A stretch of 48,402 bases of DNA. Source: SAR86 cluster bacterium (lineage in GTDB: Bacteria; Pseudomonadota; Gammaproteobacteria; Magnimaribacterales; TMED112). Below, one piece after another: positions 1 through 48,402 of the stretch. The notes under the pieces were generated by a model. That model searched no databases and was not told where the DNA came from. It saw only the letters and a program-made list of their open reading frames with translations. The stretch spans positions 1-48,402 of the forward strand of contig JADHNL010000007.1 in the NCBI GenBank assembly GCA_016779525.1, read 5' to 3'. The first letter of the stretch is position 1; each line of letters opens with the position of its first letter. Position numbers and translations under genes: made by a program.

Positions 1-807
1 GCTATGGTAGGCATTTGCTATCCAGGTCAATTTGGTGGTGATGTATCACATTTAAATTTACATAAAACATTTTGTATACCTCATGGAGGAGGGGGCCCAG
101 GTGTCGGTCCTATTGGAGTTGTGGATGCATTAGCAAAATATCTGCCCAACGATCCTCTGGCACTTGAGGATAACGAATATGCGGTATCAGGCTCGCAATT
201 TGGCAGTGCAAGCATTCTTCCTATTAGTTGGATGTACATTGCCATGATGGGCGAGGAATCTCTTAGAAAAGCTACTTCAGTTGCTATTCTCAATACCAAC
301 TACATCGCTTATCGCTTGGCAGAACATTACGATATTTTATACAAAGGGAAAAATGGTCTTGTTGCGCATGAGTGTATCTTAGATGTAAGACCTTTTAAAG
401 AATTTGGCATTGAGGCAGAAGACATTGCCAAAAGATTAATTGATTACGGCTTTCATGCTCCAACCATGTCTTGGCCCGTCGCAGGCACATTGATGGTGGA
501 ACCAACTGAGAGCGAATCTAAAGTCGAATTGGATAGATTTTGTGAAGCAATGATAGGTATAAAACAGGAAATTCTTGAGGTTAAAGATGGTAAAGCCAAT
601 AAAGAGCAAAATGTACTCAAAAATGCTCCCCACGCCGTTGATACTTTAGTTGCTGACTGGGTTTATCCATATTCTAAAGAAAAAGCTTTTTATCCAACCC
701 AATCAACTAGAGATCGAAAGTACTGGCCTCCAATTGGCAGGGTCGATAATGTCTATGGCGACAGGAATTTGGTCTGCACCTGTCCAAATATCAAAGACTT
801 TAAATAA
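1..807 (+). CDS. gcvP: Glycine dehydrogenase (decarboxylating), P protein, C-terminal part
   Basis: This is the C-terminal part of the PLP-dependent P protein of the glycine cleavage system, which decarboxylates glycine and passes the aminomethyl group to the lipoyl H protein in the cytoplasm. The frame is open from base 1, so the gene starts outside the window; the first ATG at 4 is internal. The stretch [18 protein letters not shown] near the left edge is the family's cofactor site, and its Lys is the expected Schiff-base lysine. The rest ([33 protein letters not shown]) fits the conserved P-protein C-terminus and ends normally. Other gcv genes would be expected to the left. The identification is secure. 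Confidence 0.97.
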
Positions 808-849
808 TTCCTATTTCGCTCTTTATTTGCTATTATCCCTTCCCAATTT

Positions 850-1623
850 ATGGAAGATAAGTACGCAATTGCAAAAAACTGGTTACCAAGGTATACCGGA
901 ATGCAGCCGGATGAATTTGGGGATTACATTCTTTTAACCAATTTCAAAGACTACCTAACCTCATTTTGCGAAAAATTTGACATTGAACCAATGGGTCAAG
1001 ACAAGCCCATGCCAAGCGCAACCAACAAAAATGGTTTATCAATTATCAATTTTGGTATTGGTTCGCCCAATGCAGCCTTAGTAATGGATTTGCTCTCCGC
1101 AAGAAATCCTAAAGGGGTGTTATTTTTAGGTAAATGCGGAGGTTTAAAAGATACCTCTGAAATAGGTAACTTTATTCTTCCAATTGCAGCTATCAGAGGA
1201 GAGGGGACATCAAATGATTATTTTCCAAAAGAAGTTCCAGCGCTGCCATCCTTCAAACTGCATAAATTTGTTTCAGATAAAATAATTGAGGCAGATTGCG
1301 ATTATCGTACTGGGGTAATTTACACCACCAATAGAAGGCTCTGGGAACATGATAAACAGTTCATGAAGAAATTAAAGAATACAACCGCTATCGGCATTGA
1401 TATGGAGGTAGCAACTATATTTATAGCAGGACACTACAATGAAATTGCTCGTGGTGCCTTACTGCTTGTCTCCGATGTGCCAACCACTCCTGATGGCGTG
1501 AAAACTGAAGAATCAGACAAAAAAGTTACTTCTGAGTGGTCAAAAAAACACCTTGAAATAGGCATCAATGCTATGACCGACATTGGTAAAACGGGTGAGA
1601 AAATCAAGCACTTTAGATACTAA
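850..1623 (+). CDS. amn: AMP nucleosidase, short form
   Basis: A phosphorylase-fold nucleosidase of 257 residues, predicted to hydrolyse AMP to adenine and ribose 5-phosphate in purine salvage. The sequence shows the glycine-rich FLGKCGGLKD segment, the IGIDMEVATIFIAGH segment with the Glu expected to contact ribose, and LVSDVPTTPDGVKTEESD, which resembles the C-terminal active-site region of AMP nucleosidases. The enterobacterial Amn is nearly twice as long with an extra N-terminal domain; this is the short form, known to me mainly from Bacteroidetes. It lies 42 bases after gcvP and ends two bases from a convergent gene. Another nucleoside phosphorylase is the main alternative, but the motifs favour AMP nucleosidase. 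Confidence 0.85.
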   Translation: MEDKYAIAKNWLPRYTGMQPDEFGDYILLTNFKDYLTSFCEKFDIEPMGQDKPMPSATNKNGLSIINFGIGSPNAALVMDLLSARNPKGVLFLGKCGGLKDTSEIGNFILPIAAIRGEGTSNDYFPKEVPALPSFKLHKFVSDKIIEADCDYRTGVIYTTNRRLWEHDKQFMKKLKNTTAIGIDMEVATIFIAGHYNEIARGALLLVSDVPTTPDGVKTEESDKKVTSEWSKKHLEIGINAMTDIGKTGEKIKHFRY

Positions 1624-1625
1624 TT

Positions 1626-2654
1626 CTAAAGAATATTTTCACAACCTGTTCCTGACAAAACAGATAGAACTCTTTTTTTATCACTATCATTCAGGACGCT
1701 AAATTCATCACGAATCCACTGCAAACATTTTGCCTGATAGCGAAAGGTTTTTTGTTTCCATGCTGCCCCTTCAACTGCAACTTCCCATTCAGCTGATTCA
1801 TTGGCAACTGCTTTAGCATTCTCCAATAATAGCGGAATGTACAATGTGCCAATTAATTTCAGTATATTTTTTAAATTTTTAGAAGCATCTTCGAAACTAG
1901 CCCAATGCAAGCTTTTAGTATCCAAACCTGATAGATCGTCCATTATTTCAACCCAAGCAACTACCCTAGGTGCTATCTCATGGCAGATTTTTCTCGGTGT
2001 AGGGTCAAATTTAACCAATTGAACAATTTGACCGTAAAACCCAAAATCGGCAGAAGAAGGCTTATCGCCTAAAATAAAGCTCGAATGAGACAAATGATCG
2101 TTTAGCAATTTAATAAATTGTCTAAAGCTCCTCTCAATTAATTCCGCTGTTGAATCACTCGAACCGACTACCCACAATCTTTCACTTTGCCGTTGAGTTA
2201 TAAAACTCTTTAATTCAGCGAGCTCCTCCTTAGGTAGGGTTTGTGAAAACTCTATTAAAGGCAGAATTGTTCCTGCCTTGTCTGCATCGGCTTCGTAATG
2301 CCACCTGTAATGAAACATAAACTTAGTTAGAAATTCATCGGCAAAATCCTCAAGAATGTAATTGATGAAGCTAAGCGCTTGGTCCTCGGGAATTACTTGT
2401 CGATTTGGGTAATCGTTTTCAAGCCTTCTGATAATTGGTGTTGAGTCAGTGGTTGCAACTAGTTTTTTTTCTTCGTCCTCTAGCAAAACGATAGGCAATA
2501 GGACTGGTTTTGGAGGCTCAATATCCAAAACTTTTAGCCTCCCCTTGGCATCACCCCAATGAATATCATAGGGTATGTGCTTGTACCTTAACAAAGAAAG
2601 CAATTTTTGAGTGTATGGAGAAGGCGTTGATCCGAATACTTGTAACCTTTTCAT
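1626..2654 (-). CDS. Glutathione S-transferase-fold protein
   Basis: A 342-residue protein with a thioredoxin-like GST N-terminal domain over about residues 1-85 (start KRLQVFGSTPSPYTQKLLSLL, then ATTDSTPIIRRLE, the usual Ser-Thr binding turn for the gamma-glutamyl group), followed by an all-helical C-terminal domain including SSADFGFYGQ. It is longer than typical 200-250 residue GSTs because of a C-terminal extension of roughly 80-100 residues. Substrate and reaction cannot be read from the sequence. The gene is divergent from tRNA-Ser and meets the AMP nucleosidase gene tail to tail with only two bases between them. Confidence 0.85.
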   Translation of the reverse strand: MKRLQVFGSTPSPYTQKLLSLLRYKHIPYDIHWGDAKGRLKVLDIEPPKPVLLPIVLLEDEEKKLVATTDSTPIIRRLENDYPNRQVIPEDQALSFINYILEDFADEFLTKFMFHYRWHYEADADKAGTILPLIEFSQTLPKEELAELKSFITQRQSERLWVVGSSDSTAELIERSFRQFIKLLNDHLSHSSFILGDKPSSADFGFYGQIVQLVKFDPTPRKICHEIAPRVVAWVEIMDDLSGLDTKSLHWASFEDASKNLKNILKLIGTLYIPLLLENAKAVANESAEWEVAVEGAAWKQKTFRYQAKCLQWIRDEFSVLNDSDKKRVLSVLSGTGCENIL

Positions 2655-2672
2655 AGTAAGATTCTAACCGCT

Positions 2673-2701
2673 TTTTTATAAGCAACAAAATGCATTATAA
2701 T
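2673..2701 (+). promoter_or_regulatory. Probable sigma-70 promoter of tRNA-Ser (and zntB)
   Basis: A perfect TATAAT -10 box lies at 2696-2701, about ten bases before the tRNA, with a weak T-rich -35 region (around 2673-2678) at 17-base spacing. The following bases, tcgcggtt, form a GC-rich discriminator, as in stringently controlled stable-RNA promoters. The -10 box is convincing; the -35 box is weak. Confidence 0.6.
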
Positions 2702-2711
2702 ATCGCGGTTA

Positions 2712-2802
2712 GGAGAGATGGCAGAGCGGTTGAATGCACTGGTCTTGAAAACCAGCAAGCCTTAATAGGGCTTCCAGGGTTCGAATCCCTGTCTCTCCGC
2801 CA
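2712..2802 (+). tRNA. tRNA-Ser (UGA anticodon)
   Basis: The acceptor arms GGAGAGA and TCTCTCC pair, followed by discriminator G and an encoded CCA. The anticodon arm CTGGT-CTTGAAA-ACCAG carries TGA at 2746-2748. A long variable arm (GCAAGCCTTAATAGGGCTTCC region) and the T arm GGGTTCGAATCCC are present. Length (91 nt with CCA) and the long variable arm fit tRNA-Ser reading UCA and related codons. Confidence 0.97.
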
Positions 2803-2813
2803 TAATTTGTTAT

Positions 2814-3773
2814 ATGACTTCAGAAATTCTTCACATCTATAATTTTGAAAACTCAAAAGCAAGTAAAATTGAGGAAATAAGCAAGCTACCCTCAAATGGT
2901 TTCAATTGGGTTCATTTAGATGCAACTCATAAAGATATCCTTGAAACATTGTCGGTAAAAAATTTATCTATAAATCGAAATGCACAAAAAGCGCTACTTG
3001 AAGAAGAAACAAGACCAAGAATGGTTAAGTTCAATGAAGGAATTGTTTTGATACTTAGAGGGGTGAATCTTAATGATGGTTCCGATCCTGAAGATATGAT
3101 TTCACTTAGACTTTGGGTGTCAGAAAATAACATAGTTACGCTACGCAAAAGAAAACTTAAAGCTGTTCAAGATATTGTGCAAAATATTGAAGCAAATGAT
3201 TTGCCTAAATCTGTTGGTGGCATTCTATGTCAGCTAGTAGAAAGGCTTGCAGAGAGAATGCAGCCTACAATTACAAGCCTAAATGAATCTACAGATGAAC
3301 TTGAAGAAACCATTCTTAACAGCTCAGATAAAGAATACCAAGAATCAATTTTAGATATAAGAAAAAAATCTATAGTTTTAAAAAGATATATCAAACCTCA
3401 AGGCGATGCACTAAAAGAGCTTCTTTCTTCAAATTTGTCATGGCTAGATATTAATAATTCATTTGAGCTAAATCAGTCAGTAAACAATATTCAGAGATAT
3501 GTTGAGGATCTAGAGGTTGTGCGGGAGAGATCGCAAGCAATGATGGATGAAATAACAAATAGAATCTCAGAAAAACTAAATCGAAACATGTATTTATTTT
3601 CAGTTATTGCTGCTATTTTTCTTCCATTGAGTTTTTTAACAGGGTTGTTGGGAATAAATGTGGCTGGTATACCTGGAGCAGCAAACGACAATGCATTTAT
3701 TATTTTTTCTTTAATTCTTTTAATTATCGTTATCATTCAAATAGTTCTTTTTAAAAAATTTAAGTGGTTTTAA
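2814..3773 (+). CDS. zntB: ZntB/CorA-family divalent cation transporter
   Basis: A 319-residue CorA-superfamily inner-membrane transporter. The N-terminal two thirds is the cytoplasmic funnel (ARTMVKFN-like segment ETRPRMVKFNEGIVLILRG near residues 63-82, then long helices). Two membrane helices close the protein: one at about residues 260-280 ending in the GINVAGIPG loop, and one at about 288-312. The loop motif is Gly-Ile-Asn rather than the GMN of Mg2+ CorA, and the IPG continuation resembles ZntB zinc transporters, so zinc is the likelier ion. The start is 11 bases after the encoded CCA of tRNA-Ser, so the two are probably transcribed together. Ion specificity is inferred, not shown. Confidence 0.85.
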   Translation: MTSEILHIYNFENSKASKIEEISKLPSNGFNWVHLDATHKDILETLSVKNLSINRNAQKALLEEETRPRMVKFNEGIVLILRGVNLNDGSDPEDMISLRLWVSENNIVTLRKRKLKAVQDIVQNIEANDLPKSVGGILCQLVERLAERMQPTITSLNESTDELEETILNSSDKEYQESILDIRKKSIVLKRYIKPQGDALKELLSSNLSWLDINNSFELNQSVNNIQRYVEDLEVVRERSQAMMDEITNRISEKLNRNMYLFSVIAAIFLPLSFLTGLLGINVAGIPGAANDNAFIIFSLILLIIVIIQIVLFKKFKWF

Positions 3774-3832
3774 AAGAGAGCTCTAGAATAGGATCCTTAA
3801 GATAATTTAAAGTTTGATACCAAGTTTTAATG
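3774..3832 (-). repeat. Degenerate copy of a gene end plus terminator hairpin
   Basis: The segment gctctagaataggatcctt...aatttaaagtttgataccaagttttaa aligns almost without gaps to 13223-13276, where it is the perfect terminator and the last codons (LKAW-stop) of a minus-strand exported protein. I count about 11-12 mismatches in 54 positions. Here the hairpin arms no longer pair fully and the stop codon is lost, so it looks like the fossil of a paralogue's 3' end. It might instead be a dispersed hairpin element. Confidence 0.55.
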
Positions 3833-3858
3833 AAAATTTTAAGGCTCGCTGAAAGTGA

Positions 3859-4056
3859 CTATTCTTCTTCTTCATCAACAGCGTCAAGCAAAATTTCTAG
3901 TAAATCGAGTAAGTAATTTAAATTTTCTACGGGTGATTCAAAATCTTGCATATGATATTCAGAATCAACAGCGGCAAGTGGTGGCAAACTATCATCATTA
4001 GGCTGATCACATAGCCTATGTATAATTTTTTCAACTCTTTTGATTTCTTTAATCAA
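3859..4056 (-). CDS. Hypothetical small acidic protein (doubtful)
   Basis: An ORF of 65 residues that I do not recognise. It is acidic at the C-terminus (LLDAVDEEEE) with a predicted helix rich in Leu and Asp/Glu before it, and no signal peptide or membrane segment. The only in-frame start near the 5' end is TTG at 4056, there is no convincing ribosome binding site, and an in-frame stop lies 15 bases upstream. It sits in an otherwise empty 450-base stretch next to a probable gene fossil, so it may itself be a remnant or not a gene. Confidence 0.35.
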   Translation of the reverse strand: MIKEIKRVEKIIHRLCDQPNDDSLPPLAAVDSEYHMQDFESPVENLNYLLDLLEILLDAVDEEEE

Positions 4057-4226
4057 TATGTGGGTATGTTAAAGAGTGAATAGCAACAGTTTTATGAACT
4101 TTTTGTACCAATCCCGAACAAAGACAAAGCAACACTCCTCAGATAGATATTGCAAAGCTTGAATATTCCCTGAACCAATAGTCCTAAATAATAGTAATTA
4201 CATCAGATTTCCTGCAAAATAATGCT
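4057..4226. other. Intergenic region before the phosphate transporter
   Basis: About 170 bases with no credible ORF, hairpin terminator or repeat. It should contain the promoter of the pit-EAL-GGDEF operon, but I could not pick out well spaced -35 and -10 boxes, and I see no clear Pho-box pair. Confidence 0.5.
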
Positions 4227-5507
4227 GTGGAATTCATCATAGACAACTTCTACTTAATTATTGTCTCCGCATTATTTTTTGGCTTCCTGATGGCATATGG
4301 GATTGGTGCCAATGATGTGGCAAATGCCATGGGTACATCGGTGGGAAGTAAAGCTCTTACCTTAACCCAAGCACTAGTAGTAGCATCAATTTTTACTTTT
4401 TTAGGAGCATATTTTGCGGGTGCCGATGTAACCACAACTATTAGAGAAGATATTGTATCTCCTGAACTCTTTAAAGATGATCCATCGATATTTATTCTAG
4501 GGATGTTATCAAGCTTGCTTGCAGCTGGTGCTTGGCTTCTACTTGCAACCGTATTTGGCTGGCCAGTTTCAACGACACATTCAATAATAGGAGCAATTGC
4601 TGGATTTAGTATTTATTACTTAGGCTGGTCTTCTGTACGCTGGTCTTATATCGGGGGGGTAACACTTACTTGGTTGATTGTACCCTTTGTTGCTGCTGTG
4701 CTTTCTGGATTAATTTATTCTTCAGCTAAAAAATTTATCATCAACGCACCAGACCCAATTGAAGCAGGAAGAAACTACATTCCTATATATGCTGGGTTAG
4801 TGGGTTTTTTAATTTGCGCAATCACTTTAACTAAAAGCTTAGCAAATACAGATATACCCGCATTGATAACTCAGTACTTTGGAGATCAGGATGTAATCTT
4901 TGTCAACGCTGTTGTCTCTCTTTTTATTGCCCTAATATGTTTTGCAATATCGAGGTTAATTTTATCTCATTACGTTACAAACTCTTCAGACCCAAATATT
5001 GAGGGTAAATTTGCAGTGCTAATGATATTTACTGCATGTTCTATAGCTTTTGCACATGGTTCGAATGATGTAGCTAATGCAGTAGGACCAATGGCAGCAA
5101 TTATCTCAACTATCGAAAACTTAGGCTCAGTTGAAAATCGATCTATAGTGCCTGAGTGGGTGTTGCTTACTGGATCGATAAGCATAGTCTTGGGAATGCT
5201 AACTCTTGGATATAAAGTCATAAAAACCATAGGGGAAAAAATTACAGAATTGAAACCCTCTAAAGGTTTTGCAGCAGAACTATCAACAGCTGTAATTGTG
5301 CTGCTTGGCAGTATTTCTGGAATTCCTTTATCTACAACACACACTCTTGTGGGAGCAGTTATTGGTGTTGGGCTAGTTGGCGGGAGTAAGGTGAATTCAA
5401 AGGTTATTTATGGAATTCTTGGTTCTTGGATTGTTACGGTTCCAGGTGGGGCAGTTCTTGCTATTATATTCTTTGTTATGTTCGGAACAGTTTTTGGAGT
5501 TTTGTAA
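4227..5507 (+). CDS. pit: PiT-family low-affinity phosphate transporter
   Basis: A 426-residue inner-membrane phosphate permease of the PiT family, which couples Pi uptake to H+ or Na+. Both halves carry the family signature: GANDVANAMGTSVGSKA near residues 27-43 and GSNDVANAVGPMAA near 277-290. Each half is followed by the expected Pro-Val/Leu-Ser-Thr-Thr-His motif (WPVSTTHSIIG and IPLSTTHTLVG). About ten hydrophobic segments are visible. The start is GTG at 4227; the nearby ATG at 4222 is out of frame and closes at once. No DUF47/PhoU-like regulator, the common partner of pit, precedes it. The stop codon overlaps the ATG of the next gene, and c-di-GMP genes follow in the same operon. Confidence 0.95.
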   Translation: MEFIIDNFYLIIVSALFFGFLMAYGIGANDVANAMGTSVGSKALTLTQALVVASIFTFLGAYFAGADVTTTIREDIVSPELFKDDPSIFILGMLSSLLAAGAWLLLATVFGWPVSTTHSIIGAIAGFSIYYLGWSSVRWSYIGGVTLTWLIVPFVAAVLSGLIYSSAKKFIINAPDPIEAGRNYIPIYAGLVGFLICAITLTKSLANTDIPALITQYFGDQDVIFVNAVVSLFIALICFAISRLILSHYVTNSSDPNIEGKFAVLMIFTACSIAFAHGSNDVANAVGPMAAIISTIENLGSVENRSIVPEWVLLTGSISIVLGMLTLGYKVIKTIGEKITELKPSKGFAAELSTAVIVLLGSISGIPLSTTHTLVGAVIGVGLVGGSKVNSKVIYGILGSWIVTVPGGAVLAIIFFVMFGTVFGVL

Positions 5508-6001
5508 TGGATTATGAGTATTGGATAGATTTAGTAAGCCAAATAATAAATATTATTACTGGTCCTGCTGTAATTTTTAGTGTTTGGTTTCTAGTTGCTC
5601 AAATTCAGACTCAGATAAAAGTTGGTAAAGCTGCCTCAAGGCAATCAATTGCTGAAGCACATCAAGAAGTTACTCTAGCTGGGCTTGACCCACTTTTAAT
5701 GAAAGCAAAGAAAAAACTGATTATGAATGAAAAACTAGAAATTGAAGAGGAAGTTGGGCTAAGAATCCATATGACTGCAATTTTAAGAGCAAGAGAGAAT
5801 CATTTTTATCAGTATCAAATGGGCATGCTAGATGATGAAGAATGGAAGACTATGCGCAAAGCTCTTGGCACATTGTTCATGGGCAACAAGCTAAACCTTG
5901 ATGTATGGAATAAAAGCAAATCTACATTTAACCCAGAGTTTGTAAAAATTGTTCAGGAAGAAATAGAATTAAGAAAAGATACATTTAAAGATGGCAAATA
6001 A
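5507..6001 (+). CDS. Hypothetical protein with one N-terminal membrane helix
   Basis: A 164-residue protein of a type I cannot name. A single hydrophobic helix lies at about residues 11-35 (IINIITGPAVIFSVWFLVAQ); the rest is soluble, charged and mostly helical (MLDDEEWKTMRKALGTLF, NPEFVKIVQEEIELRK). I chose the ATG at 5507 because it overlaps the pit stop codon (TAATG), a typical translational coupling, rather than the in-frame ATG 81 bases upstream inside pit. Its last 11 bases overlap the start of the EAL gene. Position between a phosphate transporter and c-di-GMP enzymes suggests a membrane-linked accessory role, but that is only context. Confidence 0.8.
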   Translation: MDYEYWIDLVSQIINIITGPAVIFSVWFLVAQIQTQIKVGKAASRQSIAEAHQEVTLAGLDPLLMKAKKKLIMNEKLEIEEEVGLRIHMTAILRARENHFYQYQMGMLDDEEWKTMRKALGTLFMGNKLNLDVWNKSKSTFNPEFVKIVQEEIELRKDTFKDGK

Positions 6002-7082
6002 CTCAAAGAACCTTGAATTTCTAAGCAAATCTTTGGAGCTGCATCAAAGACCATTTCTCATAACAAACATTAAAGGGGAAGTTCAATGGTTAAATAATGC
6101 TAGCAAATATATTTTTAGTATTGATGATGATGTAAAACCCGACTTTGTGCTTATTGATCAGGAAGATTTTGAAAAAGCAAAATTTGATAGTGGAATAGCC
6201 GACGCATTTGATGTGTTTATGAAAATAAACTTGCGTAATAAAAATTTCATAATGCGTGTTCTGCTTCATGTAATCCCAGTTGAAGGTGAGAAGTATTATT
6301 TAATTGAGATTGTTTCTAACACAAAAGAAAACCTCTTCGCCTTAAAAACTGTTATTTCATGCTTGGAACACGATAGGATCGGTATGTATTACCAGAAACA
6401 ATATAGCTTAGTTGGTAAAAAGGAAATTACTGGCATAGAGGCGCTTATTAGATTTTTCAATGAAAAAGGTGAAGTAATACCCAATGATAAGGTGATTCCT
6501 TTCATTGAAGGAGAGAGCATTTTTTCATTAGTTGTGATGTCATCAATGACTGTAGTGAAGGATTATTTTCTGGAAAGGTCAAAGAAAGGATTAGACGGAG
6601 TGCCGCTCTACTTCAATGTATCAGCTCACACTATCTTACATAAAAACTTCTTGAGTATTTTTAAAGATTTTATTTCTGCAATGAATATAAAACCAGGAGA
6701 TTTTGGGATAGAGGTTACCGAAACTGCTGAACTGAGCAATTTAAGCAAAGCTTCTTTAAGGCTATCTAGTATAAAGAATTTGGGAGTTTCGATTGCGCTT
6801 GATGATTTTGGAGCAGGTTATTCTTCACTGAGATATCTAAAAGACTTGCCTTTTGATGTTCTTAAGCTAGATAAGAGTTTTGCCCTAGAGCTACATGAAA
6901 ATCACAATCAAAACCTGATTCAAATTGCAAAATTACTTGCAGACTCTATGTCAATGAAATTCATATGTGAGGGCTTAGAGGAAGAATGGCAAATAGAAAA
7001 GGTCGTTAATTTGGGCTGTGAAATAGGACAAGGATTTTTTATGCACAAGCCTTGTTCATTATCAGACTTAACCAATGAGTGA
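5991..7082 (+). CDS. PAS-EAL cyclic-di-GMP phosphodiesterase
   Basis: A 363-residue cytoplasmic protein: a PAS-like domain at about residues 15-110 (RPFLITNIKGEVQWLNNAS), then an EAL domain at about 118-360. The catalytic set looks complete: EALIR at 150-154, FNVSA, IEVTETAEL, ALDDFGAGYSSLRYL, the Lys in DVLKLDKSF, the Glu in ICEGLEEE and the Gln in IGQGFFMHKP. It should therefore hydrolyse c-di-GMP to pGpG. No membrane segment is present. It overlaps the gene before it by 11 bases and the GGDEF gene after it by 8, so the two opposing enzymes are probably made together. Confidence 0.92.
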   Translation: MANNSKNLEFLSKSLELHQRPFLITNIKGEVQWLNNASKYIFSIDDDVKPDFVLIDQEDFEKAKFDSGIADAFDVFMKINLRNKNFIMRVLLHVIPVEGEKYYLIEIVSNTKENLFALKTVISCLEHDRIGMYYQKQYSLVGKKEITGIEALIRFFNEKGEVIPNDKVIPFIEGESIFSLVVMSSMTVVKDYFLERSKKGLDGVPLYFNVSAHTILHKNFLSIFKDFISAMNIKPGDFGIEVTETAELSNLSKASLRLSSIKNLGVSIALDDFGAGYSSLRYLKDLPFDVLKLDKSFALELHENHNQNLIQIAKLLADSMSMKFICEGLEEEWQIEKVVNLGCEIGQGFFMHKPCSLSDLTNE

Positions 7083-8514
7083 CAAAAAGAAAAGAATACT
7101 TCTCACCCAAATAAAACAAGACTTTACTACGCCTGTCGATGCCATAGCGGATTACATAAATTTAATTCTTGAGTCATCAGCAAATTATGATGAAGAAATT
7201 ATTGATGAGTTTCAGAATATAAAAAAATCAGCAAGAGTTCTTAGGTTAAATTTTTTTGATGCTTTTAAAGACTATGCTGAGCAACAAAATAAAAATATTT
7301 CTACAGATGAGGAGGCTTCGGTACTCAGACATGATTTGCGAACTCCTTTAAATGGCATAATTGGATATAGTGAAATACTTCTTGAAGATTTTGAAGATGA
7401 AATTTCAGCTGACCATAATGAAGATTTAAATAAAATTGTTCAATTAGCAAAAGAGGTCGAGTCAGTAATATCAAATTTTGTTGAATTCTTAAGGCATGGT
7501 TTTTCAGCAGCAAAGAAAGATGAAGATATTTCGACTGGAGCTGAAAGTGTATTTAGCTCACTTGGAAAAATAGATAGCGAAATAATAATCAATGAAAGTA
7601 TATCTAATTCGAAAATACTGATTGTTGACGATAACAAAACGAACTGTGATGTATTAGAGAGAAGACTAAATTCAAAAAAATTTGATTGCACGGTAGCAAT
7701 GTCTGGGAAAGAAGCACTTAAACTAATTTCACAAGTTGATTATGACTTAATCTTACTTGATGTCCTTATGCCCGAGATAAATGGTCTCGAAGTATTAATG
7801 GAGACTAGAAAAAAATACGACTTAGATAAACTTCCAGTGATAATGGTTTCTTCATTTGATGATGTTGAGAGTATTTCAAAGTGCTTATTGCTTGGTGCAA
7901 ATGATTATTTGCCAAAGCCGCTAAACTCTACTATCTTGCTAGCAAAAGTTGCCGCTACATTAGAACGAAAAATACTAAGGGAAAGAGAAAAGGAGCTATT
8001 GAGTGAGTTGCACTATCAAGCAATTACGGATGAACTAACACAAATACCAAATCGTCGTTATGTATTTAATTCACTAGAAAAAAGCTTTTCTCAAATCTTA
8101 AATGAGAATAAAGAACATTTTGCGGTAGTAATTCTTGATATTGATCATTTTAAAAATGTTAATGATACATATGGACATGCTGCTGGCGATGAGATCATAA
8201 AAGCAGTAAGTAAGATATCAACAGATATTGTAAGCAGTCCACATCTTTTTGGCAGAATTGGGGGAGAGGAATTTCTTGGAATAATTCATAATGCATCTGA
8301 AGCATATTTAAGAGAGATGTGCGAAAAAATTAGAACAAGTGTTGAAGAACTTGAAACTTTATTTGATAATCAAAATATCAAAGTCACTATTAGTGGTGGT
8401 TGTGCATTTACAAATGAGTGCGCAAATACATCTGACTTGATAAATAAAGCTGATGAAAGACTTTATTCTGCCAAGAAAAATGGTAGAAACAGATTTTTTT
8501 TTAGTGAGGAATAA
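7075..8514 (+). CDS. DHp-REC-GGDEF diguanylate cyclase without an ATPase domain
   Basis: A 479-residue soluble protein. A histidine-kinase-type DHp/HisKA segment with LRHDLRTPLNGIIGYSEILL places His86 at the phosphorylation site, yet no HATPase domain follows. Residues about 12-32 (KQDFTTPVDAIADYINLILE) look like a second, degenerate copy with Gln where His would be. A receiver domain at about 180-300 keeps the acidic pair, Asp229 and Lys281. A GGDEF domain at about 312-479 has an intact GGEEF at 396-400, so it should make c-di-GMP from GTP. The usual RxxD inhibitory site upstream of GGEEF reads SSPH, so product feedback by that site is probably absent. It is coupled to the EAL gene upstream. 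Confidence 0.9.
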   Translation: MSDKKKRILLTQIKQDFTTPVDAIADYINLILESSANYDEEIIDEFQNIKKSARVLRLNFFDAFKDYAEQQNKNISTDEEASVLRHDLRTPLNGIIGYSEILLEDFEDEISADHNEDLNKIVQLAKEVESVISNFVEFLRHGFSAAKKDEDISTGAESVFSSLGKIDSEIIINESISNSKILIVDDNKTNCDVLERRLNSKKFDCTVAMSGKEALKLISQVDYDLILLDVLMPEINGLEVLMETRKKYDLDKLPVIMVSSFDDVESISKCLLLGANDYLPKPLNSTILLAKVAATLERKILREREKELLSELHYQAITDELTQIPNRRYVFNSLEKSFSQILNENKEHFAVVILDIDHFKNVNDTYGHAAGDEIIKAVSKISTDIVSSPHLFGRIGGEEFLGIIHNASEAYLREMCEKIRTSVEELETLFDNQNIKVTISGGCAFTNECANTSDLINKADERLYSAKKNGRNRFFFSEE

Positions 8515-8517
8515 TAA

Positions 8518-8883
8518 ATGGCATACGTATTAATAGTTGAAGACAATGAAATGAATAGAGATATGTTGGGCAGAAGGCTCGAAAGAAGGGGTTTTGAGAT
8601 TGAGTTCGCTCTAGATGGTCAAGAAGGTCTTGATAAAATGAGAGAAAGAAAACCTGATTTAGTTCTAATGGATATGGGTCTACCTGTTTTAGATGGATGG
8701 CAGGCCACTACCCAAGCTAAAGAGGATCCAGAGCTTAAAGATATCCCAATAATTGCCCTTACAGCTCATGCGCTTGAAACTGATAGACAAAAAGCATTGG
8801 CCGCAGGTGCAGATGATTTTGACACTAAGCCAGTAGATATTAAAAGATTGCTAGATAAAATGTCTAAGTTTGTTGAGGCTTAA
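8518..8883 (+). CDS. Single-domain response regulator (CheY/DivK-like)
   Basis: A 121-residue stand-alone receiver domain. It has the acidic pocket (VEDN, Glu8-Asp9), the phosphoacceptor Asp52 in VLMDMGLP, the Thr of IALTAHA and the Lys of DTKPVD, and no output domain. It probably passes or absorbs phosphate in a relay, like DivK or SpoIIAB-type phosphorelay receivers fed by hybrid kinases. It starts four bases after the GGDEF gene. Its 3' end overlaps the 3' end of the convergent hybrid kinase gene by 20 bases. Pairing with that kinase is a context inference. Confidence 0.92.
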   Translation: MAYVLIVEDNEMNRDMLGRRLERRGFEIEFALDGQEGLDKMRERKPDLVLMDMGLPVLDGWQATTQAKEDPELKDIPIIALTAHALETDRQKALAAGADDFDTKPVDIKRLLDKMSKFVEA

Positions 8884-11866
8884 GGATCTGATTAACTTCT
8901 TTAACCAGTGCCTCAACTTTTGACTCTTTCTTCACTATACCCTCAGTATACTTGCTGAGCATTTTCTCTTCGACTGCTGATATATCCTTACCAGAAAATA
9001 CAACAATTGGTATATTTAGCCCAAGCTCTCTTGAGGCCTCAATAAACTCAAAACCATCCATTCTAGGCATATCTAAGTCAAGAACAATTAAGTCGGGTTT
9101 TTCTTTTGCTCTTTCAAGTGCATCTTCACCATTTTTTGCATCTATTGATAGATAACCTTCTGAATTTATTATTTTTGCAAGCAAATCGCGTGTATTTTCA
9201 TCATCATCAACAATTAAAACTTTTTGGTCTTTTTCTTTAATGTATCTTTTGACAAGGTTTATAAAGAAAGTCCTATCAATAGGTTTCTTCATATAATCAT
9301 CGGCCCCTAAAGAAGATGCTAAACTCTCTTCATTTAATACGGATGTAATAACAACAGGTACATCTTTTAGTTGTACATCATTTTTAATTTCCTTTAATAC
9401 AGACCAACCATCTCTTCCTGGCATCAACACATCAAGTAGAATAAGTTTTGGAATTACTTTTCTGGCTTGCTCCATTCCCTCATCACCATCAAAAGCGCTG
9501 TACACGGTATAACCTTCTTTTTTTATTGCTCTCTTCACAACATCATGTGTAGTTTTATCATCATCTACAAGAAGAATATATTCACTTCCCTCTGAGACCA
9601 CAGGATTCTCTACATCTGCTCCATCTTCATCAACCTGATCCTCTGTAACTCTTGGTACAAAAATTGAGAATGTGCTTCCTTCACCAACTTCACTTGTCAC
9701 ATCTACACCACCACCCATCATCTCTGCAAAATGTTTTGAGATTGAAAGACCTAAACCTGTTCCTCCATACTTTGCGCTAGTTGATCTTTCAGCCTGTGTG
9801 TAAGTATCAAACAACTTGCCAAGTTGCTCTTCAGTCATTCCAATACCAGTATCTTTAATGTCAAAATTAATAAATTCTTGTCCATCTTTCTCTACAGAAT
9901 CAATCACAAGAGCAACTTTTCCATTTTCAGTAAACTTAAATGCATTACTTAAGAAATTCACAATACATTGTCTTAACTTAGTTTCATCAGCAGTCATCTC
10001 GCCTTCAACATTATTTTTAATTATGAATTCGTTATTGTTTTTAGTTGCAAGAGGTCCTGAAACATCTTTAATAGTTTCGATCATGGTTTCAATTGAGAAT
10101 GGAGTAAAGTACATGTCCATTTTGCCAGCTTCAATTTTTGATAAATCAAGGACATTATTGATTAGCGATAACAAGTGCTTACTTGAATTTGTGATGCGTT
10201 TTAGATCTGGGATCATATCGTCATTACCTAGATCCTCACAATCTTCAAGGAGCATTTCACTATATCCAATAATAGCGTTAAGCGGTGTTCGAAGTTCATG
10301 GCTCATATTCGCAAAGAATCTCGATTTAGCACTACTTGCTTCTCTAGCCTCATCTCTTGCTACAGCCATCTCCTTGGTTTTTAAGTCAATTAAAGCATTC
10401 ACTTCATCCGACATTCTAGAAAATGCGATTTCCATCATTTCAACTGAGGCTTCTTCAGCATTTTCATCAGATGACTCATTGATTAACTTCTTCATATTTG
10501 CAATATCCTTAGAAATTAAATCTTTAGCTTCGCCTTCAAGTTTTTCTGAGAGGGCACTCATTTTCTTTATAATCACTTCATCTCTTTGTTTTCTTCTTTC
10601 AGCTCTATCATTTCTAACCTCTTCCATCTCTAATAAATGATTCCTATAGCGTCCTAATGCATTTGAAAGTTGGCCTACCTCATTTGTTTCAGAAGAAAGA
10701 AAGCCTCTATTTTGTGGAAGTATTTTGGTCGTATCGCCCTTAGTTAAGGCCTCTAAAACTTCTATTGCTTTTGCTATTCTTGAAAATGCGCCATCTTGAA
10801 CCCACCAAATAGCTAGCACAATTAGAATTATTACTCCGAATGTAAAAACTATTGAGTTAAGGGTTGAATCTCTTAGTTCTTTTAAGTCATCTGAAATATT
10901 CTTTACTACAAAAAATAAGGCTGTATCTGGATTAACTGTTGAGGCAACGGGGACAGCTGTTACAGATAAGCCAAGTGCCTCAATATTTTTACTGCTTAGG
11001 TTCTCTAAGCCATTGTCTAAAATATCTCCTTGAATATAGTCAAAACTAAACTTAGAAATACCTATTGAACCATCTAGCAAACCGTCATACACTGCATCAA
11101 TAATTTGATCTCCCGCAAGCAAGCCAGTTCTAACCCCCAAATCCTCTTCAAAAGTTGACATGGAATTTCTTAAATCACGACCAATAATGATTGAGCCAAG
11201 TAATTTTGAGGTTCTAGAACCAAAATCATCTTGCAGATAAATCGGAAAAGAAGTAATTTGATGAATATTTCTTCTGCCTTCTGGGTTCTCTGAAAATATA
11301 ATTTGATTTGTGACAGAGTAGTATCGCTCTAAAATATTCTCTAAAAAATCATTAGTGGATGAATCTCTGAGAAATACAAGTTTATTTCGAGAATTACATA
11401 CATCGATAGAGTTTCCAGTATCGGCCCAATCATAAGCATATAGGCAAGTTACTTCTTCATTATTGGAATTGAAAAGTTTTACAAAACTTACATTAGCTAA
11501 GTCTAAATCTTGCTCAAACATTATCTCAATGAGCAACTCTAGATCTCCCTCATTCTCATAAACAAGAGACTCAACTAATACATTTGGATAATCAAACCCC
11601 TCAAGACCTTCATCAACAAATACCGGAATCTCATTATTTGGATTCCAGAAAACTGAACCTTTTGAACCTTCTACTCCCCACTCTGATAAATTTGCAAAAC
11701 TATCGTCAACAGATTGCACCCATGCAGATTCGACTATGCTTGAATATTGTGTGCTTGCAGACTTTTCTTGAATCGACTGGTTTTGTATATTCATATACAA
11801 AAGAATCCCAGCAATTATGATATTACCAAGAAGACCAAATATTAGTATTTGGGTTCGAACTAGCAT
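8864..11866 (-). CDS. Membrane hybrid histidine kinase with two receiver domains
   Basis: A 1000-residue sensor kinase. Order: membrane helix 7-25; extracytoplasmic sensor about 26-335, not matched to a named fold but long enough for a double-Cache-like domain; membrane helix about 338-356; HAMP about 358-415; coiled-coil linker to 510; HisKA with MSHELRTPLNAIIGYSEMLL (His523); HATPase with NFLSNAFKFTENG, DTGIGM and GGTGLGLSISKHF; receiver 1 at 762-878 (Asp812, KKP); receiver 2 at 882-996 (Asp930, with Lys in KKES). All catalytic motifs look intact. It follows a TonB-C-domain gene by nine bases and converges on the GGDEF/REC operon, whose products are plausible phosphorelay partners. The ligand is unknown. 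Confidence 0.94.
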   Translation of the reverse strand: MLVRTQILIFGLLGNIIIAGILLYMNIQNQSIQEKSASTQYSSIVESAWVQSVDDSFANLSEWGVEGSKGSVFWNPNNEIPVFVDEGLEGFDYPNVLVESLVYENEGDLELLIEIMFEQDLDLANVSFVKLFNSNNEEVTCLYAYDWADTGNSIDVCNSRNKLVFLRDSSTNDFLENILERYYSVTNQIIFSENPEGRRNIHQITSFPIYLQDDFGSRTSKLLGSIIIGRDLRNSMSTFEEDLGVRTGLLAGDQIIDAVYDGLLDGSIGISKFSFDYIQGDILDNGLENLSSKNIEALGLSVTAVPVASTVNPDTALFFVVKNISDDLKELRDSTLNSIVFTFGVIILIVLAIWWVQDGAFSRIAKAIEVLEALTKGDTTKILPQNRGFLSSETNEVGQLSNALGRYRNHLLEMEEVRNDRAERRKQRDEVIIKKMSALSEKLEGEAKDLISKDIANMKKLINESSDENAEEASVEMMEIAFSRMSDEVNALIDLKTKEMAVARDEAREASSAKSRFFANMSHELRTPLNAIIGYSEMLLEDCEDLGNDDMIPDLKRITNSSKHLLSLINNVLDLSKIEAGKMDMYFTPFSIETMIETIKDVSGPLATKNNNEFIIKNNVEGEMTADETKLRQCIVNFLSNAFKFTENGKVALVIDSVEKDGQEFINFDIKDTGIGMTEEQLGKLFDTYTQAERSTSAKYGGTGLGLSISKHFAEMMGGGVDVTSEVGEGSTFSIFVPRVTEDQVDEDGADVENPVVSEGSEYILLVDDDKTTHDVVKRAIKKEGYTVYSAFDGDEGMEQARKVIPKLILLDVLMPGRDGWSVLKEIKNDVQLKDVPVVITSVLNEESLASSLGADDYMKKPIDRTFFINLVKRYIKEKDQKVLIVDDDENTRDLLAKIINSEGYLSIDAKNGEDALERAKEKPDLIVLDLDMPRMDGFEFIEASRELGLNIPIVVFSGKDISAVEEKMLSKYTEGIVKKESKVEALVKEVNQILKPQQT

Positions 11867-11875
11867 TTGAGACGT

Positions 11876-12241
11876 TTAGTCAGCCAGCACAAATCTAAAG
11901 GTAGTTGTTACGTCTGATACTGTTACAGGCATACCTTCATGTACATAGGGTTCAAAAGCCCATCTTCTTATTGATCTAAGAGCTGCACGTTCAAATAGTC
12001 CTGGTTGATCAGTTTCAACTACAAATGGATCTAGCACCTCCCCATTGGGAGATACATCAAACTCAACTATGACATAACCTTCAATGCCCTGTCTTAAGGC
12101 AGATCTAGGATATGATGGCTGAGGACTGTAAGTTGAAGTAACTTCTACTTCCAACATCTCCCCATTTACTGTAATACTGCCTTCTTCAACTTCCGCATCA
12201 AGAAAGAAACATAAAATTAAAAGTGAAAGGATTCTTTTCAT
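11876..12241 (-). CDS. Exported TonB C-terminal-domain protein
   Basis: A 121-residue protein with a short signal peptide (MKRILSLLILCFFLDA) followed directly by a TonB C-terminal domain: PQPSYPRSALRQGIEGYVIV, then FDVSPNGEVLDPFVV, and ALRSIRRWAFEPYVHEGMPV, ending in a TTFRF strand. It has no Pro-rich spanning region and no clear permanent membrane anchor, so it is unlikely to transmit force from ExbB/ExbD by itself. It is probably a periplasmic protein using the TonB fold for binding. The hybrid kinase gene follows nine bases later in the same direction, which hints at a sensory or accessory role. Confidence 0.85.
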   Translation of the reverse strand: MKRILSLLILCFFLDAEVEEGSITVNGEMLEVEVTSTYSPQPSYPRSALRQGIEGYVIVEFDVSPNGEVLDPFVVETDQPGLFERAALRSIRRWAFEPYVHEGMPVTVSDVTTTFRFVLAD

Positions 12242-12380
12242 GATGCCATTATAACCAAAATGTTAGAAAAAAAGAGGAATTTAAGTGACGAAATTGAAAA
12301 ATTATTCATTTCAACGCAACTTGTCATATAAGCTCTTATTAAACGAGGTTGAGAGAAAGTTCAGGTTAATAAGTAGTCAT

Positions 12381-13193
12381 TCAATTATTGGATTCAAAAT
12401 TTTCCAATGATTCCATTACCCCAATAACATTTGCCTTAGCAGATTCTTTTATAAATACGCTGCTTAATTTTGCAGTTGCTAGTATGGAGTCTATTCCATT
12501 TCTAACACTTCGATACTGCGCTGTTCTTCCCGTAAGATGTACATCTGTAACTCCTAGTATGTGCGCATAAAGAGCAGCTATGGTGCCAATTGACTCACCA
12601 ACCATTTTCATTACAGCTTGTGATACATCGGAATCTAAATATGAATTACTATCTTTCAACTTACCAAAATTAACTGCTGTTAGCTTGGGATCTAAGTCAC
12701 CTAGATTCCCCACGGCTTCGGATATAAGAAGGTCAACATTCGAAGCGTTACCATTTGCCGCTAATTGATGAATTTTTTTTATATTAGAATAATTTAAAAA
12801 ATGCTTATGAAACGCATGTATGAACCCGCCGCCATTTGCTATACCTCCCAAATGAGAATTAATGCCCTTATCTGAAAATGCACAGGCGGTACCAGTGCCA
12901 CAGCTGATTACCAAACCTCTCTCAAACCCATAAATTTTTTTTGCACCTATGCAAAAAGCATCTATTTCTGATATATATTGCCAATCACTATTTTCTGAAA
13001 GAATTGTTTTACTTTTGCCTCCACTCAAACCAACTTTTGATATAGGCAAACTGCTTGTCAGGTCATCAATGTATCTTAATAAATCATGCTCATTGACAAA
13101 CTTTGCATTGTCTTCAACCCAAAATTTTTCTTCATTATTGTCTTTTAAGAAAAAGTCGACATTAGAAAGCCCACGATCAATTGCTAAAAACAT
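12381..13193 (-). CDS. coaW: Type II pantothenate kinase-like protein
   Basis: A 270-residue ASKHA-fold protein resembling type II (eukaryote/Staphylococcus-type) pantothenate kinases, which phosphorylate pantothenate at the first step of CoA synthesis. Shared features are EIDAFCIGAKKIYG, the glycine-rich LVISCGTGTACAF, HLGGIANGGGFIHAF, and the C-terminal VTDVHLTGRTAQ strand-turn. The N-terminal phosphate loop reads AIDRGLSNVDFF, lacking the usual Asp-x-Gly-Gly-Thr, so activity should not be assumed. It is bounded upstream by the terminator at 13223-13245 and so is probably its own transcription unit. The family call is fairly confident; the gene symbol is tentative. Confidence 0.75.
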   Translation of the reverse strand: MFLAIDRGLSNVDFFLKDNNEEKFWVEDNAKFVNEHDLLRYIDDLTSSLPISKVGLSGGKSKTILSENSDWQYISEIDAFCIGAKKIYGFERGLVISCGTGTACAFSDKGINSHLGGIANGGGFIHAFHKHFLNYSNIKKIHQLAANGNASNVDLLISEAVGNLGDLDPKLTAVNFGKLKDSNSYLDSDVSQAVMKMVGESIGTIAALYAHILGVTDVHLTGRTAQYRSVRNGIDSILATAKLSSVFIKESAKANVIGVMESLENFESNN

Positions 13194-13222
13194 GTGAAAT
13201 TTTATTGAAAATTAGAATGAAG

Positions 13223-13245
13223 AAGAGCCCTAGAATAGGGCTCTT
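13223..13245 (-). terminator. Intrinsic terminator of the 13264-13974 gene
   Basis: A perfect 10-bp inverted repeat, AAGAGCCCTA / TAGGGCTCTT, closes a 3-base loop 18 bases past the stop codon of the minus-strand gene. On the minus strand it is followed by the T-rich run cttcattctaatttt. The 3' flank is AT-rich on both strands, so it may act in both directions. Confidence 0.8.
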
Positions 13246-13263
13246 TAAATTATTTAAAGTTTA

Positions 13264-13974
13264 TTACCAAGCTTTAAGCGGGGTAACCATCATGACATTC
13301 TGAACTTTTCTGTAGCCACTAACAGCTTGTGAAAATTCGGCAAAAGCTTCACTTGCAAAAGCGTCTTTTGTTTCAGAAGTAAGCTCCGATAATGATGAGG
13401 CACCAACGAAAGCAAAGTGTGACGCATAGCCATTACCAGTAAAATGCGTAACTAAACCAGCAGATCCTGGGCCACCTATTGCATTGGTCATTTTACTCCA
13501 TGCTTTAGCATATTCAGCAGCTTTAGGAGCCTCAACGTAAAGATCGTATTTAAAAAATATTGAATCTTTTGTCCAATCGCCCCTTTGTAGAGAAAGCTCA
13601 CCAATCCTGTTGTAATACAGATCACTGTGTGAATTTGCACCTATTGTTTGAATGAACTCAAAATTCTCTGCACAATTTCCAAGCTTCTGACCAAGTTCCA
13701 TTTTTTCATAATCACTATATCCAACATAGAAAAAATGTGACATCCCTGAGCCCTGTAACTGCATTAAGACAACATTTGCACCAGTTTGTGCTTTCCAATT
13801 TTTTCCACAATCAGATGCCATGAATTTATCAGCTGCAGCCACAATATTTAGTGGATTTGTAGCTTTAATATAATGAAATTCTCCAACCTCTTTGCCAGGA
13901 ACAACCTTATGGTCATCGGCAAGCACTGCTGCAGCATAAATAAAAGTAAATATAACAAGTAATGTTTTTCTCAT
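13264..13974 (-). CDS. Unrecognised exported protein with two similar halves
   Basis: A 236-residue protein with a clear Sec signal peptide (residues 1-19, ending AAAVLA-DD). I do not recognise the family. The mature part appears to be two related halves of about 100 residues: the first holds GSGMSHFFYVGYSDYEKM, the second GNGYASHFAFVGASSLSEL in the matching place, and both show the alternation of strands and helices expected of ferredoxin-like (dimeric alpha-beta barrel) domains. A good ribosome binding site, GGAGAAG, precedes the ATG. A terminator follows. The lipoprotein at 14647 has a similar two-part layout. A decayed copy of this gene's end is seen near 3.8 kb. Confidence 0.85.
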   Translation of the reverse strand: MRKTLLVIFTFIYAAAVLADDHKVVPGKEVGEFHYIKATNPLNIVAAADKFMASDCGKNWKAQTGANVVLMQLQGSGMSHFFYVGYSDYEKMELGQKLGNCAENFEFIQTIGANSHSDLYYNRIGELSLQRGDWTKDSIFFKYDLYVEAPKAAEYAKAWSKMTNAIGGPGSAGLVTHFTGNGYASHFAFVGASSLSELTSETKDAFASEAFAEFSQAVSGYRKVQNVMMVTPLKAW

Positions 13975-14038
13975 TTCACTTCTCCATTTTTAATATTACC
14001 AATAAATCTAAAATTATGTGTGACAGAGTTGCAACAGC

Positions 14039-14263
14039 TCAGTAATAAGTGGGGCAAAATACACCAGGACCAAGGACGATGGTAAGCTCTCTAGCTCCTT
14101 TTCTATAGGTGCAGGTTGTATTGCCATTGTTATCAATCCCTTGGCTGACAAGAATAAGCCTATCGCTTGGAAAGGGCACATCAGAGGGGTCTGAATACTC
14201 TTCAAAATTAGCGCAGCTGCTTAAGCAAGCAACTAACAACAAAATTCCTAGTTTAGAAACCAT
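14039..14263 (-). CDS. Small lipoprotein
   Basis: A 74-residue protein beginning with a lipoprotein signal peptide (VSKLGILLLVACLSSC; lipobox LSSC, acylated Cys at about residue 18). The mature part is about 57 residues with a Cys pair (TCTYRKG and VFCPTYY). Its family is not known to me. I start it at the ATG at 14263, which overlaps the stop region of the CPXCG gene by 11 bases and gives a proper signal peptide; the longer in-frame reading from 14311 would bury the signal peptide. The two small genes are probably co-translated. Confidence 0.75.
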   Translation of the reverse strand: MVSKLGILLLVACLSSCANFEEYSDPSDVPFPSDRLILVSQGIDNNGNTTCTYRKGARELTIVLGPGVFCPTYY

Positions 14264-14438
14264 CACTTTCCTTAGCTGTCTGAAGATCAATGTTCTCAAA
14301 ACCCACCGCAACTCTTATAAGTATTGGATGACAGCATACTTGGCAATCTTCAACGTATTCCTGCTCTGCTATTGAAGGATCTATTTCAAAATATTGCATT
14401 TCCCAACAATATGGACATTGTGCACTTTTTTCTTCCAT
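14253..14438 (-). CDS. CPXCG-type cysteine-rich zinc-ribbon protein
   Basis: A small cytoplasmic protein, 61 residues from the ATG at 14438 (69 if the in-frame ATG at 14462 is used). It carries CPYC near the start, then EYVEDCQVCCHPI, the hallmark pattern of the Cys-rich CPXCG family common in gammaproteobacteria; here Trp replaces Gly after CPYC. The four or five cysteines probably bind zinc. Cellular function is not established. The stop codon overlaps the start of the small lipoprotein gene. Confidence 0.85.
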   Translation of the reverse strand: MEEKSAQCPYCWEMQYFEIDPSIAEQEYVEDCQVCCHPILIRVAVGFENIDLQTAKESDGF

Positions 14439-14462
14439 TTTTATTAGTATAGATAAAACCAA

Positions 14463-14597
14463 TTAATTATTAAAATTTTTAATGTTTTAATATTTTTATC
14501 TTATGTTTTGATAATTTTAATTAATGTTTGATTATTTTATCGTCATAAAATCTATTTTTTCTATTATGTTTTTTTATTTTACACTTAACTGTAAATA
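14463..14597. other. Very AT-rich divergent intergenic region
   Basis: This stretch separates two divergent units. It is almost wholly A and T with recurring TTTTGATAATTTT / TTTGATTATTTT-like runs and no ORF or hairpin terminator. It likely provides upstream promoter elements for both directions and may be a site for a nucleoid protein, which is inference from composition only. Confidence 0.5.
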
Positions 14598-14626
14598 TTG
14601 AATTTTTATCATAAAAAGAGCATGAT
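14598..14626 (+). promoter_or_regulatory. Candidate sigma-70 promoter of the 14647 lipoprotein
   Basis: TTGAAT (14598-14603) and CATGAT (14621-14626) lie 17 bases apart, 20 bases before the start codon. A ribosome binding site AAGGA at about 14635-14638 sits eight bases before the ATG. Confidence 0.5.
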
Positions 14627-14646
14627 CGAAATTAAGGAATAATTTT

Positions 14647-15438
14647 ATGAGAAATATCACTATTTATCTTTTATTGATGTTGCTTGTTGCTGGTTGCTCA
14701 GGATCCTCTGAACCAGAACAAGAAGCTGAACCAGCTGAACAAGGGCCAATGTTTTCAGAATACTTAACCTGTACTCCAGGGTCTAATTTTAATGCGGACA
14801 ATGTTAGAGCAATGATTAGAGATTGGAACCAACTAGATTTATCGAATCTTATTTATGCAGCAGGGCATGCTCCAGTTGCCGAATCGTCTTTAGGCGGTGA
14901 AGGTAAGGTTTATTGGCAATTATTTTGGGAATCAAAAGAAGTGGCTGATAAAGCTTGGAGTCAGCCTCCTAGTGAAGAATTTGCTGCATGGGGTGAAAAA
15001 TATGCAGATGTATTAACTTGCGATGGGGATGGTCGTCGTGGTTACGATGCCTATTGGGGCAGAGATAACGACAGATCCGGTGCATGGGCAGACAATTCTC
15101 AGTGGGTAACATACGCACATTACTGCAAATTCACAGAGAATGGTAATCTTGAGTCCTTGGACGCTGCAGCTGAAGCATTCAACGAATACGTTGATAATTC
15201 AGAAACTGGGGAAGATGGGCCATTTACCTTTGCTGTATACCTTCACAATGGTGATAATCCAGAAGTTTACAGTCAATACGACTTTTTCTGGATGAATTAC
15301 TACCAAAATAATGAGGATGCACAGGCATCCTATGTGAGATTTGCCGAAAATGGTGGAGAAATGCAAGCTCAATTTGACGCCATATCAAGCTGTGAAGGAC
15401 CATATCCTTCCAATAGTTATCAGTTTCTTTACGAGTAA
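14647..15438 (+). CDS. Unrecognised lipoprotein with two similar halves
   Basis: A 263-residue lipoprotein: signal peptide MRNITIYLLLMLLVAGC with lipobox VAGC, then an acidic linker rich in Glu, Pro and Ala. The mature protein seems to be two domains of about 110 residues, each opening with a strand ending in Cys (FSEYLTCTPG, then VTYAHYCKFTENGN) and each with an aromatic strand after a helix (YWQLFWES, YDFFWMNYY). This matches a tandem ferredoxin-like layout like that of the 13264 protein, although direct identity is low. It has good promoter and ribosome-site signals and a strong terminator, so it is probably well expressed alone. The function is unknown. Confidence 0.85.
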   Translation: MRNITIYLLLMLLVAGCSGSSEPEQEAEPAEQGPMFSEYLTCTPGSNFNADNVRAMIRDWNQLDLSNLIYAAGHAPVAESSLGGEGKVYWQLFWESKEVADKAWSQPPSEEFAAWGEKYADVLTCDGDGRRGYDAYWGRDNDRSGAWADNSQWVTYAHYCKFTENGNLESLDAAAEAFNEYVDNSETGEDGPFTFAVYLHNGDNPEVYSQYDFFWMNYYQNNEDAQASYVRFAENGGEMQAQFDAISSCEGPYPSNSYQFLYE

Positions 15439-15455
15439 ATCTGCTACAACTTTAG

Positions 15456-15481
15456 AAAGCCGCCACGAGCGGCTTTTTTTT
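15456..15481 (+). terminator. Rho-independent terminator
   Basis: The stem GCCGC-CACGA-GCGGC, extended by three A-T pairs, is followed by a run of eight T residues, 17 bases past the stop of the lipoprotein gene. Confidence 0.95.
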
Positions 15482-15516
15482 CTTGCTTTTTTAGCTCAGA
15501 CCTATAGATAAATACG

Positions 15517-16005
15517 ATGAAGTATATTTTAATTTTTCTAAGCTCTATATGTTTAAATACATTTGCCATGAATGAGTGGTATGCATACACCGATAATGTT
15601 ATGGGTGGGAAATCAGAATTAGTGGCCCAACAAAACCAAGACGTTATCAAGCTAAGTGGTGCAGTTTCAACCAAGAACAATGGCGGCTTTGTTAGGCTTG
15701 CCACCAATCCCAACATTGCCTCCAACGACGTCAAAGGAATTCGATTTTTGGCCAAAGGAAACAATGAAGTTTACGACCTTCATGTGAGTCTTAAAGGTAT
15801 GAAAATGCCACCTTGGTCATTTTTTTCAAAGAAATTTTCAGTCAGTGATGAATGGTCAGAATACCAAATTGAATTTACTGAATTTGAAAAATATGGATAT
15901 TCTGCTCGAAGCTTTAATCCAAAAAATATTAGAGAACTATCCTTTGCAGGCTATGGTCGTGACTTTACAGTTGACTTAGAGCTAAAAGACATTGAGCTAT
16001 ACTAG
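15517..16005 (+). CDS. Exported CIA30-domain protein
   Basis: A 162-residue protein with a signal peptide (MKYILIFLSSICLNTFA) and a CIA30/NDUFAF1 domain, a galactose-binding-like beta sandwich. The signature YTDNVMGGKSE stands near the mature N-terminus, followed by GAVSTKNNGGFVRL, the strand GIRFLAKGNNEVYDLHV, and the closing FAGYGRDFTVDLELKDIELY. The mitochondrial relative helps assemble complex I; the bacterial exported versions have no settled role, so no complex I function is claimed. It lies just after a terminator and five bases before the alanine symporter gene, probably in one unit. Confidence 0.88.
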   Translation: MKYILIFLSSICLNTFAMNEWYAYTDNVMGGKSELVAQQNQDVIKLSGAVSTKNNGGFVRLATNPNIASNDVKGIRFLAKGNNEVYDLHVSLKGMKMPPWSFFSKKFSVSDEWSEYQIEFTEFEKYGYSARSFNPKNIRELSFAGYGRDFTVDLELKDIELY

Positions 16006-16010
16006 CTTGA

Positions 16011-17366
16011 ATGGAAGGCTTAAACCTCTTTGCAAGTAATTTTGCCTCATTCGCGTGGGGGCCATGGCTTGTTGCCTTATTGCTAGGATCTGGAGCTTAT
16101 TTTCTTCTAAGGTCACAACTAACACCATTTAAATATTTACCACATGCCTTTGATGTGCTTAGAGGTAAATACAGGTCTGATAAGGATAAGGGCGATGTTA
16201 GCAGCTTTAAAGCCCTGACAGCATCATTGTCAGGCACCATAGGTCTAGGAAATATTGCAGGGGTGGCTGTGGCCATCCAAATTGGTGGACCAGGTGCAAT
16301 ATTTTGGATGTGGGTAACAGCAATTTTTGGCATTGCAACCAAGTTCTTCACTTGTACTTTATCAGTTATGTACCGTGAAGTGGGGGAAGATGGGCAAACA
16401 AAAGCAGGCCCCATGTATGTCATAAAGAATGGTCTACCAAAATACATGCTCCCTTTGGCTTATTTCTTTGCTTTCTTTGGTATGATTGGCTGCCTCTCAG
16501 CGTTCCAACCCAATCAAATAGTCCAAATTACTCGGGATCTGTACTTTCCTGATGTTATGTACTTTGAATACTTTGCTGGGGCTTTTTTAATGATTGTCAC
16601 CGCTCTAGTTATTTTAGGTGGACTCAAGCGTATAGCTGATGTTTCCGCACTACTGGTGCCCTTTATGGCATTGCTGTATTTAGCCTCTGTAATGGTGGCT
16701 ATCCTGCTGAATGCTGATCTGTTTTTACCATCCATGCAGCTTATATTTTCTGAGGCATTTAATGGTGAAGCAGCCGTTACAGGAGGCATTGCAGGAGTCA
16801 TTATCACCGGGATTAGACGGGGAGCTTTCAGCAATGAGGCCGGTATAGGAACAGAAGCCATGATACATGGAGCTGCCAAAACATCGCACCCCGTGAAACA
16901 AGGCTTAGTTGCAATGACAGGACCAATCTTTGACACGCTAATAATGTGTACACTAACAGCTGTGCTTATCTTGATCTCAGGTGTCTGGCAAGCTTCTGAT
17001 AGCAATGGGATAACCTTAACTTCTGAAGCCTTTACCTCAACACTTGGACCAGTTGGAGCAATAATACTTTTCTTCTGCGTTCTAAGCTTCGGTACGAGCA
17101 CTATTTTCACACAATCTCACTATGGGTCGGTTTGTGCTAGATTTTTATTTGGCGATAAGGCGCCTCAAGTTTATCGATACGTTGTAATATTAAGCGTAGG
17201 CTTGTTCTCAGTTGTATCCATTGATTTTGCATTAAATCTAATTGATGGTGCCTTTGCAATGATGGCAATACCAACGCTGGTTTCTGCACTCTGGTTGGCT
17301 CCAAAAGTTATAGAGATCTCAAAAGAGTACTTCAGCAAACTATCAACAAATAACAGCAGAAATTAA
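16011..17366 (+). CDS. Sodium/alanine symporter, AGCS family
   Basis: A 451-residue inner-membrane transporter of the alanine or glycine:cation symporter family, importing alanine or glycine with Na+. About ten to eleven hydrophobic segments are visible. Family motifs include the early SLSGTIGLGNIAGVAVAI, GPGAIFWMWV, the helix break GIRRGAFSNEAGIGTEAM, and AAKTSHPVKQGLVAM. It fits a marine cell that also encodes Na+-NQR. The gene follows the CIA30 gene by five bases and precedes the monooxygenase gene by 16. Confidence 0.95.
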   Translation: MEGLNLFASNFASFAWGPWLVALLLGSGAYFLLRSQLTPFKYLPHAFDVLRGKYRSDKDKGDVSSFKALTASLSGTIGLGNIAGVAVAIQIGGPGAIFWMWVTAIFGIATKFFTCTLSVMYREVGEDGQTKAGPMYVIKNGLPKYMLPLAYFFAFFGMIGCLSAFQPNQIVQITRDLYFPDVMYFEYFAGAFLMIVTALVILGGLKRIADVSALLVPFMALLYLASVMVAILLNADLFLPSMQLIFSEAFNGEAAVTGGIAGVIITGIRRGAFSNEAGIGTEAMIHGAAKTSHPVKQGLVAMTGPIFDTLIMCTLTAVLILISGVWQASDSNGITLTSEAFTSTLGPVGAIILFFCVLSFGTSTIFTQSHYGSVCARFLFGDKAPQVYRYVVILSVGLFSVVSIDFALNLIDGAFAMMAIPTLVSALWLAPKVIEISKEYFSKLSTNNSRN

Positions 17367-17382
17367 TTATAATTAACAATCC

Positions 17383-18669
17383 ATGAAAAAAGTTGCAGTC
17401 ATTGGTGCTGGACCTTCTGGCATTACAGCTATAAAAAACTTTGCCGATCAAGGTTTTGAAGTTACCGCATTTGAACGTTGCGAAGGAGTAGGAGGAAACT
17501 GGCGATTCAATGACCCATCTGGACACTCTAGTGTTTTTGAGACAACACACATCATCAGTTCAAAATACACATCCTACTACGAGGATTTTCCATTCCCAGA
17601 GGGAACATCGGATTACCCCTCCCACAAAGAGCTGTTAGCTTATTTTAATGGCTATGCAGAAAAATTTAACCTGATGCCCTTAATCAAATTTGGAACTGAA
17701 GTGCTCAGCTGTCAACAATTAGCCGACAATACTTGGCAAATACGCTGGAAGCACATAGCTACTGGTGAAGAATCTGTTGATAGTTATGATGGTCTCGTTG
17801 TGTGCAACGGACACCATCATGAACCAAGATACCCCGATTATCCTGGTGAGTTTACTGGCGAGTATCTACATTCCCACCACTATAAAAGTGCTGCTCCTTT
17901 TAAAGATAAGAGGGTTTTGGTAATAGGTGGTGGAAACTCAGCTTGCGATGTGTCTGTCGAAACAGCAAGGGTTTCAAAGAGCACAGCTATCAGCTGGAGA
18001 AGGGGATACTATTTGATTCCCAAATTTATGTTTGGCCTTACAACAGACATATACGCAAAACAATCAAGATGGCTACCAAAATTTATAAGATATCCTTTGA
18101 TGCGCTTAACTCTTGAATGGATCCAAGGAAAAAATGAAGACATAGGCCTTCCCAAAGTGGAAAACGATGTCATGGCAACACATCCCACTGTCAATTCTGA
18201 ACTGTACGATGCTATTCGGCACGGTAAAGTCAAACCTTATGGTGATATAAGAAATTTTGATGGGAAAACTGTTCATTTTAAAGATGGGCTTAGACAAGAT
18301 TTTGATGTCGTAATCGCTTGCACAGGCTTTAAAATCAAGCATAAATTTTTTGATAAAGCGCTAATAAATTTTGAATCAGGACCTGTTCCACTGCTGCATA
18401 AAATGATTCCAGAGAAGATCAGAAACCTTTATTTTATTGGCCTCTTTCAACCATTGGGCTGCATCTGGCCTGGTGCTGAACTGCAATCAAAGCTTGCTGC
18501 TAAGCATCTTGCTGGCCTATGGTCACCACAAAAACCCATTTGTGAATTAATTAATCAAGAGCTAAATAATCCTGATGTAGCGCAAATATCTACACCTCGA
18601 CACACCATAACAGTCGATGATTTTTCCTTTAGGCAGCGGCTAAAAAAAGAACTAAATGTCGCTAAATAA
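17383..18669 (+). CDS. Flavin-containing monooxygenase
   Basis: A 428-residue class B flavoprotein monooxygenase, using FAD, NADPH and O2 to oxygenate an N- or S-containing small substrate. It shows the FAD fold at the N-terminus (VAVIGAGPSGITAI), the family fingerprint FTGEYLHSHHY near residue 155, the NADPH fold VLVIGGGNSACDVSVE near 177, and the later ACTGF motif. Some marine relatives are trimethylamine monooxygenases, but I cannot fix the substrate. It is followed three bases later by sixA. Confidence 0.92.
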   Translation: MKKVAVIGAGPSGITAIKNFADQGFEVTAFERCEGVGGNWRFNDPSGHSSVFETTHIISSKYTSYYEDFPFPEGTSDYPSHKELLAYFNGYAEKFNLMPLIKFGTEVLSCQQLADNTWQIRWKHIATGEESVDSYDGLVVCNGHHHEPRYPDYPGEFTGEYLHSHHYKSAAPFKDKRVLVIGGGNSACDVSVETARVSKSTAISWRRGYYLIPKFMFGLTTDIYAKQSRWLPKFIRYPLMRLTLEWIQGKNEDIGLPKVENDVMATHPTVNSELYDAIRHGKVKPYGDIRNFDGKTVHFKDGLRQDFDVVIACTGFKIKHKFFDKALINFESGPVPLLHKMIPEKIRNLYFIGLFQPLGCIWPGAELQSKLAAKHLAGLWSPQKPICELINQELNNPDVAQISTPRHTITVDDFSFRQRLKKELNVAK

Positions 18670-18672
18670 GCT

Positions 18673-19155
18673 ATGAAAAATATTTACTTTTTAAGACATG
18701 CAAAATCAAGTTGGGACGATTTCAGACTAAAAGATTTTGATCGGCCACTGGCAACTAGAGGCATCCAAGACGCCGATCTCATGGGCAATTATTTTCTTTC
18801 AAAGAAAATAAAATTGGATCTCATAATTTCAAGCCCATCACGAAGAACCAAAGAAACAATCGATCACTTTTTTCTTAAGACCAAGCAAAATATAGTGTAT
18901 GAAAAAAAAATCTATCACTGCGGCATTGAGGAGATCCTAAGCGAGCTTTATGGCTTAGATGAAAGCACTAAATCGGTAATGGTTGTTGGTCACAACCCAA
19001 GCATGCATGAAATTACTGAACATCTAACGGGCAAATATCTCGAGAAATATCCAACCTGTGGCTTAGCAGCACTAAGCTATATTGATATCTGGACTGAGCT
19101 TAAAGAAAGGTCTGCAGACTTAGAATTTTTTCTGAAGCCTAGCCAACTTCGATAG
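18673..19155 (+). CDS. sixA: SixA-type phosphohistidine phosphatase
   Basis: A 160-residue histidine-phosphatase-superfamily protein. The catalytic RHA motif is at residues 8-10 (YFLRHAKSSWDD), SPSRRTKETI supplies the second Arg, and VVGHNPSMHE the second His. In E. coli SixA removes phosphate from the ArcB Hpt domain or PtsO; here the target is unknown, though the hybrid kinase in the window is a phosphorelay of the right general kind. The gene overlaps the convergent hydroxylase gene by 17 bases. Confidence 0.9.
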   Translation: MKNIYFLRHAKSSWDDFRLKDFDRPLATRGIQDADLMGNYFLSKKIKLDLIISSPSRRTKETIDHFFLKTKQNIVYEKKIYHCGIEEILSELYGLDESTKSVMVVGHNPSMHEITEHLTGKYLEKYPTCGLAALSYIDIWTELKERSADLEFFLKPSQLR

Positions 19156-20377
19156 AGGCTTGCTTTGGTTTGCCGTTAAACAGCACTATTCCTGAAATAA
19201 GAAGACATATTGCAGAATGGATCAAGACAACCTCTTGCAAGTAGTTTAAGTTTCCTAAAAATATCAGTCCGAGAGTAGCAAGAGATCTAGCAAATTCAAG
19301 GTAGTAACCGTAAAAGTTGTTTTCAAATAAGAAAGATGCAAAAACAAGGGTAGTGGTGACAAAGACCCCAGTAAGGAAAAGGTCAAAGTAAGCAAGTTCA
19401 GCAAAATTAAAAAATACCAACATGGAATATGAAGATGCAAAGGCCAACTGCCCAAAGCCATACAATTTTGATGTTAAGTTGATTTTAGGATCGTATTTTT
19501 GAAACGCGCTCAAATCGTTCTTGGTGACTGGAAACTTTTCCTCAACGTCCGCTGGTCGCCATTTTGGTCGTGAAAACCAAACCTTTATTTTATCAGACCA
19601 TTTTTTTGTTCTATATGAGTCTTTGATCATTTGAATCCAGACTTCAAAATTAGCCCAAAATGGATTCCATGATTTAAGAGGTTTGGATGTCCCATAAATA
19701 GGCTTTAAATCTTTTCTCTCATCGATAAATGTCCCAAAAATTCTATCCCAAATAATGAAGACGCCACCGTAGTTGGCATCGATGTACTCTTTGTTCTGAG
19801 CATGATGGATTCTGTGATTGGATGGCGTTACCAGTATGTAATCTAAAATACCCATTCTATCGATGTGTTCTGTATGCACCCAAAACTGGTAAATTAGATT
19901 CAATGCAGCCACTGTGACAAAAATCTCTGGCGGTATGCCTAAGAAAAGCATTGGGGAGTAGAAGATCCACTTAAAGAAGAAGTCTGTGCCTGTTTGTCGT
20001 AATGCTGTTGAAAGATTGAATTCTTCGCCATGATGATGAACCACATGCGATGCCCATAATATTTTTATTTCATGATGACAGCGATGCAACCAGTAGTAAC
20101 TAAGATCGTAAAGAACAAAGGCTATGACCCAAACATAGGTATCGTAGCTATTAAGTATGCCAAGGTTAAAACTTTGGTAAATCCATGCATATACCAGCCC
20201 CTGAACCCCCAGACGAAGATAAGAGGGGAATCTGCTAATCATACCTAGGCTTATGCTAGTGAAAGTGTCGTTTAGTCTGTAGTTATTCTTATTTTTAAAA
20301 TATCCATATAGAAATTCACAAATGATCATAAGTGTGAATATCGGCGCTGCGTAAGCTATTAAATTAGAGGTGTGCAT
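19139..20377 (-). CDS. Sterol desaturase/fatty acid hydroxylase family membrane protein
   Basis: A 412-residue integral membrane di-iron enzyme candidate. The three histidine clusters are present: HRCHHE, HVVHHHGEEFN and NHRIHHAQN, with several membrane helices before, between and after them and a C-terminal hydrophobic region of about 100 residues. The substrate (a lipid, sterol or hopanoid precursor) cannot be read. I start at the ATG at 20377 because it begins the usual N-terminal membrane segment (SNLIAYAAPIFTLMIICEF); the frame extends to 20428. It lies downstream of tRNA-Pro on the same strand, so read-through from the tRNA is likely. Confidence 0.88.
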   Translation of the reverse strand: MHTSNLIAYAAPIFTLMIICEFLYGYFKNKNNYRLNDTFTSISLGMISRFPSYLRLGVQGLVYAWIYQSFNLGILNSYDTYVWVIAFVLYDLSYYWLHRCHHEIKILWASHVVHHHGEEFNLSTALRQTGTDFFFKWIFYSPMLFLGIPPEIFVTVAALNLIYQFWVHTEHIDRMGILDYILVTPSNHRIHHAQNKEYIDANYGGVFIIWDRIFGTFIDERKDLKPIYGTSKPLKSWNPFWANFEVWIQMIKDSYRTKKWSDKIKVWFSRPKWRPADVEEKFPVTKNDLSAFQKYDPKINLTSKLYGFGQLAFASSYSMLVFFNFAELAYFDLFLTGVFVTTTLVFASFLFENNFYGYYLEFARSLATLGLIFLGNLNYLQEVVLIHSAICLLISGIVLFNGKPKQASIEVG

Positions 20378-20438
20378 TAATCTATAATCCCAACATGTAA
20401 AAACTATCAGAATACCATTATTTATCAAGTTTTATTTA

Positions 20439-20515
20439 TGGTCGGGATGGCCGGATTTGAACCGACGACCACCACACCCCCAGTGTGGTGCGCTACCAGG
20501 CTGCGCTACATCCCG
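20439..20515 (-). tRNA. tRNA-Pro (GGG anticodon)
   Basis: On the minus strand the acceptor arms CGGGATG and CATCCCG pair, followed by A and an encoded CCA. The D arm GCGCAGCCTGGTAGCGC is typical, the anticodon arm CCACA-CTGGGGG-TGTGG carries GGG, and the T arm CGGTTCAAATCCG is intact. Length is 77 nt with CCA, as in E. coli proline tRNAs. Confidence 0.97.
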
Positions 20516-20539
20516 AAGAAATTAGTGTATCCTAAATAT

Positions 20540-20773
20540 ATGTTAAAGAGATTAGTGTTAATCGCTTGGGTGCCATTGTTCTTGTCGTTGATTTATCCTG
20601 CTCTATTTGGCAGCTACGTGGAAATATTTCAATTGCTTGCGTTAATAACAATCCTTGTGCATCTAGTTGAATTCTTTGTTTTTTACAAAACTGCTTCTAA
20701 AAATGGTGTGCTGGAGGGTTTTGTAATGACGCTTATCTTTGGATACACCTATATCCGTGAACTAAGGAAGTAG
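20540..20773 (+). CDS. Small two- to three-helix membrane protein (DUF1145-like)
   Basis: A 77-residue, strongly hydrophobic protein with helices at about 5-25 and 28-50 and a weaker third near the C-terminus (FVMTLIFGYTYIREL). The Trp-Pro start and the HLVEFFVFYKT stretch resemble DUF1145 proteins such as E. coli YhhL, but the match is by eye. I start at the ATG at 20540: the frame extends leftward to 20438 but that part lies inside tRNA-Pro. The end overlaps the convergent DUF349 gene by 12 bases. Confidence 0.7.
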   Translation: MLKRLVLIAWVPLFLSLIYPALFGSYVEIFQLLALITILVHLVEFFVFYKTASKNGVLEGFVMTLIFGYTYIRELRK

Positions 20774-22180
20774 AGATTCAACCTTTTTCAAAGCTTTGAT
20801 TAAAGCTTTTTTGACCTCAGCTGCATCTTTGTTTTTTCCAGGATGAGATGAATAAACAAGGTTGGTGAAGTGTTCTTTTAGCTTCTCATTTTGATCAACG
20901 TTTTTCTCGGCGAAACGATTCTTTAACTCTTCAAACTTTATTTTAGAAACCATCTCTTTCGGGCCTACTGGATCAAGACCGGCAAACATTTGGAACCTGA
21001 TTGATGCTTCAAATAAATCCATGGCTTCTGCTGGCTTATCATGCACAAACTCTGGAATTAGTTCTTTTGCTACCTTTTCAGAACCAACATCAATGAGTTG
21101 TGTAAATAGCTCTTGATAGCTTTTGAGTTTTTCTTGAGCTTTTTCATTTCTTTGCAACATAGCAAAGTCTTTAAGAGCTTTCTTAAATTTTTTCTCTTCT
21201 TGAGTACCTTGCAAATTTTCAAGTTCTCTAAACTTTTCTTCTGCTTCTCCAGGAGAGAGCTCTTTCTCTCTTAAGCTCTTGATGATCTCGTCCATTAATC
21301 CTCTAGATTCGTCAAGCTCTTTGTCTTTAATCATCAAGAACTCATAGCACATGTCATCAAATTGCTTATTTATCTCAGGGTCTAATTTTTTGCCAGCAGG
21401 ACCAAGCGTTCTCCATTTGTCTTGTAATTCTCTTATCTTTACAACCGCTTCATCTATTTCTTCTTTGTTAAGTGCCTGAACTTCAGCAATCACAGCTTCT
21501 TTTTCGGATTTATTGTATTGTTCAACCTCAGCTAAAAGCTTATTGATACCCTCTCGAGAATCTCTAAATTTTTTGTTGAGTTCCTGAAAATCTTGATCTG
21601 GCACAGGGGAGAACATTTTCCATTTTTCATGAATGCCTTTGAGAAATTTTACTATTTGAATAACTGTAATATTCTCAGGGTTTTTACCTGATGGAAAAGA
21701 TTCAATTTGACTTATTAGGTCTAATTTCTTAGCTTTATTTTCTTCTTTTTTGCCTTCAAGCTCAGCAAAATAGTCTTTGCACGGAAGCCAAGCTTTTTCG
21801 CAGGCTTCCTTAAAAATTCCCCACTTTTCTTTGCTGGCTGTCTTGCCGTGCTGGTCTAAGTTTTGCCATTGTCTTTGCAATGAATTTACTTCATTTGCTA
21901 ATTTTCTTGGCTCTAAGCTTTTTGTGGCCAAACTGTTTACAGCATTAATTAACTCGGTCCTCTTGTCAGAAGTAGCAAATTCAGCCCAATCATCGTACTC
22001 CTTGGCCGTAAAGTTTAATCTTTGAAACTTGTGTCTAAACCTCGAAGGTACTGGCTTATCTTTACTAAAAAAAGAGTTGAGCTTTCTAAGGTCTTTTTGT
22101 GCCTTTTTAATTTGCCCAGAAGCAAATAGCTGCTCGATGCCATTAAGTTGTTGATTTAAGTTTATTGCTTTATCAGTCAC
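20762..22180 (-). CDS. DUF349 repeat protein
   Basis: A 472-residue, highly charged, helical cytoplasmic protein. It contains several DUF349 repeats, recognisable as Trp-containing helical units: WQNLDQHGKTASKEKWGIF, then WKMFSPVPDQDFQELNKKF and WRTLGPAGKKLDPEINKQF, each followed by a helix ending in aromatic residues. Gammaproteobacterial relatives are often longer, with more repeats. The molecular role is not established. The gene is divergent from trpS, with a 45-base gap that holds a TATAAT at 22201-22206 on the trpS side. Confidence 0.85.
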   Translation of the reverse strand: MTDKAINLNQQLNGIEQLFASGQIKKAQKDLRKLNSFFSKDKPVPSRFRHKFQRLNFTAKEYDDWAEFATSDKRTELINAVNSLATKSLEPRKLANEVNSLQRQWQNLDQHGKTASKEKWGIFKEACEKAWLPCKDYFAELEGKKEENKAKKLDLISQIESFPSGKNPENITVIQIVKFLKGIHEKWKMFSPVPDQDFQELNKKFRDSREGINKLLAEVEQYNKSEKEAVIAEVQALNKEEIDEAVVKIRELQDKWRTLGPAGKKLDPEINKQFDDMCYEFLMIKDKELDESRGLMDEIIKSLREKELSPGEAEEKFRELENLQGTQEEKKFKKALKDFAMLQRNEKAQEKLKSYQELFTQLIDVGSEKVAKELIPEFVHDKPAEAMDLFEASIRFQMFAGLDPVGPKEMVSKIKFEELKNRFAEKNVDQNEKLKEHFTNLVYSSHPGKNKDAAEVKKALIKALKKVESLLP

Positions 22181-22225
22181 AAATTTAGTTGAAATTTATT
22201 TATAATCCCATCAAACACTATTTGA

Positions 22226-23221
22226 ATGAAACGGATTTTAACAGGTATTACGCCAAGTGGCTATCCTCACTTAGGAAATTATATAGGAGCAATCAAGCCT
22301 TCTCTAGACCTTTTAGACGAAAAGTGTGAATCATTTTTATTTATTGCCGATCATCATGCTCTGATTAAGGTATGGGACCCGGCAAAATTAAAAGAACTTA
22401 CTCATCAAGTTGCGATGGCTTGGCTCGCCTCTGGGCTTGATCCACGTAAAACATTTTTTTATAGACAATCGGACATACCAGAGATTACTGAGCTGGCATG
22501 GATACTGAGCTGTGTAACAGAAAAGGGGCTACTAAACCGTGCTCATGCCTACAAAGCTGCCATTGATGCTAACAAAGAAAGCGGTAAAAAAGATATAGAA
22601 GAGGGGATTTCTACGGGTTTGTTTACATACCCCTTGCTTATGGCCTGCGATATCCTTTGCCCCAATGCAACACACGTTCCTGTTGGAAAAGATCAGCAAC
22701 AACATCTGGAAATGACTAGAGACATCGCACATAAATTTAATAATAGATATGGTGAGGTGTTTAACTTGCCAGAAGCTGTGATAGGTGATGAAAAAACTGT
22801 TTTAGGTATTGATGGACGAAAAATGTCAAAAAGCTATAACAATATTATCCCTTTGCTAGGCTCAGAAAAAGACCTAAAAAAATCAGTGATGAAGATAGTC
22901 ACAAATTCCCAAGAGCCTGGGGAAAAAAAGGAATGGAAGGACAATATCTTATTCTCTATATATTCAGCATTTGCTAATGAGGCCAGCCTGAATGAGATGA
23001 AGCATAAATTTGAGGATGGCATTGGATGGGGGGATGCTAAAACGATAGTCTTTCAAGAACTTAATGAGCTTATTGCTCCAATTAGAGAGAATTTTGAAAA
23101 ACAAAAAGGGGATCTAAATTACATCGAGGATGTACTTCAAGAAAATGGTAAAAAAGTTAGAGAGACCACCAAACCTCTGCTGGAAAAAGTGAAATCTCTT
23201 ATAGGTATTGGTTCGTTTTAA
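22226..23221 (+). CDS. trpS: Tryptophanyl-tRNA synthetase
   Basis: A 331-residue class I aminoacyl-tRNA synthetase that charges tRNA-Trp. The HIGH-type site is in TGITPSGYPHLGNY near residue 6-19, and the KMSKS loop is GRKMSKSYNN near residue 198. The segment HVPVGKDQQQHLEMTRDIA is also characteristic of TrpS. Length fits bacterial TrpS. A TATAAT -10 box at 22201-22206 lies 20 bases before the start. It heads a tightly packed plus-strand gene run. Confidence 0.97.
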   Translation: MKRILTGITPSGYPHLGNYIGAIKPSLDLLDEKCESFLFIADHHALIKVWDPAKLKELTHQVAMAWLASGLDPRKTFFYRQSDIPEITELAWILSCVTEKGLLNRAHAYKAAIDANKESGKKDIEEGISTGLFTYPLLMACDILCPNATHVPVGKDQQQHLEMTRDIAHKFNNRYGEVFNLPEAVIGDEKTVLGIDGRKMSKSYNNIIPLLGSEKDLKKSVMKIVTNSQEPGEKKEWKDNILFSIYSAFANEASLNEMKHKFEDGIGWGDAKTIVFQELNELIAPIRENFEKQKGDLNYIEDVLQENGKKVRETTKPLLEKVKSLIGIGSF

Positions 23222-23224
23222 TTA

Positions 23225-24430
23225 ATGTATCAAACCAAAACAGAAAAAAACTACCTTTGGATCTTTTTTACCATGTTCAGCATTGGTCTGGGGCAGTCCT
23301 TAGTCTTCACCTCCATACCTATTTTTGCTCGAGAAAGTGGATTAAACGAAGTTGAAGTTTCTCTGATTTTTGGCATATCGGCTTTTGCGTGGTTCTTTAC
23401 ATCACCTTTATGGGGAAGGTACAGTGAAAAACTAGGATCCCATACGGTGGGGGTAATAGGGTCTATTGGATATTCAGCCAATATGATTCTAATCATTTTG
23501 CCTCTTTTTTTATTTGAGAAAGGCTACATAACTAGCACTTTCTTGCTTCCAGCTTTAATTGCTTCGCGTTTGGTCTACGGCATATTTGGTTCCGCTACAA
23601 GGCCAGCATTGTTTGGTTTTTCAGGAAAAATATCATCGCCTGAGAAAAGAGCAGCCGTTTTTTCTAATCTTGAATCAGGATTTGTGCTTGGTACTGTATT
23701 GGGCCCTTTAATTGGAGCGTTTTTGTTTCGTTATACCAATAATGAGTTGCCTTTCATATTGTTTGGCGCCATTGGTTTGTTGGTTGCATTTCAATTAAGT
23801 AATCGACTAAGAAATATCCCTGAAGCAAAAGCAAGCATCGAAAGACCCAGCAGACTAAAGATATTAGATAGAAAGGTGTGGCCTTTTGTCTTTGTATCTT
23901 CTCTTGCAAGCATAGCCCAAGCAATAATCTTCCAAACAATGGGTTTTTATATATACGATAAGCTGGGCTACAGCGCACAAGAAGCTGCCATATATGTAAG
24001 CATTTGTTTTGGAATATGGTCGGTTTCTGTGGTTGTAACCCAATCCCTGATAAATCCTTTGTTTCAGTCGCTGAAAGTTATGATGATTCTTGGTCCGATA
24101 TTAAGCTCATTATCGTTCATAGCTTTAATCTTTTCTGACGAAATCTTTGCTCTCATGGGTACATTAATACTGAATGGTGTCGGGTTAGGAGTAACTCGTC
24201 CGAGCTACAATTCAGCATTGTCATTAAGCCATGATAAAAAATTTCAAAGCTCTGCAGCAGGAATGATGGGAAGCACTTTACCCATAGGTCACATGGCTGC
24301 TCCGCTCCTCATTGGCCTGTATTTATTGGATTCTGCATATTTGTATTTATTATCGGCTGTTATTTCATTGCTTGCTGTTGGATTTACCCTTCTGCACCCG
24401 TATATACTAAAGTCAGATGCATACAAATAG
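23225..24430 (+). CDS. MFS transporter, probable drug or metabolite exporter
   Basis: A 401-residue major facilitator superfamily protein with about twelve membrane helices. The loop between helices 2 and 3 has the MFS signature in the form GRYSEKLGSHTVGVIG, and helix 5 shows the GPLIGAFLF pattern of drug:H+ antiporters (TetA-like). The substrate is unknown. It starts three bases after trpS and overlaps hemH by 14 bases, so a role in haem or tetrapyrrole traffic is possible but only suggested by position. Confidence 0.88.
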   Translation: MYQTKTEKNYLWIFFTMFSIGLGQSLVFTSIPIFARESGLNEVEVSLIFGISAFAWFFTSPLWGRYSEKLGSHTVGVIGSIGYSANMILIILPLFLFEKGYITSTFLLPALIASRLVYGIFGSATRPALFGFSGKISSPEKRAAVFSNLESGFVLGTVLGPLIGAFLFRYTNNELPFILFGAIGLLVAFQLSNRLRNIPEAKASIERPSRLKILDRKVWPFVFVSSLASIAQAIIFQTMGFYIYDKLGYSAQEAAIYVSICFGIWSVSVVVTQSLINPLFQSLKVMMILGPILSSLSFIALIFSDEIFALMGTLILNGVGLGVTRPSYNSALSLSHDKKFQSSAAGMMGSTLPIGHMAAPLLIGLYLLDSAYLYLLSAVISLLAVGFTLLHPYILKSDAYK

Positions 24431-25433
24431 AAAAGCACTTTTACTTATTTCTCTAGGCACACCAGATTCTCCAAACTTCATTGATGTTGGGAAATACCTG
24501 AGTGAGTTTCTGATGGACAGTAGGATGATAAGAGTGCCATGGTTGCTTAGGTTTATATTGGTAAATCTCATTATTGTTCCGACAAGATCCTTTTCATCCT
24601 CAAAGGCATATAAAGAGCTCTGGACTGAAAGAGGGTCTCCATTGAAATACCACATAGAAGATTTAACCAAGAAGGTGGGTGCAAAACTCAGCGATTCCCA
24701 CGATGTTTATTATGCCATGCGGTATAAAAACCCTTCTTTAGATTCTGTGTTGGCTGAAATATACCATAAACGATATGAAGAGATTGTTCTGTTTCCAATT
24801 TTTCCACAATATTCCTCAGCAGCTAATGGATCATTTCTAGAAAAAGCTCAAAAAATTATTGCGCAATGGAATGTGATTCCAAGGATCTCAACCATTGACC
24901 AGTTTTACAATAGACAAGATTTTATTGATGCATTTACTAAAAATATTCTGAAATTTGATTTGAATGAATTTGAAAAAATCATCTTCAGCTACCATGGTTT
25001 GCCGATGAGTCAGCTTGATCAAGTGTATGCAGAAGGCAAATGCGATGACAGAAATTGCCACGAAGGCGTTCACGGTGACAACCATTATTGCTATAAGGCT
25101 ACTTGCTATGAGACAACAAAATTGCTTATTGAGAATGCAAAAATAAATAGCGAGAAAACGATAACTGCATTTCAATCAAGACTTGATTCAGGTTGGGTTA
25201 AACCTTTCTCTGATGAGGTCATAAAAAAATATGCTCAGGAGGGCGTTAAAAAAATACTTGTAGTCTCGCCATCATTTACCACAGACTGTTTGGAAACAAT
25301 TGTTGAAATTGGTAGTGAATACCAGGAACTCTTTGAGGAGCATGGCGGTCAAAGACTTGATTACGTTCCTTCTCTCAATTCCGACGATAATTGGGTAGAA
25401 TGTATTGTGAATATGGCAAGGGAGAAACAATGA
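24417..25433 (+). CDS. hemH: Ferrochelatase
   Basis: A 338-residue ferrochelatase, inserting Fe2+ into protoporphyrin IX in the last step of protohaem synthesis. Motifs: LLISLGTPDSPNFIDVGKYL at the N-terminus, LFPIFPQYSSA with the start of the active-site region, IIFSYHGLP with the catalytic His, and VVSPSFTTDCLETIVEIG with the conserved Glu near the end. Between about residues 208 and 234 four cysteines (CDDRNC and CYKATC) could hold an iron-sulfur cluster, as known in some bacterial ferrochelatases. It is overlapped by the MFS gene upstream and shares ATGA with the aldehyde dehydrogenase gene downstream. Confidence 0.95.
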   Translation: MHTNRKALLLISLGTPDSPNFIDVGKYLSEFLMDSRMIRVPWLLRFILVNLIIVPTRSFSSSKAYKELWTERGSPLKYHIEDLTKKVGAKLSDSHDVYYAMRYKNPSLDSVLAEIYHKRYEEIVLFPIFPQYSSAANGSFLEKAQKIIAQWNVIPRISTIDQFYNRQDFIDAFTKNILKFDLNEFEKIIFSYHGLPMSQLDQVYAEGKCDDRNCHEGVHGDNHYCYKATCYETTKLLIENAKINSEKTITAFQSRLDSGWVKPFSDEVIKKYAQEGVKKILVVSPSFTTDCLETIVEIGSEYQELFEEHGGQRLDYVPSLNSDDNWVECIVNMAREKQ

Positions 25434-26821
25434 AAGACATACTAGATTTACAGAAAGCAGCCTACATCAAAGAAGGTGTTCCAACCTATCACCAAAGGGC
25501 AGACAGATTAAATAGGTGTATAGCCTTAATTGAAACCCACGATGACCAAATCATTGAAGCCTTAAATGAAGATTACAAAAACAGATCCAAGCATGAAATT
25601 ATGACTTCTGAGATTGTGCAATCTGTAAGAAATCTAAATTTCACACTTAAAAATTTGAAGAAGTGGATGAAGCCTCAGCATCGCACCCCATCATTTGGAG
25701 CTGGATTAATGGGTGCTAAAAGCATGATGGTGCCATCACCACTTGGTTCGGTGGGTGTTATTGCTCCTTGGAACTTTCCAATTGGGATGGTGTTTTATCC
25801 AGCTGCATCCATTTTTGCTGCAGGAAATAGAATTATGGCTAAGCCGTCAGAATTTACTCCAAAAACGTCAGAGCTAATGAAAGAGGCAGTAGGGAAATAT
25901 TTTGATGAAAGTGAATTTGCAGTTATCTTGGGAGGTCCTGAAATAGGGGCTGAATTTTCTGGCTTACCTTTTGATCATCTGCTTTACACTGGGAGCGGAA
26001 GGATTGCGAGAAAAGTTTTAGCTAAAGCAGCCGAGAATATTGTGCCAACTACCATGGAGTTAGGAGGCAAAAGCCCAACCATTATTTCTGATAATGTTGA
26101 CATCGATATGGTGGCCAAACGAATCATGTTTGTAAAAACATTGAATTCCGGTCAAATATGCCTTTCCCCAGATTACATCATGGTTAAAAGAGGGATGGAG
26201 CAACAGTTAGTTGTGGCACTTGATGAGACATTTAATAGCTTTTATGAAGGCAATGAAAAAGATTACACTTCCATGGTTAATTCCAATCACTTCAACCGCA
26301 TGAATGGGTATGTCGAAGATGCAGTGGCAAAAGGTGCAGAATTAATAAATCTTGGCAATGTCGATGATGCATCCAAAGATACCATTGGTACTAAAATCTT
26401 GCTAAACGTCAATGACAATATGCAAGTCATGCAAGATGAGATTTTTGGCCCTGTTTTTCCAATTATGTTGTATGACGAGCTTTCTGAGGCGGTAGATTAT
26501 GTCAATAAACACGATCACCCATTAGGTCTGTATTTCTTTAGTGACGACAAGAAGGAACAAGAATATGTGATAAATAACACACGGTCAGGCGGAGTAACAA
26601 TCAATGATACTATGTTTCATTTAATGCAATCACAGTTACCATTCGGGGGAGTTGGGCCATCTGGTTTTGGTTGCTACCATGGCTATGAGGGTTTCTTAAA
26701 CTTTTCGAATTTAAGATCTGTGTACTACCAAACAAAAATAGACTCACTTTTCGCAATGATGAGACCTCCGAGAGGCAAACTCTTAGAACAGATGTCTAAA
26801 GTGATGAAAAAATTATCTTGA
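25430..26821 (+). CDS. Coniferyl-type aldehyde dehydrogenase
   Basis: A 463-residue NAD(P)-dependent aldehyde dehydrogenase. Catalytic features are the Asn of VIAPWNFPIG, the Glu of MELGGKSP and the Cys of LNSGQICLSPDYIM. The last motif, with Cys followed by LSPDY, and the overall length are those of the coniferyl-aldehyde dehydrogenase group and related fatty aldehyde enzymes. The C-terminus has a hydrophobic-basic tail (LFAMMRPPRGKLLEQM) that might touch membranes. The start at 25430 makes an ATGA overlap with hemH; the frame extends 39 bases further up but into hemH. Natural substrate unknown. Confidence 0.92.
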   Translation: MKDILDLQKAAYIKEGVPTYHQRADRLNRCIALIETHDDQIIEALNEDYKNRSKHEIMTSEIVQSVRNLNFTLKNLKKWMKPQHRTPSFGAGLMGAKSMMVPSPLGSVGVIAPWNFPIGMVFYPAASIFAAGNRIMAKPSEFTPKTSELMKEAVGKYFDESEFAVILGGPEIGAEFSGLPFDHLLYTGSGRIARKVLAKAAENIVPTTMELGGKSPTIISDNVDIDMVAKRIMFVKTLNSGQICLSPDYIMVKRGMEQQLVVALDETFNSFYEGNEKDYTSMVNSNHFNRMNGYVEDAVAKGAELINLGNVDDASKDTIGTKILLNVNDNMQVMQDEIFGPVFPIMLYDELSEAVDYVNKHDHPLGLYFFSDDKKEQEYVINNTRSGGVTINDTMFHLMQSQLPFGGVGPSGFGCYHGYEGFLNFSNLRSVYYQTKIDSLFAMMRPPRGKLLEQMSKVMKKLS

Positions 26822-28038
26822 TAGATTTCATTTCAAAGCTTTCTATTAGCTATCTTTTTAAACCTGGGACTAAACGCCTTTCGGTTCTAACAGTTTTTAC
26901 TTCATTAGGAATAGCTATTGGTACCGCTGTCGTAATAATTGTCATTTCGGTAATGAATGGTTTTCAGGACGAACTAAGAACTCGAATTTTAGGGGCCATT
27001 CCTCAACTTACTTTTGAAAAACCCGGAGGATTCAATGATATTGATCGGGTTAAAACAATTGTAAATCAAAATTCAAATGTTGTTGATTCACAAGAGTTTT
27101 TTATGACTCAATCAATACTTTCAAGTTCTGATATAACCAGAGGAGTCATGGTTAAGGGCACCAATGAAAATGAAATATCAATCATTGCTGACAGCATAAT
27201 AGAGGGTAATTTAGATGAATTGGATGCTAGCAACAATATTATCTTAGGTGATGCGCTGGCATTCGAGCTTGGCACCTTGCCCGGCGATACTGTTTCAATG
27301 GTGATCTCCAATCAGATGAATCCACTTGCAAACATACCAAGAGTAATAAGCTTTAAAGTTTCAGGGTTATTTTCAGTTGGTTCTGAAATAGATCAGAACT
27401 ACGCCTTAATTGGTACAAATGCTTTCAGGAAAGCGTTTCGTCCCACAAATGGTGCGGGAATAGAATTACAACTTAGAAATGTATTTGCGACGGAACAAAC
27501 AGCCAATGAGGTCCTTGCAGACTTAGACTTAGACTACTACACCATTAAAGTCTCAAGCTGGGATCAGTCTTACGGCAGTTTATTTCGAGCAACGCAGCTT
27601 GAACGTACCATGGTTTCCCTTTTGATGTCTTTAATTCTTTTAATAGCTATCTTCAGTATGCTGATATCAATTAACAGCTTGGTTAAAGATAAGAGATCTG
27701 AAATTGCAATCCTTAGAACTATTGGTTACTCCAAATGGGATATTCAAAGGGTTTTTCTACAACTTATTGCCTTCATTGGTATTTTTGGTGTGGTTTTTGG
27801 AAATATCCTTGGAATTGGTTTCTCTAGTAATATCACTGAGTTTTTCCAGTTCTTAGCCTCTACTTTTGATATCTCTCTAATGAATACATATTACGTTGAC
27901 TACTTTCCATCTAGGGTTGAGTTTAGTGAAGTATTGCTCATCAACCTGTTAACACTGGTAATTTTATTTGTGTTTGGCTATATTCCAGCAAGAATTGCTG
28001 CCAATACTGAACCTGCAAAGATAATTAATCAAGAATGA
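26818..28038 (+). CDS. lolC: LolC/LolE-family lipoprotein-release ABC permease
   Basis: A 406-residue permease of the FtsX/MacB type. An N-terminal membrane helix (VFTSLGIAIGTAVVIIVISVMNGF), a periplasmic domain of about 220 residues, and three C-terminal helices (MSLILLIAIFSMLISINSL and two more) match LolC/LolE, which releases lipoproteins from the inner membrane to LolA. Only one permease gene is present beside lolD, so it may act as a LolF-type homodimer or have its partner elsewhere; the C/E assignment is therefore loose. It starts with TTG, overlapping the stop of the aldehyde dehydrogenase gene, and shares ATGA with lolD. Confidence 0.88.
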   Translation: MIDFISKLSISYLFKPGTKRLSVLTVFTSLGIAIGTAVVIIVISVMNGFQDELRTRILGAIPQLTFEKPGGFNDIDRVKTIVNQNSNVVDSQEFFMTQSILSSSDITRGVMVKGTNENEISIIADSIIEGNLDELDASNNIILGDALAFELGTLPGDTVSMVISNQMNPLANIPRVISFKVSGLFSVGSEIDQNYALIGTNAFRKAFRPTNGAGIELQLRNVFATEQTANEVLADLDLDYYTIKVSSWDQSYGSLFRATQLERTMVSLLMSLILLIAIFSMLISINSLVKDKRSEIAILRTIGYSKWDIQRVFLQLIAFIGIFGVVFGNILGIGFSSNITEFFQFLASTFDISLMNTYYVDYFPSRVEFSEVLLINLLTLVILFVFGYIPARIAANTEPAKIINQE

Positions 28039-28682
28039 TCGAACTAAATAAAGTCAGTAAATCTTATGGGCCTAAACACCAAAAACATACTGTATTAGAT
28101 AGAGTTTCTTTTACTTTTGAAAGCAATGGCACTTATGGTCTGGTTGGCCCATCAGGTTCGGGTAAAACAACTTTTTTAAACATTCTTTCAGGACTGGATT
28201 CATTTGATAATGGCTCAATCTTAGTCAACGGTACTGAAATAGCTAACTTAGGCCAGGATGAGCTTAGTAAATTAAGAAGAGATTATTTTTCTTTTGCCTA
28301 TCAGTTTCATTATTTATTGGAGAACCTAACTGTATATGAAAATTGTTTGGCATCCGATTTGTCAGCAAGCGAGAGTGACATAACAAACATTCTTGAAAAC
28401 CTTGGTATTGGTGAATTAACTCATAAATTTCCAAGTCAAATCTCTGGAGGTGAAAGGCAACGAGCTTCGCTTGCAAGAGCCTTAACAAAAAAACCCAAGA
28501 TCCTTTTATTGGATGAGCCAACAGGTAATCTTGATGAAAATAACAGTGCAGTTGTCCAAGAATTGCTTTTAAATTATACCAAACAGAATGACTGTTTAAT
28601 GATATATGTTACCCATGATCTCCCTTTTGCAGAAAGGGCTGATAAAATCCTAAGAATAGAAAACAAAAGCTTAAGTTTTTAA
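28035..28682 (+). CDS. lolD: Lipoprotein-release ABC transporter ATPase
   Basis: A 215-residue ATPase of the LolD type. It has Walker A GPSGSGKTTFLNILSGLD near residue 39, Q-loop region FAYQFHYLLENLTVYEN, ABC signature ISGGERQRASLARAL, Walker B ILLLDEPTGNLD and switch His in YVTHD. Powering by this subunit drives transfer of outer-membrane lipoproteins to LolA. It is coupled to the permease gene by a 4-base ATGA overlap. About 69 bases separate it from the msbA-lpxK gene. Confidence 0.93.
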   Translation: MIELNKVSKSYGPKHQKHTVLDRVSFTFESNGTYGLVGPSGSGKTTFLNILSGLDSFDNGSILVNGTEIANLGQDELSKLRRDYFSFAYQFHYLLENLTVYENCLASDLSASESDITNILENLGIGELTHKFPSQISGGERQRASLARALTKKPKILLLDEPTGNLDENNSAVVQELLLNYTKQNDCLMIYVTHDLPFAERADKILRIENKSLSF

Positions 28683-28751
28683 CATATGGCATACAGCTAA
28701 ATTGAAGTGTATAACCGGAGATATTTTTGCAAACTACCGCTACTTTAAATT

Positions 28752-31490
28752 ATGAATAATTCCTTATACAAAAGGCTCCTTGGCTACACCTTCAAGCATA
28801 AAAGTCTTTTTGCCTTGAGCATTTTCGGTTTTTTATTGTTCGCTGTTGCTGATATTTCTGCAGTTGAGTGGCTCAAAAGAGTTATTGGTTATATCAATAA
28901 TAGTTCAGATGGCTTTCTAAATCCCTTAAACCTTGCTCTCTTTTTACTTGGTGTATCAATTTTAAGAGGTATCGGTTTCTACATCGGCAACTATTTTATG
29001 GCTAACGTTGGGTTAAAAGTTGTGCACAATCTGAGAGAAGATATTATAAGAAGCCTGCTGTACCAGCCCATGAGTTTTTTTGATCAAGCTTCTAAAGGCG
29101 AAATAGTAAATCGAATTATCTTTACCACCAATCAGATTACAGGTGCGGCCACCAATGCACTAAAAATACTCGTAAAAGAGGGGTTCTTACTCATTGGGTT
29201 ATTTGTCTATCTGCTTTATTTAAGCTGGAAACTAACAGTGGTCATAGTTTTGATTGCTCCTCTTATTGCCATAGTTGTTTCTTGGGCTGGAAAAAGACTA
29301 AGAAAGGTAGCAAAGAAAATACAGGACGTTATGGGTCAGATAACACAAGTGAGTAATGAAATTGCCAATGGGGCTCAAGAGATTAAATCTTTTTCAAATG
29401 AGGAGGCAGAGCAGAAAAGATTCAAAGATGCCAACGATGAGAACCTTCTGCAAAATTTAAAAATGGAAAGCACTTCAAACTTAGCAACTCCACTTATACA
29501 GATCTTTGTGGCACTTGCACTAGCATCAATGAGCTACTTGGCTCTGAGCAATCTTGAGGAGCTAAACTTGCCGTCTGAGTCTTTTGTAGCTTTTTTTACC
29601 GCTGCTGGTCTTATGGCACGTCCAATAAGACAGCTATCAAGCTTAAACGCTGTCATTCAAAAAGGTTTAGCAGCAGCAGAAGATATTTTTCAAAGCATGG
29701 ACAAGCAACCCGAAGATTATGAAAGTGGGATTGATTTATCTAAATCCTTAGAGGGCAGTGTCGAATTAAAAAACGTTAATTTTGCCTACAACGAAGATGG
29801 CGAAAATGTCTTAAACAATATCTCCTTAACTGTTGAAAAAGGTCAAACCATAGCTCTGGTTGGAAGGTCAGGCAGTGGTAAATCAACCATAGTCAACCTA
29901 CTTAATCGATTCTATGACAGTTACTCCGGTCAGATTACTATCGATGGATACGACATAAAGAAGATTAGGTTAAAAGATTTGCGGTCCTCAATATCCTTTG
30001 TTTCTCAAGACCCAACTCTCTTCAACGATACCGTAAGAAACAATATTGCCTATGGAAATGAAGATGTTACGGAAAATGCCATTTATCAAGCTGCTCGAGA
30101 AGCCAATGCTTATGAATTCATAATGAACCTGCCCGAAGGCTTTGATACAAAAATTGGAGACAATGGCATGCTTTTATCTGGTGGAGAAAAGCAACGAATA
30201 GCTATTGCAAGAGCTCTGCTTAAACAAGCATCTATACTCATTTTTGATGAAGCAACTTCCGCACTGGATAATGAATCGGAAAAAGACATTCAAAATGCCA
30301 TTGAAAAAGCTTCAAAAAATAAAACCACTTTTATCATTGCCCATAGATTGAGCACGGTGGAAAAGGCCGATAAGATTTGCGTTCTAGAAGATGGTGTTAT
30401 CACGCAAATAGGCACTCATGATGAACTAATTAAGGAAGAGGGCTTGTATAACTTGCTTCAGGGCAGTCCTGTCGTTGAAGAGGTAAAGCAAGAGGTTGTT
30501 AAAGAAGATACCTTCATTCCAACTAAAATTCCTGACGAAATTAGCTATTGGGACAAGTATGGCTTTGTCAATCTAGCCTTGCTGCCAGTGAGCTTTATCT
30601 ACTGGATAGGCAGCTCACTTAAAAATCTGTTTCGCAAACCTAAAAGATCAAACTCAAATGAAATACCTGTGGTTGTAGTTGGCAATCTGACTGTTGGAGG
30701 CAATGGCAAAACTCCCCTAGTCAACCAAATAGCATCGGATCTTTTAAATCTTGGTTATCACCCAGGAATAATATTACGTGGCTATGGTGGCAAGTTTGTA
30801 GGCACTAAACTAGTGAATGATTTAACCACAGCAAAAGAAGTTGGTGATGAAGCTTTATTCCACTTCAATCGTGGCTTCACTGTCGTTGTCGACAGAGATA
30901 GAGCCAGAGCTTTGTCTTTCTTGGAAAGAAATACTGAGTGTGACATAGTTGTTTCCGACGATGGACTCCAGCACAGCAATTTAAGAAGGGATTTTGAAAT
31001 TGTGGTCGAAGACTCCAAGAGGAATTTTGGAAACAGACTTTTCCTACCTTCTGGCCCTCTGAGAGACAATCTTGCAAAACTAAAAAACGTCGACCTTTTC
31101 ATGCATAGCGGCAGAGCCATTGCTAGCTCAAACTTTTTTGAACTTGAACCAGATTCATGGGTTCATTTAGCAAGTGGCAAGGAACTGCCGATAGAAGAAT
31201 ACCCATTTGGCAAAGTGGCAAATGTTGTTTGTGGGATAGCAAACCCTGCCAGATTTTTTGAAACTCTAAATGGATTAAAAATTAATTTTGAGCATAGGGC
31301 TTTCAAAGACCATCATTACTTTTCAAAAAAAGATTTAGATTTTGACTACACCAGACCAATTGTTATGACAGAAAAAGATGCTATGAGAGTCAAAGATAAG
31401 ATTGATTCTGACGGCATTTGGTACCTAAAAATGAAGGTAAAAATGAACATCAATCTATCAAAACTCATTGTTGAAAAATTAAATGGCTAG
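28752..31490 (+). CDS. msbA-lpxK: MsbA-LpxK fusion: lipid A flippase joined to tetraacyldisaccharide 4'-kinase
   Basis: One open frame of 912 residues. Residues about 1-575 are a full MsbA-type exporter: six membrane helices to about 310, Walker A VGRSGSGKST (370-379), signature LLSGGEKQR (474-482), Walker B ILIFDEATSALD (495-506) and switch His531. A short acidic linker follows. From about 597 to the end is a complete LpxK: its N-terminal membrane-associated segment (LALLPVSFIYWIGSSLKNLF), Walker A VVVGNLTVGGNGKTP (641-655), RGYGG, and DDGLQH (736-741) with the catalytic Asp. LpxK phosphorylates the lipid A precursor; MsbA flips the finished core-lipid A. In E. coli these are neighbouring separate genes. 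It overlaps kdsB by 8 bases. Confidence 0.93.
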   Translation: MNNSLYKRLLGYTFKHKSLFALSIFGFLLFAVADISAVEWLKRVIGYINNSSDGFLNPLNLALFLLGVSILRGIGFYIGNYFMANVGLKVVHNLREDIIRSLLYQPMSFFDQASKGEIVNRIIFTTNQITGAATNALKILVKEGFLLIGLFVYLLYLSWKLTVVIVLIAPLIAIVVSWAGKRLRKVAKKIQDVMGQITQVSNEIANGAQEIKSFSNEEAEQKRFKDANDENLLQNLKMESTSNLATPLIQIFVALALASMSYLALSNLEELNLPSESFVAFFTAAGLMARPIRQLSSLNAVIQKGLAAAEDIFQSMDKQPEDYESGIDLSKSLEGSVELKNVNFAYNEDGENVLNNISLTVEKGQTIALVGRSGSGKSTIVNLLNRFYDSYSGQITIDGYDIKKIRLKDLRSSISFVSQDPTLFNDTVRNNIAYGNEDVTENAIYQAAREANAYEFIMNLPEGFDTKIGDNGMLLSGGEKQRIAIARALLKQASILIFDEATSALDNESEKDIQNAIEKASKNKTTFIIAHRLSTVEKADKICVLEDGVITQIGTHDELIKEEGLYNLLQGSPVVEEVKQEVVKEDTFIPTKIPDEISYWDKYGFVNLALLPVSFIYWIGSSLKNLFRKPKRSNSNEIPVVVVGNLTVGGNGKTPLVNQIASDLLNLGYHPGIILRGYGGKFVGTKLVNDLTTAKEVGDEALFHFNRGFTVVVDRDRARALSFLERNTECDIVVSDDGLQHSNLRRDFEIVVEDSKRNFGNRLFLPSGPLRDNLAKLKNVDLFMHSGRAIASSNFFELEPDSWVHLASGKELPIEEYPFGKVANVVCGIANPARFFETLNGLKINFEHRAFKDHHYFSKKDLDFDYTRPIVMTEKDAMRVKDKIDSDGIWYLKMKVKMNINLSKLIVEKLNG

Positions 31491-32214
31491 GAGCTTTTCT
31501 ATTGTTATTCCTGCAAGGCTGGCGTCTACAAGGTTGCCAGAAAAGTTGTTAAAAGTGGTTAAAGGTAAACCTTTGATTCAATGGACTTGGGAAAATGCTT
31601 TAAAAACCAAAGCTGCAAATGTAACCGTAGTTACCGATTCAAAAGAAATTTTTACTGCGATCCATAGCAAAGGTGGCCAGAGCTTTATGACTGCAGAACA
31701 TCATGAAACCGGCACCGATAGAATTAATGAATACATTACCGAAGCAAACCTTTCAGATGATGAGCTTATTATAAACTTGCAGGGCGATGAGCCCTTACTA
31801 AGCCCAGATCTGGTAAACGATTTGGCAGATTTTATGATCGATAATAACTTTAATTTCTCAACCCTTTGCAAACCATTTGAGAGCGATGAAGAGCTTAAAG
31901 ATATAAACAAGGTCAAAGTACAGTTATCTGAAGATCAGAAGGCAGTAGCATTCTCCAGAGAGCCGCTAGGAAACCTATCAGTCAAACAAAACTTTCATCA
32001 CATTGGGGTATATGGATATTCTGCTGGTATGCTCACATATTTTGCCGGGCTTGAGCAAACAAAAAACGAAAAAAGAGAGAAACTTGAGCAATTAAGGGCT
32101 CTTGATAACAACCTTGATATACATGTTTTAAAAATCGACGAATGTCGCTCATTTGGCATTGATACCCTAGAGGATCTAAATAAGTTTGAGGGATTGTTGA
32201 CAAATGAAAACTGA
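31483..32214 (+). CDS. kdsB: 3-deoxy-manno-octulosonate cytidylyltransferase
   Basis: A 243-residue CMP-Kdo synthetase that activates Kdo for attachment to lipid A. Evidence: the nucleotide-binding start FSIVIPARLASTRLPEKLL, GTDRINE, NLQGDEPLL, and HIGVYGYSAGML, all typical of KdsB. It overlaps the msbA-lpxK fusion upstream by 8 bases and murB downstream by 11, so the three envelope genes are probably co-translated. Confidence 0.96.
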   Translation: MARSFSIVIPARLASTRLPEKLLKVVKGKPLIQWTWENALKTKAANVTVVTDSKEIFTAIHSKGGQSFMTAEHHETGTDRINEYITEANLSDDELIINLQGDEPLLSPDLVNDLADFMIDNNFNFSTLCKPFESDEELKDINKVKVQLSEDQKAVAFSREPLGNLSVKQNFHHIGVYGYSAGMLTYFAGLEQTKNEKREKLEQLRALDNNLDIHVLKIDECRSFGIDTLEDLNKFEGLLTNEN

Positions 32215-33181
32215 GGCTAAAGATCTTACCCTAAACAACTCCTTAAAACTGCGTTCGAAGGCACTGAATTACTACGAATTCAATTCCAATGAACAACTTA
32301 ATAGCTTCTTTAAAAATTCACTTGATTATGAAGATTTATCAATTGTGGGTGAGGGGACCAATTCAATTTTCCCAAGTGTTTTTCATGGCACAGTCTTACG
32401 ATCAACCAATGAGAGCATAACAGAAGCTCTAAACAGCGATTCCACCATTAAGGTTGGTGCTGGGTGTAATTGGGATCACTTAGTTGATGAATGTGTGAAT
32501 AACAAATTGTTTGGTCTTGAGAACCTAGCAGGCATACCTGGATCAGTTGGGGCTGCCCCCATACAAAACATTGGTGCCTATGGTAAGGAATTATCTCAGT
32601 TTTTAACTGAGGTTGAGGTTTACGATCTAAAAGAAAAGATTTTTAAAACTCTAAGCAATGAGGAATGTAAGTTTGGTTATAGAACGAGCATATTTCAATT
32701 GCATAAGGAGTTTTTAATAACGTCGGTAACAATCAAGCTGGAAAAGGTTTTTCAGCCTTATATGGCCTATAAGGACCTAGAAAATAAAAAAATCGATTCA
32801 TCCAAAGAAATGGTTGAGCTGATTCGAACAATCAGAGATGACAAGCTGCCCGACAGGGAATCTTTCCCTAACGTTGGTAGTTTCTTTAAAAATCCTGTAC
32901 TTAGCCAGAATGAGTATGACTCAAATGAAAAATTGCATAAACTTACCAACGTCTGGAGGGAAGGGGTTAGCATTAAGCTTTCAGCAGCAGAATTAATTGA
33001 ATTAGCTGGCCTTAAGGGCATAAAAATTAACAATGTTGGCGTCTCCTTAAAGCACGCCCTAGTTCTTACATGCACTGGCATTGCCACCCAAAAAGACTTG
33101 GTTTTCATGACAAACTTAATTAGAGAAAGAGTAAAAAATGATTTCGATCTTGATATAAAAGCAGAACCAAATTTTCTATGA
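32204..33181 (+). CDS. murB: UDP-N-acetylenolpyruvoylglucosamine reductase
   Basis: A 325-residue FAD enzyme that reduces enolpyruvyl-UDP-GlcNAc to UDP-MurNAc in peptidoglycan synthesis. The FAD-binding stretch IVGEGTNSIF, LAGIPGSVGAAPIQNIGAYG and the C-terminal PNVGSFFKNPVLS are family motifs; the Ser in GSFFKNP is the usual proton donor. YRTSIFQ and the segment lengths match the E. coli-like type I enzyme. It overlaps kdsB by 11 bases and its stop overlaps the LysE-family start. Confidence 0.95.
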   Translation: MKTEAKDLTLNNSLKLRSKALNYYEFNSNEQLNSFFKNSLDYEDLSIVGEGTNSIFPSVFHGTVLRSTNESITEALNSDSTIKVGAGCNWDHLVDECVNNKLFGLENLAGIPGSVGAAPIQNIGAYGKELSQFLTEVEVYDLKEKIFKTLSNEECKFGYRTSIFQLHKEFLITSVTIKLEKVFQPYMAYKDLENKKIDSSKEMVELIRTIRDDKLPDRESFPNVGSFFKNPVLSQNEYDSNEKLHKLTNVWREGVSIKLSAAELIELAGLKGIKINNVGVSLKHALVLTCTGIATQKDLVFMTNLIRERVKNDFDLDIKAEPNFL

Positions 33182-33801
33182 GCTTTACTTTATTTTTGTC
33201 TTTGGCATTTGCTCATCTGGTGGCAGTGATTTCTCCAGGACCAGACTTTTTCTATATTGTTAAAAGTGCATTCCAAAGGGGTTTCATTAATAGTTTTTTT
33301 TCAGCAATTGGGATTGGATTTGGTGTATTTTTGCAGTGCCTGTTTAGCATTTTGGGGCTATCAGTTCTGTACAGCATCATTCCAAATCTTTACTTAATAA
33401 TCGGGTCCCTCGGTGCATGCTACCTCGTATATATAGGGGTTATGGGTCTTATCAGCAAAAGCACTGCTATTTCCAATGAAAACCCAACCAATCGAACGCC
33501 TGTTTCAGCCTTGAAAAGCTTCTTTGGAGGTGTAACTGTTAACGTCTTGAATGTAAAGGCCTTTGTTTTTTTTGCTGCTTTGTTTGGCGGTGTGATTGAT
33601 GGATTGACGCTCAATGAAGAGCTGTCCATATCTTTATACTTTTTTATTGCTACTGCGCTTTGGTTTATATTTTTATCCTTCACCCTTGCCAAAGGGATCA
33701 AAACGCTTATCAATGTCGAGACACAAAACAAAATAATAAAAATATCCTCGGTATCCTTAATAATCGTAGGCATTGGGTTAGGAGCCTATATATGGACTTA
33801 A
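33178..33801 (+). CDS. LysE/RhtB-family amino acid exporter
   Basis: A 207-residue inner-membrane protein with about six membrane helices. The start LAFAHLVAVISPGPDFFYIV contains the SPGPD motif of the LysE/RhtB exporters, followed by helix 2 with GIGFGVFLQCL, and a KSFFGGVTVNVLNVKAFVFF segment as in this family. It likely exports a neutral amino acid such as threonine or homoserine lactone-like compounds; the substrate is not readable. It shares ATGA with murB and overlaps the DUF1285 gene by 10 bases. Confidence 0.92.
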   Translation: MSFTLFLSLAFAHLVAVISPGPDFFYIVKSAFQRGFINSFFSAIGIGFGVFLQCLFSILGLSVLYSIIPNLYLIIGSLGACYLVYIGVMGLISKSTAISNENPTNRTPVSALKSFFGGVTVNVLNVKAFVFFAALFGGVIDGLTLNEELSISLYFFIATALWFIFLSFTLAKGIKTLINVETQNKIIKISSVSLIIVGIGLGAYIWT

Positions 33802-34295
33802 AAGCCATTGAAAAATCATTATTGCAACTCGATGAATATCCTTTAGAACAATGGAATCCTAAGCTCTGTGAGGGCGTGAGGTTTGATATAGATAAGGATG
33901 CTAACTGGTTTTACAACGGTTCAAAAATTGAAAGACTCAATATGATCAAACTTTTTTCAAAGCTCGTTAAAATGGAGGGTGAAAGTTATTTTATCGTCAC
34001 ACCAAGCGAAAAAATTCCAGTCTATGTTGTTAATGAGGTTTTCTCCATTATTGATTTCAGAAAAGAGAATGATGATTACTTTTTTAAAACCAACACCAAT
34101 GAATGGGTAAAATTAAGTCAGGCAAATTACCTCTCGACAGACAGTGTTAACGAGCAACCTTATCCAAAAATTAAATTAAAAGAAAATGTCTTTGGCTTGC
34201 TAACCAGAAGCTTATTTTACAATTTAATTGAACATGCCAATAACGATAAAGACCGTCTATATATCATGTCGGATGGCAAGAAATTCTATTTTTAG
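33792..34295 (+). CDS. DUF1285 protein
   Basis: A 167-residue soluble protein of the DUF1285 family, conserved in Pseudomonas and other proteobacteria, of unknown function. The segment VRFDIDKDANWFYNGSKIER followed by MIKLFSKLVKMEGESYFIVTP is the characteristic N-terminal strand-helix pattern; the C-terminus (LTRSLFYNLIEHA) is helical. I start at the ATG at 33792, which overlaps the exporter gene by 10 bases; the frame is open further upstream, but that would lie inside the exporter gene. Its 3' end overlaps the convergent EEP-family gene by 4 bases. Confidence 0.85.
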   Translation: MDLKAIEKSLLQLDEYPLEQWNPKLCEGVRFDIDKDANWFYNGSKIERLNMIKLFSKLVKMEGESYFIVTPSEKIPVYVVNEVFSIIDFRKENDDYFFKTNTNEWVKLSQANYLSTDSVNEQPYPKIKLKENVFGLLTRSLFYNLIEHANNDKDRLYIMSDGKKFYF

Positions 34296-35269
34296 AAAAC
34301 GATTTCAGCGACAACAGGAAAGTGATCGGATACACCACGTTTTCTTTTTTGATCAAATCTTATTTGAAAACCCTCTTTATCCGTCTGAAGAGGGTGCTTA
34401 ACCACCTTTATGCTTTCGGGAACAAATTCTGCACCTGAGTTACGGAGCACCATAATGCTATCAAGGTAAGACCAGGTTCTATTTCTGAAGTAAAAGGTTG
34501 ATCCAAGACAATCTGCACAGCCTTCCACATGGGATATCTTCCATATTGGCGAGGCGTAATCACGGTAAATATTCTCGACTTTGTCTTCAGTGGAGTTAAC
34601 ATTAAAATCTCCCACTGCCACCGCAGGTACAGTGGTTTTTGATGCAATTTTATTTAAACTTTCAAATGCGTCCTTGCGCATTGAGCTGGCGTGATGCCCC
34701 GCAGGAAAGTGCACAACAAAGACTTTAAAATCTTTGCCCCTAACATCCAAAGTGACCTCATAAACTCCACGTGTATCTCTTTGCGCTTGTGTGGTGACAC
34801 CTGCAAACTCTATTCGATGCAGAATTGACTCTTTAATGGGAAATTTTGAAATGACACCTAGATCTATACCTCTCTCGTCTTGCCCCTCAATTAAATCGTA
34901 AGCTACATAACCGTTTTGCTTTACCCGATTGTAAAGACGCTCAAGCATGCCAATGTTTTCAACTTCCTGGAGCCCAATGATATCAACGTCTTCTGATAAA
35001 ATAACCGTCGATAGATTTTGTAATTTAATGTCAATGACTTTGTCATTCCAATCTAGATACAAACAACTATCGCGCCAACTCTTAACCTCGATTAAATTAC
35101 AACCTTCTAGGTGTTTTGCAGTCTGTTTGTCTTTAAGTGCTATATAAGTTTCATCAACTCTGTTGGGGTCGTCCTTGTTATCAAAAAGATTCTCGACATT
35201 AAAAGTCATGACAGAAACTTTTTCGGCATTTAGGGCAAAGGTTAAGAAAAAGATTAAGACAAATCTCAC
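34292..35269 (-). CDS. Exported endonuclease/exonuclease/phosphatase-family protein
   Basis: A 325-residue protein with a signal peptide (MRFVLIFFLTFALNAE) and an EEP (DNase I-like) fold: VMTFNVENLFDNKDDPN with the Asn and Glu that bind metal, IIGLQEVENI, VVHFPAGHHAS with the catalytic His, VAVGDFNVNSTED with metal-site Asp and Asn, and GVSDHFPVVAEI. It could be an extracellular nuclease or a phosphodiesterase/phosphatase releasing phosphate; I cannot choose. The start is GTG at 35269, overlapping the stop of a 38-residue ORF (GTGA), which suggests translational coupling. Confidence 0.9.
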   Translation of the reverse strand: MRFVLIFFLTFALNAEKVSVMTFNVENLFDNKDDPNRVDETYIALKDKQTAKHLEGCNLIEVKSWRDSCLYLDWNDKVIDIKLQNLSTVILSEDVDIIGLQEVENIGMLERLYNRVKQNGYVAYDLIEGQDERGIDLGVISKFPIKESILHRIEFAGVTTQAQRDTRGVYEVTLDVRGKDFKVFVVHFPAGHHASSMRKDAFESLNKIASKTTVPAVAVGDFNVNSTEDKVENIYRDYASPIWKISHVEGCADCLGSTFYFRNRTWSYLDSIMVLRNSGAEFVPESIKVVKHPLQTDKEGFQIRFDQKRKRGVSDHFPVVAEIVF

Positions 35270-35382
35270 TTGATTTTTATAGTAGAAACTTTATCCGCAT
35301 ATGCAGCATTGCCTCTATTTATTTCCAAACTAACAATGGCGTTAATGGCTAAAGAAATAAAAAAAACTAATAAAATCTTCAT
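35266..35382 (-). CDS. 38-residue exported or membrane peptide, coupled to the EEP gene
   Basis: A short ORF reading MKILLVFFISLAINAIVSLE and then a polar tail ending STIKIK. The first 18 residues look like a signal peptide or a single membrane helix. Its TGA stop overlaps the GTG start of the EEP gene as GTGA, a typical coupling arrangement, and there is no other gene in this 113-base gap. I do not recognise it. It could be a real small protein or a leader peptide whose translation controls the downstream gene. Confidence 0.5.
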   Translation of the reverse strand: MKILLVFFISLAINAIVSLEINRGNAAYADKVSTIKIK

Positions 35383-35675
35383 AAATTAATTCCTTCTGCC
35401 AATAATAATTTCTTTTTCTTTGAAACACCACCACGCATAGAGAATCCGCCTATTTTATTATTGCTAGCGATCACTCGATGACAAGGCACATCAATAGGGA
35501 AGGGGTTCTTACCGCAAGCATTAGCAACAGCACGATACGCTTTTGGTTTGCCAATCTTTTGTGCCAATTCTTTGTACGACATCACAGAGCCTCTAGGAAT
35601 TTTACGCATCTCATGCCAAACCTTTTTTTGAAATAAGGTAGCGGGGTAGTTATCTATTTTCTGCGATAAATTCAT
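35379..35675 (-). CDS. ogt: One-domain O6-alkylguanine-DNA methyltransferase
   Basis: A 98-residue protein consisting only of the DNA-binding catalytic domain of Ogt/MGMT. The helix-turn-helix region reads IPRGSVMSYKELAQKIGKPK, with AYRAVANACGKNPFPIDVPCHRVI: the acceptor Cys in PCHRV is present, so it is a methyltransferase and not an alkyltransferase-like protein, which has Trp there. The usual N-terminal ribonuclease-like domain is missing. It repairs O6-methylguanine by transferring the methyl group to Cys. The start overlaps the end of the DUF885 gene by 26 bases, so they are co-transcribed. Confidence 0.9.
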   Translation of the reverse strand: MNLSQKIDNYPATLFQKKVWHEMRKIPRGSVMSYKELAQKIGKPKAYRAVANACGKNPFPIDVPCHRVIASNNKIGGFSMRGGVSKKKKLLLAEGINL

Positions 35676-37425
35676 CGACCTTTTCTTCCATAATGCTTAG
35701 AGGAATTGATCCAAAGCTAAGAATGAAATCGTGATAATCTCGAATGTCAAAATTGTCCCCCAGTTCTGCCTTGGCTTTATCTCTTAGCTCCATGATTTTC
35801 AGCTGACCAATCTTATAAGCCAGAGCTTGTCCTGGCCATGCAATATACCTATCAACTTCGTTTTCAATGTCTTGCTGAGTTTTCGCTGTATTCTCCAAGA
35901 ATAGGTTTATTGCATCGTCCCTAGTCCAATCTTTGTAGTGCATTCCTGTGTCAACAACCAATCTGATGGCGCGCCACATATCGTAAGTTAGCTGACCAAT
36001 CTTGTCATAGGGGTCTTCGTACAAACCCATACTTTCTCCCAACTGCTCACTGTAGAGCCCCCAGCCTTCAACAAAAGCTGTAAAACTCAAGTAGTTTCTA
36101 AAATTCGGAACATTTTCAAGCTCTTGGGCAAGGGATATTTGATGATGATGGCCTGGTACTGCTTCGTGTACTGTCAAAACGGGGATCTCATATTTAGGTC
36201 TTGTTTCTGGCTTGTATAGGTTTGCATAAAAATACCCAGGACGACCTGCACTTGGGGCATTGTAGTAAGCAGTGGTAGTGAAGGGTGCTGATTCCATTGG
36301 GATAGGAATGACGCCATAAGGCGCTCTAGGTAGCTTATTGAAGAGTGTTGGCATGTATGCATCAATCTTCTTTGACATGGCTCTGTAGGCATCAAGGAGC
36401 TCTTCGCCTGTCTCATAATAAAATTGTGGATCTGTTCGTAGAAATTCTAAAAATGAGCGGAAATCGCCTTCCCAAGCCACTGAATTCATGACGTCTTCCA
36501 TTTCAGACCGTATACGAGCAACCTCCTGCAAGCCAATTTCATGTATTTCGTCTGGTGTTAGATTTGTTGTTGTATGGTATCTAGCGAGATATTCGTACCA
36601 TTCTCTGCCATTGGGTACCTCTTTGATGCCAATGCCTGCTCTAGACTGAGGCAGATATTCTTCACGTAAGAAAGTTGCTAATTCTTGATAGGCAGGGTTT
36701 AGTTCCTCCAAAATGTATGTTTTGACGTCTGAAATTAGCTCCTGAGCATCATCTTTGCCCAAAATCTCATCACTACCAAGAAATACTCGTAAATAGGGAT
36801 GAGAATCAATTTCAGCGCCCAGCAAAGATTCAATTTGCGATACAACACCTTCAGTTACCAAACGTGGCTGAGTGTAGCCTTTTGATAAACCTTCTCTGTT
36901 GTTAATCAGCGAATTTTTGACGTTCTGGGTGTAACCTTTAACCCGCTTAAACCAATTCAAATAATCAGATTTTGTTGTGAAATTAAGTCGATTGCCATAA
37001 TCATAGTAATCTTGCACGCCGCCTCTTTGATTGAGCCTCATGTAGAAAGATGGATACTTTCTGCCTTCTAGACTAACCTCGTAATCTAACTTTAAAAGAC
37101 GGTAATTTAACTGGTTCTCTTCTGATAAATTATCTGAGTTGATGGAATCCAATACTTTAAGCACATACTCTTCGTAGTCCCTGTTGTCGTAGAAATCAGC
37201 CACCGAATTACTCGAGACTTTATCGTCGTAACGTTTGTCGCCTAGCAAGCTTGCAAAATATGGATTCTTTTCTAGAGTTGTTTCCCAATTTTCATCGAGA
37301 AACTCTTCAAACTTTATCTCGTCGGCATTCTTTTTTTCAGTATTGAGGTAACTGTAAGCAAAGTTTGATGCAATCCCAACGATTGCCGCAATAAGGATAA
37401 CGCTGATAAACTGTCCAAATTTCAT
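35650..37425 (-). CDS. DUF885 family exported metallopeptidase-like protein
   Basis: A 591-residue protein with an N-terminal membrane anchor or uncleaved signal (VILIAAIVGIASNFAYSYL). The body is the DUF885 fold: an early FASLLGDKRYDD, GYTQPRLVTEGVVSQIESLL, and the zinc-peptidase-like motif LTVHEAVPGHHHQISLAQ, in which HEAxPGHH gives the probable metal ligands; then FVEGWGLYSEQLGESMGLY. It is probably a periplasmic, membrane-tethered peptidase or carboxypeptidase; substrate unknown. The gene lies 12 bases after ETF-QO on the same strand and runs into ogt. Confidence 0.9.
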   Translation of the reverse strand: MKFGQFISVILIAAIVGIASNFAYSYLNTEKKNADEIKFEEFLDENWETTLEKNPYFASLLGDKRYDDKVSSNSVADFYDNRDYEEYVLKVLDSINSDNLSEENQLNYRLLKLDYEVSLEGRKYPSFYMRLNQRGGVQDYYDYGNRLNFTTKSDYLNWFKRVKGYTQNVKNSLINNREGLSKGYTQPRLVTEGVVSQIESLLGAEIDSHPYLRVFLGSDEILGKDDAQELISDVKTYILEELNPAYQELATFLREEYLPQSRAGIGIKEVPNGREWYEYLARYHTTTNLTPDEIHEIGLQEVARIRSEMEDVMNSVAWEGDFRSFLEFLRTDPQFYYETGEELLDAYRAMSKKIDAYMPTLFNKLPRAPYGVIPIPMESAPFTTTAYYNAPSAGRPGYFYANLYKPETRPKYEIPVLTVHEAVPGHHHQISLAQELENVPNFRNYLSFTAFVEGWGLYSEQLGESMGLYEDPYDKIGQLTYDMWRAIRLVVDTGMHYKDWTRDDAINLFLENTAKTQQDIENEVDRYIAWPGQALAYKIGQLKIMELRDKAKAELGDNFDIRDYHDFILSFGSIPLSIMEEKVDEFIAENR

Positions 37426-37437
37426 AGTTAAAGATTA

Positions 37438-39066
37438 CTACATATTTGGATAATTTGGGCCACCTCCGCCTTCGGGGGATACCCACTTAATATTCTGGGA
37501 TGGTTCCTTAATGTCGCAGGTCTTACAATGAATGCAATTTTGGGAATTAATTTGAAATCTTTTGACCCCATTCTCCTCTACTATCTCATATACACCTGCA
37601 GGACAATACCTCTGCGCAGGCTCATCATAGAGCTCTAGGTTCTTTTCTATTGGTAAATTAGCATCTTTTAATACTAAATGGCACGGCTGATCTTCCTCGT
37701 GATAAGTGTTGGATAAAAAGACTGAGCTTAACTTATCAAAAGTAATCTCATTGTCGTATTTTGGATAATCAATTTTTTTAGTCTCCTTTGCTGGCAGTAA
37801 ACACTCATGATCTGGAGTAGGATGGTTCAGAGTAATCGGCATTTTGCCTCTAAAAATAAGTTGGTCTAATACGTTCATAGCGGCGCCAATTAAGCCGCCA
37901 AATTTATGAAAAAATGGCCCAAAGTTTCTTGATTTGTAGAGCTCCTCATAAAGCCAAGACTTTTTGATTTTCTCATCTAAAGATTTTGTTTCTCCCTTGA
38001 TATTTGCCAGTATTACTTCTGCTGCATCCATACCTGACTTCATAGCGGTATGGGTTCCTTTAATCTTAGAAAAATTAAGAGTTCCAGCGTTATCTCCAAC
38101 CAGATAACCGCCCGGAAAATCCATGCTAGGCAAGCTTTGAAGGCCCCCTTTGATCAGCGCTCGAGCTCCATAGCTTAACCTCTTACCGCCTTTGAGGTAT
38201 TTTTTTATACTAGAGTGCGACTTCCATTTTTGAAATTCATCGTATGGACTTAGGTGAGGGTTCTTGTAGTCCAGTGGAATCACTATTCCCAAAAGAACTT
38301 GATTGTTTTCAGCATGGTACATATAAGAGCCACCAGGGGTGTCGTTTGGCAGTGGCCAACCATTGGTATGAACAACAAGTCCCTCTTCGTGCATTGATGG
38401 GTCAATCTCCCAAATTTCCTTGAAACCTATGCCATAGTGCTGAGGGTCTTTTCCTTGGCTAAGATCAAACTTTTGTATCAATTCCTTGCCAAGGTGTCCG
38501 CGACATCCTTCAGCAAATACTGTGGCCAGATTACCTCTAATTTCCATACCTGGTTGAAATGAATCTTTGTGAGAGCCATCTTCTGCAACCCCCATATCCC
38601 CAGTTAAAACTCCAATAACTCTATCGTTTTCATACAGTATCTTTGAAGCAGGAAAGCCTGGAAAAACATCAACTCCAAGTGACTCAGCTTGTTCAGCCAA
38701 CCACCTGCAGAGATTTGCCAAACTGATAATGTAATTGCCGTGGTTCTGCATTGTTGGCATCAAGAAGGAGGGAATATCAACCGAAAGATTGTCGTTAATA
38801 AGAAACTTCAGACGATCTTTTTTAACAGGTACGTTTAACGGTGCTCCTTTCTCTTTCCAGTTCGGTATCAGTTCATCGAGTGCAGTAGTTTGAAAGACAT
38901 TGCCAGACAATATGTGGCCACCAATTTCAGCACTCTTCTCTAGAAGGCAAATATTTTTATCTAAGTTATTTTCTTTAAAAAGTTGTGCAAGCTTAATTGC
39001 AGTTGAAAGACCGGATGGACCACCACCCACTATCACTACATCGTAATCCATTGATTCTCTTTCCAT
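37438..39066 (-). CDS. etfQO: Electron transfer flavoprotein-ubiquinone oxidoreductase
   Basis: A 542-residue membrane-associated flavoprotein that passes electrons from reduced ETF to ubiquinone. FAD fold VVIVGGGPSGLSTAIKLAQ at the N-terminus, GCRGHLGKELI, and SYMYHAENNQVLLGIVIPLD mark the family. The C-terminal 4Fe-4S site has Cys in RYCPAGVYE and the three Cys of CIHCKTC. The frame starts at ATG 39066; a second ATG at 39051 (MDYDVVIVGGG) follows a better ribosome site, AAAGAG, and may be the true start. It is divergent from etfB across 64 bases, placing the whole ETF route together. Confidence 0.95.
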   Translation of the reverse strand: MERESMDYDVVIVGGGPSGLSTAIKLAQLFKENNLDKNICLLEKSAEIGGHILSGNVFQTTALDELIPNWKEKGAPLNVPVKKDRLKFLINDNLSVDIPSFLMPTMQNHGNYIISLANLCRWLAEQAESLGVDVFPGFPASKILYENDRVIGVLTGDMGVAEDGSHKDSFQPGMEIRGNLATVFAEGCRGHLGKELIQKFDLSQGKDPQHYGIGFKEIWEIDPSMHEEGLVVHTNGWPLPNDTPGGSYMYHAENNQVLLGIVIPLDYKNPHLSPYDEFQKWKSHSSIKKYLKGGKRLSYGARALIKGGLQSLPSMDFPGGYLVGDNAGTLNFSKIKGTHTAMKSGMDAAEVILANIKGETKSLDEKIKKSWLYEELYKSRNFGPFFHKFGGLIGAAMNVLDQLIFRGKMPITLNHPTPDHECLLPAKETKKIDYPKYDNEITFDKLSSVFLSNTYHEEDQPCHLVLKDANLPIEKNLELYDEPAQRYCPAGVYEIVEENGVKRFQINSQNCIHCKTCDIKEPSQNIKWVSPEGGGGPNYPNM

Positions 39067-39130
39067 ATTATTGACCCAAACTATTTAATTTTTCTTCAAT
39101 TACTATATATTGATATCCATAATTTAAACA

Positions 39131-39883
39131 ATGAAAATCCTAGTACCAATCAAACGAGTTAATGATTATAACGTCAAAGTAAGGCCTAACCAAAGCAATA
39201 CAGATGTTGATCTTTCCAATGTGAAAATGGCGGTAAATCCGTTTTGCGAAATTGCTATCGAAGAAGCTATAAGAATCAAAGAATCAGGCAATGCCGAAGA
39301 AGTGGTAGTGGTAACTGTTGGTGATGAGAAACATCAAGAGCAATTAAGAACAGCCTTAGCGCTTGGTGCTGACAGAGCCATTCACGTCAAAACTGAAAAT
39401 CCTCTTCAGCCCTTAGACATAGCAAAAGTCCTTGTTAAGGTTTTTGAAAAAGAATCACCTGAATTGGTCCTGATGGGTAAGCAAGGTATTGATGGTGACC
39501 ACAATCAAACTGGGCAAATGCTTGCAGCAATGCTTGGATTGCCACAAGCCACATTCGCATCTAAGGTAGAACTTCAAGCTGGTAGCGTTGAAGTAACTAG
39601 AGAAATTGACGGTGGCTTGGAAACACTAAAGGCCGAACTTCCTGCCATAGTGACAACCGATTTGAGGCTAAACGAGCCAAGGTACGCTTCGCTTCCAAAT
39701 ATAATGAAAGCAAAAAGAAAGCCCATCGATGAACTAGATTTAGACGCACTAGGAGTATCGCCGAAAAATAGAGTCGAGCTAGTTGCGGTAGAGTCACCTG
39801 CGGAGAGACAGGAAGGCATTAAAGTAGAGTCTGTTGACGAGCTGGTTGATAAACTTAAAAACGAGGCAAAGGTAATAGAATGA
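39131..39883 (+). CDS. etfB: Electron transfer flavoprotein, beta subunit
   Basis: A 250-residue ETF beta subunit. It opens with [18 protein letters not shown] and includes [16 protein letters not shown], the [13 protein letters not shown] loop and [20 protein letters not shown], which bind AMP and the partner dehydrogenase. With EtfA it carries electrons from acyl-CoA and other dehydrogenases to ETF-QO, which is encoded divergently next door. It is coupled to etfA by a 4-base ATGA overlap. Confidence 0.97.
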
Positions 39884-40809
39884 AAACATTAGTACTAGTA
39901 GAACATGATAATGCTGAGGTAGCAGCTGCTACTTTAAGTACTGTAAAAGCAGCGTCTTTGTTAGGTCAAGACATTGATCTTCTTGTTGCAGCTAGCTCTC
40001 AGGTTATCGCGCAAAAAGCTTCGCAAATTGATGGTGTCTCAAAAGTATTATCTTTTGTGGACGGTCGTTTTGACAATGAAATTGCCGAGGATGTGGCAGA
40101 GTGTGTTGTGCAGGTTGCTAACGACTATAATTTCTTTCTTGCCAGCTCAAGCACTACCGGGAAAAACAGCCTCCCAAGATTCGCAGCGCTGCTGGATATT
40201 CAACAAATTTCCGAAGTCATTGAAATAATTGATAACGCAACATTTAAAAAACCAATTTATGCTGGAGCTTGTATTGCAACAGTTAAAACCAATCAAGAAA
40301 AAAATGTTCTTTCGATAAGAACCACAGCATTTGATAAGGCATCAGCAGAATCAGGCAATGCTCAAGTCATTGAGATGTCTGTGACCGATACTTCTTCAAA
40401 AAAGTCTGCCTTTATAAAAAACGAACTTACAGTATCTGATAGACCAGAATTAACATCTGCTGACATCGTTATATCAGGTGGTAGAGGGATGCAAGATGCT
40501 GACAACTTTAAACTTCTTGATGGTATTGCCAATAAGCTCAATGCTGCTGTTGGGGCTTCTAGAGCGGCAGTGGATTCAGGGTTTGCTCCCAATGATTATC
40601 AGGTTGGGCAAACAGGAAAATCCGTGGCACCAAACCTTTACATTGCCGTTGGTATTTCTGGCGCCATTCAGCACTTGGCTGGCATGAAAGATTCAAAAAC
40701 CATTGTCGCCATCAATAAAGACGAAGAGGCACCCATTTTCAAAGTTGCGGATTACGGTCTGGTAGGTGATCTTTTTGAAGTGCTGCCGGAGCTTGAGTCC
40801 AAACTTTAA
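39880..40809 (+). CDS. etfA: Electron transfer flavoprotein, alpha subunit
   Basis: A 309-residue ETF alpha subunit holding the FAD of the heterodimer. The C-terminal FAD domain shows [59 protein letters not shown] and [20 protein letters not shown], all diagnostic. It forms a pair with etfB through ATGA. Its 3' end overlaps the convergent DUF2970-like gene by 4 bases. Confidence 0.97.
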
Positions 40810-40973
40810 ATTAGAAAATTTACTATCAATAACACCACGGATAGGAACACGGTCAAAACAATAACCAAAAAGAAAAGCACTGTCTTGAAAGGCGCTTTTT
40901 TTAGCATTTCCTCCAGGATCTCTTTCTGACCAACACCTAAAAGTAATGACAGCAAATTCTTTAATATTTTCAT
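40806..40973 (-). CDS. Small membrane protein, DUF2970-like
   Basis: A 55-residue ORF reading MKILKNLLSLLLGVGQKEIL and then a charged helix and one membrane helix (TVLFFLVIVLTVFLSVVLLI). The layout, a short amphipathic N-terminus containing GVG followed by a single C-terminal helix ending LIVNFLI, matches my memory of DUF2970 proteins, found widely in gammaproteobacteria without known function. It fills the gap between etfA and nfuA. It was found by reading the minus strand and is too short for ordinary ORF cut-offs. Confidence 0.65.
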   Translation of the reverse strand: MKILKNLLSLLLGVGQKEILEEMLKKAPFKTVLFFLVIVLTVFLSVVLLIVNFLI

Positions 40974-40993
40974 TTTAGGCTTATATTACTATC

Positions 40994-41572
40994 ATGATTA
41001 ATGTTACTCCAAGTGCTCAGGAATATCTTGCTGGTCTAGTTGCCAAAAAAGACTTTGAATGCAACATTAGGATTTTTGTCTCAGATCCTGGAACACCAAG
41101 AGCAGAGACCTGTCTGGCTTTTTGCAAAACAGAAGAATCAAAAGATTCAGATCACGAAATTAAATACGAGAAGTTCTCTTTGTTTATTGAGGAGCTAAGC
41201 ATGCCTTACCTTGATGATGCAGAAGTGAATTACGACAAAGACAATTTCGGCGGCCAATTAACAATTAAAGCTCCAAGCTCAAGAGTTCCGAGAGTAGGGG
41301 AGGATGCTTCTCTTGAAGATAAAGTTAACTATGTCTTATACAGTGAAATTAATCCGCAATTAGCGTCGCATGGGGGCAATGTTCATCTTCAGGAGATCAC
41401 GCGAGACAACTATGTTGTTCTGCAATTTGGTGGCGGCTGTCAAGGCTGTGGAATGGTCGACGTAACCTTGAAAGAAGGGATTGAAAAAACTCTTTTAGAA
41501 CAAGTGCCTGAAATAAAAGGTGTGCGCGATATTACCGATCATGCAGACAATGAGAACGCCTACTACAAGTAG
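40994..41572 (+). CDS. nfuA: Fe-S cluster carrier NfuA
   Basis: A 192-residue Fe-S biogenesis protein with two domains: a degenerate A-type carrier domain at the N-terminus (VTPSAQEYLAGLVAKKDF, no complete Cys set) and an Nfu domain from about residue 105 with VVLQFGGGCQGCGMVDVTL, whose CxxC binds a 4Fe-4S cluster in the dimer. It delivers clusters to apo-enzymes; client candidates nearby are ETF-QO and the Na+-NQR. Its stop abuts the stop of the convergent csiV gene. Confidence 0.96.
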   Translation: MINVTPSAQEYLAGLVAKKDFECNIRIFVSDPGTPRAETCLAFCKTEESKDSDHEIKYEKFSLFIEELSMPYLDDAEVNYDKDNFGGQLTIKAPSSRVPRVGEDASLEDKVNYVLYSEINPQLASHGGNVHLQEITRDNYVVLQFGGGCQGCGMVDVTLKEGIEKTLLEQVPEIKGVRDITDHADNENAYYK

Positions 41573-42358
41573 TTAATCTTCTTCTTTCGGATACTTATAA
41601 ACTCCTACCAGAAGTCCTACTTTAGGGTGATCAAAGTAATGAAATTCATCAAGCTTTATCCTTCTTTGCTCGTCCAAAAGATATAGTGTCTTCTTCTCAT
41701 CACTATTTTCAGATTCCTTAGCATCTTTTGATCTATCAAAATTCTCCCCTAACAATTCTCTAATTCTATATTCTGATTTATTGATTAAACTAACTGAGCT
41801 CAATGCATCTGGCCCCATTGCGCATTTAGCATGAACTCGAGGATAACGGGACTGGAATACTTTAACGATGCATTGATTGTCCTCTGTTGAAACCAAAATA
41901 TAGGGCATCTCTTGCTCTGAGCCCAAAGGCTGATACCAAGCTCTATGATTGTTTAACTTTAGTCCATCCACTTGGGATATTCTGCGCATTGTCCCGTTCA
42001 ATTCGTGCTCAGAGCGCTCCAAAACTCTGAAGAAACTTGGATTGATAATTTGTTTCTCTTCCTCTTCATTGTTTGTGGTTTGAAGAAATTCGGGAATTGT
42101 CTCAAGAAAATTAAAATCAAATGTTATGTTGCTCTCTAGCTCTAAAGTTTCGAAATTAAATTCTGGCTCCTGGTACTCCTCTAACACCAAAGCCTCTTTG
42201 ACAAGCTGATAATTGTTAACCGCATCGAAGCGTTCATCAGAGGTAATTTCATCCCAAACTATCGTGGCAACTTCTACCTTAATGACGCTCTGTTCTTCGC
42301 AAAATAAGATTGAAGAAATCATTGAAAGTAAGGCTATTTTCTTGAAAAAAGGGCTCAT
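41573..42358 (-). CDS. csiV: CsiV-family periplasmic protein
   Basis: A 261-residue exported protein (signal about residues 1-20, ending SILFCEE). It matches the CsiV family, first described in Vibrio cholerae as a peptidoglycan-binding partner of the LpoA-linked D-amino acid response. Family traits are the early VEVATIVWDE strand, FRVLERSEHELNG...NNHRAWYQPL, and the C-terminal RRIKLDEFHYFDHPKVGLLV. The middle is acidic and low complexity. It is long-diverged, so the role in this organism is inferred. Confidence 0.75.
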   Translation of the reverse strand: MSPFFKKIALLSMISSILFCEEQSVIKVEVATIVWDEITSDERFDAVNNYQLVKEALVLEEYQEPEFNFETLELESNITFDFNFLETIPEFLQTTNNEEEEKQIINPSFFRVLERSEHELNGTMRRISQVDGLKLNNHRAWYQPLGSEQEMPYILVSTEDNQCIVKVFQSRYPRVHAKCAMGPDALSSVSLINKSEYRIRELLGENFDRSKDAKESENSDEKKTLYLLDEQRRIKLDEFHYFDHPKVGLLVGVYKYPKEED

Positions 42359-42444
42359 AAAGTTTTAAATACAAACTGTGAATTAATATATCATTTTTTA
42401 ATTTACGAAATCTAATAAATTATGGGAATGGAAGCGGGTAAAAA

Positions 42445-43635
42445 ATGGATCTAAATTTTTCAAAGGAAGACCAAGATTTTCAATCGGAAGTAAGGGAATT
42501 TCTCGATAAGGAATATCCAAAGCATATCAAAGCAAAAATGGATAATGGCGATGATCTCACTAGAGATGAGATTGTAGAATGGCATAAGGTTGTGGCTAAG
42601 AAAGGCTGGATGGGTCATTCATGGCCGGTTGAATACGGTGGCACAGGTTGGGATGCAACCAAAAGATATATATATTTGAGAGAGCTTGCACTTGAAGGTT
42701 GCCCTATGTTTATCCCATTTGGGCTACAAATGGTTGCCCCTGTCATTTACACTTTTGGCTCTCAAGAGCAAAAAGATAAATTTCTTCCAAGGATTTTAAA
42801 TTTTGATGACTGGTGGTGTCAGGGTTATTCAGAACCAGGTTCTGGCTCAGATTTGGCTTCACTAAAGACCAAGGCTGTAAGAGATGGGGACCACTACGTA
42901 ATTAATGGACAAAAAACCTGGACAACTCTTGGCCAACACGCCGATTGGATTTTCGTGCTTGTTAGAACCTCCGATACAGGAAAAAAACAAGAGGGCATTA
43001 CTTTTATTCTTGTAGACATGAAAACTCCGGGAGTGGAAGTAAAGCCAATCATTACCATTGATGGTGATCATGAAGTCAACGAAGTATGGTTTGATAATGT
43101 GCGTGTTCCTGCTGAAAATGTTGTTGGCGAGGTAGGACAAGGCTGGACCTATGCTAAATTCTTACTTTTCCATGAAAGAAGTTCAATTGCAGGAGCTCCG
43201 CAAATGAGGCGTGCTATAAATTCGCTTACCAAAAGGGCAGAGAAAATATTTCATGATGAAAAACCATTAGCTGAAGATCCATTGTTTAAATCAAAAGTGG
43301 CGCAATTCCATCTTGACCTTGATGCACTTGAGATGACAGAGTTGAGAGGTTTAGCTGCCGAGAGAGAAGGTAAGGGTCCTGGACCTGAATCTTCATTGCT
43401 AAAAATTAAGGGTACAGAACTACAGCAAAGACTCACAACCTTAGCCTTGGAGGCTACTGGTCACGAGGCGTTACCATATGGCGGGCCATATGGTTTTGAA
43501 AACCAAGAGGTTATGGCTCCAAAAGCCGCTCAGTCTGTAGCTTCAAAGTATCTTAATTTTAGAAAAGTTACCATCTATGGTGGCACAAATGAGATACAGA
43601 AAAATATTATAGCCAAAGCAGTTCTAGGGCTTTAG
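42445..43635 (+). CDS. Acyl-CoA dehydrogenase, large subunit of a probable pair
   Basis: A 396-residue acyl-CoA dehydrogenase that introduces a 2,3 double bond into an acyl-CoA and gives its electrons to ETF. The middle domain motif WWCQGYSEPGSGSDLASLKT, the NGQKTWTTLG strand and the FAD-binding IYGGTNEIQKNIIAKAVLG are present. The usual catalytic Glu of the YEGT position is Gly here (YGGTNEIQ); the alternative is the Glu in HERSSI, as in the heteromeric steroid-type enzymes. The second dehydrogenase gene begins eight bases later behind a strong ribosome site, so they probably assemble together. The chain or ring substrate is unknown. Confidence 0.93.
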   Translation: MDLNFSKEDQDFQSEVREFLDKEYPKHIKAKMDNGDDLTRDEIVEWHKVVAKKGWMGHSWPVEYGGTGWDATKRYIYLRELALEGCPMFIPFGLQMVAPVIYTFGSQEQKDKFLPRILNFDDWWCQGYSEPGSGSDLASLKTKAVRDGDHYVINGQKTWTTLGQHADWIFVLVRTSDTGKKQEGITFILVDMKTPGVEVKPIITIDGDHEVNEVWFDNVRVPAENVVGEVGQGWTYAKFLLFHERSSIAGAPQMRRAINSLTKRAEKIFHDEKPLAEDPLFKSKVAQFHLDLDALEMTELRGLAAEREGKGPGPESSLLKIKGTELQQRLTTLALEATGHEALPYGGPYGFENQEVMAPKAAQSVASKYLNFRKVTIYGGTNEIQKNIIAKAVLGL

Positions 43636-43643
43636 GGGGAAGG

Positions 43644-44726
43644 ATGAATTTAAATTATACAGAAGAACAAGAGCTTCTAAGAGATAGTATCTCTAAGTTT
43701 TGCAGCTCAGACTACGACTTCGAAACGCGAATGAAAGCCGTTAATTCAGAGCTTGGTCAGGACAAAGAGCTTTGGAAAATGTTTGCTGAACTTGGCTGGC
43801 TTGCCGTTCCTTTTGCAGAGGAATTTGGTGGCTTTGGTGGTGATGAGGTTGATCTAAGTGTTGTATTCGAGGAATTTGGTAAAGCATTAGTTGTAGAGCC
43901 ATATTTGGCCAATATTGTCCTTGGAGGCGGAGTTTTAAGACGTGCTGACTTTGCAGAAAGTGCAAGCTATATAGAAAAACTAGTATCAGGCGAAGTGCAA
44001 ATATCTCTAGCCAACTACGAATCTCAAAAAGGGTATGTTTTAGGTAATATTGATACCGAACTAAACGCTGAAGGCTTACTTAATGGTAGCAAGTCTACAG
44101 TCTTAAACGCACCTAATGCAGACCACTTTATAGTATTCGCTAAAAAAGGTTCTGGTTATAGCTTTGCTTTAGTTGATAAAAATGCAGAAGGCTTAACTTT
44201 AAGTGGTTACAAAACTTACGATGGTTTTACATCTGGAGATCTGGTTTTTTCTAACTGCAAACCAGTAGCAGTATTTGAAGAAAATAATGCGTTAGAAGTT
44301 CTGGAAGAAGTTATTAGAGAGGCTATTGTTTGTATTTGTTCAGAAGCTATTGGAGCAATGGAAAAATCATACTTCCTCACTGTTGAATACACAAAACAAA
44401 GAGAGCAATTTGGAAGTTCGCTATCAAAATTTCAGGTGCTGCAACACCGTATGGTCGATATGTTTATGGAAACAGAATACGCCAAATCCTTCTTGTTGAA
44501 AGTCTTAGCTACAGAAGACAAAGACGAGAAAGCTAAGCTCACTTATGGTTTAAAGAACCAGGTTGCAAGAGCAGGTAAATTGGTCGGTGAAGAGGCTGTG
44601 CAATTACACGGCGGCATGGGCGTAACTCAGGAAATGTCAATTGGACACTACTTAAAACGATTAGTCTCAATTGCCAATGTTTTTGGTAGCGCAGACTTCT
44701 ATTTAAAAAAATATTCAGAAAGCTAA
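43644..44726 (+). CDS. Acyl-CoA dehydrogenase, small subunit of a probable pair
   Basis: A 360-residue acyl-CoA dehydrogenase paralogue. It has the N-terminal helical domain (LNYTEEQELLRDSISKFCSS), ELGWLAVPFAEEFGGFGGD, REQFGSSLSKFQVLQHRMVD, and AVQLHGGMGVTQEMSIGHYL. It lacks the terminal YxGTxEIQ FAD motif of its neighbour, so it probably depends on the larger subunit for a full active site, as in alpha2-beta2 FadE enzymes. The start follows GGGGGAAGG. The next gene begins one base after its stop. Confidence 0.92.
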   Translation: MNLNYTEEQELLRDSISKFCSSDYDFETRMKAVNSELGQDKELWKMFAELGWLAVPFAEEFGGFGGDEVDLSVVFEEFGKALVVEPYLANIVLGGGVLRRADFAESASYIEKLVSGEVQISLANYESQKGYVLGNIDTELNAEGLLNGSKSTVLNAPNADHFIVFAKKGSGYSFALVDKNAEGLTLSGYKTYDGFTSGDLVFSNCKPVAVFEENNALEVLEEVIREAIVCICSEAIGAMEKSYFLTVEYTKQREQFGSSLSKFQVLQHRMVDMFMETEYAKSFLLKVLATEDKDEKAKLTYGLKNQVARAGKLVGEEAVQLHGGMGVTQEMSIGHYLKRLVSIANVFGSADFYLKKYSES

Positions 44727-44727
44727 A

Positions 44728-46203
44728 TTGGTAAAGAGATTTAACCCAGATAAACGTCGACGTCCAAAGGTAGACGATTATTTTGGTGACTGGAAGTGGC
44801 GGGAAGCTCTTGCTGAATCCATGGTACCAATCATTGGTAAGCTTTACAGAAATGGCGTTAAAATCCTTATGTACGGCAGACCTCTTGTTAACTCATCAGC
44901 CATTGAAATCATGCAATTGCATAGGTTTGTGCGTGAGATTGAAGGCAATGAGCTTAGTGAAGTTGAAACCTTCCCAGTGCTTGAATGCATCTCTAAATTG
45001 AAGCTTATGCCTTGTGAAATTGACTTGGGTGAGCTGGTATCTTACTTGCTAGAAAACGATCAACTTGACCCAATCAAATACACCGAAAAACACCTTGAAG
45101 AAAACATTAGAACCAAGCGAGCATACCCCCTAAGACCTAAGGACGTTGTCCTTTTTGGTTTCGGTCGCATAGGTAGGCTGTTAACAAGGATTTTAATATC
45201 CGATACTGGCCCTGGTGCAGTGTGGCGATTACGCGGCATAGTGGTCCGAGGCGCAAAGAATACCGATGATTTAATTAAGCGTGCTAGCTTATTAAGACAC
45301 GACTCTGTGCACGGTGAATTCCCTGGTACCATTAGAGTTAATAAGATCAATAACTCACTTATCATTAATGGTAATGAGGTATTCTTTATTGAAAGCCGTG
45401 CGCCAAATAAAATTGATTACAAATCTTTAGGCATTAAACGTGCAACTTTAATTGATAACACCGGGGTCTGGAGAGATGAAGAGGGCTTAAGCCAACACCT
45501 AAAGAATCCTTCAATTGAAAAAGTTATTCTGACAGCTCCTGGTAAAGCAAAGGTCAAGAATATCGTCTATGGAGTAAATGAGGATAAAGTTAAAGACACT
45601 GATAAGTTGATTGCCGCAGCATCCTGCACGACCAACGCCATAGTGCCGGTGCTTAAGCTTGTTGATGAAAAATACAAGATCCAAAATGGTCACATTGAAA
45701 CAGTTCATGCATATACCAATGACCAGAACCTTATAGATAATTACCATCCTTCCGATAGGAGAGGAAGAAGCGCGGCCTTAAATCTAGTTATAACTGATAC
45801 TGGTGCTGCCAAAGCGGTCTCAGAAATTTTACCTGAGATGAAAGGAAAACTAACCGCCAATGCCATCAGAGTGCCTACACCAAATGTCAGTCTGGCCATT
45901 ATGAATTTAACCTTAAAAAAAGGTGTTGGAGTTGACGAGCTAAACGAAACGTTTAGAAAGGCAGCATTTAGATCAAATTTGAGACAAACACTTGACTATT
46001 CCAATTCCATTGATGCCGTTTCGTCCGATTTTTATTCCAATGAATTTGCTGTGATTTATGACTCCCAAGCAACAATCAGCAATTTTAATAATGTAACTAT
46101 TTACTGTTGGTACGATAACGAGTATGGTTACTCCAGACAAGTTGTAAGGCTCTTGAAAAAAGTCCTTGGTGTTAATTTAACTAGATACCCAAAACAACAA
46201 TAA
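44728..46203 (+). CDS. gap: Glyceraldehyde-3-phosphate dehydrogenase, long form
   Basis: A 491-residue GAPDH. An N-terminal extension of about 125 residues, mostly helical and absent from classical 330-residue enzymes, precedes the NAD fold (DVVLFGFGRIGRLLTRIL). Catalytic Cys300 lies in AASCTTNAIVP, followed by ETVHAYTNDQNLIDNYHPSD with the catalytic His and WYDNEYGYSRQVV at the end. This long form is known in Pseudomonas and Vibrio next to the nqr operon, exactly as here. It may run in the gluconeogenic direction or have another role; that is not shown. The start is TTG at 44728. Confidence 0.94.
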   Translation: MVKRFNPDKRRRPKVDDYFGDWKWREALAESMVPIIGKLYRNGVKILMYGRPLVNSSAIEIMQLHRFVREIEGNELSEVETFPVLECISKLKLMPCEIDLGELVSYLLENDQLDPIKYTEKHLEENIRTKRAYPLRPKDVVLFGFGRIGRLLTRILISDTGPGAVWRLRGIVVRGAKNTDDLIKRASLLRHDSVHGEFPGTIRVNKINNSLIINGNEVFFIESRAPNKIDYKSLGIKRATLIDNTGVWRDEEGLSQHLKNPSIEKVILTAPGKAKVKNIVYGVNEDKVKDTDKLIAAASCTTNAIVPVLKLVDEKYKIQNGHIETVHAYTNDQNLIDNYHPSDRRGRSAALNLVITDTGAAKAVSEILPEMKGKLTANAIRVPTPNVSLAIMNLTLKKGVGVDELNETFRKAAFRSNLRQTLDYSNSIDAVSSDFYSNEFAVIYDSQATISNFNNVTIYCWYDNEYGYSRQVVRLLKKVLGVNLTRYPKQQ

Positions 46204-47523
46204 ATGAAAAAAATTAAAGTCAAAGGGGGCCTGAATATTCCTCTGCATGGCTCTGTAGACAATTTAAGCAATTTAGAAGAAATAAGACCAAAGTTTAACG
46301 CTGTATTGTCAGAGGACTATTTTGGTTTAAAGCCAAAAATACTTGTTAAAGAAGGAGACGTGGTTGACCAAGCTTCACCACTTTTTGAAGACAAAACTAA
46401 TCCTGGATTCAACGTTAGATCTCCGGTATCTGGAACGATTCATTCAATAAATCGTGGGGGGAAAAGAGCTTTAATTTCCATTATTATCGAAGCTGCGCAA
46501 AATGAAGAGCAAAAATCCTGTGAAATAAACACAAATATCTCTCAAACACTAGAAATGTCTGGGTTATGGGATAGCTTTCGGGAAAGACCATTTAACCGTG
46601 TTCCAGAGCTAAATTCATTGGCGGACAACATCTTTATTAATTGCTGTAAGCAAGACTCTTTGGTCCTAGACCCATCATTACTTATTGCCGAGGAAAATGA
46701 TTACTTTATTGAAGGGCTAAAACGCGTAACAGAGCTCGCCAAAACCATTTGCTATGTGGTTTCGAATGAAGAATTAAACCTTGTCCAAGAAGGGTGTGAG
46801 TTCTTAACCATTGAGGGAGGCAACCAAACAGGCAATACTTCGACACATATACAAGCACTAAAACCAATAAGAAAAAGTGAAAAAACTTGGAGCATTGACT
46901 GGCAAGACGTCATTCGCATTGGAAAGGTCTTTATCAATAAAAAACTCTGCTCGGAAAAATACATTAGCATCACAGGACCCAATTGTAGTGAGCCTAAAAT
47001 AGTTCTGACCACTCCTGGTGCCAGCATGGAGGAGGTGACTGCAGGTGTTGCTAATGGTCTTGTTAGAAGAATATCAGGCAGTGCAATCTACGGTTCTCAC
47101 GGCGACAGCTATACGGATTTCTTAACAAGGTACTCCAATCAAATAACCCTTATTTCCGATGAACCAAAAGCCACCTTCTTTAATTGGCTTAAGCCTGGAA
47201 GAAAAGATCACTCCAATTCGAATGTCTTTTTATCGAGCATCTTTAAGCCCAAAGCATACAACTTTGACACCAACACCAACGGAGGTTACAGAGCCATAGT
47301 GCCAATTGGAGTGTTTGATGAAATTAACCCTTTTGATATTGATCCTACTTTGTTTTTAAAATCACTGGCCATTGGTGACCTAGTTGCTTTGCGAGAGTTG
47401 GGAATTTTTGATTTAGCAAGCGAAGATATGGCGATTTTTTCTTATGTTTGCCCTAGTAAATACGACTATGTGGCCCTATTTAATTCCTGTATGGAAGAGA
47501 TTTGGAAAGAGGAGTCCTCATGA
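46204..47523 (+). CDS. nqrA: Na+-translocating NADH:quinone reductase subunit A
   Basis: A 439-residue peripheral cytoplasmic subunit of the Na+-NQR complex. It starts immediately after the gap stop with KKIKVKGGLNIPLHGSVDN; the family features VKEGDVVDQASPLFEDK, NVRSPVSGTIHSINRGGKR, LTTPGASMEEVTAGVANGLV, AIYGSHGDSY and the CPSKYDYVALFN C-terminus are seen. NqrA takes part in quinone binding or docking of the complex. It shares ATGA with nqrB. Confidence 0.96.
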   Translation: MKKIKVKGGLNIPLHGSVDNLSNLEEIRPKFNAVLSEDYFGLKPKILVKEGDVVDQASPLFEDKTNPGFNVRSPVSGTIHSINRGGKRALISIIIEAAQNEEQKSCEINTNISQTLEMSGLWDSFRERPFNRVPELNSLADNIFINCCKQDSLVLDPSLLIAEENDYFIEGLKRVTELAKTICYVVSNEELNLVQEGCEFLTIEGGNQTGNTSTHIQALKPIRKSEKTWSIDWQDVIRIGKVFINKKLCSEKYISITGPNCSEPKIVLTTPGASMEEVTAGVANGLVRRISGSAIYGSHGDSYTDFLTRYSNQITLISDEPKATFFNWLKPGRKDHSNSNVFLSSIFKPKAYNFDTNTNGGYRAIVPIGVFDEINPFDIDPTLFLKSLAIGDLVALRELGIFDLASEDMAIFSYVCPSKYDYVALFNSCMEEIWKEESS

Positions 47524-48402
47524 AGTTTTTAGAGAATCTTTTTGACAAAAACAGACCACCAAAAGATAGGTGGTATTTCTACTTATACGAAGTGGTGCAA
47601 AATTTCTTTTTCTCAGCAAAAGTAGCTACAACAGGAAAAACCCACATTAGAGACAAACTGGACGTACAAAGAGTCATGGTAGTTGTCTGGCTGGCAACCT
47701 TTCCTGCGATGTTTTGGGGCATGTATAACATGGGTTACTTCGGGCTTGATTACATGACCAAGGGTGGTTTTACGTCCACTGGAGACTGGCACAACTGGCT
47801 GATTCAGCTTGCAGGGACCGATGTCAACAATCACTTTCATAGATTCTGGTTTGGATTGGTTTATTTTGTGCCAATTTACGTTACTGTCTTTGTGGTTGGA
47901 ATAGCTTGTGAAGCGATTTTTGCCACCATAAGAAGACATGAAATTAATGAAGGTGCGTTTGTTTCAACCGTATTGTTTTCACTCAGCTGTCCGCCGGATA
48001 TTCCGTTGTGGCAAGCAGCGACAGGTATCGCATTCGGTATAGTCGTAGGTAAAGAGTTTTTTGGTGGAACTGGGAAAAATTTCTTAAACCCAGCGCTAAC
48101 CGGAAGAGCATTTATTTATTTTGCTTACCCCACTGAATTATCAGGGGACATGGTATGGGTAGCATCACTAGCAGACAATGGTGCTATAGATGGCTATTCT
48201 GGTGCTACTGCCCTAGGCATTGGTGCTCTTGAGGGTCTAGCTGGTATGCAAGCTAACTTTACTTGGGGTGAAACGTTTTTTGGACAGATACCAGGCTCGA
48301 TCGGTGAGACTTCAACTTTCTTAATACTGCTAGCTGGTGCATACATGGTCTACGCTAAGATTGCATCCTGGCGCATTATTTTTGCCACCCTCATTGGTAT
48401 GT
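47520..48402 (+). CDS. nqrB: Na+-NQR subunit B, N-terminal part
   Basis: The first 294 residues of NqrB, cut by the window end. NqrB is the main membrane subunit of the sodium pump. It begins with a cytoplasmic helix region (KFLENLFDKNRPPKDRWYFY), then VQRVMVVVWLATFPAMFWGM and further membrane helices with FSLSCPPDIPLWQ and GKEFFGGTGKNFLNPALTGR. Thr230 in GYSGATALG is the expected site of covalent FMN. nqrC to nqrF should follow. The start overlaps nqrA by 4 bases. Confidence 0.96.
   Translation, partial: MKFLENLFDKNRPPKDRWYFYLYEVVQNFFFSAKVATTGKTHIRDKLDVQRVMVVVWLATFPAMFWGMYNMGYFGLDYMTKGGFTSTGDWHNWLIQLAGTDVNNHFHRFWFGLVYFVPIYVTVFVVGIACEAIFATIRRHEINEGAFVSTVLFSLSCPPDIPLWQAATGIAFGIVVGKEFFGGTGKNFLNPALTGRAFIYFAYPTELSGDMVWVASLADNGAIDGYSGATALGIGALEGLAGMQANFTWGETFFGQIPGSIGETSTFLILLAGAYMVYAKIASWRIIFATLIGM

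Follow-up and report, generated by a model that had tools for sequence, protein, structure and literature searches.

The gene at 28752..31490 on the forward strand of the window (the whole 48,402-nucleotide stretch of SAR86 DNA analysed here) joins an MsbA half and an LpxK half in one open reading frame, and the joined form is kept across the SAR86 order. The novelty is the joining; both enzymes and their neighbours are already known. What is the biological function of a kinase that is covalently attached to a lipid A flippase? We propose that the product is probably a flippase bearing its own tethered kinase, by which lipid IVA, the product of LpxK, would be made beside the exporter and in a fixed one-to-one ratio to it. 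The covalent link is retained throughout an order of bacteria that are abundant in the ocean and recurs in other lineages, which indicates that LpxK is able to live permanently at the flippase.

In E. coli K-12, the same two proteins are encoded in the same order by the msbA–lpxK operon (b0914–b0915), with kdsB three genes further, and the aligned parts share 42% (MsbA) and 35% (LpxK) identity with the window protein. Unlike the fusion, the E. coli operon consists of two genes that overlap by 4 bp in different frames and give rise to two proteins without a spacer. The preliminary description of the window regarded adjacent but separate genes as the known arrangement. This holds for E. coli, but the fused form is already present many times in public collections, where the proteins, if named, are usually called MsbA alone. 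Among the open-licence papers listed by our searches, no title or abstract opening describes an MsbA–LpxK fusion. The available portion of the SAR86 isolate paper (PMC11582366) contains no mention of MsbA, fusion or fused, and lpx and lipid A are absent from the main text, as far as available, of a gene fusion survey (PMC4921024).

Two halves in one frame

The fused frame runs from ATG to TAG through 912 codons with no internal stop in its translation, and all of the features described below lie on the forward strand. MsbA constitutes the first 570 residues and LpxK the final ~310. The MsbA half contains the transmembrane domain (ABC_membrane, PF00664, 161 bits; residues 22–289, 28815..29618) and the nucleotide-binding domain (ABC_tran, PF00005, 124 bits; residues 354–503, 29811..30260). 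It scores above the cut-off of the NCBIfam equivalog TIGR02203 (630.5 versus 602 bits) and below that of a second equivalog, NF008381 (PRK11176; 543.3 versus 867 bits), which we assume to be a narrower model than TIGR02203. The modelled MsbA fold finds PaMsbA (9bd6) as its top Foldseek match, with a TM-score of 0.86 by target and 43% identity. The LpxK half (residues 608–910, 30573..31481) passes both PF02606 (270.2 bits versus a cut-off of 27) and TIGR00682 (198.4 versus 91.95 bits), and it includes the P-loop GGNGKT (residues 649–654, 30696..30713) and the DDGLQH motif (residues 736–741, 30957..30974). The claim of a single frame for MsbA and a complete LpxK, the latter with its own N-terminal membrane segment, Walker A loop and DDGLQH, is thus borne out by the open frame, the curated cut-offs, both kinase motifs and a modelled helix at residues 604–627. 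The proposed end of MsbA at about residue 575 also agrees with the last conserved MsbA residues, near position 569. The source genome (827 kb in 24 contigs, 74.5% estimated completeness) contains LpxK once, as the fused copy, and the nearest named relative, the SAR86 cluster bacterium MED-G83, is 97% identical across the LpxK part.

Both halves retain the residues expected of active enzymes. The MsbA Walker A, Q-loop, signature, Walker B and H-loop motifs (G371, G376, K377, Q419, S476–G478, D499, E500 and H531) are present in all 58 fused proteins aligned, as are K653, D699, E700, R717, D736, D737, H741, H854 and K875 of LpxK; R676 is found in 57 of the 58, and position 654 is T or S in every one. 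Aquifex aeolicus LpxK (PDB 4ehw, 4ehx, 4itl and others) aligns to window residues 608–905 with an E value of 4e-20, but it is a separate protein. In the Aquifex enzyme, the available text of one review assigns proven importance to K51, T52, D99, E100, D138, D139 and H261 and lipid contacts to R72, R119 and H143 (PMC6286764). All ten are matched in the window protein, and their counterparts are conserved in 57–58 of the 58 fused proteins, with T52 as T or S. Of four additional residues that contact nucleotide or lipid in Aquifex, E117, Y187 and Q240 are unmatched in this distant alignment and R206 falls in a gap; most of 27 separate LpxK proteins from Gammaproteobacteria likewise lack a match in the E117, Y187 and Q240 columns. 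Thus, sequence conservation predicts that the fused halves are a complete lipid A flippase and a complete tetraacyldisaccharide 4'-kinase.

Distribution of the fusion

The survey of the SAR86 order covered 203 genomes from 4 families and 22 genera, and an LpxK match was obtained in 158. By hand count, one frame of 892–966 aa is present in 150 of these 158 genomes (146 of the 150 in the main listing and 4 examined separately), as judged for most of them from frame length alone. Where loci were checked by sequence, both halves lie in one frame in all SAR86 cases except L022, which is cut. The remaining eight genomes comprise six that are cut by contig ends (G123, G142, G032, G060, G196 and G127) and two with frames broken throughout the gene (G084 and G029). 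In G123, G142, G084 and G060 the frame is still open over the junction, and the other four do not show the junction. No intact separate msbA/lpxK pair was found among the 158 LpxK-bearing genomes, and the junctions of close relatives contained no stop or frameshift, the expected mark of an artefact. As sampled, the 45 genomes that lack an LpxK match are of little information on the fusion: among 12 examined, the MsbA half was found in three, two of which meet a contig start and the third of which is G073, and the best match in the other nine was no stronger than E 1e-73. A protein search with the whole frame gave at least 120 listed matches, all of 819–915 aa and all with LpxK, ABC_tran and ABC_membrane, so that the single frames with these three domains that the preliminary description proposed to seek in related genomes do exist. 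In 15 of 15 SAR86 genomes tested, exactly one MsbA exceeds the TIGR02203 cut-off, and it is the fused one.

The fusion also occurs outside SAR86. A class-wide draw comprised 369 gammaproteobacterial genomes, 4 from the SAR86 order and 365 others, and was read from best rows only, in which a divergent fusion could hide. At least 7 of the 365 non-SAR86 genomes carry the fusion (G287, G266, G560, G465, G247, G380 and G395), all confirmed as a single frame. All opened class-draw rows that span both genes and contain stops proved to be separate pairs, with G311 and G505 judged by the lengths of their LpxK frames; the stop-bearing rows opened last were separate pairs in 13 of 13 cases, of which 10 belonged to the class draw and the other 3 to the phylum draw. 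The small order to which G287 belongs has three fused genomes and one separate among four. When proteins of about 530–1680 aa were searched with the kinase half of the G287 fusion, 2320 of 7996 scored candidates matched; among the 120 matches listed, LpxK and ABC_tran occur together in all and ABC_membrane is also present in 116. A phylum draw of 398 genomes, run at a threshold of E 1e-200 that would miss a divergent fusion, for example in Alphaproteobacteria, returned 109 matches, all in the same class, and among its 15 spanning rows only G000 and G287 are fused. Like the window protein, the other gammaproteobacterial fusions (the coded families f89, f68, f157, f49, f166 and f63, and proteins named from Candidatus Azotimanducaceae and others) place MsbA before LpxK with a spacer between them. 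They differ from it in having their own spacer length and motif, and the tree sets these six coded families apart from SAR86.

The tree was built from 58 rows, 31 fused and 27 separate, after P0140 was dropped as a probable copy of L117. The SAR86 rows form a single group, which also takes in P0174, beside Azotimanducaceae-like fusions, at a support of 81, which is not strong. The f89-like, f157, f166 (with f63), f68 and f49 fusions are placed elsewhere, and f68 (L072) joins a separate pair at 99. A single clade of all fused rows is rejected (p-AU 3e-44), as is a clade of SAR86, Azotimanducaceae-like and f89 fusions (p 0.005, for a grouping named after the tree was seen). The fused or separate state requires four changes on the tree, three of them being forced by well-supported branches, a count that does not distinguish fusion from fission. 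Repeated fusion is likelier than fission, given that separate genes are far commoner in the class draw.

Two loci call for comment. G566, the third candidate fusion at class level, was rejected because its msbA is a separate gene, overlain by a frame that is open by chance in GC-rich DNA; the locus was kept in the tree as a separate pair. The fused gene of L072 (G266) has N at three positions, which we read as missing letters: two fall in the spacer and the third in a codon of the kinase P-loop.

The junction between flippase and kinase

The MsbA half is followed by a spacer at residues 570–587 (30459..30512), of which residues 574–587 are variable and which is predicted to be flexible from entropy, pLDDT and pN/pS. 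Next comes a conserved junction motif, F-[VI]-P-T-x-I, at residues 588–593 (30513..30530), which precedes the invariant W600. The N-terminal membrane helix of LpxK occupies residues 604–627 (30561..30632), as identified from model secondary structure, alignment and comparison with separate LpxK proteins, and its P612 is invariant in 58 fused proteins. A profile of 120 proteins of the window's kind, the window protein included (~14 effective sequences), gives an entropy of 0.9–3.4 bits over residues 574–587 and weighted frequencies of 0.93 for F588, 1.0 for P, 0.93 for T and 0.86 for I593, with W600 conserved. The 23 f89-like fusions also have a variable spacer, followed by another conserved short stretch about N-F-L, and 72 further fusions exhibit a weak junction signal with a proline-rich spot. 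In the AlphaFold2 model (mean pLDDT 80, pTM 0.53), residues 572–586 and 502–504 fall below a pLDDT of 50, and one helix spans residues 604–627; a model with this pTM settles no domain placement. The resulting picture is a flippase, a loose spacer, a short motif, a membrane helix and a kinase.

The spacer is 29–30 residues long in the 120 proteins of the window's kind, and its median length is 47 residues in a second set (23 proteins) and 44 in a third (85 proteins). The third set still includes the apparently frameshifted P0230, which was excluded from the alignments and from the linker profile. In 23 separate pairs with exactly one in-frame stop, simple loss of that stop would leave a median spacer of 23 residues, although the separate pairs compared are a biased sample, being same-frame only and drawn by a stop-read-through search. 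The long spacers of the fused proteins would fit a tether that has to climb up to the membrane again from the nucleotide-binding domain, which lies at a distance from it.

The LpxK helix is, by sequence measures, similar in fused and separate proteins: its best 19-residue Kyte–Doolittle mean is 1.22 in fused (19 rows) and 1.48 in separate (34 rows) proteins, its moment is 0.38 and 0.39, and the charge after it is +4.8 and +3.9, respectively. The ATPase domain and the kinase both need cytoplasmic ATP and have one helix between them, and therefore this helix should not cross the membrane. Such a topology agrees with the amphipathic reading of LpxK, whose N-terminal helix is described as amphipathic and needed for activity in the available text of PMC6286764. 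The fusion thus supplies a test of LpxK topology, an in-plane versus a spanning helix, and also a ready one-chain object for cryo-EM.

Codon changes indicate selection on both halves. Across 66 pairs from 12 loci near the window's gene, pN/pS is 0.13 for MsbA, 0.69 for spacer residues 574–587, 0.26 for residues 588–600, 0.29 for the helix and 0.21 for the kinase, a pattern that indicates purifying constraint in a single frame before and after the junction, with relaxation in the spacer alone. A separately started LpxK is unlikely from the sequences. Among 28 fused loci tried, 5 gave no anchor and 23 were readable; the spacer and helix lack an in-frame ATG, GTG or TTG in 6 of the 23, and the other 17 have start codons at no common position, with a Shine–Dalgarno-like match in one. 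The absence of a start codon common to the readable loci led us to reject an internal start. The window gene has two weak candidates (TTG and GTG) within the helix, without a Shine–Dalgarno-like match. Between 27900 and 31700, promoter-like sites are as frequent as in shuffled sequence (9 versus 9.4), and no terminator-like site was found.

Function of the tether and genomic context

MsbA is known as a homodimer. The MsbA part of the fusion would dimerise as usual and carry two kinases, so the two kinase domains per dimer that were anticipated at the outset are supported by inference. Each kinase would hang off the nucleotide-binding-domain end by a spacer of ~30 residues that returns to the membrane, and its N-terminal helix would sit in the cytoplasmic leaflet. 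Before MsbA flips the lipid, WaaA and LpxL would add Kdo and further acyl chains to it, probably in the same vicinity; the later enzymes may join at the same membrane patch. The benefit would be one of location and stoichiometry, with no direct channel from kinase to pump.

The main rival to a tethered kinase is a near-neutral loss of the stop between tightly adjacent, co-translated genes, without functional gain and fixed through drift in a small genome, a reading that we consider possible but clearly less probable. The E. coli genes overlap by 4 bp and are co-transcribed, according to the available text of PMC10328246, and in a biased draw exactly one in-frame stop lies between the genes in 23 of 32 separate same-frame msbA/lpxK pairs (L086–L111 and L131–L139), a ready route to fusion. 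However, no intact separate pair was seen among 158 LpxK-bearing genomes of the order, of which 150 are clearly fused, and fusion recurs in other lineages. In addition, the spacers exceed the length produced by plain stop loss and contain a short conserved stretch in two of the three sets. If the kinase is tethered as we propose, the tether may still be without effect on flux.

A more ambitious version is a synthesis–export machine that evolved more than once, in which the kinase domains are carried by the nucleotide-binding domains, so that ATP turnover by the flippase gates the place and time of phosphorylation of the lipid A disaccharide, and in which the tether replaces the LapB scaffold in streamlined ocean bacteria; we regard this as speculative and rather doubtful. 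LapB, as described in the available text of PMC8745692, is proposed to gather LPS enzymes in E. coli and to couple synthesis to export, but it is a separate TPR protein.

Post-translational cleavage into separate MsbA and LpxK proteins is unlikely. The variable, predicted-disordered spacer could serve as a protease site, but the junction motif is conserved and the spacer is held to 29–30 residues in 120 proteins.

Slightly less likely still is strict channelling, in which the product of LpxK would enter the MsbA cavity directly, within one molecule. The covalent link would favour it, as would the export of lipid IVA-type molecules by E. coli in special conditions (PMC8151780, in part). In E. 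coli, LpxK is followed by WaaA, LpxL, LpxM and the core enzymes before MsbA acts, and MsbA is less effective on early intermediates, as stated in the available portions of PMC12444477 and PMC6286764 for the order and of PMC6286764 and PMC8745692 for the preference. An absence of WaaA or LpxL would favour direct hand-over, but WaaA-type genes and at least one LpxL-type gene (two in 13 genomes and one in 2) are present in 15 of 15 SAR86 genomes, picked mainly for contiguity. With these genes in all 15 genomes and one MsbA above the cut-off in each, one-step hand-over is unlikely. The direct hand-over suggested in the preliminary description is thereby weakened, also by the location of kdsB (31483..32214; TIGR00466, 191.8 bits versus a cut-off of 155.2), which lies directly downstream and shares 8 nt with the 3' end of the fused gene. 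With E. coli as a guide, further steps would lie between formation of the kinase product and its uptake by the pump to which the kinase is attached. Given that those steps precede MsbA in E. coli and that the enzymes are present here, the benefit of closeness is also weakened.

An assembly or binning artefact has a negligible probability: the named relatives are largely MAGs and single-cell genomes, but independent assemblies from many species agree on the same open frame, including the single-contig genomes G191, G195, G177, G093, G089 and G006.

For the tethered kinase, a role in control can be envisaged. The available text of PMC8745692 ties the LpxK step of E. coli to pathway balance through lpxK overexpression and LapB-dependent control of LpxC. 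Thus, a fixed proportion of LpxK to export capacity could plausibly serve to control the pathway. Partial texts also report that pre-LpxK intermediates are toxic upon LpxK depletion in Acinetobacter (PMC12444477) and that metabolic genes are usually fused for reasons of bottlenecks, toxicity and complex assembly (PMC4921024).

The fused gene is flanked by a LolC/E-type permease gene and lolD upstream and by kdsB and murB downstream. The frame of lolD (28035..28682) has LolD TIGR02211 as its best NCBIfam match (191.5 bits, below the cut-off of 307.75), and both lolD and kdsB occupy the same positions in relatives. Among ten SAR86 loci, six have the full order lolC, lolD, fusion, kdsB and murB, and two begin too near the fusion for lolD to be seen; the other two, L095 and L097, have ~1 kb between lolD and the fused gene. 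Within 26818–28682, a single FtsX-type permease gene precedes lolD, and SAR86 may use one LolF-like permease; in E. coli, lolC and lolE flank lolD. Further upstream, a ferrochelatase frame (24417–25433) and an aldehyde dehydrogenase frame (25391–26821, TTG) overlap by ~40 bases, and the TTG start may be placed too far upstream. In this small genome, 8864–11866 on the reverse strand encodes a hybrid histidine kinase of 1000 residues with response regulator domains.
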